Part shown: one piece after another, positions 1 through 64,000 of the stretch
How positions within the stretch are numbered: the first letter of the stretch is position 1
Layout of the letters: every line of letters begins with the position of its first letter
DNA from: Saccharopolyspora gloriosae
Lineage (GTDB): Bacteria > Actinomycetota > Actinomycetes > Mycobacteriales > Pseudonocardiaceae
Assembly: GCF_022828475.1 (NCBI RefSeq)
Contig: NZ_CP059557.1
Coordinates: 1,922,001 to 1,986,000, forward strand
DNA: 64,000 bases
Direction: 5' to 3'
Translations under genes and position numbers: made by a program
The notes under the pieces: generated by a model
The model's input: only the letters and a program-made list of their open reading frames with translations
Told to the model about the DNA's origin: nothing
Databases searched by the model: none

Positions 1-492
1 CTCGGCCAGTTCGGCGTCCCGTGCCTCCCGCCACGTCCGCCGGTCCGGGTCGACGCCGTGTTCGGCTCCCATCGGGCGGCGGTACCCGCTGGGTTCCTCG
101 AAGCCTTTCAGCTCGTGCAGCGTGGTCAGCAACGTCCACGCGCCGTCGTCGGTGAGCCGCAGGTGCCCTTCGCCGCGGCCCGCCGCGGTCTCGAAGCCGA
201 ACCACGCCTCCACGATCCCGCCGGATTCGACCGGTTCTTCGGTCACGCGGAACTCGTGCGCGTCGGCGGCGTCCATCGTGGCGCGCAGCAGGTCGGCCAC
301 TTCGTCGCGGTTCTCGACCGTCTTCAGGTTCCAGGTGAACGCGACCAGATCGCGCCAGAACGACGTGGTGGCGAACAGGCCGGCCGCCCGGTCCGCGTCG
401 CGCGCGGCCAGCGCCGCCTCGAATTCCGCCAGCCACGCCTGCGCGCGGTCCCGCGCGGAGGTGGCGGCCGTTGCTTGGAGGGTCTGGGACAT
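1..492 (-). CDS. Flavin-containing monooxygenase, N-terminal part (cut by window edge)
   Basis: The reading frame starts at 492 and runs off the left edge, so only about 164 residues are visible. They form an SnoaL/NTF2-like domain (MSQTLQATAATSARDRAQAW, later LVAFTWNLKTVENRDEVADL) followed by the linker GYRRPMGAEHGVDPDRRTW. That linker is typical of actinobacterial NAD(P)/FAD monooxygenases that carry an NTF2-like domain before the Rossmann FAD domain. The FAD motif GxGxxG lies outside the window, so the enzyme class is inferred from the N-terminus alone. A GGGAGG ribosome site precedes the ATG by a normal distance. A truncated second copy of this start region sits at 2261-2344. Confidence 0.72.
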   Translation of the reverse strand, partial: MSQTLQATAATSARDRAQAWLAEFEAALAARDADRAAGLFATTSFWRDLVAFTWNLKTVENRDEVADLLRATMDAADAHEFRVTEEPVESGGIVEAWFGFETAAGRGEGHLRLTDDGAWTLLTTLHELKGFEEPSGYRRPMGAEHGVDPDRRTWREARDAELAE

Positions 493-498
493 GGAGGT

Positions 499-547
499 CC
501 TCCCGCCGAACCGAGGTCATCCCCGATGATGACGTCTTTCCAGCAGG
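499..547. repeat. Direct repeat upstream of monooxygenase gene, copy 1
   Basis: This 49-bp block matches 2350-2398 at 48 of 49 positions. Weaker similarity extends on both sides, roughly 481-627 against 2333-2475. It covers the ribosome site and 5' untranslated region of the minus-strand monooxygenase gene. The rest of the gap from 493 to 804 holds no gene I can support. Confidence 0.85.
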
Positions 548-804
548 TAACAGCAGGCCGCGCGTCGCGCGGAAGGGTTGCCGGACCGTTGCGAACCGAT
601 GTCCCCCGTTCGGTGGGACGCGCGATGAACCCGTGGGGCCGCAGGCTCGCGCAGATCGTTCGGGCAAGGCACGGCAAGTCGCCCACGAGGCGTCGAACGC
701 CGGCTCCGTCGTCGTCGGACTAGTGCCTGTTGTGAAAGTCCCGGGTCGAGCGGCGGGATCTTCGCATCAGGCGCTGGGCATACCGAGCAACCCGGCGGGG
801 CCTG

Positions 805-1398
805 TCAGATCGTGGTCGGGAGCGCGTTTTCCAGGAGGGTCTCCGCCGCTGTCCGCGCGTGCCGACCGTAGTTCGACTCACCCAGCACCATGGCGCGGCT
901 GGCGGCGCCGTCCGCGAGGGTCACGAGTTGCTCGGCGAGGACGGCGGGCTCGCGGCAGCCCAGTTCCGCTACCAGCTCGGTCACCAGCCGCGCCATCAGG
1001 AGTTTCTGTTCGCGAGCGTAGGAGTGGACCGCGCCCTGGGGGTCGGGGAACTCCGCGGCGGCGTCGATGAACGGGCATCCGCGCACGGGATCCGTGCCGG
1101 TCGGGGGCGGGTCGAACAGTGCGAGGATTCGGTCCTTGGCGGGGATGTCCTCGCGTGCCAGCACGCCCTCCAGGGTGCGTCCCGTCGAGGAGAGGTCCTT
1201 GAGATGGGCCAGGACCAGCTCGTCTTTGGTCCTGAAGTGTGCGTAGAGGGTGCGCTTGGACACCGGCGCCCGCTCCGCGATCTGCTCCATGACGGTCGCG
1301 TTGATCCCCTGGGTCGCGAACAGTCCGGCCGCGGCGGCCAGGATGCGCTCCCGCCCTCCGCGCCCCGGTCGTCGCGGCGCCGTCGTCATCGTGGCCAT
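805..1398 (-). CDS. TetR family transcriptional repressor
   Basis: This 197-residue protein has the usual TetR length. The N-terminal helix-turn-helix covers about residues 15-60 (RERILAAAAGLFATQG, then VSKRTLYAHFRTKDELVLAH). The rest is a variable helical ligand domain, so the inducer cannot be read. It is transcribed away from the nitroreductase gene at 1499. Two related 18-bp palindromes in the gap (1406-1423 and 1457-1474) suggest that it represses both itself and that gene. A second in-frame ATG three codons downstream is an equally possible start. Confidence 0.9.
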   Translation of the reverse strand: MATMTTAPRRPGRGGRERILAAAAGLFATQGINATVMEQIAERAPVSKRTLYAHFRTKDELVLAHLKDLSSTGRTLEGVLAREDIPAKDRILALFDPPPTGTDPVRGCPFIDAAAEFPDPQGAVHSYAREQKLLMARLVTELVAELGCREPAVLAEQLVTLADGAASRAMVLGESNYGRHARTAAETLLENALPTTI

Positions 1399-1405
1399 GA
1401 CGTAA

Positions 1406-1423
1406 GTATACGTTCTTGTTTAC
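1406..1423. promoter_or_regulatory. Imperfect operator beside the TetR start
   Basis: GTATACG-TTCT-TGTTTAC is an imperfect version of the perfect palindrome at 1457-1474 and begins 7 bases upstream of the TetR start codon. Two related sites facing divergent genes are typical of TetR autoregulation. Confidence 0.6.
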
Positions 1424-1456
1424 TTCGGAGGGGATGGCTGGCTATAGTGCCATCAG

Positions 1457-1474
1457 GTAAACGTTTTCGTTTAC
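1457..1474. promoter_or_regulatory. Palindromic operator upstream of nitroreductase
   Basis: GTAAACG-TTTT-CGTTTAC is a perfect 7-bp inverted repeat with a 4-bp spacer, 25 bases before the nitroreductase ATG. It most likely binds the neighbouring TetR protein; this is inferred from position. Confidence 0.7.
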
Positions 1475-1498
1475 TTAGGCGATCCTGAGGAGAGTTCC

Positions 1499-2239
1499 AT
1501 GAGCGGACCGGTCTTCACCCGGACACGCACGGGCGAGGAGCCCACCGGCGGGACGCGGCCGGGCGGGACACGAACGTCGGAGTACGCCGAACAGCTGATC
1601 CGCGGGCGCCGCGCGACCCGCGCATTCCGCCCCGACCCGGTACCCGAGGACACTCTGCGCGAGGTCTTCTCCCTGGCCGGCGCCGCGCCGTCCAATTCCA
1701 ACGCGCAGCCGTGGCGGGTCGAGGTGATCGGTGGCGCACGGCGAGACCGTCTGGCCGACGCTCTGCGAACGGCCCACGCCGAGCGACGCGTCATGGCCGA
1801 CTACCCGTACTCCGAGGACATGTACGCCCCCGTCCACCAGGAACGTCGGGCAGCCTTCGGTGCCGGTCTGTACGGAGCGCTGGGCATCGGCCCCGACGAC
1901 CACCCGGCTCGCGCGGCCTACGACGCGGAAAGTCTGGGCTTCTACGGGGCGCCCCATGCCGCGTTCTTGTTCGTCACCGGCGACGGCGGGCCGCGACTGG
2001 CCGCCGACGCCGGCGCTTACCTGCAAACGCTGCTGCTGGCCATGACCGGCTACGGTGTGGCCAGTTGCCCGCAAGGCCTGCTCAGCTTCTACGCCGACAC
2101 CGTCCGCGATCAGCTCGGGGTGGACGAGGGGAAGCTGCTCGTGGGTATCTCCTTCGGCTACGCCGACGAGAATGCGGCGGTGAACCGGGGCGCGACCGGG
2201 CGGGCGGCTCTGGAGGCAACCACCACGTTCCACACCTAG
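1499..2239 (+). CDS. Nitroreductase family protein
   Basis: This 246-residue flavin-dependent NAD(P)H oxidoreductase shows the FMN-binding start of the fold (LIRGRRATRAFRPDPVPE, then AGAAPSNSNAQPWRVEVIGG) and the conserved late segment GVASCPQGLLSFYADTVRDQ. The family reduces nitro groups, quinones or related acceptors with FMN; the substrate here is unknown. The start is supported by GAGGAG about ten bases upstream. The divergent TetR gene and the twin palindromes imply induction by a small molecule. The N-terminus (about 28 residues before the fold) is slightly longer than usual. Confidence 0.88.
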   Translation: MSGPVFTRTRTGEEPTGGTRPGGTRTSEYAEQLIRGRRATRAFRPDPVPEDTLREVFSLAGAAPSNSNAQPWRVEVIGGARRDRLADALRTAHAERRVMADYPYSEDMYAPVHQERRAAFGAGLYGALGIGPDDHPARAAYDAESLGFYGAPHAAFLFVTGDGGPRLAADAGAYLQTLLLAMTGYGVASCPQGLLSFYADTVRDQLGVDEGKLLVGISFGYADENAAVNRGATGRAALEATTTFHT

Positions 2240-2260
2240 ATCCGGTCCCGAAAGCGCTGG

Positions 2261-2344
2261 TCACGGCCACTCGTTGAGGGCTGCGAACAGCACGGTCGCC
2301 GCGTATCGGACGGCGACGGCCGTTGTCTGGAGGGTCTGGGGCAT
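2261..2344 (-). pseudogene. Truncated start of a second monooxygenase copy
   Basis: The frame begins MPQTLQTTAVAVRYAATVLF and stops after 27 residues. Its first codons match the start of the monooxygenase gene at 492 (MSQTLQATAAT), and the DNA upstream (2350-2398) is nearly identical to 499-547. I read it as the decayed 5' end of a duplicated gene whose body has been lost or replaced. Confidence 0.6.
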
Positions 2345-2349
2345 GAGGT

Positions 2350-2398
2350 CCTCCCGCCGAACCGAGGTCCTCCCCGATGATGACGTCTTTCCAGCAGG
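2350..2398. repeat. Direct repeat upstream of gene remnant, copy 2
   Basis: This matches 499-547 at 48 of 49 positions. It lies upstream of the 27-codon remnant and downstream of the bicupin gene, so the TetR/nitroreductase pair sits between two copies of the same leader. Confidence 0.85.
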
Positions 2399-2481
2399 GA
2401 CCCCAGCTCAGCCCGCCGTGCGGAACGGTTGCCGGACCGTTGCGGCCGGATGTCGCTCGTTCGGCGGGACGCCCGGGCGGA

Positions 2482-3552
2482 TCAGATGTCGAGCGCCTTC
2501 GCGCGTTGCGGCGGCGGTCCCACCACGACGAGATCCAGGTCGGCGGCGGCGAGTTCCGCGGGGTCCACCGCCAGCCCGGCGGGTCCTTCGGGGTGCACGT
2601 GCAGCTCGGTGGGGCGGCCGGTGAGGTCGAAGAACGGTTCGAACACGTCCGACGTGAGGATGCCGAGCATCCGGGTGTTGTGCGCGTCGAACGAGAACGT
2701 GTGGATCGTGCCCGCCGGGGCGTGCACGAAGTCGCCCTCGGTCAGCAGCACCTCGTGGCCGTTGACGTAGAGCCACACCCGCCCGGACACGCACACGAAG
2801 TTCTCCGTGTGCAGCCGGTGGAAGTGCCGGATGAAGTACGGGGCGCGCGCACCGATGGTGTCCACCGCGAAGTACCGGCCCGCGGTGTTCGCGCCGCGGG
2901 TGAGATAGGTGTTCAGGCCGTCCCCGGTCTCCCGGCGATCACCCTCGCCGCGCCGCAGGAAGTACGGCTGCGCGCCCTGCGGCAGCTCCGCGTCCCACAC
3001 GTCCTGCGGATCCGGCGACGGCAGGGCGGGGAAGGTGATCCCCAGCGGTGCGCCCACTTCCGCCAGCCGCTCCGGCGGGTCGGCGAGCTCGGGTGACCGG
3101 AGTGGATGTGCCGGTCCACCGGGGTGCCCACCTGTTCGGCGAACTCCAGTGCTCCGCCCGGAGCGGCCCAGGTGAGCAGCCGGGTCACGTGCGCCAGCAT
3201 CCGGTAGGCGACCGGTGTTCCGGCAGGGACGTGCAGCGAATCGCCACGGCTGAGAATCCGGCTCTGCGAACCCAGCCACACCTGCACGCTGCCGTCGAAC
3301 ACGTAGAACGAGCGCTGCCGGCCAGGCGTGCGCGTGGAACGGAACCTCCGCGCCTCGCCCGCCGCTGACGTAGGCGGCGTCGAACAGCCCTCCGGTGTCG
3401 CTGCCCCGGGCGATGATCGTCCACAGCAGACCGTCGAGTTCGTAGCGCCGCCCTTCCCCGCTCGCCAGGTAGTAGGGCACGGGTTCACCGGGGAGCCGGT
3501 TCACGACCGGTTCAAGATCGTGGATCGCTTCGAGGTCCGAGGGCATGATCAT
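2482..3552 (-). CDS. Quercetin-dioxygenase-like bicupin with two compensating frameshifts
   Basis: The open frame has 356 codons, but its middle third is translated out of phase. Residues from PYYLASGEGRRYELDGLLWT to VPFHAHAW are cupin-like. The next stretch is cupin-like only in the second minus frame (RSFYVFDGSVQVWLG, GDSLHVPAGTPVAYRML, VGTPVDRHIHS). The first frame resumes at SPELADPPERLAEVGAPLGI. The shifts lie near 3325 and 3098 and cancel. The second cupin is intact: HFHRLHTENF holds the HxH...E metal set and APAGTIHTF its second motif. Length and layout match two-domain quercetinase or pirin-type cupins. The start overlaps the hydrolase stop (ATGA). Either the allele is damaged or the assembly has two indels. 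Confidence 0.65.
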   Translation of the reverse strand: MIMPSDLEAIHDLEPVVNRLPGEPVPYYLASGEGRRYELDGLLWTIIARGSDTGGLFDAAYVSGGRGAEVPFHAHAWPAALVLRVRRQRAGVAGFAEPDSQPWRFAARPCRNTGRLPDAGARDPAAHLGRSGRSTGVRRTGGHPGGPAHPLRSPELADPPERLAEVGAPLGITFPALPSPDPQDVWDAELPQGAQPYFLRRGEGDRRETGDGLNTYLTRGANTAGRYFAVDTIGARAPYFIRHFHRLHTENFVCVSGRVWLYVNGHEVLLTEGDFVHAPAGTIHTFSFDAHNTRMLGILTSDVFEPFFDLTGRPTELHVHPEGPAGLAVDPAELAAADLDLVVVGPPPQRAKALDI

Positions 3553-4466
3553 CCTTGTCGTTGGAGGTGCTGTGCGAAGAAGTCGCCGATGAGGTCGAAC
3601 GAGGCGCCGGTCGTTCCGGTGGCTTCGTCCTGGCCCGGCAGTGCGCGCCGGTAGTGGGCGGTGGCGCCGGGTCGGGCTTCCAGCCGCCCGTCGTCCATGA
3701 CCTTCGGTCCGTCCGGTTCGACTCGACCCCCCGGGTTGAGGAAGCCGTGCTGGAAGCCTTCGAGCAGGTACAGCGTCGATTCCGCGCCTGCGGCGGCCAA
3801 CGCGGTGTGCAACGCCGTGCTCTGCGAGTCCGGCACCAGCACGTCCGCGGTTCCGTGCAGGAGCTGGAACGGCGGCGCCGAGCCGGAGACGTGGCTCAAC
3901 GGGTTCGCGCGGGCGGCGAGTTCGGCGTGCTCGGCCGGAATTCCGCCCAGCAGCCGCGCTTCCGGGGAGTCGGCTCGCGAGTCCGGTGGGGCCGCCGCCA
4001 CGACTTCGATCAGGTCCACCGGCCCGTACCCCTGCGACACGGCTTGCACGCGGGCGTCACCGGAGTCGGCGGGTTCACCGTCCACCGCGTCCAGGTGGCC
4101 GAGCAGCCCGGCCAGCGTCGCCAGGTGCCCGCCCGCGGACGATCCCCACAGCCCGACCGCGCCCGGATCGATGTCGAAGTCGGTGGCGTGCCGCCGCAGG
4201 TACCGGATGGCGGCACGAACGTCGAACAGCTGGGCGGGGAACAACGCCTCACCGCTGAGCCGGTATTCGATGGTGGCCATCACGAAGCCGCGTGCCGCGA
4301 AGTACCTGCCCAGGTCCGGCGCCAACGTCCGGTCACCGGTGAACCAGCCTCCGCCGTGCAGCCACACGATCGCGGGGAACGGCCCCGCGCCCTCCGGTAC
4401 GACCAGGTCCATCAGCAGCGGACCTGAATCTCGCCGCGCGAACACGACGTCCTGAACCCGCCGCAT
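3549..4466 (-). CDS. Alpha/beta hydrolase (hormone-sensitive-lipase-like esterase)
   Basis: This protein has 305 residues from ATG 4466. The oxyanion motif HGGG lies in IVWLHGGGWFTGDRT, the nucleophile elbow is WGSSAGGHLATLAG (GSSAGG), a likely acidic residue lies in LHGTADVLVPDSQS, and the catalytic His is in LEGFQHGF. It should hydrolyse ester bonds of small acyl or aryl substrates in the cytoplasm, as no signal peptide is seen. The start overlaps the stop of the FMN-reductase remnant (ATGA), and its own stop overlaps the bicupin start, so the three frames look like one coupled transcript. A longer frame exists upstream, but it lacks family similarity. Confidence 0.85.
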   Translation of the reverse strand: MRRVQDVVFARRDSGPLLMDLVVPEGAGPFPAIVWLHGGGWFTGDRTLAPDLGRYFAARGFVMATIEYRLSGEALFPAQLFDVRAAIRYLRRHATDFDIDPGAVGLWGSSAGGHLATLAGLLGHLDAVDGEPADSGDARVQAVSQGYGPVDLIEVVAAAPPDSRADSPEARLLGGIPAEHAELAARANPLSHVSGSAPPFQLLHGTADVLVPDSQSTALHTALAAAGAESTLYLLEGFQHGFLNPGGRVEPDGPKVMDDGRLEARPGATAHYRRALPGQDEATGTTGASFDLIGDFFAQHLQRQG

Positions 4467-4594
4467 CAGCGCTCCGTTCCGGCGGCGCTGGCCGAGCCGG
4501 ACCGCCCGCGTTTCCCGGCGGTCGGCATCGCCGCCTTCAGCAGGATTTCCGTGCTCCCGTCCCGCTGCCCGCACGACAGGCCGAGCAGACGCAT
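4466..4594 (-). pseudogene. N-terminal remnant of an NAD(P)H-dependent FMN reductase
   Basis: This 42-codon frame starts MRLLGLSCGQRDGSTEILLK, which resembles the first strand and flavin loop of flavodoxin-like NAD(P)H:FMN reductases. It then turns into low-complexity sequence and stops. AAAGGA lies eight bases before its ATG, and its TGA overlaps the hydrolase ATG, so it may still be translated and act as a coupling leader. The family assignment rests on about 20 residues. Confidence 0.5.
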
Positions 4595-4688
4595 ACGCCG
4601 TCCTTTCCGCTGGATGGCACCCACATCCGGGACCGCCACATTCCCGTTGGTCAGTGTCCCCGCGTCCGGAAAGCACGACGAACCGATG

Positions 4689-4716
4689 CGGAACACTTTG
4701 CCCGGCCGGTGTTCCG
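4689..4716. promoter_or_regulatory. Inverted repeat between hydrolase operon and TetR
   Basis: CGGAACAC and GTGTTCCG are perfect 8-bp arms separated by 12 bp. They lie in the roughly 300-bp gap between the divergent hydrolase/bicupin unit and the TetR gene at 4898. A TetR operator is the likely role. I see nothing else in this gap. Confidence 0.5.
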
Positions 4717-4897
4717 AATGTCAGGTCAGCGACGTAGGGGTCACGCAGCCGCGCCTGGCGCGCATTCGGTGCGATCCGCCCGGTGGACCCTGCCGGACAT
4801 CCGTGCGCGGGGAAGTCCCTGCGCGGGAAAGCGATGCGAGGATCGGAATCGTCCGGTCCGCCGCACCGCTCGCGGCCGCCGGTGCGAACATGGCTCG

Positions 4898-5551
4898 ATG
4901 GCGAAACCTGCCGTCCGAACGAGTTCCGTTCCGAATCGGGTCGAGGTGGCCCTGCGGCGCGCTTTGATCGACCTGGGCGCGGATTCGGGGCTCGATGGTG
5001 TCACGGCGTCCGATCTGGTGCGGCGGGCCGGGATCGGCCGGACCACGTTCTACCGGCACCACGACGGCATCGGCTCCTACGTCGAGTCGCTGCGCGGGCA
5101 GCTGCTCGGCGAGCTGCGGGAGGCGTTCCGGTCCGCGCAACGCGAGGCGGGCCGGGAATCGGGCCTGTATCCGATCCTGACGTTGCGGATCAACGCGATC
5201 CTGGTGGTCATCGAGCACCACGCGGACCTGCTGCGGCTGCTGTGCCGAGGTGCGGACGGCGTTGCCTTCCGGCGCCGCTGCCGCCTGCTGTTGAGCGAGT
5301 TGCTCGCGGACGACTTCGAGGTCCTGGGGGCGAGGATCGACGCGGCCTACTGCCCGCCGGAATACCTCCTCGCGTTCCTGTCGCACGCTTTCATCGGGGC
5401 CGTCACGGCCTGGCTGGCGAAATCCCGGCGCGAACCGATCGAGGACATGACGTTCTACCTGGCGGCGCTGATGAGCGGCAGCACCGCGGAATTCCTGGAG
5501 GAGCACCGGGGCGGCGAGAGCCCGCGATCCGATGGTCCACCGCCGCGCTGA
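4898..5551 (+). CDS. TetR family transcriptional regulator
   Basis: This protein has 217 residues from ATG 4898. The helix-turn-helix is around residues 15-65 (GVTASDLVRRAGIGRTTFYRHHDGIGSYVE). The C-terminal part (HAFIGAVTAWLAKSRREPIE) resembles the TetR_C domain in which about 150 residues of helices end with a conserved AxxxW segment. The divergent partner is the hydrolase/bicupin unit, its probable target. The frame stays open further upstream, but that part reads as non-coding, and the chosen ATG gives a normal family length. Confidence 0.85.
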   Translation: MAKPAVRTSSVPNRVEVALRRALIDLGADSGLDGVTASDLVRRAGIGRTTFYRHHDGIGSYVESLRGQLLGELREAFRSAQREAGRESGLYPILTLRINAILVVIEHHADLLRLLCRGADGVAFRRRCRLLLSELLADDFEVLGARIDAAYCPPEYLLAFLSHAFIGAVTAWLAKSRREPIEDMTFYLAALMSGSTAEFLEEHRGGESPRSDGPPPR

Positions 5552-5565
5552 CGCGGCCGGCCCGC

Positions 5566-6153
5566 TCAGTCGAGCCGGGAGCCGGTGATGATCGTCAGCG
5601 CCGCTTCGGCCGACTTGGCCGTGACGGTGTCCAAGTCGTAGCCCTGCATGGACATCACTCCGTCCAGGTAGAACGTCGCGTAGCCGTGGGCCTGGGTCAG
5701 CAGCTGTTCCAGCAGCAGCAACGCCCGCTCGGCCGAGGGGGACACGGCGAAGCACAGCGACAGGTATTCGTCGGTGAGCGCGCGGCCTTCGGCGCGCAGC
5801 TCGGGGAAGCGATCGCCGCGCAGCTGTTCGGCGAACACGGTGTGCAGCCCGGCGCGGTGGCGTGCCAGGTACCCCGTGTAGGCCGCCGCCGCGGCCGCCA
5901 GCCGCCGCGCGGGGTCCGCGTGCCGCGCGATCGCGGCGGTGACCTCCCCGTGCAGCTCGCGGGCGACGGAGAGCGCGACCTCGGCCAGCAGCGCGTTGCG
6001 GTCCGGGAAGTGCCGGTACGGCGCCGCCGAGCTCACCCCGCAACGGCGGGCGACCTCCGCCACCGAGAACTCGGCGCCTCGCTCGGCGATGAGTTCGCGG
6101 GCCGCCCGGACCAGCGCCGCGCGCAACTCCCCGTGGTGGTAGCCGCGTGACAT
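5566..6153 (-). CDS. TetR family repressor, probable regulator of the adjacent alcohol dehydrogenase
   Basis: This 195-residue protein starts MSRGYHHGELRAALVRAARE, a start shared by a TetR subfamily with a TetR_C_33-like ligand domain. The recognition helix is in CGVSSAAPYRHFPDRNALLA. The ATG at 6153 is preferred over an in-frame GTG at 6165 because the SRGYHHG start is conserved. It is transcribed away from the dehydrogenase at 6261, and a perfect palindrome at 6188-6203 sits in the shared promoter region. Confidence 0.88.
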   Translation of the reverse strand: MSRGYHHGELRAALVRAARELIAERGAEFSVAEVARRCGVSSAAPYRHFPDRNALLAEVALSVARELHGEVTAAIARHADPARRLAAAAAAYTGYLARHRAGLHTVFAEQLRGDRFPELRAEGRALTDEYLSLCFAVSPSAERALLLLEQLLTQAHGYATFYLDGVMSMQGYDLDTVTAKSAEAALTIITGSRLD

Positions 6154-6187
6154 GTGCGAGATCACAACCCTTCGAGTTGCGAACGAT

Positions 6188-6203
6188 GTAAGAGGGTTCT
6201 TAC
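6188..6203. promoter_or_regulatory. Palindromic operator between TetR and alcohol dehydrogenase
   Basis: GTAAGA-GGGT-TCTTAC is a perfect 6-bp inverted repeat in the 107-bp divergent promoter region. It is the natural binding site for the TetR protein at 5566-6153. Confidence 0.7.
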
Positions 6204-6260
6204 TTTAGAAAAGGTATGCGCACCTGGCAATACCGGTCACGTCAAGGCAAGGAGTACGTC

Positions 6261-7301
6261 ATGACCACGACAGCAGCATTGGCAGCGCCGCGAGCGGGAG
6301 CTCCGCTGGAACGCACCACGATCGATCGCCGGTCGCTGCGTCCGGACGACGTGCTGATCGACATCGCCTACGCGGGCATCTGCCACAGCGACCTGCACCA
6401 GGCCGCGGAGGAGTGGGGCACCGCGATCTTCCCGATGGTGCCGGGCCACGAGATCGCCGGCACCGTTGCCGCCGTCGGCTCCGACGTCACCCGCTACCAG
6501 GTCGGCGACCGCGTGGGCGTCGGCTGCATGGTCGACTCCTGCGGCGAGTGCGAGCCGTGCCGGGCGGGCACCGAGCAGTTCTGCGAACGCGGCAACGTGC
6601 AGACCTACAACGGCGTCGGCTTCGACGGCGAGAACACCTACGGCGGCTACAGCAAGCAGGTCGTCGTCAAGGACGCGTTCGTCTGCCGCATCCCCGACGG
6701 CATCGGCCTCGACGTCGCCGCTCCGCTGCTGTGCGCGGGCATCACGACGTTCTCGCCGCTGAACCAGTGGCACGCGGGTCCCGGCAAGAAGGTCGCCGTC
6801 GTCGGCCTCGGCGGGCTCGGGCACATGGCGGTCAAGATCGCCGTCGCGATGGGCGCGGAGGTGACCGTGCTCAGCCAGAGCCTCAAGAAGCAGGAGGACG
6901 GGCTGCGGTTGGGCGCCACCGACTACTACGCGACCTCCGACGAGTCGACGTTCGAGACGCTCAAGGGGCGCTTCGACCTCATCATCAACACGGTGTCGGC
7001 GAAGCTGCCGGTGGACGCCTACCTCGGGACCCTCGCGGCGGGTGGCGCCATGGTCAACGTGGGCGCCCCGGCGGAACCGTTGTCCTACAACGCCTTCTCG
7101 TTGATCGCGGGCAACAAGGCGCTGGCAGGTTCGATGATCGGCGGCATCCCGGAGACGCAGCGGATGCTGGACTTCTGCGGCGAGCACGGCATCGGCGCCG
7201 AGGTCGAGGTGATCTCCGCCGCGCAGGTGAACGAGGCCTACGAGCGAGTCCGCGCCAGCGATGTGCGGTACCGCTTCGTGATCGACACCGCGACGCTCTG
7301 A
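6261..7301 (+). CDS. Zinc-dependent NAD(P) alcohol dehydrogenase (CAD/YahK type)
   Basis: This 346-residue medium-chain dehydrogenase interconverts alcohols and aldehydes in the cytoplasm. Catalytic zinc ligands lie in AGICHSDLH and GHEIAG. The structural zinc loop [15 protein letters not shown] keeps all four cysteines, and the Rossmann motif is [15 protein letters not shown]. Sequence and length match the cinnamyl-alcohol-dehydrogenase-like group (YahK, AdhC of mycobacteria), which prefers NADPH and aldehydes. AAGGAG lies seven bases before the ATG. The divergent TetR and the operator suggest induction, perhaps by an aldehyde; that part is inference. Confidence 0.93.
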
Positions 7302-7310
7302 TCGGTACGC

Positions 7311-7348
7311 GTGGCCCCCGTTCCCGGTGAGCCGGGAGTGGGGGCCAC
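7311..7348. terminator. Hairpin terminator after alcohol dehydrogenase
   Basis: GTGGCCCCC and GGGGGCCAC form a 9-bp stem around an inner TCCCGG/CCGGGA stem, starting ten bases after the stop codon. No T-run follows, as is common in actinomycetes. Confidence 0.7.
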
Positions 7349-7440
7349 GTCACTCCGCGTGATCCCCCGGAAGTGGGGGCGGTGCCGCGGGCGTTAAGTT
7401 GATCTCCGTCCGAAACGGAGTCGCCCAGCGGGAGTTGAGC

Positions 7441-8250
7441 ATGAGCGTGCGCGAGCGCGTCGAGAACGTCGTCGAAGCGCCCCGGTTCCACGCTTTCATC
7501 ATCGGCCTGATCGTGGTCAACGCGATCACGCTCGGCCTGGAGACGGTGCCCCACCTGCTGGCGCGGTACGGCGCCCTGCTGCACACCATCGACCGCACCG
7601 CGATGACGATCTTCGTCGGCGAGCTGCTCGCCCGGCTCTACGTGCACCGCCTCCGGTTCTTCCGGGACCCGTGGAACTGCTTCGACCTGCTGGTCGTCGG
7701 GGTGGCGCTGGCGCCTGCCAGCGGGCCGTTCGGCGTGCTGCGAGCGCTGCGCGTGCTGCGGGTGCTGCGGTTGATCTCGGTGGTGCCGACGATGCGCCGG
7801 GTGGTCACCGCGCTGCTGGCTGCGTTGCCGGGGATGGCCTCGATCGGCGCGCTGCTCGCGCTGATCCTCTACGTGTCCGCGGTGCTCGCCACCACGCTGT
7901 ACCGCGACGTCGCACCGGAGTACTTCGGCCACCTCGGCGATTCGCTGTTCACCCTGTTCCAGGTGATGACCGGCGAGGCCTGGTCCGACGTGGCCCGCGA
8001 GGTCATGGCCGAGCGACCGATTTCGTGGATCTTCTTCGTCGTCTACATCGCCGTCACCACGTTCACCGTGCTCAACCTGTTCATCGCCGTCGCGGTCAGC
8101 GCGATGGAGACCCAGGTCGGGCAGGAGGACAGGCAGCGCGTCGAGGACGAGCACGCCACCATGGCGGCGCTGCTGGCGGAAGTGCAGCAGCTGCGCACCG
8201 ACATGCGCGAGCTGCGCGAGGATTCCGCCCAGCCTGCCGGAAAGAGCTGA
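7441..8250 (+). CDS. Single-domain voltage-gated cation channel (BacNav-like ion transporter)
   Basis: This 269-residue membrane protein carries one six-helix voltage-gated repeat and would work as a tetramer. S1 starts near residue 16. The S4 sensor lies at about 98-121, with arginines spaced by three (VLRALRVLRVLRLIS, then MRR). The pore helix and filter are TLFQVMTGEAWSDV (171-184), where NaChBac has TLESW. S6 is FTVLNLFIAVAVSA. A charged heptad-like C-terminus (about 222-262) fits the coiled coil that holds BacNav tetramers together. The glycine in place of leucine before the filter glutamate makes ion selectivity uncertain. GGGAG precedes the ATG. Confidence 0.87.
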   Translation: MSVRERVENVVEAPRFHAFIIGLIVVNAITLGLETVPHLLARYGALLHTIDRTAMTIFVGELLARLYVHRLRFFRDPWNCFDLLVVGVALAPASGPFGVLRALRVLRVLRLISVVPTMRRVVTALLAALPGMASIGALLALILYVSAVLATTLYRDVAPEYFGHLGDSLFTLFQVMTGEAWSDVAREVMAERPISWIFFVVYIAVTTFTVLNLFIAVAVSAMETQVGQEDRQRVEDEHATMAALLAEVQQLRTDMRELREDSAQPAGKS

Positions 8251-8285
8251 GTTCGTCGCCGTTGCGGAAATGCCTGCGCAGTGGG

Positions 8286-8445
8286 TACCTCGCCGCCCCT
8301 TCGCCGGTGTGGGCGCGATTTCTCAGGTATGTCCGATGTGCCACGAAATCGCTGTCCTCGCGAGGAAGCCGCTGTGAACCCGCCGGTGGTCGTCTTGCTC
8401 CAGCCGGTCACTGCTGCGCGGTTTCGCCGCTGAGACGACAGCGAC
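8286..8445 (+). repeat. Dispersed palindromic repeat, degenerate copy
   Basis: This copy keeps the right half of the element: CGATTTCTC...ACGAAATCG inner arms, GCGAGGAAGCCGCTGTG (8360-8376), the tail GAACCCGCCGGTGGTCG, and the short module GGTCACTGCTGCGCGG with TTTCGCCGCTGA. The left outer arm is eroded. It fills the gap after the channel gene, which has no other gene. Confidence 0.75.
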
Positions 8446-8480
8446 CGAAGTCCGCAAAGACCAGTTCGTCCCTGACGTGA

Positions 8481-8516
8481 GCCCGCCGCCCGTTCCGCGC
8501 GGAACGGGCGGCGGGC
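8481..8516. terminator. Perfect 36-bp palindrome downstream of htpG
   Basis: The two 18-base halves (8481-8498 and 8499-8516, rich in GCCCGCCGCCCGTTCC) are exact reverse complements with no spacer. The palindrome begins seven bases past the htpG stop. It most likely ends htpG transcription on the minus strand and can act in both directions. Confidence 0.8.
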
Positions 8517-8522
8517 GGGTCC

Positions 8523-10418
8523 TCAGAGCGTCTTCGCGAGCCGGTTCGCCAGCAGCGAGGTGAACTGCGCCGGGTCGCGCAGTTCACCGCCTTCGGCCAG
8601 CAGCGCCATGCCGTAGACCAGCTGCGCGGTCTCGGTCAGGGCTTCGCCTTCGCCGTTCTCGTCGAAGGAACTGCGCAGGCCGCTCACCAGCGGGTGCGTC
8701 GGGTTGATCTCCAGGATCCGCTTGACCCGCGGCACCTGCTGACCCATCGCCCGGTACATCTTCTCCAGCGTCGGCGTCATGTCGTTGTTGTCGCCGACGA
8801 TGCAGGCGGGCGAGCTGCTCAGCCGCGAGGACAGCCGCACTTCCTTCACGTCGTCGGACAGCGCGGTGCTCATCCAGGTCAGAACTCCGGCGAAGTCCTC
8901 CTTCTGCTGGGCGTCCTGCTCCTTGTCCTCGTCGAGGTCGACCTCGCCCTTGGTGATGGACTGGAACTTCTTGCCCTCGAACTCCGGCACCGACTCGACC
9001 CACATCTCGTCGATCGGGTCGCTCAGCAGCAGGACTTCCAGGCCCTTGTCCCGGAACGCCTCGATGTGCGGCGAGTTCTCGATCTTGCTACGGGAGTTGC
9101 CGGTGATGTAGTAGATCGCGTCCTGGTCCTCCGGCATGCGCTCGATGTACTGGCGCAGCGTGGTCTTCTCGGACTCGTCGCGCGTCGACTCGAACGAGGA
9201 GATGTCCAGGATGAGCTCGCTGTTGTCGGGGTCCCCGACGATGCCTTCCTTGACGGCCTGCCCGAAGTTCTCCCAGAACGTCGCGTAGCGCTCGGCGTCG
9301 TTGGACTGCAGCTCCTGCACCGTGGTGAGGACCTTCTTCACGAGGCGGCGGCGCACCATCTGGATGCGGCGGTCCTGCTGCAGGATCTCGCGGGACACGT
9401 TCAGCGACAGGTCCTGGGCGTCCACGACGCCCTTGATGAACCGGAGGTACTCCGGCATCAGCTCTTCGCAGTCGTCCATGATGAACACGCGCTTGACGTA
9501 GAGCTGAGCGCCGCGCTTCTGGTCCCGGGAGAACAGGTCGAACGGCGCGTTCGCCGGGATGAACAGCAGCGCCTGGTACTCGAAGGTGCCCTCGGCCCGC
9601 AGGTGGATGGTCTCCAGCGGGTCGGCCCAGTCGTGGGCGACGTGCTTGTAGAACTCGTTGTACTCGGACTGCTCGACTTCGCCCTTGGGGCGTGCCCACA
9701 GCGCCTTCATCGAGTTGATCGTGTCGAGTTCGCGGGTGGACTCGCCGTCCTCGCCGGGCTTGTCCACCTCCATCCGGATCGGCCACGCGATGAAGTCGGA
9801 GTGCTTCTTGACGATCTGCGTGAGGGTCCGGGTGTCGGCGTAGTCGAGCAGCCGGTCCTCCTGGTCCTCCGCCTTGAGGTGCAGCGTGACCGCGGTGCCC
9901 TGCGGGGACTCGTCGACCGTTTCGATCGTGTAGGTGCCCTCGCCGCTGGATTCCCAGCGGGTCGCGGACTCCTCGCCGGCCTTGCGGGTCAGCAGCGTGA
10001 CCTTGTCGGCGACCATGAAGCTGGAGTAGAAGCCGAGCCCGAACTGCCCGATCAGCTCCTGCGCGGCGGCACCGTCGGAGGTGTCCTTGAGCTCTTGGAG
10101 CAGTTCCGCGGTGCCCGACTTGGCGATGGTGCCGATGAGGTCGCGAACCTCGTCCTTGGACATGCCGATGCCGTTGTCCCGGATCGTCAGCGTCCGCTGC
10201 TCCTGATCGGGTTCGATCAGGATGTGCAGGTCGTCGGTGTCGACCTGCAGGTCTTTGTCCTGGTAGGAAGCCAGCCGCAACTTGTCGAGCGCGTCCGAGG
10301 CGTTGGAGATGAGCTCCCGCAGGAACGTGTCCTTGTTCGAGTAGATGGCGTGCACCATCAGCTGGAGCAGTTTCTGCGCCTCGGCCTGGAATTCGGCCGT
10401 TTCCACCTGCGTGCTCAT
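8523..10418 (-). CDS. htpG: Chaperone protein HtpG (Hsp90)
   Basis: This 631-residue cytoplasmic ATP-driven chaperone has the N-terminal GHKL ATPase signature YSNKDTFLRELISNASDALDK (split here, residues about 23-43), DNGIGMSKDEV and the lid segment GQFGLGFYSSFMV. The middle domain contains RVFIMDDCEELMPEYLRFIK and NVSREILQQDRRIQMVRRRL. The C-terminal dimerisation domain ends RLAKTL. The start at 10418 has GGAAGGA upstream. A longer frame upstream is not family-like. The gene stands alone, with a palindromic terminator after it and a dispersed repeat upstream. Confidence 0.97.
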   Translation of the reverse strand: MSTQVETAEFQAEAQKLLQLMVHAIYSNKDTFLRELISNASDALDKLRLASYQDKDLQVDTDDLHILIEPDQEQRTLTIRDNGIGMSKDEVRDLIGTIAKSGTAELLQELKDTSDGAAAQELIGQFGLGFYSSFMVADKVTLLTRKAGEESATRWESSGEGTYTIETVDESPQGTAVTLHLKAEDQEDRLLDYADTRTLTQIVKKHSDFIAWPIRMEVDKPGEDGESTRELDTINSMKALWARPKGEVEQSEYNEFYKHVAHDWADPLETIHLRAEGTFEYQALLFIPANAPFDLFSRDQKRGAQLYVKRVFIMDDCEELMPEYLRFIKGVVDAQDLSLNVSREILQQDRRIQMVRRRLVKKVLTTVQELQSNDAERYATFWENFGQAVKEGIVGDPDNSELILDISSFESTRDESEKTTLRQYIERMPEDQDAIYYITGNSRSKIENSPHIEAFRDKGLEVLLLSDPIDEMWVESVPEFEGKKFQSITKGEVDLDEDKEQDAQQKEDFAGVLTWMSTALSDDVKEVRLSSRLSSSPACIVGDNNDMTPTLEKMYRAMGQQVPRVKRILEINPTHPLVSGLRSSFDENGEGEALTETAQLVYGMALLAEGGELRDPAQFTSLLANRLAKTL

Positions 10419-10560
10419 TGAGTTCCTTCCTGGCCGCACATCACATCCGGCCGTCGAAAACCGGGGTGTCGTTCGTCCGGCCGGATCGGCCGGGGTCACT
10501 GGGCGTGAGGTTACTTGGTCGCTGAAGGGTCCCTCCAGCATGACCTGCGGAGGTACCCGG

Positions 10561-10704
10561 GTAGCGGAACCTCAGCGGCTTCCTCGCTGCGGGATCGATT
10601 TCTCATGTAGCCCGCTGCACAGCGAAATCGCTGTCCTCACGAGGAAACCGCTGAGAACCCGCCGGTGGTGGGCTTGCTCGAGTCACTGCTGACAAGACAT
10701 GGAA
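10561..10704 (+). repeat. Dispersed palindromic repeat, copy at 10.6 kb
   Basis: Outer arms CTCAGCGGCTTCCTCGC (10571-10587) and ACGAGGAAACCGCTGAG (10639-10655) pair with two mismatches. Inner arms CGATTTC and GAAATCG lie between them. The flanks GCGGAAC and GAACCCGCCGG and the tail GTCACTGCTGACAAGACA follow the family pattern. It lies between htpG and the TetR gene at 10791. Confidence 0.88.
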
Positions 10705-10790
10705 CAAAGGCGTGTTGCAACGTCGTGCATGCGTTCGGCCCATGTCGGAGGGGTTCTCGCCGAGTCGGCGCGGTCCGGCATGCTGTGCGC

Positions 10791-11420
10791 GTGTCCGATT
10801 CGAGTGATCCGCCGAAGCGTGCGCTGCGGTCCGACGCGCAGCGCAACCACCTGCGCATCCTGGCCGCCGCGCGGGCGGAGCTCGCCGAGCACGGCCCGGC
10901 GATCCGGCTGGAGGACGTCGCGCGTCGCGCCGAGGTGGGATTGGCCACGCTGTACCGCAGGTTCGCGGGCAGGCAGGAGCTCGTGCACGCGGTGTTCGAC
11001 CAGTACTTCACCGAGGAGATCGAGCCGCTGTTGCACGAGGCCGCCGCCGACCCCGACGCCTGGCGAGGGCTGAGCCGGGGACTGGCCGACAGCTTGGCGA
11101 CGGTGGTGGAGAACAAGGCGCTGCTGCACGCCGTGCGGGAATCGGGCGTGGCCATGGCGGAGGTGGTGCCGCGTTTCCTCGGGCCGATGGGCGAGGTGCT
11201 GCGCCGCGCGCAGCGCGACGGGCGGGCGCGTGCGGATCTGGTCGAGCGCGATCTCACGGCGTTCGTGGTGATGGTGCTGGCGGCGGCGGGCAGTGGCGTG
11301 GCGGAGAGGTCCACCGGTGCGCCGGAGGGCTGGCGGCGGTATCTCGCGCTGCTGCTCGACGGCAGCCGTGCGGCCGTGGCGGGGGAATTGCCGTGTCCGG
11401 GCGCGGAAACCGGCTGCTGA
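10791..11420 (+). CDS. TetR family transcriptional regulator
   Basis: The protein has 209 residues if translation starts at GTG 10791 (MSDSSDPPKRALRSDAQRNH). The helix-turn-helix is in RLEDVARRAEVGLATLYRRF (residues about 35-60). The C-terminus fits the actinobacterial SbtR-like TetR_C subgroup (RRYLALLLDGSRA near the end). The start is chosen because upstream codons are derived from the dispersed repeat. No strong ribosome site is seen, so GTG 10785 is also possible. It precedes the tandem P450 genes, which may be its targets, but no palindrome was found to support that. Confidence 0.82.
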   Translation: MSDSSDPPKRALRSDAQRNHLRILAAARAELAEHGPAIRLEDVARRAEVGLATLYRRFAGRQELVHAVFDQYFTEEIEPLLHEAAADPDAWRGLSRGLADSLATVVENKALLHAVRESGVAMAEVVPRFLGPMGEVLRRAQRDGRARADLVERDLTAFVVMVLAAAGSGVAERSTGAPEGWRRYLALLLDGSRAAVAGELPCPGAETGC

Positions 11421-11563
11421 GTCGGCGCGAACGTGGGGGAGCGCTGGTGCGGCTGGGGCGGTCGGCGCCCGGATGCTCAGGAAATTCACAGACGGATTAA
11501 GTGAGAGTCGTTTCTCGTTTAGGTAGCGTCGGGCGGGTTCCCTTCCCGAACTCAGGAGTGCCC

Positions 11564-12769
11564 ATGTCCTCAGCGACCGACGCACCCACCACGCCGGACC
11601 TCCCGTTGCACATGCGGCGCAACGGTTTTGATCCCGTTCCCGATCTCGCCGAGGTGCGGGAGGGCAGTGGTCTCGCCCAGGTCAGGACTCCGTTCGGCGC
11701 GGAGGCCTGGCTGGTCACCCGGCACGCCGACGTCCGCGCGCTGCTCGGAGACGCGGCGAGCTTCAGCAACAGCTGGCAGCGCCCCAACTTCGGCCTCTCC
11801 GAGCAGGAGGCTGCCGAGCTGCGGCGCGGCAATCTGCTCACCTACGACCCGCCGGAGCACAGCAGGCTGCGGCGGATGCTCACGCCCGAGTTCACGGTGC
11901 GGCGGATGCGGAGGTTGCAGCCTCGGATCGAGGAGATCGTCGAGGACCACCTCGACGCGATGGAGCGGGCCGGTGCGCCGCGCGACCTGGTCGCGGACTT
12001 CGCGCTCCCGGTGCCGTCGCTGGTGATCTGCGAGCTGCTGGGCGTGCCTTACGAAGACCGGGCCGAGTTCCAGGAGCGCACCGGCAAGGCGCTCGACACC
12101 TCGCTGCCCGACGACGAGCGGGTGCGGCTCAACATCGAGCAGCGGGCGTACATGCGCGGGCTCGTGGAGCGGGCGCAGGCCGATCCGGGCGAGGACATGC
12201 TGGGCATGTTGGTGCGCGAACACGGCGACGACCTGGAAACGGCCGACCTCACGGGCATCGCGAGCCTGCTGCTGGTCGCCGGGCACGAGACCACCTCGAA
12301 CATGCTGGGCCTCGGCACGCTCGCGCTGCTGCGCCACCCCGATCAGCTGGCGCTGGTGCGCGACGAGCCGGAACGCGTCGCCCCGGCGGTGGAGGAGTTG
12401 ATGCGCTGGCTGAGCATCGTGCACTCCGGTGCGCCACGGGTGACGACCACCGACGTGGAGATCGCCGGCCAGGTCGTGCCCGCGAACTCGATCGTCATGT
12501 TCGCGCTGCCCGCGGCCAACCGCGACCACGAGCTGGTGGACGACCCGGACACCCTCGACGTCACCCGCAAGCAGATCAACCACCTGGGCTTCGGCCACGG
12601 CATCCACCACTGCCTCGGCGCACCGCTGGCCAGGATGGAGATGTGCACGGCGTTCCCCGCGCTGCTGCGCCGCTTCCCGAACCTGCGCACCGCGACTCCC
12701 GCCGACGAGATCGAGTTCCGCTCGTACCACTTCGTCTACGGCCTCAAGAAGCTCGACGTCGCCTGGTAG
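11564..12769 (+). CDS. Cytochrome P450, tandem copy 1
   Basis: This 401-residue soluble bacterial P450 monooxygenase has the I-helix oxygen-binding motif AGHETTSNM, the ExxR motif within EELMRWLS, and the heme-thiolate loop FGHGIHHCLGAPLARME. The substrate cannot be read. The protein starts MSSATDAPTTPDLPLHMRRN, with AGGAG five bases upstream. It is a close tandem duplicate of the gene at 12942; the two share long identical stretches such as MLTPEFTVRRMRRLQPRIEE. No ferredoxin or reductase gene is adjacent, so redox partners must come from elsewhere. Confidence 0.95.
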   Translation: MSSATDAPTTPDLPLHMRRNGFDPVPDLAEVREGSGLAQVRTPFGAEAWLVTRHADVRALLGDAASFSNSWQRPNFGLSEQEAAELRRGNLLTYDPPEHSRLRRMLTPEFTVRRMRRLQPRIEEIVEDHLDAMERAGAPRDLVADFALPVPSLVICELLGVPYEDRAEFQERTGKALDTSLPDDERVRLNIEQRAYMRGLVERAQADPGEDMLGMLVREHGDDLETADLTGIASLLLVAGHETTSNMLGLGTLALLRHPDQLALVRDEPERVAPAVEELMRWLSIVHSGAPRVTTTDVEIAGQVVPANSIVMFALPAANRDHELVDDPDTLDVTRKQINHLGFGHGIHHCLGAPLARMEMCTAFPALLRRFPNLRTATPADEIEFRSYHFVYGLKKLDVAW

Positions 12770-12783
12770 TCGGTCGGCCGATG

Positions 12784-12818
12784 GACCCGTTCGCCTTTCG
12801 TGGGCGGGCGAACGGGTC
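12784..12818. terminator. Terminator between tandem P450 genes
   Basis: GACCCGTTCGC (12784-12794) and GCGAACGGGTC (12808-12818) form a perfect 11-bp stem with a 13-base loop, 14 bases after the first P450 stop. Confidence 0.8.
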
Positions 12819-12941
12819 ATTCGACTCCTGCTTTCGGGCAAAACCACCTGTCGATCAATCACGCGCGGTGTTATTGCGACGACGGAGAGTGTTCATCGCT
12901 GTAAGGTCGAACGGGTTCCCCTCGACAGACCAGGAGAGTCC

Positions 12942-14162
12942 ATGTCCTCAGCGACGGACAGCGCAGCCGCCGACGCATCTCCCAGCCCGCAACTGCCGCT
13001 GCACATGCGGCGCAACGGGTTCGACCCCGTTCCCGACGTCGCTCAGGTGCGTGCGAGCAGCGGCATCCTGCGTTTCACGACCCCGTTCGGCGCGGACGCC
13101 TGGCTGGTGACCCGGCACGCCGACGTGCGGGCGATGCTGGGCGACGCGGCGAGCTTCAGCAACGCCGAACATCGCCCGGACTTCGGCCTTCCCCCGGAGG
13201 AGGCCGCCGAGCTCAACCGCGGCAACCTGCTGAGCTACGACCCGCCGGAGCACACCCGGTTGCGGCGGATGCTCACGCCCGAGTTCACGGTGCGGCGGAT
13301 GCGGAGGTTGCAGCCCCGGATCGAGGAGATCGTCGAGGACCACCTCGATGCGATGGAGCGGGCCGGTGCGCCGCGCGACCTCCTCGCGGACTTCGCGTTT
13401 CCCGTGCCGTCGCTGGTGATCTGCGAGTTGCTGGGCGTGCCTTACGAAGACCGGGCCGAGTTCCAGGAGCGCACCGGCAAGGCGCTCGACACCTCGCTGC
13501 CCGGCCCGGAGCGGGCGCAGAACAACATCGATCAGCGGGCGTACATGCGCGAGCTGGTGGAGCGGGCGCAGGCCGATCCGGGCGAGGACATGCTGGGCAT
13601 GCTGGTGCGCGAGCACGGCGATGCTTTGGAGGCGCCCGACCTCACGGGCATCGCGAGCCTGCTGCTGGTCGCCGGGCACGAGACGACGGCGAGCATGCTC
13701 GGCCTCGGCACGCTCGCGCTGCTGCGCCACCCCGACCAGCTGGCGCTGGTGCGCGATGACCCGGAACGCGTCGCCCCGGCGGTGGAGGAGTTGATGCGCT
13801 GGCTGAGCATCGTGCACTCCGGTGCGCCGCGAGTGACCACGACCGATGTGGAGATCGCGGGTCAGCTCGTGCCCGCGGGTTCGACCGTGGTGTTCGCGCT
13901 GCCTTCGGCCAACCGGGACGACGACCTGGTGGATGATCCGGACACCTTCGACATCACCCGCAAGCAGATCAACCACTTGGGCTTCGGCCACGGCGTGCAC
14001 CACTGCGTCGGTGCTCCGCTGGCGCGAATGGAGATGTGCACGGCGTTCCCCGCGTTGCTGCGCCGCTTCCCGAACCTGCGCACCGTCACGCCGGACGACG
14101 AGATCGAGTTCCGCTCGTACCACTTCGTCTACAACCTCAAGAAGCTCGACGTCGCCTGGTGA
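12942..14162 (+). CDS. Cytochrome P450, tandem copy 2
   Basis: This 406-residue P450 is highly similar to the gene at 11564 and about five residues longer near its N-terminus (MSSATDSAAADASPSPQLPL). Motifs are AGHETTASM, EELMRWLS and FGHGVHHCVGAPLARME. The upstream regions are also alike (GGTTCCC before a CAGGAG or CAGGAGAG ribosome site), so the duplication included the promoter-proximal DNA. Differences cluster in substrate-facing parts such as the region before the I helix (EHGDALEAPDL against EHGDDLETADL), but they are few. Confidence 0.95.
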   Translation: MSSATDSAAADASPSPQLPLHMRRNGFDPVPDVAQVRASSGILRFTTPFGADAWLVTRHADVRAMLGDAASFSNAEHRPDFGLPPEEAAELNRGNLLSYDPPEHTRLRRMLTPEFTVRRMRRLQPRIEEIVEDHLDAMERAGAPRDLLADFAFPVPSLVICELLGVPYEDRAEFQERTGKALDTSLPGPERAQNNIDQRAYMRELVERAQADPGEDMLGMLVREHGDALEAPDLTGIASLLLVAGHETTASMLGLGTLALLRHPDQLALVRDDPERVAPAVEELMRWLSIVHSGAPRVTTTDVEIAGQLVPAGSTVVFALPSANRDDDLVDDPDTFDITRKQINHLGFGHGVHHCVGAPLARMEMCTAFPALLRRFPNLRTVTPDDEIEFRSYHFVYNLKKLDVAW

Positions 14163-14179
14163 TCCCGAGCGCGGGGGGC

Positions 14180-14230
14180 GTCCGGCCGGTGCTCGCCCGG
14201 AGTCGGGGAAGAAGCGAGCACCGGCCGGAC
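14180..14230. terminator. Strong terminator after second P450
   Basis: GTCCGGCCGGTGCTCG (14180-14195) and CGAGCACCGGCCGGAC (14215-14230) form a perfect 16-bp stem with a 19-base loop. It lies between the plus-strand P450 and the minus-strand gene ending at 14289, and may serve both. Confidence 0.85.
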
Positions 14231-14288
14231 GTACGACCTGCCGCCGCTCGGGGGAGGAGGCGGGACGGCAGGCCGCGTTCTGGGGGAA

Positions 14289-14714
14289 TCAGGCCACTTG
14301 TGCGATCGAGGCGCGCGCGGCGTGCAGGCCGGTCCACATAGGACGTGTCCGTGAGTTCGCGCGGACTCCGAGTGCGTCGGGGTCGGTCTCCGGCCACTTG
14401 ATCGGCGGATCGGGACCCGGCGGCGCGGTCGCGCGGAACGAGCGGTGTTCGCTCATCACCACGAGCGCCTCCTCCAATACGGGGAACCGGACGGTGCCCG
14501 GTTCAGTGCTGGTGGCGGCCAAACAGGCTTGGCAGACCTCGCGGGCGTCCACCGGCGGCGGCTGATCGAAGACACGCGACATGCGACCGGACAACGGGTG
14601 CCCGCACGCCGACACGATCACCGTCCCTCGCGCGGTTCTGCTGCTGAGGTGCCACGTCGAACACCACTCCGACGTGATCCAGGCCGACCCGGGACCGCCC
14701 CCCGACGCGCTCAT
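14289..14714 (-). CDS. Hypothetical Cys/His protein of an HTH/DUF397 island
   Basis: This 141-residue protein is of a kind common beside HTH/DUF397 genes in Pseudonocardiales and streptomycetes. It has a Trp-rich start (SAWITSEWCSTWHLS), VIVSACGHPLSGR, and a CxxC in AREVCQACLAA. The spaced Cys and His residues could bind a metal, but this is not shown. The C-terminus is not recognisable. The start at 14714 overlaps the stop of the upstream small membrane gene (ATGA), so the two are translationally coupled. No function is assigned. Confidence 0.6.
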   Translation of the reverse strand: MSASGGGPGSAWITSEWCSTWHLSSRTARGTVIVSACGHPLSGRMSRVFDQPPPVDAREVCQACLAATSTEPGTVRFPVLEEALVVMSEHRSFRATAPPGPDPPIKWPETDPDALGVRANSRTRPMWTGLHAARASIAQVA

Positions 14715-14812
14715 GAGTCGTCCTCGCGAGCACCGGGCAGCCACCACAACAGGAACATCGGCCCGAAGACCAGCACCCACGCCACCAAGCCGAGGACCAC
14801 GCCGATGGTCAT
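14711..14812 (-). CDS. 33-residue single-pass membrane peptide
   Basis: The frame reads MTIGVVLGLVAWVLVFGPMF, then LLWWLPGAREDDS. It is one hydrophobic helix of about 25 residues with a short acidic tail. GGAGAG lies eight bases before the ATG, and the stop overlaps the next start by four bases. The good ribosome site, hydrophobic design and coupling argue that it is real, but there is no family recognition. Confidence 0.5.
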   Translation of the reverse strand: MTIGVVLGLVAWVLVFGPMFLLWWLPGAREDDS

Positions 14813-15079
14813 CCGCACCACTCTCCAGTCGTCTTTGCGCCACCTGCAACAGGTGCGCCAGATCTTCGATTCGTCTTACGAAGTGCACACGCGTAATGGG
14901 CGCTTGGAAGATGCCCGATTAGGGTTTTCGTGCTTTGTAATAACAAGTTTCGAGAACCGGTGAGGTATCCGCGTGGAGCCTCGTTGGTGCGGCAACGTTA
15001 GCGCCAGCTGCGCCAACATGGCGATGACTCCTTTGGGTGATGTCGCCCCAGTGGAGCTGCGACGATCTAGGCTTGGTGC

Positions 15080-15946
15080 ATGAGCCGCAACAGGACCGGA
15101 TCACCGCGTAACCGCGCGCTGGGCGCCGAGCTGCGTGAAATACGTGAGCGCGCCGGGGTGACGGTGCGAGAACTGGCGCACCGAATCGGCGGCCACCACT
15201 CGAAATACACGCGCAACGAACAGGCTGCTCGATCACCATCACCCGAAGAGGTGGCCTCGATCATGACCGCGCTCGGCACATCCGAAGCCGAGCGCGACCG
15301 GCTGATCGAGATGGCGCGCGAGCACGAAAGCGGCGGGAACTGGCTGAAATCCGGCTCGGCCGGCTCACTCGGCATCGCCCACGAGCTGACCGACCTGATG
15401 GAGTTCGAACGCACCGCGACGTCGATCACGGACATCTCGCCGATCCTGATCCCCGGACTTCTCCAGACCTCCGATTACGCCCGCGCTGTCATGGGCGGAA
15501 TGCCCTCGCACGAAGTCGACGCGCGCGTCGCGATGAGGGTCGGCCGTCGCGACATTCTGATGAGGAGGAACGGCTCACCTGCGTTCCACGCGTTCATCGA
15601 GGAGTCCGCGTTGTGGAAGAAGCTCGGTGGAGATGAGGTCATGGCCGACCAGCTGCGCCACGTGGCGACGATGTCCGAGCGGCCCAACGTGACGGTTCAG
15701 GTAGTTCCCGCGGACCTGACGACGTGGAACGCGGCGCTCGGCGGATCGTTCATCTACTTCGAGTTTCCGAAAGCCGGGCCGATCGTTCACCTGGAACATG
15801 TCAGTTCGTCCGCATTCCTCGCCGAGCCTGAGGACATCGCGGCTTTTCAGCAGGCCGTCGATAACGTCTCGCGGGCAGCAATGACCGTCGCTCAGTCCTC
15901 GAAGGTCATCGCCCGGCGAATCACCGAATTGGAAGGAGCATCATGA
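15080..15946 (+). CDS. Scr1-type helix-turn-helix regulator (XRE HTH plus DUF5753)
   Basis: This 288-residue protein has an N-terminal XRE helix-turn-helix (about residues 12-75: LREIRERAGVTVRELAHRIG, GGHHSKYTRNEQ) and a DUF5753-type C-terminal domain (ISPILIPGLLQTSDYARAVM, AFIEESALWKKLGG, VTVQVVPADLTTW, GSFIYFEFPKAGPIVHLEHV). The family occurs in large numbers in Streptomyces and Pseudonocardiales, usually just before a DUF397 gene, and has been described as antitoxin-like. That arrangement is present here, with an ATGA overlap. The DNA target is not known. Confidence 0.93.
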   Translation: MSRNRTGSPRNRALGAELREIRERAGVTVRELAHRIGGHHSKYTRNEQAARSPSPEEVASIMTALGTSEAERDRLIEMAREHESGGNWLKSGSAGSLGIAHELTDLMEFERTATSITDISPILIPGLLQTSDYARAVMGGMPSHEVDARVAMRVGRRDILMRRNGSPAFHAFIEESALWKKLGGDEVMADQLRHVATMSERPNVTVQVVPADLTTWNAALGGSFIYFEFPKAGPIVHLEHVSSSAFLAEPEDIAAFQQAVDNVSRAAMTVAQSSKVIARRITELEGAS

Positions 15947-16137
15947 GCGATGAGCCCAGTGGCTGGCGCAAGTCCAGCAGGTCGGCCCAGCAGACCAGTT
16001 GCGTCGAGGTCGGCCGGGCGGTGGATGGCGCTGCGGTTCGTGACACCAAGGATCGAGCGGCGGGCCATTTAACGGCGACGACCGGCCAGTGGTCCGCGTT
16101 CGTCGGCGCGCTCAAGTCCGGTCGTTTCGACGGTTGA
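15943..16137 (+). CDS. DUF397 domain protein
   Basis: This 64-residue protein shows the DUF397 pattern: WRKSSRSAQQTSCVEVG at the start, VRDTKDRAAGHLTATTGQW in the middle, and WSAFVGALKSGRFDG at the end. It overlaps the HTH gene by four bases and is surely co-transcribed. DUF397 proteins are thought to act with their HTH partner, by analogy with toxin-antitoxin pairs and developmental regulators; the role here is not visible. Confidence 0.93.
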   Translation: MSDEPSGWRKSSRSAQQTSCVEVGRAVDGAAVRDTKDRAAGHLTATTGQWSAFVGALKSGRFDG

Positions 16138-16151
16138 ACCGTGCGGTGCAT

Positions 16152-16186
16152 GCCTCCTTTGACCGGCCTGCTCGGTCAAAGGAGGC
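16152..16186. terminator. Bidirectional terminator between DUF397 and sulfatase
   Basis: GCCTCCTTTGACCG (16152-16165) and CGGTCAAAGGAGGC (16173-16186) form a perfect 14-bp stem with a 7-base loop between convergent genes. Confidence 0.9.
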
Positions 16187-16192
16187 GTTGCC

Positions 16193-17662
16193 TCAGAACG
16201 AGCTCAGCGTCGGGTCGTAGTCCGTTTCGCCGACGGGGTACATGCTGGTCATCCAGTGGTAGAAGTTGTCGCCGCGCTCCCGCAGCAGCGCGTACAGGCG
16301 GCGCAGCATCGCGTTGCGGACCTCGCGGACCTCGGGATGCTCGTAGCGGTTGTGCAGTTCGTCGGGGTCGAGCTCCAAGTCGTAGAGCTCGTTGTGCGAC
16401 TCGGGGTTGATCACCAGCTTGTAGCGGGCGTCGCGCAGCATCCGCTGCGGGTACGGGAAGTGGTGGCCGTGGTACTCGGCCACCAGGTCCGGCGCCCATT
16501 CCGGCTGCTCGCCGCGAACCAGCGGCAGCAGGCTCCGGCTGTCTACGGCGGGCGCGGGGTCCTCGCCCGCGAGCTCCAGGATGGTCGCGGTGAAGTCGGT
16601 GAGGCTGACGAACTCCTCCCGCACCTGCGGAGATTCGCCGGGCACGGACACGATGCCGGGGATGCGGTAGATGTCGTCGTACATCGCCGGTCCCTTGTCG
16701 TGCAGCCGGTGCGCGCCGGTGAACTCGCCGTGGTCGGCGGTGAACATGATCGAGGTGCTCTCGGCGAGCCCGAGCTCGTCGATCGCGCGGCGCAACCGGC
16801 CGATCTGCTCGTCGATGAGCGTCACGTAGCCCCGGTAGACGGCGATGAGCTTGCGGCTGTCCTCCGGCGACATGGTGTCGAACGCCCAGTGCGCGCTGTA
16901 GTTGCGCTGCACCGGCGGCTTGCCCTCGAAGGTCTCCTGCGCCGAGCGCGGCAGTTCGATCTCGGCCGGGTCGTACATGTCGTAGTACGCGTCCGGCAGC
17001 AGGTACGGCAGGTGCGGCCCGAAGTAGTGCGTCGCCAAGAAGAACGGTATGTCCGAAGTGGACTCGTCGGCGGCGAACCGGTGCAGCATCTCGATGGTGC
17101 GGGTGGTCAGGTAGTGCTCGAACGTCGCCTCCACCGGCTGATCCAGCCGTGCGGCGAGCAGGTTCCCGGGATTGCCGTTGGGCGCGGTACCGCGCACCTC
17201 GTCCCGGATCGAGTACGGCGGAAGGCCGTGTTCTTCCAGATATGCCAGGTAATCCGGGTGGTCCACGGGGTTGTGCCAGCCCGGCAGGTCCGGCCCCTGG
17301 AACCCGTAGTCGGCCGCGTTGCGCTGCACGCCGCCGTGCCACTTGCCGAGCAGTCCCAGGTTGTAGCCGCGTTCGGCGAGCCGCTCGGCGAAGGTGAACT
17401 GATCGGGCGCGAGGTCCTCCAGGTAGCCGACGTTGCGCTCGTAGTTCGCCAGCAGCTTGTGCCGGAACGGGGCGTAGCCCGTGAGCAGGCTCGCGCGGGC
17501 GGGCGTGCAGATCGCGGTGGGGGTGAAGCAGTTGTCGAAGCGGGTGCCGTTCGCGGCCAGCGCGTCCAGGTTCGGGGTGTGCACGGCGTCCGGGTCGCCG
17601 TAGCAGCCGAGCGTGTCGATCCGGTGCTGGTCGGTCATCAGGAAGAGCATGTTGCGCGGCAC
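16193..17662 (-). CDS. Sulfatase family hydrolase
   Basis: This 489-residue alkaline-phosphatase-superfamily enzyme has the formylglycine signature CTPARASLLTG, with Cys52 as the residue to be oxidised by a formylglycine-generating enzyme. The N-terminal metal site is FLMTDQHRIDTLGCYG, and a later metal motif is MFTADHGEFTGAH. It lacks a signal peptide, so it may act on an imported sulfate ester. Translation starts at GTG 17662 with GAGGAG seven bases upstream. The adjacent ROK repressor and sugar porter suggest a sulfated sugar or glycan fragment as substrate. Choline-sulfatase-like or phosphonate-hydrolase-like activity cannot be excluded. Confidence 0.92.
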   Translation of the reverse strand: MPRNMLFLMTDQHRIDTLGCYGDPDAVHTPNLDALAANGTRFDNCFTPTAICTPARASLLTGYAPFRHKLLANYERNVGYLEDLAPDQFTFAERLAERGYNLGLLGKWHGGVQRNAADYGFQGPDLPGWHNPVDHPDYLAYLEEHGLPPYSIRDEVRGTAPNGNPGNLLAARLDQPVEATFEHYLTTRTIEMLHRFAADESTSDIPFFLATHYFGPHLPYLLPDAYYDMYDPAEIELPRSAQETFEGKPPVQRNYSAHWAFDTMSPEDSRKLIAVYRGYVTLIDEQIGRLRRAIDELGLAESTSIMFTADHGEFTGAHRLHDKGPAMYDDIYRIPGIVSVPGESPQVREEFVSLTDFTATILELAGEDPAPAVDSRSLLPLVRGEQPEWAPDLVAEYHGHHFPYPQRMLRDARYKLVINPESHNELYDLELDPDELHNRYEHPEVREVRNAMLRRLYALLRERGDNFYHWMTSMYPVGETDYDPTLSSF

Positions 17663-17711
17663 GGGGGAACTCCTCGCGGAAGCGGCGTCGGCGGTCGGGT
17701 GCGGGATCGGG

Positions 17712-18929
17712 TCAGCCGCCGGATTCGGCGTCCGGCGCGGCGGCCTGCTCCTGGTGCTGTGGCAGCGGATAGCGGGCCAGCAGCGGAGATTCGTGCAACG
17801 CGAGCGCCAGCCCGCCCAGCGCTCCGCCCCACGGCGCGGTGGTGGCGGTGCCGAACTCGACGTCGCCGCGCAGCGACCGCATCGCGCGCCGGGCGAACGA
17901 CTCGCGCAGCGGACGCAGGAAGCGTTCGCCCAGCTCGGCGAGTTCGCCGCCGAGCACGACCCGGCCCGCGTTCACCGCCGTGCACATCGCGGCCAGCGCC
18001 GCCCCGGCGTGCTCCCCGGCGGCGCGCACCGCTTCGGCTTCGGCGCCGTCCCGTTCCAGCGCGTCGCGCAGCACCGGCCAGCGCCGGTGCCCGGTGGCGC
18101 GCAGCACCGCGGGGACCGAGGCATACCGCTCCAGGCAGCCGCGTCCACCGCACCAGCACTCCGGCCCGGTTTCATCGACGCACAGGTGCCCGAGCTCGGC
18201 GGCGACACCGCCGGTGCCCCGGATCAACTGCCCGCCGATGATCAGTCCGCCGCCGGTGCCGTGCGAGAAGTGCGCGTAGAGCAGGTCGGAGGCCCCGGCC
18301 GCCGCGCCCCAGGTCGCTTCGGCGAGCGCGGTGAGCCGGGTGTTGTTGTCCACGGCCACCGGAACCCCGAACGCGCGGGCCAGCCGGTCGGCGATCAGCT
18401 CCCGTCCCCGAAGCCCCGCCGGCTCGCCGAGTCCGGCTGCGGGGGCGAGCACGAGCTCACCTGGGCCAGTGGAGCCGACGCCCATCCCGGCGAGCGTTCC
18501 CAGCGTGACGCCGTGGCGGTCGGCGGCGTCCCGGACGGCGCGCTCGGCCAGCGCCAACCGGTCCGTCGCGCTGCGCGCCGAGCCGTAGGCCAGGTCATCA
18601 CGGGCCTGCACCCGGTGCGCGGCGTCGGCGAGCACCAGCCGGATGCGGCTGCGGCCCAGCTCCAGCCCGAGGTAGTGGCCTGCGGCGGGGTTGAGCATCA
18701 GGCCGCCGGTGGGCCGGCCACGGCGGTTCGACGGCGGGAGTTCGGTCTCCACGACCACTCCGCGCCGGATCAGGTCGCCGAGGATCGCCGAGAGCGTCGT
18801 GCGGGACAGCCCGCTGTGCTCGGCGACCGCGGCGCGGCTCAGCTCGCCGTGCCTGCGCAGGCAACCGAGCACGCGTTCCGCGTTGCTCTGGCGCAGCCGG
18901 TGCAGCGCGGTCGGTGCGGAGTCGGTCAT
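17712..18929 (-). CDS. ROK family transcriptional repressor
   Basis: This 405-residue regulator of the NagC/XylR type has an N-terminal winged helix (about residues 10-75: SNAERVLGCLRRHGELSRAA, AEHSGLSRTTLSAILGDLIR). The ROK sugar-kinase fold follows, with the ATP/sugar segments VAVDNNTRLTALAE and FSHGTGGGLIIGGQLIRG. The zinc motif is GHLCVDETGPECWCGGRGCL. Such proteins release DNA on binding a sugar or sugar phosphate. The gene is divergent from the sugar porter at 19083, its likely target, and is followed by the sulfatase on the same strand. Confidence 0.92.
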   Translation of the reverse strand: MTDSAPTALHRLRQSNAERVLGCLRRHGELSRAAVAEHSGLSRTTLSAILGDLIRRGVVVETELPPSNRRGRPTGGLMLNPAAGHYLGLELGRSRIRLVLADAAHRVQARDDLAYGSARSATDRLALAERAVRDAADRHGVTLGTLAGMGVGSTGPGELVLAPAAGLGEPAGLRGRELIADRLARAFGVPVAVDNNTRLTALAEATWGAAAGASDLLYAHFSHGTGGGLIIGGQLIRGTGGVAAELGHLCVDETGPECWCGGRGCLERYASVPAVLRATGHRRWPVLRDALERDGAEAEAVRAAGEHAGAALAAMCTAVNAGRVVLGGELAELGERFLRPLRESFARRAMRSLRGDVEFGTATTAPWGGALGGLALALHESPLLARYPLPQHQEQAAAPDAESGG

Positions 18930-18956
18930 GGCCGCAGCGTATCCCGGCGTTGCTCC

Positions 18957-19015
18957 ATTTACGAACGGGCTCCGTCAAAATTGCGTCCACATTCTGACCG
19001 AGCGTTGACGTAAAT
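18957..19015. promoter_or_regulatory. Possible ROK operator pair in divergent promoter region
   Basis: ATTTACG (18957-18963) and CGTAAAT (19009-19015) are inverted copies 45 bp apart in the gap between the ROK gene and the sugar porter. The spacing is wide, so two half-sites or chance are both possible. A second weak inverted repeat, CTCTCCA (19030-19036) with TGGAGAG (19070-19076), could cover the porter ribosome site. Confidence 0.35.
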
Positions 19016-19082
19016 CGGGGCCGGTGCCACTCTCCATCGCACTGATCCGCCGGAACACCGCGATGCCACTGGAGAGCCGCAC

Positions 19083-20435
19083 ATGTCCGAATCCCGATCG
19101 CCGAGCTCGTCCGCCGCTGCGCGCTCCGTGTTCTTCTTCGGTTCCTTCGGTGGCATCCTCGCCGGTTACGACCAGGGCATCGCGGCGGGTTCACTGCTGT
19201 TCATCGGCCCGGCGCTGGGTTTGACGCCGTGGACGAAGGGCCTGGTGGTGAGCTCGCTGATGTTCGGCGCCATCATCGGCAGCCTGGTCGCGGGAGCGCT
19301 CGCGGAACGGTGGGGCAGACGGCCGATCCTGCAACTGGCGGCGGCCGTGTTCGGGATCTCGGCGGTCGGGATGGCGGTCGCGCCGGGCGTCGCGACCTTG
19401 GTCGCCGCCCGGGTGCTCGGTGGCCTCGCCGTCGGCATCGCCTCGGTGGTGGTGCCGACGTACCTCTCGGAGCTGGCGCCCACCCGCAACCGCGGCGGCA
19501 TCGCCACGCTGAACCAGCTCATGATCGCCATCGGCATCTTCGCCGCCTACCTGACGAGCCTGCTGCTGTCGCCGTGGGGCGCGTGGCGCTGGATGCTCGG
19601 CATCGCGCTGGTGCCGTCGTTGCTGCTGTTCATCGGCGTGTCCCGGTCGCCGGAGACGCCGCGCTGGCTGGTCGCGCACGGCCGTCCCGACGAGGCACGG
19701 CGAGTCCTCGGCAAACAGGTCGGCGAGGGAGAAGCAGACGGGGTGCTCGCCGACATCCAGCGCACGAAGGACGCCGAACCGAGCGGCGATCGCGCGCGGT
19801 GGCGCGAACTGCTCACTCCGGCGCTGCGCCGCCCGCTGCTGATCGCGGTGGGACTGGCCCTGCTGCAGCAGTTCATCGGCATCAACACGATCGTCTACTA
19901 CGCGCCGACGATCCTGCAGGCGGCCGGTTTCGGCGACAGCGCCGCGCTGCTCAACAGCGTGGGGCTCGGCGCGCTGTCCATCGTCACCACTCTGGTCACG
20001 GCGCGCGTCGTCGACGGGGTGGGGCGGCGGCGCCTGCTGCTGATCGGCGGCACCGCGATGCTGCTGAGCATGACGGTGCTCGCGGTGCTGTTCGGCGGCG
20101 AACTGCTCGACGGCGTGGCCGGTGCGACCGGTGCGGTGATCTGCCTGGCGGTGTTCAAGGTCGCGTTCTCGCTGAGCTGGGGGCCGCTGATGTGGGTGCT
20201 GCTGCCGGAACAGTTCCCGCTTCGCGTGCGCACCATGGGAGTCGGCGTCGGCTCGTTCGTGAACTGGACGGCGAACCTGCTGGTGTCCCAGTTCTTCCCG
20301 GTGCTGCTGGTGTTCGGAGCGGGCGCCGTGTTCGGCATCTTCGCCGGCTTCGCCGTGCTGGCGCTGGTGTTCACGTTCTTCTGCGTGCGAGAAACCTCCC
20401 GCCGCAGCCTCGAAGACCTCGAACTCACGGGATAG
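19083..20435 (+). CDS. Sugar porter family MFS transporter
   Basis: This 450-residue transporter has twelve predicted membrane helices. Sugar-porter signatures are present: GILAGYDQGIAAG in helix 1, AERWGRRP after helix 2, PTYLSELAPTRNRGG (PESPR-type region), RSPETPRWLVAHGR before the central loop, and QQFIGINTIVYYAPTILQ in helix 7. It should import a sugar with protons across the cell membrane. The ROK repressor next door and the sulfatase behind it fit a small sugar-use unit. GGAGAG precedes the ATG by six bases. Confidence 0.93.
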   Translation: MSESRSPSSSAAARSVFFFGSFGGILAGYDQGIAAGSLLFIGPALGLTPWTKGLVVSSLMFGAIIGSLVAGALAERWGRRPILQLAAAVFGISAVGMAVAPGVATLVAARVLGGLAVGIASVVVPTYLSELAPTRNRGGIATLNQLMIAIGIFAAYLTSLLLSPWGAWRWMLGIALVPSLLLFIGVSRSPETPRWLVAHGRPDEARRVLGKQVGEGEADGVLADIQRTKDAEPSGDRARWRELLTPALRRPLLIAVGLALLQQFIGINTIVYYAPTILQAAGFGDSAALLNSVGLGALSIVTTLVTARVVDGVGRRRLLLIGGTAMLLSMTVLAVLFGGELLDGVAGATGAVICLAVFKVAFSLSWGPLMWVLLPEQFPLRVRTMGVGVGSFVNWTANLLVSQFFPVLLVFGAGAVFGIFAGFAVLALVFTFFCVRETSRRSLEDLELTG

Positions 20436-20502
20436 CGCCCACGGCCCGTCAGGTGAATGCCGCCTCGGTCGAACGGGTCATCCACGACAAAGCCAACGGA
20501 GG

Positions 20503-20545
20503 GCCTGTCCCGTTCGACCGGTGGGGCCGGGCGAACGGGACAGGC
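20503..20545. terminator. Bidirectional terminator after sugar porter
   Basis: GCCTGTCCCGTTCG (20503-20516) and CGAACGGGACAGGC (20532-20545) form a perfect 14-bp stem with a 15-base loop between convergent genes. Confidence 0.88.
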
Positions 20546-20560
20546 ACCTGAGGTGGCCGC

Positions 20561-21532
20561 TCAGCCCGCAGGAACCGCGCCGAAGCGGCGGCGGTACTCC
20601 GACGGGGCGAGGCCGGTGTGCTTGCGGAACCGGCTGCGGAGGTTGGCGGTGGTGCCGAAGCCGCTGGCTGCGGCGACCCGGTCCAAGCGGAGTTCGCCGC
20701 GTTCGATGAGGCGGCAGGCCAGCGCGATCCGCTCGGTGGCGAGCCACGCCAGCGGTGTGGTGCCGAGTTCCGCGCGGAACCTCCGGTGCAGCGTCGCGGG
20801 GCTGGTCGCCAGTCGCGCCGCCAGCTCCGCCACGGTCAGCGGCCGATCCAGGTGCGCGCGTGCCCAATCCAGCGCGGGCGCCAGCGACGTGTCCGGGACG
20901 TCCGGTATCGGGCGCTCCACGAACTGCCGCTGGCCGCCGTCGCGGTGACCGGCGAACACGAGCCGCCTGCTCACGGCGTTGGCGATCTCCGCGCCGTGGT
21001 CGCGGTTGATGAGGTGCAGCCCGAGGTCCAGCGCCGCCGCGCTGCCCGCCGCGGTGAGCACGTCACCGTCGTCGACGAACAGCACGTCCGGTTCCAAGCA
21101 CACCAACGGGAATCGCCGCGTGAACTCCGCCGCCCAGCGCCAATGCGTCGTCGCGCGGCGGCCGTCCAGCACGCCCGCTTCGGCCAACGTGAAGGCTCCG
21201 GTGCAGAAGCTCACCAGCCGTGCTCCACGCCGGGCCGCGCACTCGATCGCGGCGAGAACTCCGGGCGAGGCGGGCACTTCCGGGTCGGGCCGGTTGGGCA
21301 CGATCAGCGTGTCCGCCGCATCCGCGGCCTCCGGACCGGCGACGTCGGAGAGCGTGAACATGCCCAGGTGCATCCGCACCCGAGGCCGCGCCGCGCACAC
21401 CGCGAAGTCGTACCAAGGTCGGTCGAGTTCGGGGCGGCGCAGGCCGAACAGTTCGGTGGCCACGCCCATCTCGAACGGGTTCGAGCCTTCGTCGACGAGC
21501 ACCACGACCCGGTGCGAGGATCCTTGCGGCAT
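20561..21532 (-). CDS. GlxA family regulator (DJ-1/PfpI plus AraC HTH)
   Basis: This 323-residue protein has an N-terminal DJ-1/PfpI-like domain (about residues 8-190: VVVLVDEGSNPFEMGVATEL, ARLVSFCTGAFTLAEAGVLD with the usual nucleophile-position Cys) and a C-terminal AraC DNA-binding domain (about 215-315: LTVAELAARLATSPATLHRR, ASGFGTTANLRSRFRKHTG). Such regulators control catabolic genes. It is divergent from the cupin gene at 21585, with only about 50 bases between the starts, so it probably controls that gene. Confidence 0.92.
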   Translation of the reverse strand: MPQGSSHRVVVLVDEGSNPFEMGVATELFGLRRPELDRPWYDFAVCAARPRVRMHLGMFTLSDVAGPEAADAADTLIVPNRPDPEVPASPGVLAAIECAARRGARLVSFCTGAFTLAEAGVLDGRRATTHWRWAAEFTRRFPLVCLEPDVLFVDDGDVLTAAGSAAALDLGLHLINRDHGAEIANAVSRRLVFAGHRDGGQRQFVERPIPDVPDTSLAPALDWARAHLDRPLTVAELAARLATSPATLHRRFRAELGTTPLAWLATERIALACRLIERGELRLDRVAAASGFGTTANLRSRFRKHTGLAPSEYRRRFGAVPAG

Positions 21533-21584
21533 GTGCGATTCCTAGCACTCGTGGTGATCCGGAACCAAGCCGAGGATCGTGGTC

Positions 21585-22130
21585 ATGACCACGAACCCGA
21601 TCGACCTCAAGGCCGCGCTGGACGGATTCGACGCCGTGTGGAGCCCGCGGATCATCACCTACCTCAACGACTACGACATCCGGCTGGCCCGGTTCCACGG
21701 CGAGCACGTGTGGCACGTGCACCTGGACACCGACGAATTCTTCCTGGTGCTGGACGGTGAAATCGACATCGCGCTGCGCGAGCAGGCTGGGGAGCGGAAC
21801 GTGACGCTGCCGCGCGGTTCGGTGTTCGTGGTGCCGCGCGGCACCTTCCACAAGCCGTCGTCGAAGGAGGGCGCGGCGGTGCTGCTGGTGGAGCCGACCG
21901 GAACGCTCTCCGTCGGCGACCGCCACGACGAGGTACCAGACCACATCGACGTCACCGCTGGTCACTTGGTGTTCGGGGGTGATGCCCGGTCGTTTTGCTT
22001 GGGTGGTCGGGTGGCGGAACCTCAGCTGTCTTCTCGCTGCGGGATCTTTTTCCCTAGTGGCTCCGCCACGAGGGAAAAAGCTGTCCTCGCGAGAAGACAG
22101 CTGAGAACCCGCGGGTGGTCGGCTTCTTGA
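21585..22130 (+). CDS. Small cupin protein with a repeat-derived C-terminal extension
   Basis: The first 130 or so residues form a single cupin: EHVWHVHLDTDEFFLVLDGE carries the HxH...E metal ligands and PRGTFHKPSSKEG the last His. Proteins of this kind normally end near VTAGH. Here the frame continues through GDARSFCLGGRV into VAEPQLSSRCGIFFPSGSAT and beyond, which is translation of the dispersed palindrome at 22007-22130. The protein therefore has a tail of about 50 residues of non-cupin origin. GAGGA lies eight bases before ATG 21585; an in-frame GTG at 21579 is less well placed. The substrate is unknown. Confidence 0.85.
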   Translation: MTTNPIDLKAALDGFDAVWSPRIITYLNDYDIRLARFHGEHVWHVHLDTDEFFLVLDGEIDIALREQAGERNVTLPRGSVFVVPRGTFHKPSSKEGAAVLLVEPTGTLSVGDRHDEVPDHIDVTAGHLVFGGDARSFCLGGRVAEPQLSSRCGIFFPSGSATREKAVLARRQLRTRGWSAS

Positions 22131-22175
22131 CGTGGGCTATGTGCTTCGCACATACAGGCACGGCCTTCGGCCGCA
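22013..22175 (+). repeat. Dispersed palindromic repeat, copy at 22.0 kb
   Basis: Outer arms CTCAGCTGTCTTCTCGC (22021-22037) and GCGAGAAGACAGCTGAG (22089-22105) are perfectly complementary. Inner arms TTTTTCCC and GGGAAAAA enclose GTGGC-TCC-GCCAC. Flanks GGTGGCGGAAC and GAACCCGCGGGTGG add an outer stem. The tail GACGTGGGCTATGTGCTTCG, then CACATACAGGCACGG, is shared with the copy at 53.4 kb. Confidence 0.93.
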
Positions 22176-22340
22176 GAGCAGGCGTGGCTTCGCCCGCCCT
22201 TCGCGGACTACGCCGCCAACGGCACGGCTTCGCCGCCAGGAGTCGGCTTCGCCGCAGGGACTCGGCTTCGCCGCCAACGGCACGGCTTCGCCGCCAGGAG
22301 TCGGCTTCGCCGTATGGGCTCGGCTTCGTCATTGGCAAGG
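22139..22340 (+). repeat. String of TTCG-loop mini-hairpins and tandem units
   Basis: About 200 bp are made of short stems closed by TTCG, such as TGTGCTTCGCACA, GGCCTTCGGCC and many GGCTTCGCC. A unit near GGCACGGCTTCGCCGCCAGG followed by AGTCGGCTTCGCCG occurs at least twice. The copy at 53.3 kb has a shorter version. The remaining DNA to 22578 holds no gene I can support. Confidence 0.8.
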
Positions 22341-22578
22341 CAGTGATTGAGATGCCTCCTTGGCGCCGTTGCTCGTTCGCCGCAGTGAATGGGGGAACTT
22401 TGCGTCGGGGTGGGTGAAATCGACGGCTGCCGCACCGGCTCGGTTCAAGATCATGTTCAATATCCCTTGGGTCGCAACGGGAAAGTGGCGGCCCTGGTTT
22501 CCGGCGCTACGCCGTTCGGGCGAGCGTCGCGTTCGTCCGCATGGCCGCAGTGCCGTAGCGGAGGGAGCGAACAGGACC

Positions 22579-23421
22579 ATGGAAGCGGGCGGCCACGCGT
22601 GCACGGGAGCGTTGGCGGGAGCGGCGTCGAGCAGCACCATCGGTGCGCTCACCGGCGCTGACCTCGGAGTGGCGGGGACGGCGGTGGGTGCGTTGCTGGG
22701 CGCCGGCGCCGCGCTGTTGCCGGACCTCGACGCCGACGGCGCGACGGCCTACCGCAGCGGCGGACGCGTCACCGCGCTGGTGGGGGAGTGCTTTCAGCTC
22801 CTGGCGCGCACCACATACGGCCGGACCCGGTTACCGCACGACCCCACCGGTGACGGTGAGCACCGAGGTTTGGTGCACACGCCGATTTTCGCGGTGTCGC
22901 TGGGATTGCTCGTCGCTCTCGGCGCGTTGCTGACTCCGTGGGTGACGGGCATCGCGATGATCCTGGTGCTGGCGCCCGGCATCAGCGCGCTCTCCCGGTC
23001 CGGTCCGCGATGGGTGCGGCGCAGGTTGTGCACCGATCAGGACCCGGTGGCGCTGCTGGCGGCGGGCGCGATCACCTGCTCGTTGGCGCTGGCGGGAGCG
23101 ATGGCGGAACTGGGCTGGTTCGCCGGGGTCTCGATCACCATGGGAATGATCGTGCACTCGGTGGGCGACTCGGCGACGCGCAGCGGAATCTGCTGGACGT
23201 TCCCCATCCGCCGGCGCTGCGCCAAGTGCAGCCGCAAGCCCAGCGCCCGCTGTTCGGGGGCGCGCTGGCGACGCGGCCACGTGCTGCCGAAGTCGATGCG
23301 CTGGAGCGTCGGTTCCCGCGGCGGCAAGAAGATCGAACGATCCATCGAGCTCGTATGCCTGGTGCTCGTCACGGCACTGCTGGTCCCGGACGCCGCGGAG
23401 CTCGCCCGCGCGCTGGGATGA
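22579..23421 (+). CDS. YdjM-like membrane protein (predicted metal-dependent hydrolase)
   Basis: This 280-residue protein starts at ATG 22579. It has the family's acidic motif LLPDLDADG, the His motif GEHRGLVHTPIF, and the late motif VHSVGDSATRSGICWTFP. Four or more hydrophobic segments place it in the cell membrane. The family (DUF457, YdjM of E. coli) is called a metal-dependent hydrolase by prediction only. The region after residue 215 (RRCAKCSRKPSARCSG) is Cys- and Arg-rich and less typical. The frame is open upstream, but that part overlaps repeat-derived DNA. Confidence 0.8.
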   Translation: MEAGGHACTGALAGAASSSTIGALTGADLGVAGTAVGALLGAGAALLPDLDADGATAYRSGGRVTALVGECFQLLARTTYGRTRLPHDPTGDGEHRGLVHTPIFAVSLGLLVALGALLTPWVTGIAMILVLAPGISALSRSGPRWVRRRLCTDQDPVALLAAGAITCSLALAGAMAELGWFAGVSITMGMIVHSVGDSATRSGICWTFPIRRRCAKCSRKPSARCSGARWRRGHVLPKSMRWSVGSRGGKKIERSIELVCLVLVTALLVPDAAELARALG

Positions 23422-23496
23422 TCCACGGCTGCGGCCCCGAGACCGCCGGTGATCCGTGCGGCCTCGGGGCCGAGCGGTGCTCCGAGCCGGGCGCGC

Positions 23497-23754
23497 TCAC
23501 TTCTCCTCTCCCGGCTGGTCCTCCTCGTCGCCGGTGCGGAGCACCAGGACGGCGGCGACGATGACGCCGATGCCGACGAGGACCAGGGTGAGCACGGCGA
23601 GCCCCCGCTCCGCCGGGGACTGCCAGGTCTCGATGATCGAAGCGACGATGATCAGTGCGGACCACACGAACGGGCCGAGCCCGGTGCGCACCCGCTTCCG
23701 GAAGTGCCCGCAAGCCGGGCGACCGACGGCTCCATGTGTGGAAGTCGTTGCCAT
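23497..23754 (-). CDS. Small two-helix membrane protein
   Basis: This 85-residue protein starts at ATG 23754, with a strong AAGGAGG ribosome site ten bases upstream. Two hydrophobic helices are visible (FVWSALIIVASIIETW and LAVLTLVLVGIGVIVAAVLV), followed by an acidic tail (GDEEDQPGEEK). The N-terminal 35 residues are basic. There is no family match. The gap from 23755 to 24011 holds the exporter promoter region and nothing else I can call. Confidence 0.6.
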   Translation of the reverse strand: MATTSTHGAVGRPACGHFRKRVRTGLGPFVWSALIIVASIIETWQSPAERGLAVLTLVLVGIGVIVAAVLVLRTGDEEDQPGEEK

Positions 23755-24011
23755 GATGGGAAAACCTCCTTGCGATGGTCCGTAATCGTTGGTGTTCACC
23801 TCATTAGTAGGCCGTCTGGATCAGGGCTTCTACGTCAGAAGTCACATTCGCCCGATGACCCGCCGAGATTCCGGGGCGGGCTTCCTCTCGCGTCATGGCG
23901 CTGCCGACGTGTCGTCGCCGGTGGCGTGACCGGTTCGCCTGCTAGCGAGCCGCGATCGAGACGCATAGTATCCGGCTAAACCGTTACGCCGGTTACTTGG
24001 AGGTTCACGGC

Positions 24012-25295
24012 ATGACCGATCAAATCGCGGGTCGTCCCGAAGCGGTGATGCCGTCGCGTGATGTCAGCGGGCGCAACACGGTGGTGTTGGTGCTGTTCAC
24101 GGCGGTGACGAATCTGGCGGATGGTGTCACGAAGATCGCGTTGCCGTTGCTGGCCACGTCGTTGACGGGTTCGCCTGCGGCGGTGGCGGGGGTGTCGTTG
24201 ACGTTGACGTTGCCGTGGTTGGTGACGGCGTTGCACGTGGGTGTGCTGGTGGATCGGTTCGATCGGCGCGGGTTGTTGTGGGTGGCGAACGCGATGCGGT
24301 TGGTGGCGTTGGCCGGTCTGCTGGCCGCTTACAGCGCCGAGTCGGTGACGTTGCCGTTGCTCTACCTGGCGGGTTCGGTGCTCGGTGTCGCCGAGGTCAT
24401 CGCGTTGACGTCGGCGATGGCGTTGACTCCGGTGGCGGTGGGGCCTCGGTTGCGGGAGCGGGCGAACGCGTGGGTGACGGGCGCGGAGACGGTGTGCAAC
24501 GAGTTCTGCGGTCCGTTCGTGGGTGGTCTGCTGGTGACGGCGGGCAGTGCGTTCGCGCTCGGTGCCACGGCTGCGGGTTATGTGGTGGCGACGGGGATTC
24601 TGGTGTTGCTGGTCGGGCGTTTCCGGGTGGCGCGGTCCGTGGACGCTCCGGTGCGGAGCGTGGGCGGGCAGATCCGGGACGGGTTGCGGTTTTTGTGGCG
24701 GCACCGGTTGTTGCGGTTGATGGCGTTGGTGCTGACGGCGTTGTGCTCGTGCTGGGGTGCGTGGCTGGCGTTGATGCCGTTGGTGGCGACGTCGGTGATG
24801 GGGTTGAGTCCGAGCGAGTACGGCATGGTGCTCAGCGCGCTGGGTGTTGGTGGGCTGGTCGGTGCGTTGGCGGTCAGTGCGGTGAATCGGCTGATCGGTC
24901 GCCGGTGGGCGTTGTTCGCGGATTTGATCGGGACGTTCGCGATGGTGGCGGCGCCGGCGTTGACGACGAACATGTGGGTCGTGGCGGCGGGCGCGTTCTT
25001 CGGGGGCATGGGCGGCACCTTGTGGGCGATCAACGCCCGCACCATCGCCCAGTACCTGGTTCCCGCTGAGCTGATGGGCCGCTACAGCGCGGTCGCCCGC
25101 TTGTTCAGCTGGGGAGCCATGCCCGTCGGGGCCGCAGCGGTCGGCCTGCTCGCGGAGTTCTTCGGCGCACGAGCCGCGTTCGCGGTGTTCGCCGCGATCG
25201 TCCTGGCCACCGCCATCCCCTTCCTCCGCACCGTGACCCCGGCCGTCCTCCGCGGTGCCGAACAAGCCGAGCACCGCGAACTCGCAACGCGATGA
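24012..25295 (+). CDS. MFS exporter (macrolide-efflux-like), mosaic codon use
   Basis: This 427-residue protein has about twelve membrane helices. It resembles MefA/EntS-type exporters (FTAVTNLADGVTKIALPLLA, VLVDRFDRRGLLWVANAMRL, YGMVLSALGVGGLVGAL). The substrate is unknown. Codon use changes inside the gene: up to about 25,000 leucine is often TTG (GCGTTGCCGTTG, TCGTTGACGTTG), while the last 90 codons use the CTG/CTC and C-ending codons normal for the window. TTGGAGG precedes the ATG by eight bases. The gap to 25599 holds no further gene. Confidence 0.88.
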   Translation: MTDQIAGRPEAVMPSRDVSGRNTVVLVLFTAVTNLADGVTKIALPLLATSLTGSPAAVAGVSLTLTLPWLVTALHVGVLVDRFDRRGLLWVANAMRLVALAGLLAAYSAESVTLPLLYLAGSVLGVAEVIALTSAMALTPVAVGPRLRERANAWVTGAETVCNEFCGPFVGGLLVTAGSAFALGATAAGYVVATGILVLLVGRFRVARSVDAPVRSVGGQIRDGLRFLWRHRLLRLMALVLTALCSCWGAWLALMPLVATSVMGLSPSEYGMVLSALGVGGLVGALAVSAVNRLIGRRWALFADLIGTFAMVAAPALTTNMWVVAAGAFFGGMGGTLWAINARTIAQYLVPAELMGRYSAVARLFSWGAMPVGAAAVGLLAEFFGARAAFAVFAAIVLATAIPFLRTVTPAVLRGAEQAEHRELATR

Positions 25296-25599
25296 GATGA
25301 GCCGAACACCGCATTGCAACGGAACCCGCCGACGCCCAGGCCCACAACGAACTCCCCTCAGAGCAACGGAAACCCCCGTGGTGCCCACCGCCAGGCGGAG
25401 TGTTGGATCTGCATGATCGAGCCCCGTGCCGCAAAGCGTCGATCGGTGCTGATGCCCCGAAGCGGCAGGGATTTGCTCAGTCGCTTGACTTAATAGGGTG
25501 TCGGCGGTTGACTGGGGACGAGCGGGAGAGAGCTCTGCTGAGAGGTCGTCGCGGGGCGTCGGGCCGTGGCCGGCGTGCGGTTCGAGGAGGGTTGTGGGC

Positions 25600-26250
25600 A
25601 TGGCGAATCGCACGGTGCGTGGTGAGCGGGTCGAGGAGACTCGGGAGTCGATCCTGGTCACGGCGGAGCGGATGTTCGCCGAGCACGGCGTGATCGCCGT
25701 GTCCAACCGGCAGGTCAGCGAGGCCGCAGGGCAGGGCAACAACGCCGCCGTCGGATACCACTTCGGCACCAAGACCGACTTGGTTCGGGCGATCGTGCGC
25801 AAGCGCTCCGAACCGGTCGAGGCGATCAGAGTCCGCATGGTCGCCGAGCTCGGCGACGGGGCGGGCGTGCGGGATTGGGTGGCGTGCCTGGTGCGGCCGA
25901 GCGTTGAGCACCTCGCCGAGCTGGGCAGCCCGACCTGGTTCGCCCGGTTCGGCGCGCAGGTGATGACCGATCCGGCGCTGCGTCCGATCATGATCGAGGA
26001 GGCGCTCAGCGCGCCGTCGCTGCGGCAGATCATCGACGGGCTGCACCGGTGCCTGCCTGCGATGACCGACGAGGTGCGCGCGGAGCGCGGCGACATGGCC
26101 CGGCAGCTCATGGTGCACGTGTCCGCGGAACGGGAACGCGCGCTCGCGGAGGGCACGGGGACGCCGCGGGCCAGCTGGAGCGACGCCGCGACGGGGCTGA
26201 TCGATGCCCTGTGCGGCCTGTGGCTCGCCCCGATCACGCCGCATTCCTGA
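25600..26250 (+). CDS. TetR family transcriptional regulator
   Basis: This 216-residue protein starts at ATG 25600 with GAGGAGG about ten bases upstream. The HTH segment is RESILVTAERMFAEHGVIAV followed by GQGNNAAVGYHFGTKTDLVR, a form of the recognition helix seen in a TetR subgroup with GNNAAVxYHFG. A palindrome touches its stop codon. It lies between the exporter and a P450 gene on the same strand, and either could be its target. Confidence 0.88.
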   Translation: MANRTVRGERVEETRESILVTAERMFAEHGVIAVSNRQVSEAAGQGNNAAVGYHFGTKTDLVRAIVRKRSEPVEAIRVRMVAELGDGAGVRDWVACLVRPSVEHLAELGSPTWFARFGAQVMTDPALRPIMIEEALSAPSLRQIIDGLHRCLPAMTDEVRAERGDMARQLMVHVSAERERALAEGTGTPRASWSDAATGLIDALCGLWLAPITPHS

Positions 26251-26266
26251 CGCGGAACGTTCCGCG
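26251..26266. promoter_or_regulatory. Perfect 16-bp palindrome between TetR and P450
   Basis: CGCGGAACGTTCCGCG follows directly after the TetR stop codon, about 130 bases before the P450 start. It could be an operator for the TetR protein or a short terminator stem; the lack of a loop favours an operator. Confidence 0.45.
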
Positions 26267-26397
26267 AGCATCGAGGTCTTGAGGCATCCGGAGGCCATTG
26301 TGGACTTCCGGTGTCGTCCCGGATGGCTTTTCGCGTGCGGGCGATAACCGGCCGGACGCGCGTGGATCACGTTGGCAGGAAATGGAAGAGGAGCACG

Positions 26398-27612
26398 ATG
26401 ACCAGCACGGTGAATCAGCCGGAGATTCCGGAATACCCGATGGCTCGGGCCACCGGATGCCCGTTCGACCCGCCGCCCGCGCTGCGGCCGATGCAGGAGG
26501 GGGCTCCGCTGGCGAAGGTGCGGCTGTGGGACGGCAGCACCCCGTGGCTGGTGACGCGGTACGCGGAACAGCGGGCGCTGCTGGGGGATTCACGGGTGAG
26601 CGCCGACATCACCAAGCCCGGCTATCCGAGCTCCGCACCGGTCCGGCCGGGTGGCCCGGGCATCGGCTTCATTCTGATGGACGACCCGGAGCACGCGCGG
26701 CTGCGGCGGATGGTGGCGAGTCCGTTCACGATCAAGCGGACCCAAGCGCTGCGGCCCGCCGTGCAGCGGATCGTCGACGACCGGATCGACGCTATGCTCG
26801 CCGGTCCGAAGCCTGCCGACCTGGTGCGGGACTTCGCGCTGCCGGTGCCGTCGCTGGTGATCTGCGAGCTGCTCGGCGTGCCCTACTCGGATCACGACTT
26901 CTTCCAGGACAACAGCAAAATGCTCATCAGCCTGGCCATACCGCCGGAGGAGCGGGCCGCCGCGCACGGGCGGCTGGAGTCCTATTTGGACGACTTGGTG
27001 GGCGAGAAGCTGGCCGCGCCCGGTGACGACTTGCTCTCGCGCCTCGGCGAGCGGGTCGAGGCGGGGGAGATCACGCGGCGCGACGCGGCTCAGATGGGGG
27101 TGCTCCTGCTGCTGGCGGGGCACGAGACGACCGCGAACATGATCGCGCTCGGCACGCTCGCGCTGCTGCAGCATCCCGAGCAGCTCGCCGCGCTGCGCGA
27201 CGGCGACGACCCCAAGCGGGTCGCCTCGGCCGTCGACGAACTGCTGCGCTACCTGAACATCACGCACAACGGGCGCCGCCGGGTGGCGCTGGAGGACATC
27301 GAGATCGCCGGTCAGGTCATCCGCGCGGGCGATGGGCTGGTCGTGCCCAACGACATCGGCAACCGCGACCCCGCCGTGTTCGACGACCCCGACCGGCTCG
27401 ACATCGAGCGAGACGCGCGCAGCCACGTCGCCTTCGGCTTCGGCGTGCACCAATGCCTCGGCCAGGGCCTGGCTCGGATGGAACTCCAAGTCGTCTACGG
27501 CACCCTCTACCGCCGCATCCCTGGCCTGCGCCTAGCAGCCGGCCTCGACGACATCCCGTTCAAGCACGACGGAGCCGTCTACGGGGTGCACGAACTGCCC
27601 GTGACGTGGTGA
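26398..27612 (+). CDS. Cytochrome P450 (CYP105-like)
   Basis: This 404-residue bacterial P450 begins MTSTVNQPEIPEYPMARATG, then CPFDPPP, a start typical of CYP105-related enzymes. Motifs are LAGHETTANM in the I helix, DELLRYLN (ExxR) and FGFGVHQCLGQGLARMELQ at the heme Cys. GAGGAG lies five bases before the ATG. Enzymes of this group hydroxylate xenobiotics or natural products. Convergent with it is a small monooxygenase-fold gene. No ferredoxin gene is adjacent. Confidence 0.93.
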   Translation: MTSTVNQPEIPEYPMARATGCPFDPPPALRPMQEGAPLAKVRLWDGSTPWLVTRYAEQRALLGDSRVSADITKPGYPSSAPVRPGGPGIGFILMDDPEHARLRRMVASPFTIKRTQALRPAVQRIVDDRIDAMLAGPKPADLVRDFALPVPSLVICELLGVPYSDHDFFQDNSKMLISLAIPPEERAAAHGRLESYLDDLVGEKLAAPGDDLLSRLGERVEAGEITRRDAAQMGVLLLLAGHETTANMIALGTLALLQHPEQLAALRDGDDPKRVASAVDELLRYLNITHNGRRRVALEDIEIAGQVIRAGDGLVVPNDIGNRDPAVFDDPDRLDIERDARSHVAFGFGVHQCLGQGLARMELQVVYGTLYRRIPGLRLAAGLDDIPFKHDGAVYGVHELPVTW

Positions 27613-27634
27613 ACGTCGCGGCCCGGGCGTGCGA

Positions 27635-27937
27635 TCAGTGCTCGTGCAGCAGCCGTTCGGTGATGGTGACCTTCCGGCCGTCCGGGACGAGGTGCTCCGC
27701 GGCGGCCTCGGTCCAGGCCGCGAAGTGAGGTGCGGCGCGATGGGCTTCGAGCGCGGCGTGGTCGCGGTAGACCTCGTAGAGGATGAAGTGGTGGTCGTCC
27801 TCGGCGTCGACCGCCACGTCGAAGCTCACGCAGCCGGGTTCGTCGGCGACGGAGGCTTCGGCGTCGGCCCTGATGGCGGCCAGGAAGCCGTCCCGGTGAC
27901 CGGGCTTGACCTGGAGGGACGCAACGAGTGCGAGCAC
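27635..27937 (-). CDS. Antibiotic biosynthesis monooxygenase (ABM) domain protein
   Basis: This 100-residue single-domain ABM/YgiN-like protein has a ferredoxin-like fold; family signs are ASLQVKPGHRDGFLAAIRAD, DEPGCVSFDVAVD, HHFILYEVYRDHAALEAHR and PHFAAW. Members include quinol monooxygenases that need no cofactor, and stress-related dimers. The function here is not determined. It is divergent from the lyase-like gene at 28156, with a shared upstream region of about 220 bp. Confidence 0.9.
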   Translation of the reverse strand: MLALVASLQVKPGHRDGFLAAIRADAEASVADEPGCVSFDVAVDAEDDHHFILYEVYRDHAALEAHRAAPHFAAWTEAAAEHLVPDGRKVTITERLLHEH

Positions 27938-28155
27938 GCGGGTTCTCCTGTTCCACTACGACGGCCCCGGCTGGACCGGGCGGCACCGCCGAACCTACCG
28001 CGAAGTCGTGGCGCGGCCGTGGGCGGTGATCCCGCGGACGGCGCCGGTGAGCCTGCTGTTCTCGCCGTCCGGTGATCCGGAACTCCGTGCGGGTCCGGCG
28101 CTCGCCGAGCTGTCCATACTGGAGCCGTACCGACGGACCAGGGACAGAGGAGACG

Positions 28156-29601
28156 ATGGTGATCCGGGTTGACGGCCGCACGTTGCGCTGCGCCGATGTG
28201 GTCGATGCCGCGCGGACGACGGGGCCGCTGCAGATCGACCTGTCGACGGCGGCACTGCGGGTGGCGGAGCACTCGTGGCGGCTCGCCGAGGAGCTCAGCA
28301 CCGAGCGCGTCGTGTACGGCAGGACGACCGGGGTGGGCGCCAACAAGGACGACCTGGTGCAGGACGGCGACTCGGCGGAACACGCGCTGCGCTTGCTGCG
28401 CAGCCACGCCGGTGGCAGCGGCGAGCCCATGTCCGTCGCGCAGACCAAGGGAATGCTGCTGATCCGCCTCAATCAGCTCGTCGCGGGCCGCGCGGGGATC
28501 AGCCCCGCGCTGATCACCGCGCTGGCCGAGGCGGTGCGCGTCGGCGCGATCCCGCTGGTGCACCGGCTCGGCGCCATCGGCACCGGAGACCTGGCGCCGC
28601 TGGCGGAGACGGCGCTCGCGCTGGTCGGGGAGCGGCCATGGCTCACCGGGCACGTCGCCCCGGTGGAGATGCTCAAGGGCGACGCGCTGGCCTTCATGAG
28701 CAGCAACGCGGCCACGCTGGCCGAGGCCACGCTCGCGACGCTCGACCTGGAGCGGCTCACGCGCGCCAGCCACGTGGTCGCCGCGTTGACCTACGTCGCG
28801 CTGGACGGAAACCCGGAGGCCTACGCGACGCCGGTGCACGAAGCCCGTCCGCATGCCGGTCAGGTCGGGTGCGCCGCGGAGATGCGGCGGCTGCTCGGCC
28901 TGGACAGCACGCCGAAACCGGGCAGGCGCATCCAGGACCCGTTCGGCCTGCGCGCGTATCCGCAGGTGCAGGGCGCGGCGGTGGACGCCGTGCACTACCT
29001 GCGGGACGTGCTCGCGATCGAGATCAACGCGGGCACCGAGAACCCGATGATCTCGGTGGTGCACCGCGACGCCTACCACCACGCGCATTTCCACACCGCC
29101 TACGTCGCCTCCGCGCTGGACTGGGTGCGGGCCACCGTGCACCAGGTCGCGGAGCTCTCCGCCGCGCGGCTCGGGGACCTCGTCGAGCCCGAGTTCACCG
29201 GGCTGCGGCCGTTCCTCGCGGCCGGTCCGGCGGGCAGTTCGGGAGTGATGATCCTCGAGTACGTCGCGCACGACGCGCTCGCGGAACTGCGCCACGCGGC
29301 GCTGCCCGCGACGCTCGGCACCGCCGTGGTCTCACGCGGGTTGGAGGACCACGCCAGCTTCTCCACGCAGGCCGCGCGGGCGACGACGGCGGCCGCCGTC
29401 GCCTACCGGCGACTGCTCGCCTGCGAGCTGGTGGCGGCGGTCCGCGCGTTGCGGATGCGGGAGGCCGATCTGGTGGACCTGCCGGTGCGCGCCGCCTATG
29501 AGCTGGCCGCCGAGACGTTGGACCCGAGCGTGGACGATCGCCCGCTCACCGAGGACATCGGCCGCGCCGGAGAAGTGCTGGACGACCTGGTGCGGTTCTG
29601 A
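28156..29601 (+). CDS. Aromatic amino acid lyase family protein with altered MIO motif (GTG)
   Basis: This 481-residue member of the HAL/PAL/TAL superfamily keeps the catalytic tyrosine loop VVYGRTTGVGANKD (Tyr54) and later landmarks (RIQDPFGLRAYPQVQGA, INAGTENPM, SSGVMILEYVAHD). The cofactor-forming tripeptide, Ala-Ser-Gly in standard members (ASGDLAPL), is Gly142-Thr143-Gly144 here (LGAIGTGDLAPLAE). Thr could in principle still cyclise, but the canonical Ser is gone. The substrate may be His, Phe, Tyr or another amino acid. GAGGAG is five to six bases upstream of the ATG. The P450 and ABM neighbours hint at a small secondary pathway. Confidence 0.85.
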   Translation: MVIRVDGRTLRCADVVDAARTTGPLQIDLSTAALRVAEHSWRLAEELSTERVVYGRTTGVGANKDDLVQDGDSAEHALRLLRSHAGGSGEPMSVAQTKGMLLIRLNQLVAGRAGISPALITALAEAVRVGAIPLVHRLGAIGTGDLAPLAETALALVGERPWLTGHVAPVEMLKGDALAFMSSNAATLAEATLATLDLERLTRASHVVAALTYVALDGNPEAYATPVHEARPHAGQVGCAAEMRRLLGLDSTPKPGRRIQDPFGLRAYPQVQGAAVDAVHYLRDVLAIEINAGTENPMISVVHRDAYHHAHFHTAYVASALDWVRATVHQVAELSAARLGDLVEPEFTGLRPFLAAGPAGSSGVMILEYVAHDALAELRHAALPATLGTAVVSRGLEDHASFSTQAARATTAAAVAYRRLLACELVAAVRALRMREADLVDLPVRAAYELAAETLDPSVDDRPLTEDIGRAGEVLDDLVRF

Positions 29602-29612
29602 ACCGGCGGTGT

Positions 29613-29984
29613 TCACCGGTGTGGTCGGAGGGTGCGCCCGTGGAGCCGGGCGAGGGCGTCACCGTCGAGCGGGCCGCGGCGCTTCACGACGATCAGGGTC
29701 GCGGCGAGTCCGACGCCGAACAGGAACGCGGCACCGCCGAGCGCCGTCCGGACGAGGTGCAGGCTGTGCCCGGTTTGCTGAGTCCTGCGCTGTTCCGCGT
29801 AGTCGACGAGCCGGCCGATGCCGTCCCCGGCGACGATGTGGCAGGACTGGTCCGGACGCATGACCTGGTTTCCGCAGCGGACCGTCAGGTGATCGTCGCC
29901 GATGGGCGCGGACTGGACGAGCCCGACACCGCCCAGCAGGAGCAGTGCGATGGCCACGAACCACGCTTGGACGAACGAACCCAT
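29613..29984 (-). CDS. Two-helix membrane protein with extracytoplasmic Cys loop
   Basis: This 123-residue protein starts at ATG 29984 after GGAGGACCG. Helix 1 is WFVAIALLLLGGVGLVQS and helix 2 is ALGGAAFLFGVGLAATLIVV. The loop between them holds two cysteines (VRCGNQVMRPDQSCHIV) that could form a disulfide outside the cell. Similar small proteins with a CG..M.P...C loop are common in actinobacteria, but I know no function. It is convergent with the lyase-like gene. Confidence 0.75.
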   Translation of the reverse strand: MGSFVQAWFVAIALLLLGGVGLVQSAPIGDDHLTVRCGNQVMRPDQSCHIVAGDGIGRLVDYAEQRRTQQTGHSLHLVRTALGGAAFLFGVGLAATLIVVKRRGPLDGDALARLHGRTLRPHR

Positions 29985-30262
29985 CGGTCCTCCGGTGCGG
30001 TCGACGATGACCTTGCTGCGTCGCAACCTCGGCGCTGCCGTCCATTGTGGTGGTCATGGTCGTCCGGCTGCGATGTTCACGCGCGCAGGAGCGTGGAAAG
30101 TGCCTGGTGGAGGGGCTGTTGCCAGTTTTCCGGTCCGGAACTGGCCGCGATCTAGGAGCCTGCGCGCGGTATGGACCACGTCGTTTCCGGCACGGACCTT
30201 CGCACGGAGGTCCGGGTGGGTGCGCCGCCGGGAGTTCGACCACGGCGGCGCACCCGGAGCGC

Positions 30263-30469
30263 TTACTCGGACCCGTTGGAGTCGCTGCTGAGCGCGTCCG
30301 CGACATCGTTGGCGAAGCCGGCGCCGGTCTGGATTCCGCTGGCGACCAGGTCGAGCGGACCGACGTTGTTGTCCTGCGCTGGTTCCGCCTGGGCGAGGCC
30401 CAGTGCCGAGCACATCAGCACCGCGGTGATTCCGGCGACGACCGCCGATCGGTTCGCTGCGTGACGCAT
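30263..30469 (-). CDS. Small secreted peptide
   Basis: This 68-residue protein has a clear signal peptide (MRHAANRSAVVAGITAVLMC, then SALGLAQA, cleaved before EPAQ). The mature part of about 40 residues is acidic, with GPLDLVASGIQTGAGFANDV. AAGGAG lies seven bases before the ATG. It resembles small exported chaplin-size or mycobacterial-type peptides only in general design; no family was recognised. Confidence 0.65.
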   Translation of the reverse strand: MRHAANRSAVVAGITAVLMCSALGLAQAEPAQDNNVGPLDLVASGIQTGAGFANDVADALSSDSNGSE

Positions 30470-30702
30470 CAATCCGCTCCTTGCTTCCGGGATCAATTCC
30501 GCGGGCAAGGTTCCACGGACTCGCACCCGTCGCTCGTGCGATCACTCGGCCGAGGGTCCCCTGAACGGCAGACCGTCGTGGGACGCGGCGAACCACTGTC
30601 CGAGCGCCCGTGCCCGCCGCGCACGAGGCGCGGGTAAGCCCGCCCGGACGGGCCACGGCTGGATGCTTCAAGGTGGGACGAACAGCTGAGGGAGGCCGAC
30701 GG

Positions 30703-31395
30703 GTGGGACGACGTTTCGAAGAGCTCGACTGGCAGGAGACGCCGATCGGGGAGGTGAGCCTGCGGCGCAGGCTGGATCCGGCGCTCGGCGTGGACGTGTA
30801 CGAGGTCAAGCTCGGCGACGAGTTCCTGATGTCGAGCGTGTTCACCGTCGCCGAGGAGGAGCTGGCACGGCTGGGGCTGGCCGCCGTCACCGGCTCGGAG
30901 CTGGACGTGCTGGTGGGCGGGCTCGGGCTCGGTTGCACCGCGGTCGCGGCGCTGGCCGATGAGCGGGTGCGGTCGCTTCAGGTGGCCGAGGCGCTGGGCG
31001 CGGTGATCGACTGGCACCGGCGGGAGCTGCTGCCGCTGGGCCACGAGCTCAACTCCGACCAGCGGACCAGCTTCGTGCACCGGGACTTCTTCGCCTGGGC
31101 CGCCGAGCCGCCGCAACAGCGGTATCACGCGATCCTGCTCGACATCGATCACTCGCCGACCAACGTGCTCGACACCGGGCACGCCGGCTTCTACCTCCCG
31201 TCCGGCCTGCGGCGGCTCGCCGAGCACCTGCACCCGGACGGGGTTTTCGCGCTGTGGTCGGATGATCCGCCGTCGGAGGAGTTCAGCGCCGCGCTCGCCG
31301 AGGTCTTCGCGACCGTGCGGGCGCACGTGGTCGCCTTCGACAACCCCTACGGCGGTCCGCGCGGCTCTAACACGGTCTACGTCGCCCGGCGCTGA
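30703..31395 (+). CDS. Spermidine synthase-like methyltransferase-fold protein
   Basis: This protein has 230 residues from GTG 30703 (GGGAGG eight to nine bases upstream). It has the Rossmann segment LDVLVGGLGLGCTAVAALAD and an acidic loop (ILLDIDHSPTNVLD) like that of spermidine synthases, and it ends with PRGSNTVYVARR. It lacks the N-terminal beta domain of full aminopropyltransferases and is shorter. A SpeE-like enzyme of unknown substrate is the best reading. The ATG-initiated frame further upstream is not family-like. Confidence 0.75.
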   Translation: MGRRFEELDWQETPIGEVSLRRRLDPALGVDVYEVKLGDEFLMSSVFTVAEEELARLGLAAVTGSELDVLVGGLGLGCTAVAALADERVRSLQVAEALGAVIDWHRRELLPLGHELNSDQRTSFVHRDFFAWAAEPPQQRYHAILLDIDHSPTNVLDTGHAGFYLPSGLRRLAEHLHPDGVFALWSDDPPSEEFSAALAEVFATVRAHVVAFDNPYGGPRGSNTVYVARR

Positions 31396-31402
31396 CTCCC
31401 GA

Positions 31403-31597
31403 CGACGGTTCCCCGCAACTGTTCGGCGGCTACGGCTACACCCTCGATACCCGATCGCGCGCATGTTCGGCGACTCGCGAATGCGGAAGATCTACGCGGG
31501 CGCGGACGAAGCCCTGAAAGAACTCGTCGCCCGATCCCTGTGCGGAGTTCTTCCAGTGCTGCGCGGGGACGTTCACCTCGCCGGACGCGGTGGGTGA
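31403..31597 (+). pseudogene. C-terminal remnant of an acyl-CoA dehydrogenase
   Basis: SPQLFGGYGYTLD in one frame and PIARMFGDSRMRKIYAGADE followed by ALKELVARSL in the next match the end of an acyl-CoA dehydrogenase (QLFGGYGY...PVARMYRD...IYGGTNE...LIGRSL). A one-base shift near 31455 separates them. Nothing else of the gene is left upstream, as the SpeE-like gene ends at 31395. Confidence 0.72.
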
Positions 31598-31723
31598 ACG
31601 CTCCTTTGACCGGTCTTATTGGGCGGAGGGGGACATTCACCTGGTGGCGGTTCGGTGTGCACGGGCTCACCTGTGGCGGTGGTCGTGGCGGGACGCGGGG
31701 GCGTGACGTGCCAACATGGGCGG

Positions 31724-32371
31724 ATGGCCGGTCGTTCGGATTCCACTGCTCCGCACCGCGTGTGGCGTGGTGTGGACGCGTCCGATCGGCAGGCTCGGCG
31801 GCGTGCGCAGCTGATCGACGCCGGGTTCGAGTTGATGGGCCGCGACGGGGCCAAGTCGGTCACCATGCGCGGTGTTTCGCGGGAAGCGGGACTGACGGAG
31901 CGGTACTTCTACGAGAGCTTCGCCGGCCGCGAACAACTGCTGATCGCCGTGCTGGACGCGACGGTCGAGCGGGCGCGCGACGTGCTGCTGTCCGCGGTCG
32001 AGCAGGCGCCCGCGCAGCGGCTCGACGCGGTACGGCACCTGGTGAGCGTGTTCACCGAGTTCGTCACTTCCGACCCGAGGCTCGGCCGCGTCCTGTTCAT
32101 CGAGTCGCTGGCCGCGCCCGAACTGGCCGAGCGGGGCATGGAACTCGTGGAGGAGTTCACCCTGACGATCGCGGCGTTGATGCGCAGCACCGAGCTCGGC
32201 GGCGAGCGGTCCGACGAGCAGGACGTGCGGCTCAACGCGCTGGCGATCTTCGGGTCCCTGGCGCAGCTCTACCAGGCTTGGCTGGGGGAGCGGATCGCCG
32301 TGTCCCGTGAGCGGTTCGTCGAGCATGTGTCCCAAGTGATCGAGAGCGTGGGCCGCGCCGCCTCGCGGTGA
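31724..32371 (+). CDS. TetR family transcriptional regulator
   Basis: This 215-residue protein starts MAGRSDSTAPHRVWRGVDAS. The HTH is SVTMRGVSREAGLTERYFYE with SFAGREQLLIAVLDA after it, a form (ERYFYESF) often found in lipid-related TetR regulators. It lies directly before the Baeyer-Villiger monooxygenase operon on the same strand, with a palindrome at 32639-32658 in between, and probably controls it. Confidence 0.88.
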   Translation: MAGRSDSTAPHRVWRGVDASDRQARRRAQLIDAGFELMGRDGAKSVTMRGVSREAGLTERYFYESFAGREQLLIAVLDATVERARDVLLSAVEQAPAQRLDAVRHLVSVFTEFVTSDPRLGRVLFIESLAAPELAERGMELVEEFTLTIAALMRSTELGGERSDEQDVRLNALAIFGSLAQLYQAWLGERIAVSRERFVEHVSQVIESVGRAASR

Positions 32372-32638
32372 TTTCTCCGTCCACATCGGACTTTTCAGCT
32401 TTTTCGCACGCCCCGTCTCCGTCGGCGGGGTGTCGGGGCGCGCTCGCGACGATCCCGATCCGCCCTGTTGCTCGACGGTGAACCGCTTCAGTTATTGACA
32501 ATATGCTAATAGGCGGGAATGCTCACTTCCGGTGAGCCGGATCACTGCGGGTGAGATGGTCGCAAATTGCCCGCTTGGCCGGTGAACCTGCACGTCAACG
32601 CCTTGTCGACATGTCGCAAAAGTTGACATCAGGCGCTG

Positions 32639-32658
32639 TTGACATTGGTTGATGTCAA
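32639..32658. promoter_or_regulatory. TTGACAT palindrome in the Baeyer-Villiger operon promoter
   Basis: TTGACAT-TGGTTG-ATGTCAA is a perfect 7-bp inverted repeat; another TTGACAT half-site lies at 32623-32629. Read as a promoter, TTGACA (32639-32644) with TACGGT 17 bases later would give -35 and -10 boxes overlapped by the palindrome, an arrangement suited to repression. A related palindrome stands at 42864-42880. Confidence 0.6.
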
Positions 32659-32706
32659 AAATACGGTTCGCAGGACCGACGTCGCGCATCAACGAGGAGG
32701 CAGGCG

Positions 32707-34248
32707 ATGGCCAGCTCTGGATCAGTGGGCGACACCGCCGATCGTCAACAGCACCGAGTGCGGGTGGCGATCGTCGGCGCCGGATTCGGCGGCCTCGGCA
32801 CGGCTGCCACGCTCAAACGCGCCGGGCTCAACGACTTCGTCCTGCTGGAGCGCGCCTCGGAGGTCGGCGGCACCTGGGAGGTCAACACCTATCCGGGCGC
32901 GCAGTGCGACATCCCGTCGATCCTGTACTCGTTCTCCTTCGCGCCGAACCCGGAGTGGAGCCGGCTCTACCCGCTCCAGCCGGAGATCAAGGACTACCTC
33001 CGCCGCTGCGCCGAGGACTTCGACCTCGGCGGGCACCTGCGGATGGAGCACGAGGTGCTCGAAGCCGCCTGGGACGAGGACGAGCAGCACTGGAACGTGG
33101 TGACCGACAAGGGGACCTGGCAGGCGCAGGTCCTCGTCGGTGCCACCGGGCCGTTCAGCGAACCGTCCGTGCCGGACCTGCCGGGTCTGGAGAACTTCCA
33201 GGGCAAGGTCTTCCACACCGCCCAGTGGGACCACGAGCACGACCTCACCGGCGAACGAGTCGCGATCATCGGCACCGGTGCCTCCGGCGTCCAGATCATT
33301 CCCCGGGTGCAGCCGCTGGCCGGTGAGCTGACGGTCTTCCAACGCACGCCGACCTGGATCATGCCGCACCCCGATCGCCGCATGACCCGCTTCGAACGGC
33401 GGGTGTTCCAGCGATTCCCGGCGGTGCAACGGTTCGCGCGGGAATGCTTCGACCTGGTCCAGGAAGCGCTCGTCCCCGGTTTTGTGCACCGGCCCGGCCT
33501 GCTCAAGGGCATGGAGTGGCTCGGCCGCGCGCACCTGCGCCGCCAAGTCCGCGACCGCGAGCTGCGGGCCAAGCTCACGCCGAACTACTCCTTCGGCTGC
33601 AAGCGGCCCACGTTCTCCAACAAGTACTACCCGGCGCTGGCGAAACCGAACGTCGACGTGGTCACCTCCGGCATCACGGAAGTGCGGGAGAACGGGATCG
33701 TCACCGCCGACGGAACGCTGCACGAGCTCGACACGATCGTCATGGGCACCGGCTTCCGGATGACCGACAACCCCGTTTTCGACCGCGTGCGCGGAAAAGG
33801 AGGCCGCAGCCTCAACGACGTGTGGCAGGGCGACGCGCAAGCCCACCTGGGCACCACGATCAGCGGGTTCCCCAACTTCTTCTTCCTGCTCGGCCCGAAC
33901 TCCGTCGTCTACACCTCGCAGGTCGTGACGATCGAAGCGCAGGTCGCCTACATCATGAGCTGCCTGCGCCAGATCGAGCAGCGGCGGCTGGCGAGCATCG
34001 ACGTCAAACCCGAAGTGCAGCGCTCGTTCGCCGACGAGGTCGAGCACGGGCTGCGCAACTCGGTGTGGAACGTCGGGGGATGCAGCAGCTACTACCTCAA
34101 CGACGCCGGGCGCAACTTCGTGTTCTACCCCGGGTTCAACCGGGCCTTCCGCTCCCGAACGCGCGAGGCCGAACTGGCCGACTACCACACCATCGGCGTT
34201 GCGGAGCAGCGCAGCGCGACATCCTCGACGAGTCAAAGGACGTCATGA
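32707..34248 (+). CDS. Baeyer-Villiger-type flavin monooxygenase (MymA-like)
   Basis: This 513-residue FAD/NADPH enzyme inserts oxygen next to carbonyls or oxidises heteroatoms. The FAD motif is VAIVGAGFGGLG (residues 20-31), the Baeyer-Villiger fingerprint is FQGKVFHTAQWD, and the NADPH motif is VAIIGTGASGVQ. ATG-rich context (GGAGGCAGGCG) precedes the start. It leads a run of seven same-strand genes whose content (SDR, acyl-CoA synthetase, hydrolase) recalls the mycobacterial mymA operon. The stop overlaps the start of the next gene. Confidence 0.92.
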   Translation: MASSGSVGDTADRQQHRVRVAIVGAGFGGLGTAATLKRAGLNDFVLLERASEVGGTWEVNTYPGAQCDIPSILYSFSFAPNPEWSRLYPLQPEIKDYLRRCAEDFDLGGHLRMEHEVLEAAWDEDEQHWNVVTDKGTWQAQVLVGATGPFSEPSVPDLPGLENFQGKVFHTAQWDHEHDLTGERVAIIGTGASGVQIIPRVQPLAGELTVFQRTPTWIMPHPDRRMTRFERRVFQRFPAVQRFARECFDLVQEALVPGFVHRPGLLKGMEWLGRAHLRRQVRDRELRAKLTPNYSFGCKRPTFSNKYYPALAKPNVDVVTSGITEVRENGIVTADGTLHELDTIVMGTGFRMTDNPVFDRVRGKGGRSLNDVWQGDAQAHLGTTISGFPNFFFLLGPNSVVYTSQVVTIEAQVAYIMSCLRQIEQRRLASIDVKPEVQRSFADEVEHGLRNSVWNVGGCSSYYLNDAGRNFVFYPGFNRAFRSRTREAELADYHTIGVAEQRSATSSTSQRTS

Positions 34249-35174
34249 TGTTCCGATTTCCCCGAATCGGCAGGAATCCGGTCGTCGACCCGCGCGGCGC
34301 CCGCCGCTACACCGAAGAGGCCCACGTGATCGCGCCGCGCGACGTCGAGTTCTCCTGGGACGGGGTGCCGATGCACTACATCCCCGGTGAGCCGCTCGCC
34401 ACGCACACCATCAACTTCATGCACCTGGTGCTGCCGGAAGGCGAGCGCGCGATGTCGAACGCGCTCGCCGAGGCGCTGCCGCTGATCAAGGATCCGCGGC
34501 TGCACGAGGAGGTCGTGGGCTTCGTCGGCCAAGAAGCCACGCACGCCTCATCGCACGAAGGCGCCCGCGAACACCTGTCCTCGATCGGGCTGAACACCGA
34601 GCCGATGACGCGGAAGCTGGAGTGGATGGTCGATCACGTCTTGGGCGACCGGGGGCTCAAGGGCCGCGCCAAGCACGCCTGGCTGTGCGAACGGCTGGGG
34701 ATGTTCGCGGCGCTGGAGCACTACACCGCGGTGATCGGCGAGTGGCTGCTGAACGCGAAGGTGCTGGAGGAGAAGGGGATGCACCCGACGATGCTGGACC
34801 TGGTGCGCTGGCACGGCGCCGAAGAGGTCGAGCACCGCAACGTCGCCTTCGACGCGTTCATGTACGTCGACGGCAGCTACGCCCGGCGGGTGCGCACGGC
34901 GTTATTGGCGAGCTTCACGCTGCTGGTGCTGCTGCTGTCCTCGCTGAACTACCTGTTCAAGGCGGACCCGTCGAAGAACAAGGGCAGGTTCTGGTTCCTG
35001 CAGCTGATCAACGCGATGCGGCGGGGGGTCGTGCCGAACATCGCGCTGTTCGTCACCGAGATCCCGAAGTACCTGAACCCCCGGTTCCACCCGTCCCAGC
35101 TCGGAAGCATGGATACAGCGGTGCGCTACCTCGCGCAGTCCCCGGCCGCCAATGCCGGTGGCACGGCCTCCTGA
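34245..35174 (+). CDS. PF10118-type metal-binding protein, possible diiron enzyme
   Basis: This 309-residue protein belongs to the family named metal-dependent hydrolase (COG3687). The sequence shows two ExxH motifs: Glu97-x2-His100 (VGQEATHASSHE) and Glu194-x2-His197 (WHGAEEVEHRNVAFD), with Glu158-His159 and Glu166 between them. That spacing resembles ferritin-like diiron sites more than a hydrolase. A hydrophobic stretch (LLASFTLLVLLLSS, about 219-233) may touch the membrane. It overlaps the monooxygenase stop by four bases and is followed ten bases later by a 2Fe-2S reductase, a natural electron donor. The enzyme role is inference. Confidence 0.85.
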   Translation: MMFRFPRIGRNPVVDPRGARRYTEEAHVIAPRDVEFSWDGVPMHYIPGEPLATHTINFMHLVLPEGERAMSNALAEALPLIKDPRLHEEVVGFVGQEATHASSHEGAREHLSSIGLNTEPMTRKLEWMVDHVLGDRGLKGRAKHAWLCERLGMFAALEHYTAVIGEWLLNAKVLEEKGMHPTMLDLVRWHGAEEVEHRNVAFDAFMYVDGSYARRVRTALLASFTLLVLLLSSLNYLFKADPSKNKGRFWFLQLINAMRRGVVPNIALFVTEIPKYLNPRFHPSQLGSMDTAVRYLAQSPAANAGGTAS

Positions 35175-35183
35175 GGGAAGACC

Positions 35184-36272
35184 ATGACCATGATCAAGCA
35201 GGCGGACCGTTCCGGTCCCGAGTTCCGGCCAGGGCCGGTGCTGCGCGCGATCGGCGGGTTCAGCGCCGCGTACCGGCGGGTGTTCGCGGACAGCGGCGCG
35301 GCACCGCTGCTGTCGCGGCCGAATCCGGTGCGCCGCAGCGGATTCGACCTCGAACTCGTCGTCAACGAGGTGCGCCGGGAGGCGGCCGATGTCGTGAGCG
35401 TGACCCTGTCCGAGCCGGCGGGCGGCCGCCTGCCGAGCTGGGTTCCGGGTGCGCACGTCGACGTCTTCTTGCCCTCCGGCAAGCAGCGGCAGTACTCGTT
35501 GTGCGGTGACCCGGCGGACCGGTACCGGTATCGGATCGCGGTGCGCAGGCTCGCCGACGGGCTCGGCGGGTCGCGCGAGATCCACGACGAGCTCGCCACC
35601 GGCGACCGCATCACGATTCGCGGTCCGCGAAACGCTTTCCGGCTGATCGAAGCGGAGTCCTACCTGTTCGTCGCCGGCGGCATCGGGATCACGCCGATCC
35701 TGCCGATGGTGCGGGAATGCCATCGGCGCGGTGTTCCGTGGAAAATCGTCTACTTAGGACGATCGCGGGGCGCGCTGCCGTTCCTGGCCGAGCTGGCCCG
35801 CTACGACAGCGGCGTCGTCGAGGTCCGTCCGGACGACGAGTGCGGGTTGCCGGACATCGCGGCCATCCTGCCGGAAGCCGCACCCGGCGCGGCCGTCTAC
35901 GTGTGCGGCCCGGCTCCGCTGATGACCACCGCACACGGCCTGATGCGCGAGATCAACCCGACCGGTTCGCTGCACACCGAGCGCTTCTCCGCGCTGCCGG
36001 TGCGCGGCGGAACACCGTTCGAGGTGCACCTGGAACGGACCGGGACCACCGTCTCGGTCCCGTCCGGCGAGTCCGCCCTGGCCGCGATCCGCCGGGAGCT
36101 GCCGGGCGTCGCCTACTCGTGCCAGCAGGGATTCTGCGGTACCTGCAAAGTCCGCGTGCTCGACGGGGAAGTGGAACACCGGGACAGGCTGCTGCTCGAC
36201 GGCGAACGCGCGGAATCGATGCTGATCTGCGTGTCCCGCTCGGCGGGCGAGCGGCTCACCATCGACCTGTGA
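35184..36272 (+). CDS. Ferredoxin reductase-like 2Fe-2S flavoprotein
   Basis: This 362-residue class IA-type reductase has an FAD or FMN barrel (RQYSLCGDPADRYRYRIAVR), an NAD domain (YLFVAGGIGITPILPMVREC, AAVYVCGPAPLM) and a C-terminal plant-type 2Fe-2S domain with Cys-x4-Cys-x2-Cys (YSCQQGFCGTCKVRV) and the last Cys in MLICVS. It moves electrons from NAD(P)H to a partner oxygenase. The partner is probably the upstream putative diiron protein. The first 55 residues are an extension not needed for the reductase fold. Confidence 0.92.
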   Translation: MTMIKQADRSGPEFRPGPVLRAIGGFSAAYRRVFADSGAAPLLSRPNPVRRSGFDLELVVNEVRREAADVVSVTLSEPAGGRLPSWVPGAHVDVFLPSGKQRQYSLCGDPADRYRYRIAVRRLADGLGGSREIHDELATGDRITIRGPRNAFRLIEAESYLFVAGGIGITPILPMVRECHRRGVPWKIVYLGRSRGALPFLAELARYDSGVVEVRPDDECGLPDIAAILPEAAPGAAVYVCGPAPLMTTAHGLMREINPTGSLHTERFSALPVRGGTPFEVHLERTGTTVSVPSGESALAAIRRELPGVAYSCQQGFCGTCKVRVLDGEVEHRDRLLLDGERAESMLICVSRSAGERLTIDL

Positions 36273-36287
36273 TCAGTCCAATGTGGA

Positions 36288-36809
36288 ATGGTGCTCATGA
36301 CCCGCTGGTATCCGCTCGCCGAGTCGGACGACGACTTCCTGCGTTCGACAGGGATCCGCTTCGCGCACACCGTCGAAGTGCCGGTCCCGCCGGATCGCGT
36401 GTGGGAGGCGTTCAGCGCGGACGACGCGCTGGTTTCGTTCACCCGCGCGATCACCGGCGCGGACTGGACCTCGCCGCGACCGTTCGGGATCGGCACCACC
36501 CGGACCGTCACGGTCGGGCAAGGTGCTGCCGCGCTGCGGGAGCGGTTCTACCGCTGGGACGAGGGCAGCCGGATGACGTTCAGCGTCGAAGCCGCCAACC
36601 GGCCGGGGTTCCGGAGGTTCGCCGAAGACGTCGCGCTGGAACCGATCGACGGCGGGACGCGGTTCACCTGGACGTTCGCGGTGGAACCGGCGCCCTGGCT
36701 CGCTCCGGTGCTGAAGATGTCCCGCCCGTTGCTGCGAAAGGTGACGCGCGGCTGGGCCGACGGAGCCGCTCGCCGGGCGATCTCCGGTGCTGCCGGAGGC
36801 GCACGATGA
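36288..36809 (+). CDS. SRPBCC (START-like) family protein
   Basis: This protein has 173 residues from ATG 36288, or 170 from ATG 36297. It has the SRPBCC start IRFAHTVEVPVPPDRVWEAF and closing helix PVLKMSRPLLRKVTRGWADG. The fold binds hydrophobic ligands and may act as a cyclase, carrier or lipid-binding helper. It is the fourth gene of the operon, 15 bases after the reductase. Neither start has a strong ribosome site. Confidence 0.82.
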   Translation: MVLMTRWYPLAESDDDFLRSTGIRFAHTVEVPVPPDRVWEAFSADDALVSFTRAITGADWTSPRPFGIGTTRTVTVGQGAAALRERFYRWDEGSRMTFSVEAANRPGFRRFAEDVALEPIDGGTRFTWTFAVEPAPWLAPVLKMSRPLLRKVTRGWADGAARRAISGAAGGAR

Positions 36810-36925
36810 CGGCGACGCAGGAGGAGTTCGACGTGCTCAGCCAGGCCACCCGCGAAGTGGACGGTGCTGGTCTCGTGCGCGGCTCACGCCGGTGCTCCTG
36901 GAGTGCGGTGGCGAGCACGCGCTGA
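36806..36925 (+). other. Short open frame, possible broken gene
   Basis: MTATQEEFDVLSQATREVDG starts with an ATGA overlap with the SRPBCC stop and ends after 39 residues. In the adjacent frame the DNA continues as LTPVLLECGGEHALIVDSDA, up to about 37035, which reads like protein. A frameshifted gene of about 75 codons is possible; I do not recognise it. Confidence 0.3.
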
Positions 36926-37043
36926 TCGTCGATTCGGACGCCGGACCCGCTTCGCCGCTGGTCACGGCGTTGCGGCGCGGCGCGCGGGTGGGCCGGCTGA
37001 TCCGCACGATCGTCCGGCTCCTGCGCGGAAGGCGCTGCGGAGA

Positions 37044-37094
37044 CATCGTTCGATCGTCGTCAGCGGCGAAGCCCCTGAAGTTCCGCTACCCGGC
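37044..37094 (-). repeat. Short module of the dispersed repeat, before the SDR gene
   Basis: On the minus strand this reads CGGGTAGCGGAACTTCAGGG, then GCTTCGCCGCTGACGACGATCG. It matches the module at 38097-38157 in reverse order, so the SDR gene is bracketed by inverted copies. Confidence 0.65.
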
Positions 37095-37132
37095 CCGCTG
37101 CGCAGGCCATTCTGAAAGGACTCCTCAGGCGA

Positions 37133-38086
37133 ATGTCCACAACGAGATCGCGCGTCCTGGCGACGCTCCGGGACTTGGGTGTTCCGCTGCCCGGCGGGGT
37201 TCGCTACGACGTCGCGGGCAAGGTCGTCGTGATCACCGGCGGTGCCGACGGGATCGGGTTCGCCCTCGCCCGCATCCTGCACGCCAAGGGAGCCGTGGTC
37301 GCGTTGATCGACGTCAACGCCTCGGCGCTCGACGCGGCCGAGTCCGCGCTGGGCGGGAAGCGGGTCGTGACGGCCACCGCCGATGTGCGCGACCGCGCCG
37401 CGATGGAGGCCGCCGTGCGGGGGATCGCCGCGGACGCGGGCGGCATCGACGTGGTCGTGGCCAACGCCGGGGTGACGCCACCGCCCGCGACGCTGCGCCA
37501 GATCGACCCGGCGGACTTCGACCGGGTCATCGACATCAACCTGACCGGCGTGTTCAACACCGTGCGCCCGGCCATCAACGAGGTGATCGCCCGCAACGGG
37601 CACATCGTGGTGGTGTCCTCGGCGGCGGCGTTCTCGCCCGCGCTCGGCGGCGCCGCGTACGTGGTGAGCAAGGCGGCGTCGGAGCAGCTGGGCCGCATCC
37701 TGCGCCTGGAACTCGCCGGGCATGGCGCCACCGCCGGAGTCGCGTACTTCGGCATCGTGGACACCGGCCTCGCGAAGTCCACTTTGGACGAAGACGATCT
37801 GGGTGCGGAGCTGAACTCGCGGCTGCCGCGGCCGTTGCGCCACCGCATCACCGCCATGCGCGCGGCGCGCTCGGTCGCTCTCGCGATCTCCCGCCGCGCG
37901 GGCAGCACCACGGTTCCCCGTGCTTGGCAGCCGTGGGGCCTGCTGCGCGGACTGCTCAACGTGCTCATCGACGGGGTTCTCGTCGCCGACGAGCGCAGCC
38001 ACCGGTTCATCCGCGATCTTGAAGCCAGAACCGACCGCAGGGCAGCGGAGTCCACGAGCTCGGACTCGCCGGGCATTTCGGACTGA
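37133..38086 (+). CDS. Short-chain dehydrogenase/reductase
   Basis: This 317-residue SDR has the cofactor motif VVITGGADGIGFALA, the NAG motif (VVANAGV), the catalytic Ser region VVSSAAAFSPA and the active site YVVSK (GGAAYVVSKAASEQLG). A C-terminal extension of about 60 residues (RAWQPWGLLRGLLNVLIDGV) is like that of membrane-associated SDRs in mycobacterial mymA/sadH operons. It likely oxidises a lipid alcohol or reduces a ketone within this operon. AAAGGA lies 15 bases before the ATG, which is rather far. Confidence 0.92.
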   Translation: MSTTRSRVLATLRDLGVPLPGGVRYDVAGKVVVITGGADGIGFALARILHAKGAVVALIDVNASALDAAESALGGKRVVTATADVRDRAAMEAAVRGIAADAGGIDVVVANAGVTPPPATLRQIDPADFDRVIDINLTGVFNTVRPAINEVIARNGHIVVVSSAAAFSPALGGAAYVVSKAASEQLGRILRLELAGHGATAGVAYFGIVDTGLAKSTLDEDDLGAELNSRLPRPLRHRITAMRAARSVALAISRRAGSTTVPRAWQPWGLLRGLLNVLIDGVLVADERSHRFIRDLEARTDRRAAESTSSDSPGISD

Positions 38087-38096
38087 GCCGCGCAGC

Positions 38097-38157
38097 GGGT
38101 CGGGCAGCGGAAACTCAGCTGCTTCGCCGCTGACAGGACAACGATCGAAAGATCGAT
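38097..38157 (+). repeat. Short module of the dispersed repeat, after the SDR gene
   Basis: GGGCAGCGGAAACTCAGCTG, then CTTCGCCGCTGACAGGACAACGATCGAAAG, shares CAGCGG/CCGCTGA pairing and the GACAAGACA-like tail with the larger elements. It is inverted relative to 37044-37094. Confidence 0.65.
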
Positions 38158-38185
38158 ACCGCAAGGGCTCTTCGAGGAGGTTGGC

Positions 38186-39997
38186 ATGACCGGCGAACCC
38201 GACACGTTGTGCGCGGCGTTCCAGCGCACCGCGGCCGTCGCTCCGGACGCCGTCGCGTTGCGCACCGTCGGCGACACCCAGACCGTGACCTGGCGCGACT
38301 ACGCCGACCAGGTCCGCGAGGTCGCGGCCGGCTTCGCCGGGCTCGGGGTGCGGCGCGGCGACACGGTGGCGCTGATGATGGCAAACCGGATCGAGTTCTA
38401 CCCGGTGGACGTCGGCGCCCTGCACGCGGGAGCCACCTCGTTCTCGATCTACAACACGCTCGCCCCGAGCGCGATCCGGCACGTGCTCGGCAACGCCGGT
38501 GCCGACGTGGTGGTCTGCGAAGCGCAGTACGTCGAGCGGATCCAGGACTCGGAGGTGCCGCTGTCGGCGATCGTGGTGGTCGACGCGGAACCGGGGGAGC
38601 AACCCGCGGGCACGATCACGTTGGCGGACCTGAAGAATCGGGCCGCACCGGACTTCGACTTCGACGCGACCTGGCGGGCCGTGCGGGCCGGCGACGTGGC
38701 CACGCTCATCTACACCTCCGGCACCACCGGAAACCCGAAGGGCGTCGAGTCCACCCACGAGGCGCTGATGTTCGAAACCCGCGCGGTGGCGCAGGTTCAG
38801 CCCGTCGAATTCGGTGACCGGATCACGTCGTTCCTGCCGTCCGCGCACATCGCGGACCGGCTGACCGCGCTGTACCTGCACCTGGTGCACGGCACCCAGA
38901 TCACCGTGGTCGCCGACGCCCGGCGGATCGCCGCCGCGATCCCGGACTGCCTGCCGACGATCTGGGGCGCCGTGTCCCGCGTGTGGGAGAAGCTGAAGGC
39001 CGCCGTCGAGCTGGCCGTGGACCACGAACCGGACGAGCAGCGCCGCCGCACCCTGCAGTGGGCGCTGGAGGTCGGTCGCCGCCGGTTCGACACGTTGCGC
39101 TCCGGTGCGCCGGTCCCGCCGGAACTCGCCGCTGAACACGAGAAGGCCGAGGAAGTGCTCGCGTTGCTGCGCGCCCGGCTCGGCTTCGCCGAGTTGAAGT
39201 GGGCCATGTCCGGCGCCGCCCCGATCTCCCCGGAGACGCTGGCGTTCTTCGGCGCGCTCGGGCTGAAGATCTCCGAGGCGTGGGGCATGTCGGAGGTGAC
39301 CTGCATCGCCAGCATGGCGCCCGCCGATCCGCTCAAGGTCGGCACCGTCGGCACGGTCGTGCCCGGCATGGAGATGAAGGTGGCCGCCGACGGCGAGCTG
39401 CTGCTGCGCGGGCCGCTGGTGATGAAGCGCTACCGAGGCGAACCGGCGAAGACCGCGGACGCGATCAGCCCGGACGGCTGGCTGTACACCGGTGACGTGG
39501 TGACGGTCGACGAGGACGGCTACATCACCGTCATCGACCGGAAGAAGGAGCTGATCATCAGCGCCACCGGCAAGAACATGTCCCCGGCGAACATCGAGAA
39601 CGCCCTCGCGGCCGGTTCCCCGCTCATCGGTGCCGTCGCGGCGATCGGCGACGGCCGCCCGTACAACACCGCGCTGATCGTGCTCGACCCGGACGCGACG
39701 ACGAACGTGGTCGGGACGCTGGGCGCGGAACCGTCGCGGCATCCGGACGTGGTCTCGCTGGTGTCGGCCGCGGTCGCGGCGGGCAACGCGAACCTGGCCC
39801 GCGTCGAGCAGGTCAAGCGGTTCCGCATCGTCACCGAGTTCTGGGAGCCGGGCGGCGACGAGCTCACCCTCACCATGAAGTTGCGCCGCAAGCCGATCGC
39901 GGAGAAGTACGCCGCCGGCATCGAAGCGCTCTACGCCGACCCGATGCCGGACGACGTGCACGAGCCCGCGGGACTCGCCGAGGCGGTGCGGAACTGA
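38186..39997 (+). CDS. AMP-dependent acyl-CoA synthetase (FadD-type)
   Basis: This 603-residue enzyme activates a carboxylic acid to an acyl-CoA through an acyl-adenylate. The phosphate loop is LIYTSGTTGNPKG, the A5 region is ISEAWGMSEVT, the A7/A8 region is DGWLYTGDVVTVDEDGYITV followed by IDRKKELIISATGKNMSP. Length and the long insertion before the A5 motif match long-chain fatty acid CoA ligases (FadD15-like). GAGGAGG lies upstream. In this operon it may activate the acid released after Baeyer-Villiger cleavage and ester hydrolysis. Confidence 0.94.
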   Translation: MTGEPDTLCAAFQRTAAVAPDAVALRTVGDTQTVTWRDYADQVREVAAGFAGLGVRRGDTVALMMANRIEFYPVDVGALHAGATSFSIYNTLAPSAIRHVLGNAGADVVVCEAQYVERIQDSEVPLSAIVVVDAEPGEQPAGTITLADLKNRAAPDFDFDATWRAVRAGDVATLIYTSGTTGNPKGVESTHEALMFETRAVAQVQPVEFGDRITSFLPSAHIADRLTALYLHLVHGTQITVVADARRIAAAIPDCLPTIWGAVSRVWEKLKAAVELAVDHEPDEQRRRTLQWALEVGRRRFDTLRSGAPVPPELAAEHEKAEEVLALLRARLGFAELKWAMSGAAPISPETLAFFGALGLKISEAWGMSEVTCIASMAPADPLKVGTVGTVVPGMEMKVAADGELLLRGPLVMKRYRGEPAKTADAISPDGWLYTGDVVTVDEDGYITVIDRKKELIISATGKNMSPANIENALAAGSPLIGAVAAIGDGRPYNTALIVLDPDATTNVVGTLGAEPSRHPDVVSLVSAAVAAGNANLARVEQVKRFRIVTEFWEPGGDELTLTMKLRRKPIAEKYAAGIEALYADPMPDDVHEPAGLAEAVRN

Positions 39998-40089
39998 ACC
40001 GGGTCTCGGCGCGTTCCCGCCTGCTCGCCGCCACGCTGCGGCGGACGCTCCGCCCCCTGATCGAACGGACTCCGGTCACCGCCGACTCC

Positions 40090-40926
40090 TTGCGGCGCGC
40101 TCGGCGGCTCACCGGAAGGCTGGGGCCGGTGCTCGGCCGGAACCCGTCCGGGACGACGGTGCGGCGGGTCCAGCTGCCCGAATGCCACGCGGATCTCGTC
40201 CGCACCACCCGCGTCACGGGGTCGCGGCGGGTGATCCTCTACTTGCACGGCGGGGGTTTCGTGCTGGGCTCGTCCCGGCTCTGGCGTGCGCACGTGGCGT
40301 GGTTGTCGGCGTTGGCCGGAGCGCCGGTGCTGGCGGTGAACTACCGGATCGTTCCCGAGCACCGCGTGCACGACGGCGTCGAGGACTGCCTCAGCGCCTA
40401 CCGGTGGCTTCTGGAGCAGGGGCACGCCGGTGCCGACGTCGCGCTGGCCGGTGATTCCGCGGGGGCGAACCTGGCGTTCGCGGTCGCCCTGCGCGCACGG
40501 GAACGCGGCTGGCCGCGCCCGGCCGCGATCGCCGCGACGTCCCCGTGGCTCGACCTCGCCGCGACCGGACCGTCCTACGAGACGAACCGGCTGCTAGACC
40601 CGTTCCTGCCCGCGAAGGCCGCCGCCGACGTGGCGCGGATGTGCGCGCTCGGCGCGGAACTCAACGCCCCGGAGCTCTCACCCTGCTACGCGGACCTGCG
40701 CGAGCTGCCGCCGGTGCTGATCCAGGTCGGCTCGATCGACCTGCTCCGCAGCGACGGCGAACTCATGGCGCAACGCCTGGAGCAGGCGGGTGTGCCCTGC
40801 GAGCTGCGCGTATGGCACGGCCAGATGCACGCCTTCACCCTGCTCGCGGGAGTTCTGCCCGACGCGAAGGCGGCGCTGCGCGAGCTCGCGGATTTCGCCG
40901 CGAGCCACACCGGCGCCCGAGGATGA
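40090..40926 (+). CDS. Alpha/beta hydrolase (LipR/Est-type carboxylesterase)
   Basis: This hormone-sensitive-lipase-like esterase has the oxyanion motif LYLHGGGFVLGSSR, the nucleophile motif ALAGDSAGANLAF (GDSAG), the acidic residue in VGSIDLLRSDGE, and the catalytic His in WHGQMHAFTLL. The listed start is TTG 40090. Family-like sequence continues upstream (LRRTLRPLIERTP), to about 39994 where only a CTG is available, so the true start is unclear and may overlap the synthetase stop. It could hydrolyse the ester made by the Baeyer-Villiger enzyme. Confidence 0.85.
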   Translation: MRRARRLTGRLGPVLGRNPSGTTVRRVQLPECHADLVRTTRVTGSRRVILYLHGGGFVLGSSRLWRAHVAWLSALAGAPVLAVNYRIVPEHRVHDGVEDCLSAYRWLLEQGHAGADVALAGDSAGANLAFAVALRARERGWPRPAAIAATSPWLDLAATGPSYETNRLLDPFLPAKAAADVARMCALGAELNAPELSPCYADLRELPPVLIQVGSIDLLRSDGELMAQRLEQAGVPCELRVWHGQMHAFTLLAGVLPDAKAALRELADFAASHTGARG

Positions 40927-41117
40927 GCATCCGACGACGGTCCGGGCGCCGAGACGGTCGAGCGGTGCGGCACGTCTTTCCGCCGTCCGCAAGCGTTCGA
41001 GTCCTGATCGGACGTCGTTCTCCGAACGAGAACGGCCTCGACGACGTCGTCGCGCGCGAAGCCGCAGGAACCGCGGTGACGGGGATGGCGGTGGAGGCGG
41101 CGCAACGGCCGGCCCGG

Positions 41118-41750
41118 TCAATCGGCGTCTTGGGCGGCGAGGACGTTGGGGAACGTGGTGGTCAGGACGTGCAGGATGACGTCGGTGAGCATCACGTGCA
41201 GGTCGCTGCGGGAGAGCGTGCCCCGCACCAGCCATTCGCGGGAGGCTGCGCGGATCATGCTGCCGTAGGAGCGGATGATCGCGCGCAGCGTCTCGCGCCC
41301 CTCGGTGACCTCGGTCATCATCGCCGCCTCCAGCACACGATCGGCGGCGATCTCGTCACCTTCCGCGAGGATCTCCTCGACCTCCGGGTCGCGCCCGATG
41401 GCTTCGGGGCCGATCGCGGTCAGCCACATCTCCCGGTTGCGCTCCACCACGTCCAGCCAGCGGTCCACGCTGATGGCGAGGCGCTGCTCGACGGTGGTCT
41501 TGGGCAGGTGCTCGGTCACCGGCGCCGGGATGACCATCATCTGCCGCACCACTTCCAGGTACAGGCCGCGCTTGCCGCCGAAGTAGTGGTTGATGAGTCC
41601 CCGGGCGACTCCCGCCTCGTTGGCGAGGTCGGTGGTGGACACCGAGGAGTAGGTGCCGGTGCCGAACAGCCGCCGCGCCGCGGCCAGGATCTCCGCTTTC
41701 CGCTCGTCGGGATCGAGGCGCCGGCGCGGCGCCGAGGACTGCACGCTCAT
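41118..41750 (-). CDS. TetR family transcriptional regulator
   Basis: This 210-residue protein starts MSVQSSAPRRRLDPDERKAE; an ATG three codons earlier is also possible. The HTH is VSTTDLANEAGVARGLINHY followed by FGGKRGLYLEVV. This FGGK form is frequent in TetR regulators of lipid and steroid genes. It is convergent with the hydrolase gene and is followed on its upstream side by the enoyl-CoA hydratase gene. Confidence 0.88.
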   Translation of the reverse strand: MSVQSSAPRRRLDPDERKAEILAAARRLFGTGTYSSVSTTDLANEAGVARGLINHYFGGKRGLYLEVVRQMMVIPAPVTEHLPKTTVEQRLAISVDRWLDVVERNREMWLTAIGPEAIGRDPEVEEILAEGDEIAADRVLEAAMMTEVTEGRETLRAIIRSYGSMIRAASREWLVRGTLSRSDLHVMLTDVILHVLTTTFPNVLAAQDAD

Positions 41751-41892
41751 GCACGCCACCTTAACCGCTGGTCAACTACGGCACCGAATCGTCGAACGGG
41801 AACGGCCATGTGGATTGCTGCACAAGCGTTTCCGCTGTTGACAGGCGGATAGTTGGTGGTCATGTGGCCTCTCGGGATGGCCTGCGTGGGCG

Positions 41893-41945
41893 GTCGCCGC
41901 TCATCGGCTTCGCCGCTGACAAGACACGGCTCAAAAGATCACGGT
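41893..41945 (+). repeat. Short module of the dispersed repeat near 41.9 kb
   Basis: CGCCGCTCATCGGCTTCGCC, then GCTGACAAGACACGGCTCAAAAGATC, is close to the module at the end of the 51.7 kb element (CTTTCGCCGCTGACAAGACACGGATCAAGA). It lies between the TetR and enoyl-CoA hydratase genes. Confidence 0.65.
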
Positions 41946-41949
41946 CCGC

Positions 41950-42810
41950 TCAGGTCGGGCGGGTCGTGTTCTCGGTGAGCCAGGGGAGGAAGCCCGGCAG
42001 GTCGTTGGTGACGGTTCCGGGGAATCGCGGCGGCCTGCGCTCCAGGAACGACATGACGCCTTCCGCCGCGTCCTTGTTCGTCGGCAGGCCCGCGATCAGC
42101 CGGGAGTCGATCCGCGCCACGTCGTAGGGCGATTCCAGGGCGCTGAGCCGGTAGAGCATCTGGCGGATCACCGCGATCGACACCGGCGCGGTGTCGGCCG
42201 CGAGGTCACGGGCCAGCGCGTACGCCTCGTCGAGCACCTGCTCGGATTCGTGCAGGCCGTGCACCAGCCCGGCGCTCTGGGCCTCGGCGGCGTTGAAGAT
42301 CCGGCCGCTGATCATCCAATCCAGCGCGGTGCCGAGGCCGACGAGTCGCGGCAGGAACCAGGTGGAGGCGCCCTCGGGGTAGATGCCGCGCCGGGAGAAC
42401 ACGAAGCCGAACCGCGAGTCGGTGGCGGCCAGCCGGTAGTCGCAGGCGAGCGTGATGCTGGCGCCCGCGCCGACGGCCGCTCCCCGGATCGCGGCGATGA
42501 CCGGCTTGTTCATCGCGAAGATCCGCAGCGCGCAGCGGCCCGCGGGTTCCTGCCAGTCGTCCTGGTCCTCGGCGCCGTGCTCGCTGACGTCGAAGCCGCC
42601 CGCCGAGAGGTCGGCGCCGACGCAGAAGTCCTTGCCCTCGCCGGTGAACACGACGACGCGGACGTCCTCGTCCCGGTCCGCGCGGTCGAACGCGTCGGCC
42701 AGCTCGTCGGCCATCCGCAGCGTGTAGCCGTTGCGGGCTTGCGGGCGGTTCAGCGAAATCGTCGCGATCGGCCCGTCGATCCCGTAGCCGATGTCTTCGT
42801 AGCGGTCCAC
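41950..42810 (-). CDS. Enoyl-CoA hydratase/isomerase
   Basis: This 286-residue crotonase-fold protein has oxyanion loops VGADLSAGG and AAIRGAAVGAGASITLACDY. One catalytic Glu is kept in RRGIYPEGASTWFLPRLVG. The position of the second acid is less clear, so hydratase and isomerase activities both remain possible. It should act on acyl-CoA thioesters in beta-oxidation. A TTGACA palindrome lies 54 bases upstream of its start and resembles the one before the Baeyer-Villiger operon, which suggests common control. Confidence 0.9.
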   Translation of the reverse strand: MDRYEDIGYGIDGPIATISLNRPQARNGYTLRMADELADAFDRADRDEDVRVVVFTGEGKDFCVGADLSAGGFDVSEHGAEDQDDWQEPAGRCALRIFAMNKPVIAAIRGAAVGAGASITLACDYRLAATDSRFGFVFSRRGIYPEGASTWFLPRLVGLGTALDWMISGRIFNAAEAQSAGLVHGLHESEQVLDEAYALARDLAADTAPVSIAVIRQMLYRLSALESPYDVARIDSRLIAGLPTNKDAAEGVMSFLERRPPRFPGTVTNDLPGFLPWLTENTTRPT

Positions 42811-42863
42811 TTCCGCGCTCCATCCCTCGTCCGAAGTCCACAGGGTAGGGGCCGATTCGATTT

Positions 42864-42880
42864 ATTGACAAGGTGTCAAT
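42864..42880. promoter_or_regulatory. TTGACA palindrome upstream of enoyl-CoA hydratase
   Basis: ATTGACA-AGG-TGTCAAT is a perfect 7-bp inverted repeat in the hydratase/MCE gap. Its arms share TTGACA/TGTCAA with the palindrome at 32639-32658, though the spacer differs (3 against 6 bases). A further GTTGACAAGTCGACAATA stands near 43079. The rest of the gap from 42881 to 43187 holds no gene. Confidence 0.5.
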
Positions 42881-43187
42881 ATCGTCACCTCGGCCTCGCG
42901 GGCAGCGGCGCGTCGACGTCGCGCCGGGCGACCTTTCGGTACTACGTTCGGCCCGAAAGCGTTATATCTGGGGTGAACCGGTCGCGGAATCAACGACTAG
43001 AGGGGTCGGGTGTGGTAGTTCTCGACGTGATCCGCAGGCTGCTTCCTCTTCAGCTGGGGCGATCTGGATTCGAGCAATGTTGACAAGTCGACAATAAGTC
43101 ATGAGGCTGGCGCTCAATCATCCGCCACGCACGTGGGGTTTTCCTGGCGTTCGGGTGACGGCGAAATCGAAGGCAAAGGGGCCTGCG

Positions 43188-44519
43188 ATGAGTTCACTGG
43201 CGGCTCTGCGGCGACGCCTGCTGGGCTTGGCCTTGCTCATGGTCATCGTCCTGGCCGTGGCGGTGTGCATCGGCGCCTACCGCGGCGCTTTCACCCGCAC
43301 CGTGGACGTCGTGCTACGCGCCGGATCGACCGGAAACCAGATCCTGCCCGAGGCGGACGTCAAGGTCCGCGGCATGATCGTCGGCCAGGTCCGCGAGGTG
43401 GCTCCCGCCGACGGCGGCGCGGAGATGCGGCTGGCGCTGGACCCGGACAAGGTCGACGAGATCCCCGCGAACGTGACCGCTCGGCTGCTGCCCAGGACCC
43501 TGTTCGGCGAGCGCTACGTTTCCCTGGAACTCCCCCCGGAACGGTCGGCGCGACACCTGGCCGCCGGGGACGTCATCGCCCAGGACCGCGCGAAGGGGTC
43601 GGTCGAACTGGAGCAGGTGCTCGCCGACACCATGCCGCTGCTGGAGGCGGTGCACCCGCAGGACTTGGCGGTGACCCTCAACGGGTTGAACCAGGCGCTC
43701 GACGGCCGCGGCGAGTCGCTGGGCGAGACGATCACGGCGCTCAACCGCTACGTCGCCGAGCTGAACCCTTCCGTGCCGCGGCTGCAGGAGAACCTCCGCC
43801 ACGTGGTCGGCGTCGCCGAGACCTACGAGCAGGCCGCGCCGGACGTCCTGCGAGCGCTCAGCGACGTGAGCACGACGGCCCGGACGCTGACCGAGCAGCG
43901 CGCGAACCTCAGCGCGATGACCGCCCAGTTGACCACGACGTCCAACGACCTGACGGGATTCCTGGAGGCGAACTCGCAGGACCTGATCCGGCTGAACACC
44001 GCGTCCCGGCCGACGCTGGACGTGCTCGCGAAGTACTCGCCGCAGTACCCCTGCATGTTCGCGCAGAGCGCCGGGATCATTCCCAGGGTCAACGAACTGT
44101 TCGGCGTGGGCACCGACGAGCCGGGCGCGCACGTCACGCTGGAGATCACCCCCAACCGCGGGAAGTACCTGCCGGGCGAGGAACCGGAACTCGGCGACGA
44201 GCGCGGGCCGCGCTGCTACGACTTCGAGCACGCGCCGCAATACCCGCCGGACGGCCCGGTCCACGACGGCAGCGACCCGCCGCCCGCCGCCCGAACCGGG
44301 ACCGAGGGCCTGCTGCCCGGTTCGACCACCCCGTCCTCGGCGTCCTCCGGCGGGTCCGCGCACGACCTCGGAATGGCGAACTCACCGGCGGAACGCGACC
44401 TGATCGCCGGAATTCTGGCGCCTGCCCCGAACGCGGGCGGCCAGGCCCCGCCGTCGTGGTCGAGCCTGCTGCTCGGCCCGGTCCTGCGCGACACTCAGGT
44501 CACGGTGCGGCCGCGCTGA
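43188..44519 (+). CDS. Lone MCE family protein
   Basis: This 443-residue protein starts at ATG 43188. One N-terminal membrane helix (LLGLALLMVIVLAVAVCIGA) is followed by the MCE/MlaD beta domain (VDVVLRAGSTGNQILPEADV, VRGMIVGQVREV, TLFGERYVSLEL), then long helices (about 150-310) and a Pro/Ser-rich tail. MCE proteins form lipid-transfer needles at the cell envelope. Normally six mce genes follow two yrbE permease genes; here the gene is alone, so it is an orphan, perhaps working with an mce system elsewhere. A GTG at 43156 is an alternative start. Its end overlaps the convergent NACHT gene by 20 bp. Confidence 0.88.
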   Translation: MSSLAALRRRLLGLALLMVIVLAVAVCIGAYRGAFTRTVDVVLRAGSTGNQILPEADVKVRGMIVGQVREVAPADGGAEMRLALDPDKVDEIPANVTARLLPRTLFGERYVSLELPPERSARHLAAGDVIAQDRAKGSVELEQVLADTMPLLEAVHPQDLAVTLNGLNQALDGRGESLGETITALNRYVAELNPSVPRLQENLRHVVGVAETYEQAAPDVLRALSDVSTTARTLTEQRANLSAMTAQLTTTSNDLTGFLEANSQDLIRLNTASRPTLDVLAKYSPQYPCMFAQSAGIIPRVNELFGVGTDEPGAHVTLEITPNRGKYLPGEEPELGDERGPRCYDFEHAPQYPPDGPVHDGSDPPPAARTGTEGLLPGSTTPSSASSGGSAHDLGMANSPAERDLIAGILAPAPNAGGQAPPSWSSLLLGPVLRDTQVTVRPR

Positions 44520-46575
44520 CCCGATCCGGTGGGGCGAGGTGGCTGAGCAGGCGCTCGTGCCGGAACTGGTAGAGCGCGCCGTGCGTGCGCAGCACCTGGC
44601 GGTCCCGGGCGTCCTCCAGGAATGCCGCGGTCCGCCACGGCAGCCTGCCCACCAGCGGCAGCCAGATTCGGCCGAACGCGATCCACTGGCCCCAGGCGGT
44701 GAAGCCGAGGGCGACCGAGATCCCGCCGCCGACCGAGCCCAGCACCGCGAGCCGCAGCCCCTCCACAACGCCCCAATCCAGCCGGAATCCCCACAGGAAC
44801 CCGTCGGACACGGAGTACACCGCCGTCCCGACGAGGGCCACGACGATCCCGAACGTCAGGGCGAACACCCCGACGGTGCCCAGCGTGGTGCGCCTGTTCG
44901 ACCGCAGCAGTTGGATCGGCTCGGCGGTCGCGCGCACATCGACGCGCGCCTCCAGGACCGAGAGCGCGCCCACGGCGACCAGGGCGCCCGCGCTGAACAT
45001 GCCCGCGTACAGCACTCCTTCCACCCAGCCGCCCAAGAGGGCGTCGGGCTGGTGCTGCCAAGCGCGGAGCAGGCCCTCGGCGAACCTGGCGGCGAAGCCG
45101 AACGCCGCTCCCACCACGACCGCCAGCACCGCCCGGGCGACCAGCCAGCTCGTGTTGCGGGGGAGCCGCTGCTCGCCGGGGGCGGCCCGGAACAGCAGCC
45201 GCACTCGTGAGGGCTCCGGGATCCCCTTGCCGAGCAGTTGCGCGATCCAGTGGGCGGCGCCGAAGGTCACTCCGGCGATCACCCCGTTGAACGAGGCGTC
45301 CCGCAGGCACTCGCCCAGCGCCCGCAGCGGGGCGAAGCCGTGGGTGAGGTAGACCAGCCCGTGCACCACCGTCACGGAAGTGAAGATCACGAGCCCGCTG
45401 AGCAGCGCGATCACCAGCGTCCGGGTCCGGCTGCTCACCATCTCGCCGACCCGCCACCAGGCCAGCTCCTTGCCGTCCGAGTCCCGCAAGTGCCGGGCGA
45501 GGTGCCCGAGCCAGCGCTGCGGGCGCTGCTCGGGCCACGGCCGCTGCTGTCCCGCGGGCCAGCTCTCGGGTTCGTTCCGGTACACCGTGGGCAGGAATTC
45601 CTCCAGCAGATGCTCCTGCAGTGCGGCACTGGTGGGGAAGCGGGCGGTGTCGAGCAGTTCGTCGGGCTTGCGCTGGTTGCGGTAGACGCTGCGCGCCAGC
45701 GACATCATGAGCGGGTTGCGCAGCACTGCGGTGAGCTCGGCGCAGCCGGGTTCGTCCGGCGTCTCGCGCAACCGCCGCAGGATCGGCTCCCACGGGTCCG
45801 CGCCCGGGAAGGCGGTGGTGTCCGGGAGCGTCGCCGCGAGGTCGTCGCGGTCGAGTTCGGTGAGCACCACGACCTCCGCGTCGCGCAGCGCCGTTTCAGC
45901 TTGCAGTGCCTGCTGGTACGCGGGAGTGCGGCTGGTCAGCACGAACCGCCTGGGGTATTCGCCGAGGTGTCGCAGTGCCGCCGCGTGCAGCTCGTCGGGG
46001 ATCTCGTCGAGGCCGTCGAGGACGGGCAGCACCTTTTCGTCCACCACCAGCTTCCGCGCGTCCGTCGTGCCGGCGGGCAGCGGGTAGTCCTTCGACAGCC
46101 GCTCGATCAGCCAGTCGTGCAAGGAGATGGCGCTCGGGTTCCACGAGCCCAGCGAGTACAGCACCGGCACCGGCCCGTTCGGTTCGCGACGCTTCAGCGT
46201 CGTGAGCACGAAACGCATGCACAGCACGGATTTCCCGACGCCCGCGTCGCCGAGCACCACCAGGCGGCGCGGGGAGATGTCCCGGTAGAACCGGGCGATG
46301 TCACGAGGATCGTCGCGGTCGGATTCGTTCTCGGGAACTTGCGCCGGAACCTGGTGCCACCGCATCGGCAGCTCCGGCAGGATGCGCCGCCTGCGCGCCT
46401 CGCGCTCCCACCGCTCACGCACCTCCAGGGCCAGTTCCCGCAGCAGCGGAGGGTCGTCCGGTGACTGCTGGTGGAAGTGGACCGAGCCGTCGACCTTGCC
46501 GAAGCTGTGCACGTCGCCGCCGACGGTCCCGCTGACCTCGTGGCGGATCGCGTTCCGCTCGTCCCGCTGCGGCAT
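44500..46575 (-). CDS. NACHT-type NTPase with C-terminal membrane domain, copy 1
   Basis: This 691-residue protein starts at ATG 46575 (GAGGGGG upstream). The N-terminal segment SGTVGGDVHSFGKVDGSVHF is a short repeat-like beta motif common before actinobacterial NACHT domains. Walker A is VVLGDAGVGKS (about 106-116) and Walker B is LPVLDGLDEIPD (183-194). After about residue 390 come several membrane helices and a conserved end (LPWRTAAFLEDARDRQVLRT, then YQFRHERLLSHLA). Related NACHT proteins include phage-defence sensors, but membrane forms like this are of unknown role. The paralogue is at 48044. Confidence 0.9.
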   Translation of the reverse strand: MPQRDERNAIRHEVSGTVGGDVHSFGKVDGSVHFHQQSPDDPPLLRELALEVRERWEREARRRRILPELPMRWHQVPAQVPENESDRDDPRDIARFYRDISPRRLVVLGDAGVGKSVLCMRFVLTTLKRREPNGPVPVLYSLGSWNPSAISLHDWLIERLSKDYPLPAGTTDARKLVVDEKVLPVLDGLDEIPDELHAAALRHLGEYPRRFVLTSRTPAYQQALQAETALRDAEVVVLTELDRDDLAATLPDTTAFPGADPWEPILRRLRETPDEPGCAELTAVLRNPLMMSLARSVYRNQRKPDELLDTARFPTSAALQEHLLEEFLPTVYRNEPESWPAGQQRPWPEQRPQRWLGHLARHLRDSDGKELAWWRVGEMVSSRTRTLVIALLSGLVIFTSVTVVHGLVYLTHGFAPLRALGECLRDASFNGVIAGVTFGAAHWIAQLLGKGIPEPSRVRLLFRAAPGEQRLPRNTSWLVARAVLAVVVGAAFGFAARFAEGLLRAWQHQPDALLGGWVEGVLYAGMFSAGALVAVGALSVLEARVDVRATAEPIQLLRSNRRTTLGTVGVFALTFGIVVALVGTAVYSVSDGFLWGFRLDWGVVEGLRLAVLGSVGGGISVALGFTAWGQWIAFGRIWLPLVGRLPWRTAAFLEDARDRQVLRTHGALYQFRHERLLSHLAPPDRVSAAAP

Positions 46576-46750
46576 GGGCGCCCCCTCGACAAGCGTCTCC
46601 CGCACTCCGGAGATCACAAGATCCCACAATCCGGCTCCGAGGAACATCGATCGAGTCGTTCCCGCTGGAATCAGGGGATCACCTGAGCTGCGGCCGAGCC
46701 GTCGACCCGGGTGATCCCGTTGGGGGGCCGGTTCGGCGCCGACATCGACT

Positions 46751-46770
46751 TAAGGCAGTCGTCTGACTTA
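46751..46770. promoter_or_regulatory. Inverted repeat upstream of P450
   Basis: TAAGGCAG-TCGT-CTGACTTA is an inverted repeat with one mismatch pair, 48 bases before the P450 ATG, between the divergent NACHT and P450 starts. It may bind a regulator of either gene. Confidence 0.45.
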
Positions 46771-46818
46771 TCTGCTAGCGTGGGTGAAGTCCCGAATGTT
46801 CGACCACAGGAGTCGTGG

Positions 46819-48039
46819 ATGACCACCGCGGAGCCGAAGTCCTTCCCGTTCAGCAAACCGGAGCGGCTGGATCCGGAACCCCTGTTCGAGGAGTTGCGCA
46901 GGCAGCCGCTGATCCGGGTGCGGCTGCCCTACGGCGAACCCGGCTGGCTGGCCAGCCGTTACGAGGACGTCAAGCTCGTGCTCGGCGACAAGCGCTTCAG
47001 CCGCGCCGCCGGAGTCGGGCGCGACGAGGCGCGGATGCGTCCGATGCAGGGCGCCAGCGGCAACATCATGAGCATGGACCCGCCGGAGCACAGCCGATTG
47101 CGCCGGCTGGTCATGAAGGCGTTCACCCAGCGCCGGGTGGAAGCCCTGCGCCCGCGCGCGCAGGAGATCGCCGACGGCCTCGTCGACGGGATGGTCGAGC
47201 GGGGCGCACCCGCGGACCTGGTCGAGGACTTCGCGCTGCCGCTGCCGATCACCGTGATCTGCGAGCTGCTGGGCGTGCCCTACGAGGACCGCAAGGACTT
47301 CCGGGTGTGGTCGGACGCCTTCCTGTCCACGACCAAGTTCACCGTGGAGGAGGTCACCGAGTGCGTCGGCCTGCTGCGGGAGTACATGGCCCGGCTGATC
47401 GCCGAACGCCGCGAGAGCCGCCACGAGGACGGGCGCGACGACCTGCTCAGCGCGCTGGTCGCGGCCCGCGATGACGACGACCGCCTCACCGAGGACGAGA
47501 TGCTCTCGCTCGCCGAGGCGATCCTGGTGGCCGGGCACGAGACGACCGCCTCGCAGATCCCGAACTTCGTCTACGTGCTGCTCCAGCACCCCGACCAGCT
47601 GGCGCGGCTGCGAGCCGACCCCGCGCTGGTCCCGCGCGCGGTGGAGGAGCTGCTGCGCTACGTCTCGCTCGGCAACGGCGCGGGCATCCCGCGCTACGCG
47701 CTGGAGGACGTCGAGCTGGGCGGCGTGACGGTCAAGGCGGGGGAGGCGGTGCTGCCGAGCACGGCCTCGGCGAACCGCGACGCGGCCGTCTACTCCGAGC
47801 CGGACGTGCTGGACCTGCTGCGCGAGGAGGCTTCCCACGTGGGATTCGGGCACGGCGCGCACCACTGCCTCGGTGCGCCGCTGGCCCGGATGGAGCTCCA
47901 GGTAGCCCTGGACACCCTGCTGCGCCGCCTGCCGGACCTGCGCCTGGCCGCAGGGGAGGACGGCGTCGAGTGGAAGGACGGCCTGTCCACCCGCAGCCCC
48001 GAGAAGATGCCGATCAGCTGGGCACCTGCGGGCCGCTGA
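46819..48039 (+). CDS. Cytochrome P450 (CYP107-like)
   Basis: This 406-residue P450 starts MTTAEPKSFPFSKPERLDPE, with ACAGGAG seven bases upstream. The I helix is VAGHETTASQIPNFVYVLLQ, the ExxR motif is EELLRYVS and the heme loop is FGHGAHHCLGAPLARMELQ. The pattern fits CYP107-type natural-product or xenobiotic hydroxylases. It is flanked on both sides by minus-strand NACHT genes, with only four bases to the second one, an unusual setting for a P450. Confidence 0.92.
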   Translation: MTTAEPKSFPFSKPERLDPEPLFEELRRQPLIRVRLPYGEPGWLASRYEDVKLVLGDKRFSRAAGVGRDEARMRPMQGASGNIMSMDPPEHSRLRRLVMKAFTQRRVEALRPRAQEIADGLVDGMVERGAPADLVEDFALPLPITVICELLGVPYEDRKDFRVWSDAFLSTTKFTVEEVTECVGLLREYMARLIAERRESRHEDGRDDLLSALVAARDDDDRLTEDEMLSLAEAILVAGHETTASQIPNFVYVLLQHPDQLARLRADPALVPRAVEELLRYVSLGNGAGIPRYALEDVELGGVTVKAGEAVLPSTASANRDAAVYSEPDVLDLLREEASHVGFGHGAHHCLGAPLARMELQVALDTLLRRLPDLRLAAGEDGVEWKDGLSTRSPEKMPISWAPAGR

Positions 48040-48043
48040 CGGA

Positions 48044-50212
48044 TCACGTCCGGGCGCGGCGCGATCCGCGTCCGGACGTGCCGTCCCGATCCGGCTCGGA
48101 GCTCCCCGGCCGGGCGCGGTGCCGCTGCGCCAAGTGGTCTCTAAGCCGCGCGTGCCGGAACTGGTAGACCGAGCCGTGCGTGCGCAGCACGTCGAGCTCG
48201 TGGGCGTCTTGCAGGAAAGCGACCGTCCGCCAGGGCAAGCGTCTCGTCAGCGGCAGCCAGAACCTGCCGAACACGAGCCACTCGCCCCAGGCGGTGAAGC
48301 TGAGCGCGGCGCAGAGGCCGCCGCCGACCGTGCTCACCGCCGCGAACTGGATCGTCGCTGCGGTGTTCCAGCTGAGCGGGATGCCCCAGAGACTCCCGTG
48401 CAGCAGCGCGAACAGTGCGCTCCCGCTGAGTCCGACGACGGCGCCGAACGCCGGGCCGAAGATGACCAGCATGGTCAGCGTCGTGGCGCGGTTGCGCCGC
48501 AGCAGGCCGGTAGGGCTGGCGGTCGAGTCGATGTCGATGGGTGCTTCGAGTGTGGCGGCCACCCCGAACACCACTGCGGCTCCGGTCCCGTACATGACCG
48601 CGAACAGCACGCCGTCGGTCCACAAGGACGCCAGGTGCAGCGGGTTCTGCAGCCATGCCAGCAACAATCGCGAGCCGGCGCCGTTTCCGAAGCCGAATCC
48701 GACCCCGAGCAGGGCCGCCACACCGGCCCGCGTCGCGATCTTCTTGCCGGACCTTTGCGCCGACCCTCGTCCGCCGCGGATCGGCAGCCGCATCCGAGAG
48801 GGCTCCGTCCGCGCGGGTGTGACGACCAGCGCCGCCCCATAGGCGATGCCGAAACCGGCACCGGCCGGGACTGCGCTGAAGAGCCCGGTCTGCACGATCG
48901 TCGGCAGCGCATCGCCGAGTTCGTACCCGGACAGCAGGAAGACCGCTCCGCTCATGAGCGACACGGTCAGGAGAACGGCCAGCCCGGTCACGAACGCGAT
49001 CACGAGGGCGCGGGAGACGCGGTACATGCTTCCGGAGATCTGCCACCAGGCGAGGTCCTGCGTGTCCTTGAGCCGCTGCAGGTGCCGCGCGAGCAGGGCC
49101 AGCCAGCGCTCGACGTGCGCCGGCTCCCAGCTGCAGGAGATCTTGGCGGAGTGCTTGCCCGGGCGCGGGTCGAAAACCGTGGGGACGAGGTTGGCCAGCA
49201 GGTGGTCTTCCAGCGCTGCTCGGGTGCCGAACCGATTCCTGTCCAGCAGTTCGTTCGGGTCGTTGCCGTACTGGTAGATGGTTCTGGCCAGCCAGACCAT
49301 CAGCGGCGAACTCAGCGCCGCTGTGAGCCCTCGGCATCCGGCGGCGTCGGGATGTTCGCGCAGCACCGCCAGCACCGGGTCCCACGTGGTCGAGGTGCTG
49401 CCGTCGTGGTGCAACCGCTTCTTGGCGGTGCGCCACAAGTGGTCGGCGGCTTCGTCCGGAGTGAGTTCGTGCAGCTGCACCACGGTCGCTTTTCCCAGCG
49501 CTTTGGTGGTGTCCACCGCGTCCCCGTACTCCTCGGGGCGGCTCGTCAGCAGCATCGGTGCCTGGCGGTCGTCGATGGCTTCCAGCGCGATGCCGCGCAG
49601 GCCTTCCGCGATCTCGTCGAAGCCGTCGAGCACGGGCAGGACGTGACCGGCGCGGAACAGTTCGGCCGTGTCCGATTGCGGAAAGTCGCGGGCCAGCCGG
49701 TCGCGCATCCAGTCGTCGAGCTTGACAGCGGTGGGGTCCCACGAACCGAGGTTGAAGATGATCGGAACCGCTTCGTCGGGGTGGCGGGCATTCAACACGT
49801 CCAGCACGAATCGGGCGGCGAGGAACGTCTTGCCCGACCCGGCTTCGCCCAGCACCACCAGCCGCCCGTCCGGAGTGTTCCGGAAGACTTCCGTGATCCG
49901 GCTCAGCTCACCGGCCGGGTCCGGCGGTTCGTTCCCCTCGGGGTCGAGCATGTTCGCGCGGTGATCCGTCAGCGCTTCCGGTGCTTCCCGCCACTGCACC
50001 GGAATCGAAAATCGTGTGGGGCGCTCGTTCTTCCAGCGTTCGCGGACCACTGCCGCGAGCGCTCGGAGCGGTTCGACGTGCGCCCCCTGGGCGGGGTGGA
50101 TGTGCTGGTGGATCGTGATGTCCCGGCTACGTCCCACCTGAATGACGTGGCGCGCGTTCGTGGCGGTGAGGTGCGTGCTCGCGGGCTCGGGACGAGGCGC
50201 CGGATCCGACAT
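48044..50212 (-). CDS. NACHT-type NTPase with C-terminal membrane domain, copy 2
   Basis: This 722-residue paralogue of the gene at 44500 has a degenerate N-terminal motif (NARHVIQVGRSRDITIHQHI). Walker A is VLGEAGSGKT (about 120-129), Walker B is LPVLDGFDEIAE (192-203), and a similar membrane part is followed by the shared end (LPWRTVAFLQDAHELDVLRT, YQFRHARLRDHLA). It has an extra basic C-terminal tail. The first 50 residues, which usually decide what is sensed, differ most from copy 1. The NACHT fold should hydrolyse ATP or GTP on activation. Confidence 0.9.
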   Translation of the reverse strand: MSDPAPRPEPASTHLTATNARHVIQVGRSRDITIHQHIHPAQGAHVEPLRALAAVVRERWKNERPTRFSIPVQWREAPEALTDHRANMLDPEGNEPPDPAGELSRITEVFRNTPDGRLVVLGEAGSGKTFLAARFVLDVLNARHPDEAVPIIFNLGSWDPTAVKLDDWMRDRLARDFPQSDTAELFRAGHVLPVLDGFDEIAEGLRGIALEAIDDRQAPMLLTSRPEEYGDAVDTTKALGKATVVQLHELTPDEAADHLWRTAKKRLHHDGSTSTTWDPVLAVLREHPDAAGCRGLTAALSSPLMVWLARTIYQYGNDPNELLDRNRFGTRAALEDHLLANLVPTVFDPRPGKHSAKISCSWEPAHVERWLALLARHLQRLKDTQDLAWWQISGSMYRVSRALVIAFVTGLAVLLTVSLMSGAVFLLSGYELGDALPTIVQTGLFSAVPAGAGFGIAYGAALVVTPARTEPSRMRLPIRGGRGSAQRSGKKIATRAGVAALLGVGFGFGNGAGSRLLLAWLQNPLHLASLWTDGVLFAVMYGTGAAVVFGVAATLEAPIDIDSTASPTGLLRRNRATTLTMLVIFGPAFGAVVGLSGSALFALLHGSLWGIPLSWNTAATIQFAAVSTVGGGLCAALSFTAWGEWLVFGRFWLPLTRRLPWRTVAFLQDAHELDVLRTHGSVYQFRHARLRDHLAQRHRARPGSSEPDRDGTSGRGSRRART

Positions 50213-50510
50213 CCACGCCTCCTCGGGCAGTCACGTGCATGGCCGATCCCGGTGTGCTGAACGAACAAGATCCCACAACGCGGCGCGGCTGAACATCTTT
50301 CGCATGCAAATGATCGGCGAAAAACGGGCCATGTCAACGAATTCGCTGAAACGGCATATTCCGCAGTTGCTTTCGTCGATCACCGAGACGCGAATCGGAA
50401 GGTTTTCGTCGCAATCACCCGAGTGGCAGATGTTTTCGAGAACATGTTCCTGCTGTGCTGTTCCGCGATCCGCCTGGGGAGGCGGAATCGACATCAGACG
50501 GGGGAACCTG

Positions 50511-51590
50511 ATGAAAGCACTTCTGCGGGCGGTACCGCGCGGCTGGGTGGCCGCACTGGTCGGGATCACCGCCATGTCCGGGCTGTCGGCGTCGACCGCG
50601 GTGGCCGCGGAACAGCCGCCGCACTTCGACGACGGCAACGGCATCACCGTGGTCGCTCAACCGCAATGGGTCGACGAGGAGCAGCGCACCTTCAAGCTCA
50701 CCGTCCGCTCCGACCAAGTGCCGGAGCATCCCGCGATGCAGGAGCAGGTCTCCGGTGAGCACGTCATCCTGGTCACCTTGCCCGCCGAGTACGACGGCAC
50801 CACTCGCTACCCGGTGAACTACTCGCTGCACGGCGCGCCCGACCGGCCGGACTCGCTGCTGAACAAGCTCATCAACGAGCGGGCGACCGAGGACGTCCCG
50901 CTGATCACCGTGACGCCCAACGGCGGCGGGCGCGGCTGGTACTCGAACTGGGTGAGTCCCGGTTCGTCCGGGGAGCAGAACTGGGAGACCTTCCACCTCG
51001 ACCAGGTGATCCCGCTGATCGACGCCAACTTGAAGACCATTCCCTCTCGCGCGGGCAGGGCGATCACCGGGCATTCCATGGGCGGCTTCGGCGCGTTCCA
51101 CTACGCCCAGCACCGGCCGGAGCTGTTCAGCTACGTCGGCAGCTTCTCCGGGGACCTGGACCTGCTGAACCCGGAGATGCGCGCGGCCATCACCGCATCC
51201 ACGAAGTGGCCTGCCGCGGGAACTCCGCTGGATCCGCCCGATGCCATCTTCGGCTCGCCGGTGTGGCCGCTCGACGGCATCTGGAACGCGCAAAGCCCCG
51301 CGCAGCACGTGGAATCGTTGCGCGGCATGGGAGTCGCCATCTACGCGGGCAACGGTGGCAACCTGCTGGACAACACGGTGCAAGCGGTCGCGGAGCACCG
51401 AGTCCGGGAGACGGCCGTGGTCGCCTCGGCGAACCTCAAGGCCGCGGGCATCCCGCACGAGTTCGTCGACTACGGCGACGGCACCGGCTGGGGCGAAGGC
51501 TGCAACGGCAAGCACGCGCAGTACCCGTGCCTCCAGGCCGACATGAACCACTACGTCGACCTGATCATGGAACGCCTCCAGCATCCTTGA
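50511..51590 (+). CDS. Secreted esterase of the Ag85/S-formylglutathione hydrolase type
   Basis: This 359-residue protein has a signal peptide (about residues 1-33, ending AVAAEQPP). The alpha/beta-hydrolase core shows the nucleophile motif AITGHSMGGFGAFHYA (GHSMGG), SFSGDLDLL, and a C-terminal region with a Cys pair (GEGCNGKHAQYPC) likely to form a disulfide outside the cell. It belongs to the esterase-D/antigen-85 superfamily; whether it cleaves or transfers acyl groups is not clear. GGGGAAC precedes the ATG weakly. The gap from 50213 to 50510 shows no other gene. Confidence 0.87.
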   Translation: MKALLRAVPRGWVAALVGITAMSGLSASTAVAAEQPPHFDDGNGITVVAQPQWVDEEQRTFKLTVRSDQVPEHPAMQEQVSGEHVILVTLPAEYDGTTRYPVNYSLHGAPDRPDSLLNKLINERATEDVPLITVTPNGGGRGWYSNWVSPGSSGEQNWETFHLDQVIPLIDANLKTIPSRAGRAITGHSMGGFGAFHYAQHRPELFSYVGSFSGDLDLLNPEMRAAITASTKWPAAGTPLDPPDAIFGSPVWPLDGIWNAQSPAQHVESLRGMGVAIYAGNGGNLLDNTVQAVAEHRVRETAVVASANLKAAGIPHEFVDYGDGTGWGEGCNGKHAQYPCLQADMNHYVDLIMERLQHP

Positions 51591-51639
51591 CCCGAGGTGA
51601 ATGTCCTTCGCTCGTGAGGACGGGCTGAGGAGTCATTGC

Positions 51640-51815
51640 GGAATGGTCTTGATCCGTGTCTTGTCAGCGGCGAAAGCCGCTGAGCAGTGACCAGCTTGAG
51701 CAGGTCGACCGCCGGCGGGTTCGCGACGGCTTCCTCGCGAGGACAGCGATTTCGCTGTGGGTGAGAATTCGATCCCGCAGCGAGGAAGCCGCTGAGGTTC
51801 CGCTGAGCGACCCGC
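51640..51815 (-). repeat. Dispersed palindromic repeat, copy at 51.7 kb
   Basis: This copy is inverted relative to that at 22 kb. GCGAGGAAGCCGCTGAG (51780-51796) pairs with CGGCTTCCTCGC (51727-51738) over 12 bp; the end of that arm is altered. An inner hairpin ACAGCGA-TT-TCGCTGT lies at 51743-51758. The short module TCAGCGG-CGAAAG-CCGCTGA is at 51664-51683. Confidence 0.88.
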
Positions 51816-51866
51816 CACGCAGCCCATCCTGCAAGGGAGCCCAAAGGGGAAATTCGCCTCGCGAAC

Positions 51867-53120
51867 TCACACCAGGAAGTGGAAGAGCGGGCTGTCCGGG
51901 GGGACGGGCTGGATGCGGTGCGGGATCGCGTCCATGCGCTTGAGCATCGGGTCGAGGTTGTCGGGGGCGCCGAGTTCGATGCCGACCAGTGCGGGGCCGG
52001 TCTCGCGGTTGTTGCGCTTGACGTACTCGAACAACGCGATGTCGTCGTCGGGGCCGAGCACGTCGTCCAGGAAACGCCGCAGCGCGCCCGGTTCCTGCGG
52101 GAACTCCACGAGGAAGTAGTGCTTGCGGCCCTCGAAGACCAGCGCCCGCTCCACGATCTCGGCGTAGCGGCTGACGTCGTTGTTGCCGCCGGAGAGCAGG
52201 CAGACCACCGTCGAGTCCGGCGCCAAGCCGAGCTCCTGGGCGAGCGCGGCGGGCGACAGCGCACCCGCGGGCTCGCTGATGATGCCGTCGTTCTGGTACA
52301 GGTCGAGGATCTCGACGCAGATCTGCCCTTCCGGCACGGAAACCAGGTCCGGTGGGTTCACCGCCGCGATCGCGTGCGGGTTCCGGCCGACGACGCGCAC
52401 CGCCGCCCCGTCCACGAACGGATCCAGATCGTCCACAGGGGACGGTTCGCCGCGGTCGAGTGCGAGCGCCATGCTCGCCGCGCCCTGCGGCTCCGCCCCG
52501 ATGACGCGGACCTCCGGGTGCGTCTCCCGCAGCCACGAGAGGGTGCCCGCGAGCAGGCCGCCACCGCCGACGGGCACGATCACCGCGTCGGGTGCCCCGC
52601 CGAGCTGCTCGACGACCTCCCGGATCACGGTGCCCTGCCCGGCGATGGTGCGCGGGTCGTCGAACGCCGGGATCAGCGTCATGCCGGTCTCCGCCGCGTG
52701 CGCGCGGGCCGTGGCGTCGGCGTCGTCGTAGGTGTCGCCGTGCACGATGACCTCGACGTGACGGCCGCCGAACCGGGCCACCCGCTGCCGCTTCTGCCGG
52801 GGCGTGGTGCGCGGCAGGTACACCCGCGCGGTCACGCCCAGCGCCTCGCAGGCGAACGCCACGCCTTGGGCGTGGTTGCCGGCGCTGGCGCACACGACGC
52901 CGCGTTCGCGCTGCTCAGGGGACAGCTGGGCGATGAAGTTGTACGCGCCGCGGACCTTGTAGGACCGAACCGGGGTGAGGTCCTCGCGCTTGATCCACAC
53001 GTCGAGCCCGTGGCGAGCGGACAGCCGCTCGTTGCGGTGCAGCGGGGTCGTGGGGATCGCTGCGGCGAAGCGCTCGGCTGCGGCGTCCACGTCGGCGGCG
53101 CCCACGGAGCTAGACGACAC
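51867..53120 (-). CDS. ilvA: Threonine ammonia-lyase (threonine dehydratase)
   Basis: This 417-residue PLP enzyme converts threonine to 2-oxobutanoate, the first step to isoleucine. The PLP lysine is in REDLTPVRSYKVRGAYN, the Asn/His loop is CASAGNHAQGVA, the phosphate loop is VPVGGGGLLAG, and LLSGGNND closes the core. A C-terminal ACT-like domain of about 80 residues (FLVEFPQEPGALRRFLDDVL) fits the short IlvA form with one regulatory domain, so feedback control is likely. Translation starts at GTG 53120, with AGGAGG seven bases upstream; longer frames upstream lack similarity. Confidence 0.94.
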   Translation of the reverse strand: MSSSSVGAADVDAAAERFAAAIPTTPLHRNERLSARHGLDVWIKREDLTPVRSYKVRGAYNFIAQLSPEQRERGVVCASAGNHAQGVAFACEALGVTARVYLPRTTPRQKRQRVARFGGRHVEVIVHGDTYDDADATARAHAAETGMTLIPAFDDPRTIAGQGTVIREVVEQLGGAPDAVIVPVGGGGLLAGTLSWLRETHPEVRVIGAEPQGAASMALALDRGEPSPVDDLDPFVDGAAVRVVGRNPHAIAAVNPPDLVSVPEGQICVEILDLYQNDGIISEPAGALSPAALAQELGLAPDSTVVCLLSGGNNDVSRYAEIVERALVFEGRKHYFLVEFPQEPGALRRFLDDVLGPDDDIALFEYVKRNNRETGPALVGIELGAPDNLDPMLKRMDAIPHRIQPVPPDSPLFHFLV

Positions 53121-53233
53121 GGCGTTGACCTCCTGGCATCTGGTTCTGGGAAATGGGAACGCAAGACGAGCATGCGCCACCGCCCACCCGGCCCATTTGG
53201 CGGGGTGGCCGGTAGCCACCCGACCCCGGCACG

Positions 53234-53269
53234 GAACGAGCCCCCACCCACCCGGGCAGGGGCTCGTTC
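53234..53269. terminator. Hairpin in the ilvA leader region
   Basis: GAACGAGCCCC (53234-53244) and GGGGCTCGTTC (53259-53269) form a perfect 11-bp stem with a 14-base loop, about 115 bases upstream of ilvA. It may be an attenuator for ilvA or a terminator of upstream transcription; no T-run follows it. Confidence 0.5.
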
Positions 53270-53289
53270 ACCACCGCGAACTCGGTCAG

Positions 53290-53565
53290 CCTGATCCTTC
53301 GATCGGTATCCCGTCAGCCACGAAGCCGTGCCTAGCCGCCGCAGGCCGAGCCTCGCGCGAAGCCGAGTCCTTACGGCCGAAGGCCGTGCTTTGCGGCGGA
53401 GCCGTGCCTGTATGTGCGAAGCACATAGCCCACGTCAAGAAGCCGACCACCGGCGGGTTCTCAGTGAGCCTCTCGCGAGGACGGCATTTTCCCTCGTGGC
53501 GGAGCCACTCGGGAAAAAGATCTTGCAGCGAGAGGCTCACTGAGGTTCCGCCACCCGACCACCTA
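53290..53565 (-). repeat. Dispersed palindromic repeat with TTCG tail, copy at 53.5 kb
   Basis: This copy is inverted relative to that at 22 kb. Arms CTCAGTGAGCCTCTCGC (53460-53476) and GCGAGAGGCTCACTGAG (53528-53544) pair perfectly. The inner stem holds TTTTCCC/GGGAAAA and GTGGC-GGA-GCCAC. The tail at 53330-53450 carries TGTGCGAAGCACA and GGCCGAAGGCC, the TTCG hairpins in reverse. It fills the ilvA-katG gap. Confidence 0.93.
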
Positions 53566-53586
53566 TTCAGGCCACCACGAAGAAAC

Positions 53587-56266
<2,680 letters not shown>

Positions 56267-56393
56267 TGTGATCAATGATCTGGAATGAATCAAGATTCCC
56301 GGCGAGCTTTCTCGTGTGGCACTCACGATGTGAGATCACGTCGCCGGTCGGGTGTTGAGCGAGCTCAGGCTCGTGGCCGGGGGTGCCGTCGTC

Positions 56394-56879
56394 TCACCGG
56401 TGCCCGCGCTGATCCCGTTCCTCGTGCAGGGCCTCGTCCAGCGCCCGGAGCGCGCCGGAGGCCGCCTCGATCGCGGCGACGTGCTCGTCGCTGAGCAGGT
56501 CCATCGCGTTCCGCACGGTGCCGGACCAGCGGGTGTCGATGGATTCCCGCGCGGACGTCGACTTCTCGGTCGGCGCCAGCTTGGTGACCCGCCGGTCGGA
56601 CGGGTCGCTCTCGCGGGCGACGAGGCCGCGCCCGATCAGGCCGCGCACGGCCGCGCTGACGTTGCTGTGCCGCATGCCCAGCCGCCCGGCCAGTTCCGAC
56701 ACCGTGATGCCCGGTGAGCCCAGGACCTGCTTGACCACGGCGAGTTCGGTGTTCGGCAACGGGTCGAGGCTCGCGACCTCGGGGACCAGCCGGTGGATGG
56801 TCCAGGCCAGGTCGCGCAGCGCGGTCGGCAGTTCGCTCGGGTCCGCCGATGCTTCGTCCTCGGTTCTGCGGGGCGCCAT
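56394..56879 (-). CDS. MarR family transcriptional regulator
   Basis: This 161-residue winged-helix repressor has the core LPNTELAVVKQVLGSPGITV, then SELAGRLGMRHSNVSAAVRG with the wing ARESDPSDRRVTKLAPTEKS. It is divergent from the drug-exporter gene at 56952, with an AT-rich palindromic patch in the 72-bp gap, so it very likely represses the exporter and releases on binding a phenolic or antibiotic ligand. Confidence 0.92.
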   Translation of the reverse strand: MAPRRTEDEASADPSELPTALRDLAWTIHRLVPEVASLDPLPNTELAVVKQVLGSPGITVSELAGRLGMRHSNVSAAVRGLIGRGLVARESDPSDRRVTKLAPTEKSTSARESIDTRWSGTVRNAMDLLSDEHVAAIEAASGALRALDEALHEERDQRGHR

Positions 56880-56916
56880 TTATATATTTTGACATACATA
56901 TGAAAACATAAATAAT
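56880..56916. promoter_or_regulatory. AT-rich operator/promoter between MarR and exporter
   Basis: The run TATATATTTTGACATACATA followed by TGAAAACATAAATAA stands out in this GC-rich window. TTTT (56887-56890) and AAAA (56903-56906) frame GACATACATATG, an imperfect palindrome of the size bound by MarR dimers; TTGACA could be a -35 box. Confidence 0.55.
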
Positions 56917-56951
56917 CTGCCGGAGACCCGCCTCCTCCTGGGAAGAACCCC

Positions 56952-58223
56952 ATGCCTGAATCGCCCGGCGCCGACGTGCGCGCCACCAGCCCTGTCAGCG
57001 GCATCCTGATCGCGGTGCTCGCGTTGCTCACCGCCGTCGCCCCGCTGGCCACCGACATGTACCTCCCGGCTTTCCCCGCGATGGCGGGCGACCTGGGCGC
57101 CGGCGCCGCCGAGATCCAGCTGACGCTGACCGCGTTCCTCGTCGGCCTCGGCCTCGGCCAGCTGCTCATCGGGCCGCTCTCCGACGCCACCGGACGGCGG
57201 CGGCCACTGCTCATCGGCTCGATCGTGTGCGTTCTCGCCGGTGTCGGGTGCGCGTTCGCCCCGAGCGTCGAGGTCCTCGGCCTCGCCCGGTTCGTGCAAG
57301 GCCTGAGCGGAGCGGCCGGAGTCGTGCTGGCCAGGGCCATCATCTCCGACACCGCCCGCGGCACCGCCGCCGCGAAGCTGCTGGGCGTCACGCTGATCAT
57401 CAGCATCGTCGCCCCCGTCGTAGCGCCCCTCGCGGGCGGCGGGATCATCGCGAGCTTCGGCTGGCGCGCGGTGTTCTCGGTCCTGGCGGTGCTGTCCCTG
57501 ATCATGTTCATCGGCGCGTTCGCGTTCGCCGCGGAATCGCTGCCGGAATCCGCGCGCACCCGGGGCGGCGTCAAAGCGACCCTCGACGGGGCTCGCGAGG
57601 CGCTGAGCAACCGCAACTACCTGGGCTACCTGCTCACCTTCTGCTTCGCGTTCGCGGCGCTGTTCGCCTACATCTCAGCCTCGCCGTTCGTCATGCAGGA
57701 GGTGCTGGGGCTCTCGGCAGGTACCTACGCGCTGCTGTTCGGGCTCAACGCGCTGCTCATCGTGATCACCAGCAGCATCGCCGCGGCGCTGGCCGGTCGA
57801 GTTCCCTACCGCCGCATGGTCGCCGCGGGCCTGGGGCTCGCGTCGGTGGCGACCGCGGTTCTGCTGGTGGCCGTTCTCGGCGGGGCGCCGACGGTGCCCG
57901 TGCTCGTGACGTTCGCGTTCTTCCAGGGATCGCTGGGATTCGTCTTCTCCAACGCGACCACGCTGGCGCTGGCGGAGACCGGGAAGAACGCCGGGACCGG
58001 TTCGGCGTTCCTGGGCTTCCTGCAGTTCACCCTCGCCGCGGTGATCTCGCCGCTGGTCGGGCTCGGCGGGGAGGGGACGGCACTGCCGATGGCAGTCGCC
58101 ATGCTCCTCTCGATGGTGCTCGCGGTGCTCACCTTCTGCTTCATCCCGCGGAGGACATCGCAACAAGCGGCGGGACCTCAACCGGCTTCCGCGCCACCCC
58201 GTGAGGCTCCGGCCGCGACCTGA
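56952..58223 (+). CDS. Bcr/CflA family multidrug efflux MFS transporter
   Basis: This 423-residue protein has twelve membrane helices and the Bcr/CflA signature ATDMYLPAFPAMAGDLGA in helix 1, then GQLLIGPLSDATGRRRPLLI (motif A) and RFVQGLSGAAGVVLARAIIS (motif C-like region in DHA1 exporters). It should expel drugs such as bicyclomycin- or chloramphenicol-like compounds with proton exchange. The divergent MarR gene is its likely repressor. No strong ribosome site is visible before the ATG. Confidence 0.93.
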   Translation: MPESPGADVRATSPVSGILIAVLALLTAVAPLATDMYLPAFPAMAGDLGAGAAEIQLTLTAFLVGLGLGQLLIGPLSDATGRRRPLLIGSIVCVLAGVGCAFAPSVEVLGLARFVQGLSGAAGVVLARAIISDTARGTAAAKLLGVTLIISIVAPVVAPLAGGGIIASFGWRAVFSVLAVLSLIMFIGAFAFAAESLPESARTRGGVKATLDGAREALSNRNYLGYLLTFCFAFAALFAYISASPFVMQEVLGLSAGTYALLFGLNALLIVITSSIAAALAGRVPYRRMVAAGLGLASVATAVLLVAVLGGAPTVPVLVTFAFFQGSLGFVFSNATTLALAETGKNAGTGSAFLGFLQFTLAAVISPLVGLGGEGTALPMAVAMLLSMVLAVLTFCFIPRRTSQQAAGPQPASAPPREAPAAT

Positions 58224-58250
58224 GGTTCCGCAGCCCGCCCCTCCCGCGAC

Positions 58251-59468
58251 TCATTCCGCGGACGCGGCTCCCGCGACGACGCCGCGGTCGTGCAGGGCGC
58301 CCAGCCGGGCCTGGCTCAGGCCGAGCACTTCGGTGAGCACCTCGTCGGTGTGCTCGCCCAAGCGAGGGGCGGGTGCCGCGCCGTCGTACTCGCCGTCCCA
58401 GCGCAGCGGGGAGCGGGCGGCGACCGCCGGGCCGATGTCCGGCTGGTCGACCGAGGCCAGCACGGAGTCCGCAGTGGACGAACGGTGTTCGGCGACCACG
58501 TCGGCCATGCCGCGGTAGTGGCTCCACAGCACTCGTCCCGCGTCGAACCGCTCTCGGACCTCGGCCAGGGTCCGCGCCGCGAACCAGGGCCGCAGGATCG
58601 CGGCGATCGTCTCCCGGAGCCGGTAGCGGTCGGCCTCCAGCTTGAGGTCCGCCCCCAAAGGTTCCTCCAGCGCCGCGAACACCTCCGTCGTGCCGGTGGC
58701 CTCCTGCAGCGCCGTCCACTGGCCTTCGGTCAGCGCGACGACCATGACGCGCTGGTGATCGCCGGTCTCGAAGTCCACCCCGAAGCTCCCGTAGAGGTGG
58801 TTGCCCTGGCGTGGCCGGTCGCCGCCCCGGAATTCGGCCTCGGCGAGCCAGCCGAGGTTGGCGACTCCGGCCGCGGCCACGTCCGCGAGCGCGAGCTCGA
58901 CGTAGGAGCCGCGGCCCGTCGCGGTCCGCTCGCGCAGCGCGGCCAGCACCCCGGTCGCCGCCGTCATGCCGGTGATCAGGTCCCACGCGGGAAGCACGTG
59001 GTTGACCGGTGCCGAACTCTCGTCGCCGCCGGTGATGCCGGGGATGCCCACCTCGGCGTTGACCGTGTAGTCCACGGCGGGCCTGCCGTCGGGGTGGCCC
59101 TGCACCCGCACGTGGATCAGGTCGTCCCGCCGGGCGGCCAACGTGTCGTGCGCGAGCCAGCGGCGCCCGACGCTGTTGTCCACGAACACCCCGGATTCCG
59201 GCCCTGGCGCGGTGATCAGCGCGGTCACGAGCTCCTTGCCCTCGTCCGAGCGCAGATCCACGGCGAGGGAACGTTTTCCCTTGTTCAGCGCCGTCCAGTA
59301 GAGGCTGTGGCCGCTCGGAGCCAGCGGCCAGCGCTGGTGGTCGGCGGCGCCGCCGATGGGATCGACCTTGATCACGTTCGCGCCGAGCTGGCCGAGCGTG
59401 AGGCACGCCGACGGCCCCGCGACGAAGCTCGCGCACTCGACGATCCGCACTCCGGACAGCGGGTTCAT
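58251..59468 (-). CDS. CaiB/BaiF CoA-transferase family protein
   Basis: This 405-residue family III CoA-transferase starts MNPLSGVRIVECASFVAGPS. Family signs are LTLGQLGANVIKVDPIGG, LNKGKRSLAVDL and LAALRERTATGRGSYVELAL, then the C-terminal WSHYRGMADVV and PRLGEHTDEVLTEVLGLS. The catalytic Asp usually sits in the segment corresponding to DLITGMTAATGVLAALRERT. It moves CoA between acids or works as an alpha-methylacyl-CoA racemase. Its start overlaps the thiolase stop by four bases. Confidence 0.92.
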   Translation of the reverse strand: MNPLSGVRIVECASFVAGPSACLTLGQLGANVIKVDPIGGAADHQRWPLAPSGHSLYWTALNKGKRSLAVDLRSDEGKELVTALITAPGPESGVFVDNSVGRRWLAHDTLAARRDDLIHVRVQGHPDGRPAVDYTVNAEVGIPGITGGDESSAPVNHVLPAWDLITGMTAATGVLAALRERTATGRGSYVELALADVAAAGVANLGWLAEAEFRGGDRPRQGNHLYGSFGVDFETGDHQRVMVVALTEGQWTALQEATGTTEVFAALEEPLGADLKLEADRYRLRETIAAILRPWFAARTLAEVRERFDAGRVLWSHYRGMADVVAEHRSSTADSVLASVDQPDIGPAVAARSPLRWDGEYDGAAPAPRLGEHTDEVLTEVLGLSQARLGALHDRGVVAGAASAE

Positions 59469-60685
59469 GAGATCCTCTCGAAGATCGCGGCCAGTCCCTG
59501 CCCGCCGCCGATGCACATGGTCTCCAGGCCGTAGCGGCTGTTGCGGCGCCGCATCTCGTGCAGCAGCGTCGTCAGGATCCGCACCCCGGTCGCGCCCACG
59601 GGATGACCGAGGGAGATGCCGGAGCCGTTGACGTTGAGCCGGTCGAAGTCGTCCTCGCCGAACCCCCATTCCCGGGTGCAGGCGAGCACCTGCGCCGCGA
59701 ACGCCTCGTTGAGCTCGATCAAGTCCAGCTCGGCGAGCGTCAGGCCCGCGCGGGCGAGCGCCTTGGCGGTGGCGGGCACCGGCCCGATGCCCATGGTGCG
59801 CGGCGGAACTCCGGCCACGCCCCACGACACGAGCCGGGCCATCGGGGTGAGCCCGAGCTGCTCGGCCTTCTCGCGGCTCATCACCAGGCATGCGGCGGCG
59901 CCGTCGTTCTGCCCGCTCGCGTTGCCCGCGGTGACGGTGGCCTCGGCGTCCTGCTCGCGCAGCACCGGACGCAGCGCGGCCAGGGATTCCTCCGACGCGT
60001 CGGCGCGGGGATGTTCGTCGCGGTCGACCGCATCGGCGGGCCGTCCGCGCTTGCCGGGGACGGTGACCGGCACGATCTCCTCGGCGAAGCGCCCGTCCTC
60101 GACGGCCGCTACGGCCCGCTGGTGCGAGCGCAGGGCGAGCCGGTCCTGCTCTTCGCGCGGAATCGTGTGCTCCCGGCGCAGGTTCTCGGCCGTTTCGAGC
60201 ATTCCGCCCGGCACCGGGTAGTGCTCGCCGCCCGCGGTCAGCCGGGCGCGGACGAGCCGGTCGTGCAGCTCGACCCCGCCGCCGCGCACGCCCCAGCGCA
60301 TCCGGTCGGAGTAGAACTCGACGAGGCTCATGCTCTCCGCGCCGCCCGCGAGCACGACGTCGGCGACACCGGTCTGCACCCGCATCGCCGCGTCCAGCAC
60401 CGCCTGCAGGCCGGAACCGCAGCGCCGGTCGACCTGCATGCCCGGCACCGCCACCGGAAGCCCGGCGTCGAGCGCGGCGACCCGGCCGATCGCGGGAGCC
60501 TCCCCGTTCGGATAGCACTGTCCGAACAGGACGTCGTCGACCAGCTCGGCGGGAACCCCGGTGCGGTCCAGCACGGCCCGGATCGCGGTCGAGGCGAGTT
60601 CGGCGGCCGGGATCCGGGAGAACACCCCGCCGTACCTGCCCACGGGCGTGCGGATCGGTTCGACGATCACCGCGTCGTTGGTCAT
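59465..60685 (-). CDS. Acetyl-CoA acetyltransferase (thiolase)
   Basis: This 406-residue thiolase starts MTNDAVIVEPIRTPVGRYGG. The acyl-accepting Cys89 is in VDRRCGSGLQAVLDA, the His motif is NGSGISLGHPVGATG, the second active Cys is in CIGGGQGLAA, and NEAF is present (IELNEAFAAQ). It splits 3-ketoacyl-CoA with CoA or condenses acetyl-CoA units. It is coupled to the CoA-transferase downstream and overlaps the end of a broken acyl-CoA synthetase upstream, a typical fatty-acid or side-chain degradation set. Confidence 0.94.
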   Translation of the reverse strand: MTNDAVIVEPIRTPVGRYGGVFSRIPAAELASTAIRAVLDRTGVPAELVDDVLFGQCYPNGEAPAIGRVAALDAGLPVAVPGMQVDRRCGSGLQAVLDAAMRVQTGVADVVLAGGAESMSLVEFYSDRMRWGVRGGGVELHDRLVRARLTAGGEHYPVPGGMLETAENLRREHTIPREEQDRLALRSHQRAVAAVEDGRFAEEIVPVTVPGKRGRPADAVDRDEHPRADASEESLAALRPVLREQDAEATVTAGNASGQNDGAAACLVMSREKAEQLGLTPMARLVSWGVAGVPPRTMGIGPVPATAKALARAGLTLAELDLIELNEAFAAQVLACTREWGFGEDDFDRLNVNGSGISLGHPVGATGVRILTTLLHEMRRRNSRYGLETMCIGGGQGLAAIFERIS

Positions 60686-60959
60686 CCTGCTGCCTCCGTG
60701 CGTCGTTGCCGAGCCCATTCCCGCAAGATCGCGGCGCGGAGCTTCGTGCCGTCGGTGCCCGGGGTCGTGGGCAGCTCACTGATGACGTGGATCGTGCCCG
60801 GAACCTCGAACCACGCCAACCCTTCCGCACCCACTCACGCGGTTCCCGGCCGGTCGCAGGACGTTCGGGTTCGAGCACGACGAAGCCGACCGCGCTCGTC
60901 GCGCCCTCCGCGTCGCGAACGCCCACCCGCACCTGAGCCGACTCCGGGATCGAATTCAT
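60682..60959 (-). pseudogene. C-terminal remnant of an acyl-CoA synthetase
   Basis: From 60959 the minus strand reads MNSIPESAQVRVGVRDAEGA and GFVVLEPERP, then after a one-base shift near 60822 reads LAWFEVPGTIHVISELPTTP and TDGTKLRAAILREW. This is the C-terminal AMP-binding domain end, including the region of the conserved lysine. Its TGA overlaps the thiolase ATG, as expected of a once-intact operon gene. The adenylation domain is missing. Confidence 0.75.
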
Positions 60960-61208
60960 GAGATCCCGTTCCGCGCGGAAGAACGATCAACGGAGATCGT
61001 GCAGGGTGCACCGCCGCGTGCGGCGAGGTCGGAATTCGCGCTCCACGACCTGTTCCCGATCGAGCTGACCATTCGGCGTCGCGAAACCGCCACCCGGATG
61101 AATCAGAGCGTTCGGGAGATGCGAAATTCGGGAAAATATTGGGCGAATCGTGGGGTTGATGGCGTTTTAGGATGGCATCGAAATTCCAGGACCACGTCGA
61201 GAGGGATC

Positions 61209-61991
61209 ATGCGCAGAACAGCTTCCTTGCTCGCGGCCGGACTTCTCTTGCTGCTCACCGGAGGTGCTCCGGTCGCGGCTCAGGAAACCTCGGCCGCTGA
61301 GAACCCGGCCGTGGAAACCATCGCCGCGGACCACACGATCACGTTCGTGAATCGCTCCGGCGAGACGGTGTGGCTCGGCAGCAGCGTGAACGCCGACGAG
61401 TCGCAGCAGCTCACCGGTCTGCCGGTGATCGAGGACGGTGCCTCCGCGACCATCACCATCCCGGAATCCGGTGACCCGGAGTATTGGCGCGGCAAGTTCT
61501 TCGCCCGCCAGGACTGCTCCGGCGAGCCGGGCGACACCTTCCACTGCGAAGTGGGCGACTGCGGCCCGGAAGCCGACACCTGCACCACCGGTGAGCAGCC
61601 GACCGGCCTCGCCGAGTTCAACTTCGACCCCAACGACGCCGGGGCCCCTTGGTACAACGTCAGCTACGTCAACGGGGTGGCGCTGCCGATCACGATCGAG
61701 GCGAACGGCGCGACACCGCCGCCGGATTCCGGCCAGTGCGAAGAGGTCGGCTGCTCCGAGAAGCTGCTGCAGCACTGCCCGCCGGAGAATCTGACCGACG
61801 GCTCGGACGGGCAGCCGCAGCTGTGCACCAATCCCAGCCGGGACGAGGAGACCCCGTACAGCGATGCGGTGAAGGAACATTGCCCGCGGGCGTACGCGTG
61901 GTCCAAGCACGACCAGGAACCCGGCAACAACGTCATGCGCAACTGCCCGTCGTGCGACGGGTTCACCGTGACCTTCCACGCGGGGATCTGA
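61209..61991 (+). CDS. Secreted thaumatin-like protein
   Basis: This 260-residue protein starts at ATG 61209 with a signal peptide (MRRTASLLAAGLLLLLTGG, cleaved near VAAQ). Thaumatin features are ITFVNRSGETVWLGSS near the start, KFFARQDCSG, the acidic Cys loop CEVGDCGPEADTC, and the C-terminal YSDAVKEHCPRAYAWSKHD, which matches the plant signature CP.AY.Y..DD. Eleven cysteines suggest several disulfides. Plant members bind or cleave beta-1,3-glucan and inhibit fungi. The next gene, a GH128-like glucanase, overlaps it by one base. Confidence 0.87.
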   Translation: MRRTASLLAAGLLLLLTGGAPVAAQETSAAENPAVETIAADHTITFVNRSGETVWLGSSVNADESQQLTGLPVIEDGASATITIPESGDPEYWRGKFFARQDCSGEPGDTFHCEVGDCGPEADTCTTGEQPTGLAEFNFDPNDAGAPWYNVSYVNGVALPITIEANGATPPPDSGQCEEVGCSEKLLQHCPPENLTDGSDGQPQLCTNPSRDEETPYSDAVKEHCPRAYAWSKHDQEPGNNVMRNCPSCDGFTVTFHAGI

Positions 61992-62806
61992 TGTTCACCC
62001 GGAAATCGCTGGTGCCCGCCTTGGCGGCGGTCGTGACTCTGCTGCTCCTGCCCGCGACCTCCGCGGCCGAGGACGGTGTCAAGAAAGGCGTCAGCGTGAA
62101 CGACGTCGCGGGCGTCGACGAAGCGCTCGGTGACGTCGGGGCGAGCTGGTTCTACGACTGGTCCGTCGACGAACAGGGCGTCACTCCGCCCGAGGGCACC
62201 GAATTCGTCCCGATGATCTGGGGCGCCGAGTCGGTGAACCAGCAGGACTTGGACGAGGCGAAGGCCTCGGGCTCGACGCTGCTGGCGTTCAACGAACCGG
62301 ACATGACCGAGCAGGCGAACCTGACCGTCGAGCAAGCCCTCGACCTGTGGCCGCAGCTGCAGGACACCGGGATGCGGCTCAGCGCGCCCGGAGTCGCGAC
62401 CGGAGCCGACCTGGAAGGCGGCTGGCTCGACCGGTTCATGCGGGGCGCGGACGAACGCGGCTACCGGGTCGATTTCATCCCGCTGCACTGGTACGGCGCG
62501 GACTTCTCCCCGGAAGCGACCGAACAACTCCGCGGCTACGTCGAAGCCGTCCACGAGCGCTACCGGAAACCGGTGTGGCTCACCGAATACGCGCTCATCG
62601 ACTTCTCCGGCGGAACCCCGCGCTACCCGGGCGAGCAGGAGCAAGCCGACTTCGTCCGGAGCTCCACCGCGATGCTGGAAGGCCTGCCGTTCGTGGAGCG
62701 GTACTCCTGGTTCACGCTGTCCACCGAGACCAGCCCCACCGGCCTCTACGACGGCGCGCAGCCCAACACCAGCGGCACCGCTTATCGCGACGCGGCGGCC
62801 CGGTAG
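61991..62806 (+). CDS. Secreted GH128-like glucan hydrolase (Asl1-type)
   Basis: This 271-residue protein has a signal peptide of about 25 residues. The TIM-barrel motifs of GH128 beta-1,3-glucanases are clear: ASWFYDWS, EFVPMIWG, LLAFNEPDM with acid/base Glu102, IPLHWYG, and KPVWLTEYALIDF with nucleophile Glu199. It starts within the stop codon of the thaumatin-like gene (TGATG), so the two are made together and exported. Together they look like a beta-1,3-glucan or fungal cell wall attack unit. Confidence 0.88.
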   Translation: MFTRKSLVPALAAVVTLLLLPATSAAEDGVKKGVSVNDVAGVDEALGDVGASWFYDWSVDEQGVTPPEGTEFVPMIWGAESVNQQDLDEAKASGSTLLAFNEPDMTEQANLTVEQALDLWPQLQDTGMRLSAPGVATGADLEGGWLDRFMRGADERGYRVDFIPLHWYGADFSPEATEQLRGYVEAVHERYRKPVWLTEYALIDFSGGTPRYPGEQEQADFVRSSTAMLEGLPFVERYSWFTLSTETSPTGLYDGAQPNTSGTAYRDAAAR

Positions 62807-62869
62807 CGACCATTGCCGTTCGCGCCGGGAACCCGAACGGCGCACCGGTTCGAGCATCCGTCCGGTATC

Positions 62870-62883
62870 GACGAACGTTCGTC
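62870..62883. terminator. Palindrome between convergent genes
   Basis: GACGAACGTTCGTC is a perfect 14-bp palindrome flanked by CCGGT on both sides, about 64 bases after the glucanase stop and 40 before the end of the MFS gene. It is a probable bidirectional terminator stem. Confidence 0.45.
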
Positions 62884-62923
62884 CGGTGCCGGGAATGCCT
62901 CCCCGGGCTGGACGAGCGCGCCG

Positions 62924-64000
62924 CTACCGATCCGCGGCGGTCGCGGGTGCGGGTTCGGCGGGGGTGCTCTCCGGGGCGAGTGAGCGACCCGTGGTCTCGG
63001 GCAGCGTGGCGGCGGCTCCGAACGCGAGTACGGCGATGACCGTCAGGTAGATCGCCGGGGACAACTGGTTCCCGGTCGTCGACACCAGCCAGGTCGCGAC
63101 GAAGGGCGCGGTACCGCCGAACAGCGCGTAGGCGACGTTGTAGGTCACCGCCGACGCGGTGAACCGCACGCGGGTGGGGAACATCTCCGAGAGCAGGACC
63201 GCGGTCACCACGTTCGCCGTGACGGCGCCGACGGCGACCAGGAGCTGACCGACGAGAGCCCCGCCGAACGAACCCGTGGCGGCGAGCAGGTAGCCGGGCA
63301 CGGTGAGCAGCGCCAGCGCGCCCGCCGCGAGGAACATGGTGCGGCGTCGGCCGATGCGGTCGCAGAACCCGCCGATGGGCGGCGCTGCGGCGACGGCGGC
63401 GACCAGGGCGAGGACGTTCGTGGCGAGCACGACGTCGGAGTCCATGCCCACCGTGACCTTCAAGAACGTCGTCATGTAGGTGGAGAAGAGGTAGAACGAC
63501 AGCGCGGTGAGCATGATGAAGCCGCCGAGCCGCAGCATCACGGAGGCCTGCGTCGCGAACGCTTCGCGCAGCGGCGAGTGCTCGCGCGCGTTCGACCCGA
63601 GCTCCTGGAAGGCGGGGCTCTCGTTGAGGCGCCTGCGGATGAAGAACCCGACCAGGCCGAGCGGAACGGCGATCAGGAACGGGATGCGCCATCCCCACTG
63701 CGCCATCGCCGCTTCCGGGATGAGCAGTTCCAGCACGAACGCGACCAGCGCGGCGGCGGCGAACGCGGCGAACGTCGCCGCGGGCAACCAGCTCGCGGTA
63801 CGGGCGCGGCGGCCTCGGCCTACGTGTTCGATCAGGTAGGTGCAGGCTCCGGCGTACTCGCCGCCCGCGGAGGCACCCTGCACGCAGCGGGCCAGTGCGA
63901 GCAGCAACGGGGCTGCGTAGCCGATCGAGTCGTAGCTGGGCAGCAGGCCGATCACGCCGGTGGACACGGACATCAGGATCACGGTGAGCGCGAGCACGGC
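62924..64000 (-). CDS. MFS transporter, metabolite:H+ symporter type (cut by window edge)
   Basis: The gene runs off the right edge; about 357 C-terminal residues are visible. They match the metabolite:proton symporter group (ProP, ShiA-like): ARCVQGASAGGEYAGACTYL, WLPAATFAAFAAAALVAFVL, WGWRIPFLIAVPLGLVGFFI, RRRLNESPAFQEL and LSEMFPTRVRFTASAVTYNV, ending LPETTGRSLAPEST. It should import a compatible solute or small organic acid with protons. The substrate cannot be read. Confidence 0.92.
   Translation of the reverse strand, partial: AVLALTVILMSVSTGVIGLLPSYDSIGYAAPLLLALARCVQGASAGGEYAGACTYLIEHVGRGRRARTASWLPAATFAAFAAAALVAFVLELLIPEAAMAQWGWRIPFLIAVPLGLVGFFIRRRLNESPAFQELGSNAREHSPLREAFATQASVMLRLGGFIMLTALSFYLFSTYMTTFLKVTVGMDSDVVLATNVLALVAAVAAAPPIGGFCDRIGRRRTMFLAAGALALLTVPGYLLAATGSFGGALVGQLLVAVGAVTANVVTAVLLSEMFPTRVRFTASAVTYNVAYALFGGTAPFVATWLVSTTGNQLSPAIYLTVIAVLAFGAAATLPETTGRSLAPESTPAEPAPATAADR

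Follow-up and report, generated by a model that had tools for sequence, protein, structure and literature searches.

An unusual, apparently undescribed hairpin repeat of REPIN/ERIC-like kind in Saccharopolyspora gloriosae and other Pseudonocardiaceae

As two of the hairpins dispersed through a short stretch of the Saccharopolyspora gloriosae genome have arms that pair over their full length despite unlike sequences, we were interested what kind of element these hairpins represent and how both arms can change together. The window, i.e. the whole 64 kb stretch analysed (C1:1922001-1986000 of the 6.88 Mb single-contig genome, G000), contains all five copies that an earlier note had placed near 8.3, 10.6, 22.0, 51.7 and 53.5 kb, and a profile search of the window at E 1e-3 returned no copies beyond those five. 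The reference hairpin is that of the 22.0 kb copy (22013-22112, plus strand), with a stem base of GCGG/CCGC, a left arm CTCAG-CTGTCTT-CTCGC (17 nt; 22021-22037) and a right arm GCGAG-AAGACAG-CTGAG (17 nt; 22089-22105). Inside the arms lie the conserved inner junctions TGCGGGATC (22038-22046) and GCTGTCCTC (22080-22088), which enclose an inner stem and an apical stem-loop. Upstream is a G/T-rich head module (21988-22012) that differs among copies; downstream a type A tail module (22113-22154), consisting of a spacer and the mini-hairpin TATGTGCTTCGCACATA (22138-22154), leads into a run of short CGGCTTCGCCG-type hairpins up to about 22330, all on the plus strand. The fold z-score of this copy is -8.9 on the plus and -10.3 on the minus strand. 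The 8.3 kb copy (8285-8439, plus strand) has a degenerate left arm and a type B tail and lies 35 nt past the upstream stop, and the 10.6 kb copy (10563-10698, plus strand), with a shortened tail, lies between divergent genes according to script gene calls, not behind a stop codon. On the minus strand are the 51.7 kb copy (51658-51804; type B tail) and the 53.5 kb copy (unit 53411-53552, hairpin 53452-53552; type A tail), the latter with TGAGCCT in both arms.

Full 17-nt complementarity of the arms at 22.0 and 53.5 kb, despite the unlike cores CTGTCTT and TGAGCCT, was borne out, as was the alternation of the inner stem between TTTTTCCC/GGGAAAAA and CGATTTC/GAAATCG, with GGGAAAAT in the 53.5 kb copy. 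Other features had been described too uniformly. The core CGGCTTC is indeed found at 10.6 and 51.7 kb and fills both arms of the latter, but the 10.6 kb right core carries one mismatch (left C versus right A). The supposedly common stem ends deviate in the same two copies, the 10.6 kb right arm beginning with ACGAG instead of GCGAG and the outer CTGAG at 51.7 kb reading TCGCG, with the core still paired. As for the common flanks, the 8.3 kb copy is without the GGCGGAAC flank, and the right flank is GAACCCGCGGGTGG at 22.0 kb but GAACCCGCCGGCGG at 51.7 kb. With up to two mismatches allowed, the right-flank motif matched the window 13 times compared with 2.2 expected, a number reached in none of 100 shuffles. 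Elsewhere in the window, two near-identical inverted repeat pairs (11969-12085 and 13362-13478) lie 1.4 kb apart, perhaps reflecting a duplicated gene.

Comparison of many copies led to a general layout in which a hairpin of about 100 nt is nested in a modular unit of head, hairpin and tail. The 5' half of the hairpin reads, on the top strand, GTRGCGGAAC, CTCAG, seven variable positions, CTCGC and TGCGGGATC, followed by the inner stem and apical stem-loop; the 3' half continues with GCTGTCCTC, GCGAG, seven variable positions, CTGAG and AACCCGC. GTAG or GTGG stands before CGGAAC in many copies and other letters in some. Heads are of the type GTTTTGCTTGGGTGGTC or CCTGCGTAGNGGGTC. Type A tails contain a mini-hairpin (e.g. 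TATGTG-CTTCG-CACATA) and then chains of CGGCTTCGCCG-like hairpins, type B tails end in CTCAGCGGCTTCGCCGCTGACAAGAC, and 108 parsed copies divide into 50 A, 50 B and 8 with neither. Chains of short hairpins (GGCACGGCTTCGCCGC, CGGCCTTCGGCCG) trail type A tails in the window (22155-22340) and in copies within L114-L245, and both arms of the preceding mini-hairpin vary as well when compared by eye (TATGTG/CACATA, TATGCG/CGCATA, TATTCG/CGAATA). Solo modules and deletion derivatives exist as well. When head and tail motifs were used to look for a longer autonomous copy, no gene was noticed between head and tail, and heads or tails without a full hairpin resembled deletion derivatives or solo modules. 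A conserved small ORF starting from the ATG-like head was rejected, since by eye neither frame nor stop is kept among copies.

The whole-genome and related-genome search proposed in the earlier note revealed a large family whose pairing is kept across genomes. We estimate about 320-330 copies in the own genome from two counts. A 14-base pattern with two mismatches matched 208 + 216 times and its reversed control 46 + 50 times, leaving a surplus of 328, and stitched regions contained 23 + 17 elements per 864 kb, corresponding to about 318 genome-wide if evenly spread. The covariance model R1 found at least 150 copies in this genome, every scored candidate (150/150) being a match. It also matched 13 of 60 genomes, own included, with the own genus represented by 6/6 in that draw, and at least 53 of 200 genomes of the family (own included) from at least 13 of 46 genera. 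A search for exact matches to part of the element, which may omit records very near the window's own genome, led to 48 stretches, mostly from Saccharopolyspora and otherwise from Sciscionella, Saccharothrix and Amycolatopsis. A known RNA family was rejected, as Rfam 15 gave no gathering-level match in the window and only five weak matches (E 0.055 or worse) for 21950-22400. A phage or plasmid carrier was likewise rejected, the 22.0 kb copy as sole query having no match at E 1e-3 in phage and plasmid collections. As a separate observation, about 137 kb are without any element (C1 about 1,978,350-2,115,500, i.e. window position ~56,350 to the end and beyond; L124-L130), and the same region has no match above 2.5 kb to the compared stretches of genomes G002 and G003; it is perhaps an acquired island.

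Pairing was then assessed in 194 distinct copies from a search requiring recognisable arm ends. The 7-nt cores are perfectly matched in 139 of them, comprising 33 different cores, with one mismatch in 39, two in 7 and three or more in 4; the remaining 5 are chimeric, their arms matching two different known cores. Arms that mostly fail to complement each other, named in the earlier note as an argument against its reading, are therefore not what the family displays. The other such argument, that copies are recent identical duplicates, applies in part, as one 85-nt hairpin accounts for 10 of 63 own-genome copies examined while 44 distinct hairpins occur among the 63; because of these duplicates the raw count of double changes overstates independent events. 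In a 17-copy set, 77 double-changed cells were detected compared with 27 in shuffles (0/500 reaching 77), with no excess of further pair types (34 versus 34.5). Alignment A4 covers 35 copies (32 distinct rows) from other genomes, mostly of other genera but including two own-genus copies (L084, L085) and five more named Saccharopolyspora. Aligned to the model and thus leaning toward the structure, it had 86.3% paired cells (72.2% in shuffles) and 202 double-changed cells (78.6 in shuffles, 20-41 in slid controls). The excess was weak for double-changed pairs (22 versus 19.2; 11/500 shuffles reaching 22) and for pair types (50 versus 46.8; 77/500 shuffles reaching 50). Even the 'constant' ends change on both sides, CTCGC/GCGAG to CTGGC/GCCAG in at least four loci (L087, L257, L258, L262) and CTCAG/CTGAG to CTGAG/CTCAG in two (L089, L090). 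Double changes at variable and 'constant' stem positions, together with the strand bias of the outer stem, support selection on a folded single strand, one of the two causes that had been suggested for the covariation; the other, a hairpin-copying step, is at most hinted at.

Which strand folds is indicated by the pairs that depart from Watson-Crick geometry. In the outer stem of the main set (96 unique arm pairs, none with more than two core mismatches), these were C-A (37), T-G (11), A-C (9) and G-T (3), and in A4 the top strand had 34 of A-C type versus one of G-U type. Top-strand A-C cells become G-U wobbles when read on the bottom strand. Folded with RNA parameters, the bottom strand reached the lower energy for 143 of the 176 unique hairpins and for 30 of the 32 A4 rows; DNA parameters gave 146 and 32, respectively. 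A consensus fold was computed from one set of 32 sequences, 4 of the own genome and 28 of other genomes. It had 37 pairs (20 covarying) and -64.9 kcal/mol on the bottom strand, compared with 35 pairs (18 covarying) and -55.2 kcal/mol on the top strand. In the bottom-strand fold, the 18-bp stem together with the GCGGG/TCCGC base gives a near-unbroken 23-pair helix with one U-U. Against this reading count the inner stem, which has no strand bias (13 T-G, 7 C-A, 2 A-C), and constant G-U pairs at the junction of the top strand. The most plausible target of selection is the bottom strand in its folded state, which runs antisense to the upstream gene, be it RNA or single-stranded DNA. G-U tolerance there and the invariant junctions would also suit a family of structured non-coding RNA genes lying on the bottom strand, in which function and not mobility drives the spread. 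Antisense reads enriched at gene 3' ends, described in an RNA-seq study of Saccharopolyspora erythraea next to 190 intergenic ncRNAs (PMC3610266), would fit if that strain carries the element. We nevertheless consider such an RNA gene family unlikely, as some 320 rapidly replaced copies suit a selfish or gene-converted repeat better, Rfam gave no gathering-level match, and a simple sigma-70 scan detected no promoter-like site around the 22.0 kb copy, the only copy scanned, with the reservation that actinobacterial promoters may not fit that pattern. Around the same copy, three terminator-like patterns were found where 0.5 would be expected, and an alternative fold of its bottom strand is among the three.

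The position of the units relative to genes was examined for 107 of the 121 elements in seven stitched regions (score at least 40, 5' end present). Sixty-seven of them start 25-50 nt past the stop of a gene pointing at them, and 40 fall outside this rule; when positions within the same gaps and strands were drawn at random (2000 trials), this class contained 9.0 elements on average and never more than 19. An upstream gene points at the element in 78 of 107 cases, with a median of 34 nt for these 78 distances, but as the permutations averaged 68.6 and reached up to 84, orientation alone is not unusual. No copy overlaps a called gene by more than 20 nt (0/107). Gene calls came from a script based on third-position G+C; as they span 64-85% of the sequence and at least one gene escaped the script, all placement counts are approximate. 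By eye, copies in other genomes also often lie just past stop codons. The gene missed by the script is an ORF with a cupin domain (PF07883; 21579-22130, plus strand), whose frame stays open across the 22.0 kb hairpin and ends with the stop codon 22128-22130. By eye, the cupin gene ends earlier in three aligned relatives; that stop is missing here, and the predicted protein gains a repeat-encoded C-terminal tail of about 50 residues.

Such a position raises the question whether the hairpins are ordinary transcription terminators of a GC-rich genome, alike by descent and selection and not by mobility. Stop-proximal placement and chains of GC hairpins fit the hairpin-cluster intrinsic terminators in print, which are GC-rich hairpin chains mostly within 50 nt of the stop (PMC8355165). 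For those terminators no sequence conservation was found up to 25 bases from the stop codon (PMC8355165), whereas the elements here are copies of one family, with one model finding sequence-conserved junctions in 13 genera. Copies are also missing at orthologous sites of close relatives, and identical 85-nt hairpins stand at different genes. Already disfavoured as an origin on these grounds, ordinary terminators are a very improbable explanation of the family.

Orthologous sites were compared in syntenic stretches of G001, G002 and G003, where many elements face an element-free site. The mapped site of the 51.7 kb copy is element-free in all three, and at the 53.5 kb site an element is present in G001 and G002 with the cores TCGGTCT and CCGGTCT. 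At the 8.3 kb site (G000 1930285) the unit is reversed in G001 (4536846) and G002 (207706) and has the same orientation in G003. The whole unit had opposite orientation at 13 of 46 orthologous site pairs, a further case to be named being G000 1747817 and G001 4719402. Judged from these sequence comparisons, the units are mobile and modular.

As to the mover, one candidate was the Y1 tyrosine transposase RAYT (PF01797, Y1_Tnp), which moves classical REP/REPIN elements. It is present in the carriers G004, G005, G010 and G017, but gave no match in G000, G001, G002 and G003, where the presence/absence differences were seen, nor in the carriers G018 and G019, and was rejected as the mover. Spread by reverse transcription was rejected as well, with no RVT_1 (PF00078) match in G000, G001 and G003; G004 and G005 also had none and G002 had one. 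The IS91-type Y2 transposase PF04986 was found in 0 of 37 genomes, with the control genomes equally silent. The family shares with REP/REPIN elements that it consists of high-copy, mobile, non-autonomous hairpins, here in hundreds of mostly intergenic copies; GTAG or GTGG at the 5' base of many copies would fit too, other letters standing there in some. Moreover, compensatory hairpin changes are reported for REPINs (PMC3116915) and GTAG REP subfamilies have alternative complementary stem residues (PMC3733652), so that covariation as such is not new. On the other hand, published GTAG REPs measure 20-40 bp and are reported from Proteobacteria, Cyanobacteria, Chloroflexi and the PVC group (PMC3733652 for the taxa). 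Our element is neither a short REP nor an inverted pair of them but one ~100-nt hairpin whose inner junctions are conserved, and its cores turn over at orthologous sites. As RAYT was not found where expected and the unit is built differently, we did not file the family as REPIN; a classical RAYT-moved REP/REPIN with compensatory stem changes is quite unlikely.

How fast the cores change was followed at orthologous sites. Of the 121 elements in the seven regions 108 could be parsed, 94 of them with no more than one core mismatch. From the 46 pairs, a few of which arose where one element was assigned two neighbours over ~1 kb, 33 have the same orientation, and in 18 (14 sites) both members belong to these 94; sites found in three species contribute up to three of the 18 pairs. 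None of the 18 has identical cores in both arms, and two share the right core only. The left cores of orthologous pairs differ on average at 3.22 of 7 positions, compared with 3.47-3.70 for random cross-genome pairs. Four-fold sites of aligned genes differ by 11.3% between G001 and G002 and by 19-20% between G000 and either of them, which predicts about 0.8-1.4 single-arm changes per 7-nt core; these rates, determined for G000, G001 and G002, are somewhat lowered by the cut-offs (genes of at least 600 nt, matches of at least 500 nt, identity of at least 82%). Paralogs agree in tail type in 39-49% of cases but orthologous pairs in 17 of 18, which makes it probable that the sites are old. Heads of orthologs are no more alike (0.67) than those of same-tail paralogs (0.61-0.69). 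The paired cores thus apparently turn over faster than neutral sites while their pairing is kept.

Two origins of this turnover have to be weighed, copying between sites and rewriting in place. For the former speaks that two 85-nt hairpins recur among the 63 own-genome copies, one of them 10 times and the other 5 times, letter-identical but with different heads and tails. The exact hairpin of the 22.0 kb copy is present in 5 of the 63. Distinct hairpins number 44 of 63 in G000, 41 of 44 in G001 and 54 of 55 in G002 together with loci from exact partial matches; identical hairpins are common in G000 alone, and between-site copying is well shown in that one genome only. In G001, cores recur although nearly all hairpins are distinct. 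Small numbers from mapped own-genome sites place multi-copy hairpins at same-orientation sites shared with a relative in 5 of 5 cases and single-copy hairpins at shared sites in 14 of 23. In addition, as many as 10 different matched cores were seen around one exact 51-nt middle, and 478 of 567 identical-middle pairs differ in the core (mean 3.8 of 7). Either middles are also exchanged, or the cores of both arms change around a fixed middle, and whole-hairpin conversion alone is insufficient. The left flank has been rewritten to the exact complement of the right flank in 2 of 194 copies, and in one copy the inner segment is inverted relative to its flanks (L237 of G001 is the inverted one; L032 and L037 are the other loci), indicating that arm-to-arm exchange occurs at least sometimes.

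These observations, i.e. core changes in both arms around an unchanged middle, mostly unique hairpins in G001, rewritten flanks and the inverted segment, agree with diversification in situ, where one arm changes and the other is rewritten by hairpin template switching (quasipalindrome correction). As the same cores recur within a genome, identical 85-nt hairpins stand between other heads and tails in G000 and traces of correction are rare, this explanation is doubtful, if possible. Equally tentative would be a dedicated process of paired-arm replacement or diversification in a genome-wide set of hairpins behind stop codons, which would rewrite them in place, almost always both arms at once and faster than neutral, via a folded bottom-strand intermediate and an enzyme that is neither RAYT nor RVT_1.

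We favour, with about even confidence, a non-coding and non-autonomous mobile hairpin family of REPIN/ERIC-like kind in the Pseudonocardiaceae, the hairpins of which are copied between sites and selected as the folded bottom strand. A unit of head, ~100-nt hairpin and tail hairpins, most often 25-50 nt past the stop of a gene facing it, would fold on its bottom strand into an outer helix of about 23 bp, near-unbroken, around the sequence-conserved inner junction. Hairpins may then be copied from site to site in place, either by ectopic gene conversion or by strand exchange with a folded single-strand copy, so that both arms would be replaced together. Gene conversion was reportedly raised for REPs already by Higgins et al. 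in 1988. Because identical hairpins lie in different heads and tails, arms probably co-change largely by such copying between sites; chimeric arms (5/194) would be its expected by-product, and copies with mismatched arms would be lost or repaired, since the folded strand must pair. Whole-unit loss and re-insertion at favoured sites may be an alternative to copying in place, with heads differing as among paralogs. With less certainty, the unit may be tolerated or selected at gene 3' ends and act in the host as a 3'-end structure, i.e. as transcription end, RNA protection or RNase III substrate.

Among known repeats, ERIC likewise is one long intergenic, non-autonomous hairpin of about 100-130 nt, with YPAL, NEMIS and SDR as related repeats. 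Its arms are largely constant in sequence, in contrast to the 7-bp core here, which changes in both arms between neighbours; it is by this general description of ERIC that our high-copy element is set apart. No relation to ERIC was seen in Rfam, though Rfam may hold no ERIC model. Mycobacterial MIRU repeats resemble our elements as actinobacterial intergenic repeats, reportedly described by Supply et al. in 1997 as placed at the stop codons of upstream genes. MIRU, however, are arranged in tandem at start/stop overlaps, with unit lengths from tens of bp to ~100 bp, and are not covarying hairpins. Integron attC sites lie behind a stop codon, have a variable stem with conserved ends and are recognised as folded bottom strand. 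Different from these, our elements have no attC-like core by eye, form no cassette arrays and are dispersed genome-wide. We recognised no description of the hairpin family in the open-licence literature, in agreement with the earlier note, which knew of no family with such a layout; the broad kind, hairpin repeats like REP, REPIN and ERIC, is known. REP-like predictions have been published for three Actinomycetota genomes (Arthrobacter, Acidipropionibacterium and Acidimicrobium), and E. coli REPs near stop codons are known (PMC12306157).

The family is described here as an unusual and apparently undescribed bacterial hairpin repeat of REPIN/ERIC-like kind. Three of its features apparently have no description in the open-licence literature searched, namely the tight anchoring of one long hairpin at 25-50 nt, the bias toward one strand and the way paired cores turn over while their sites stay fixed. 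With many orthologous sites, close relatives and discrete cores, it lets the upkeep of palindromes be tested by counting, the options being folded-strand selection, gene conversion and hairpin-templated rewriting. About one gene in 15-20 may end in such a unit (some 320 copies for an assumed number of about 6000 genes), and as a stable hairpin chain close behind the stop would act on transcript ends whatever its origin, the family bears on 3'-end annotation, transcript ends and terminators in these actinomycetes.
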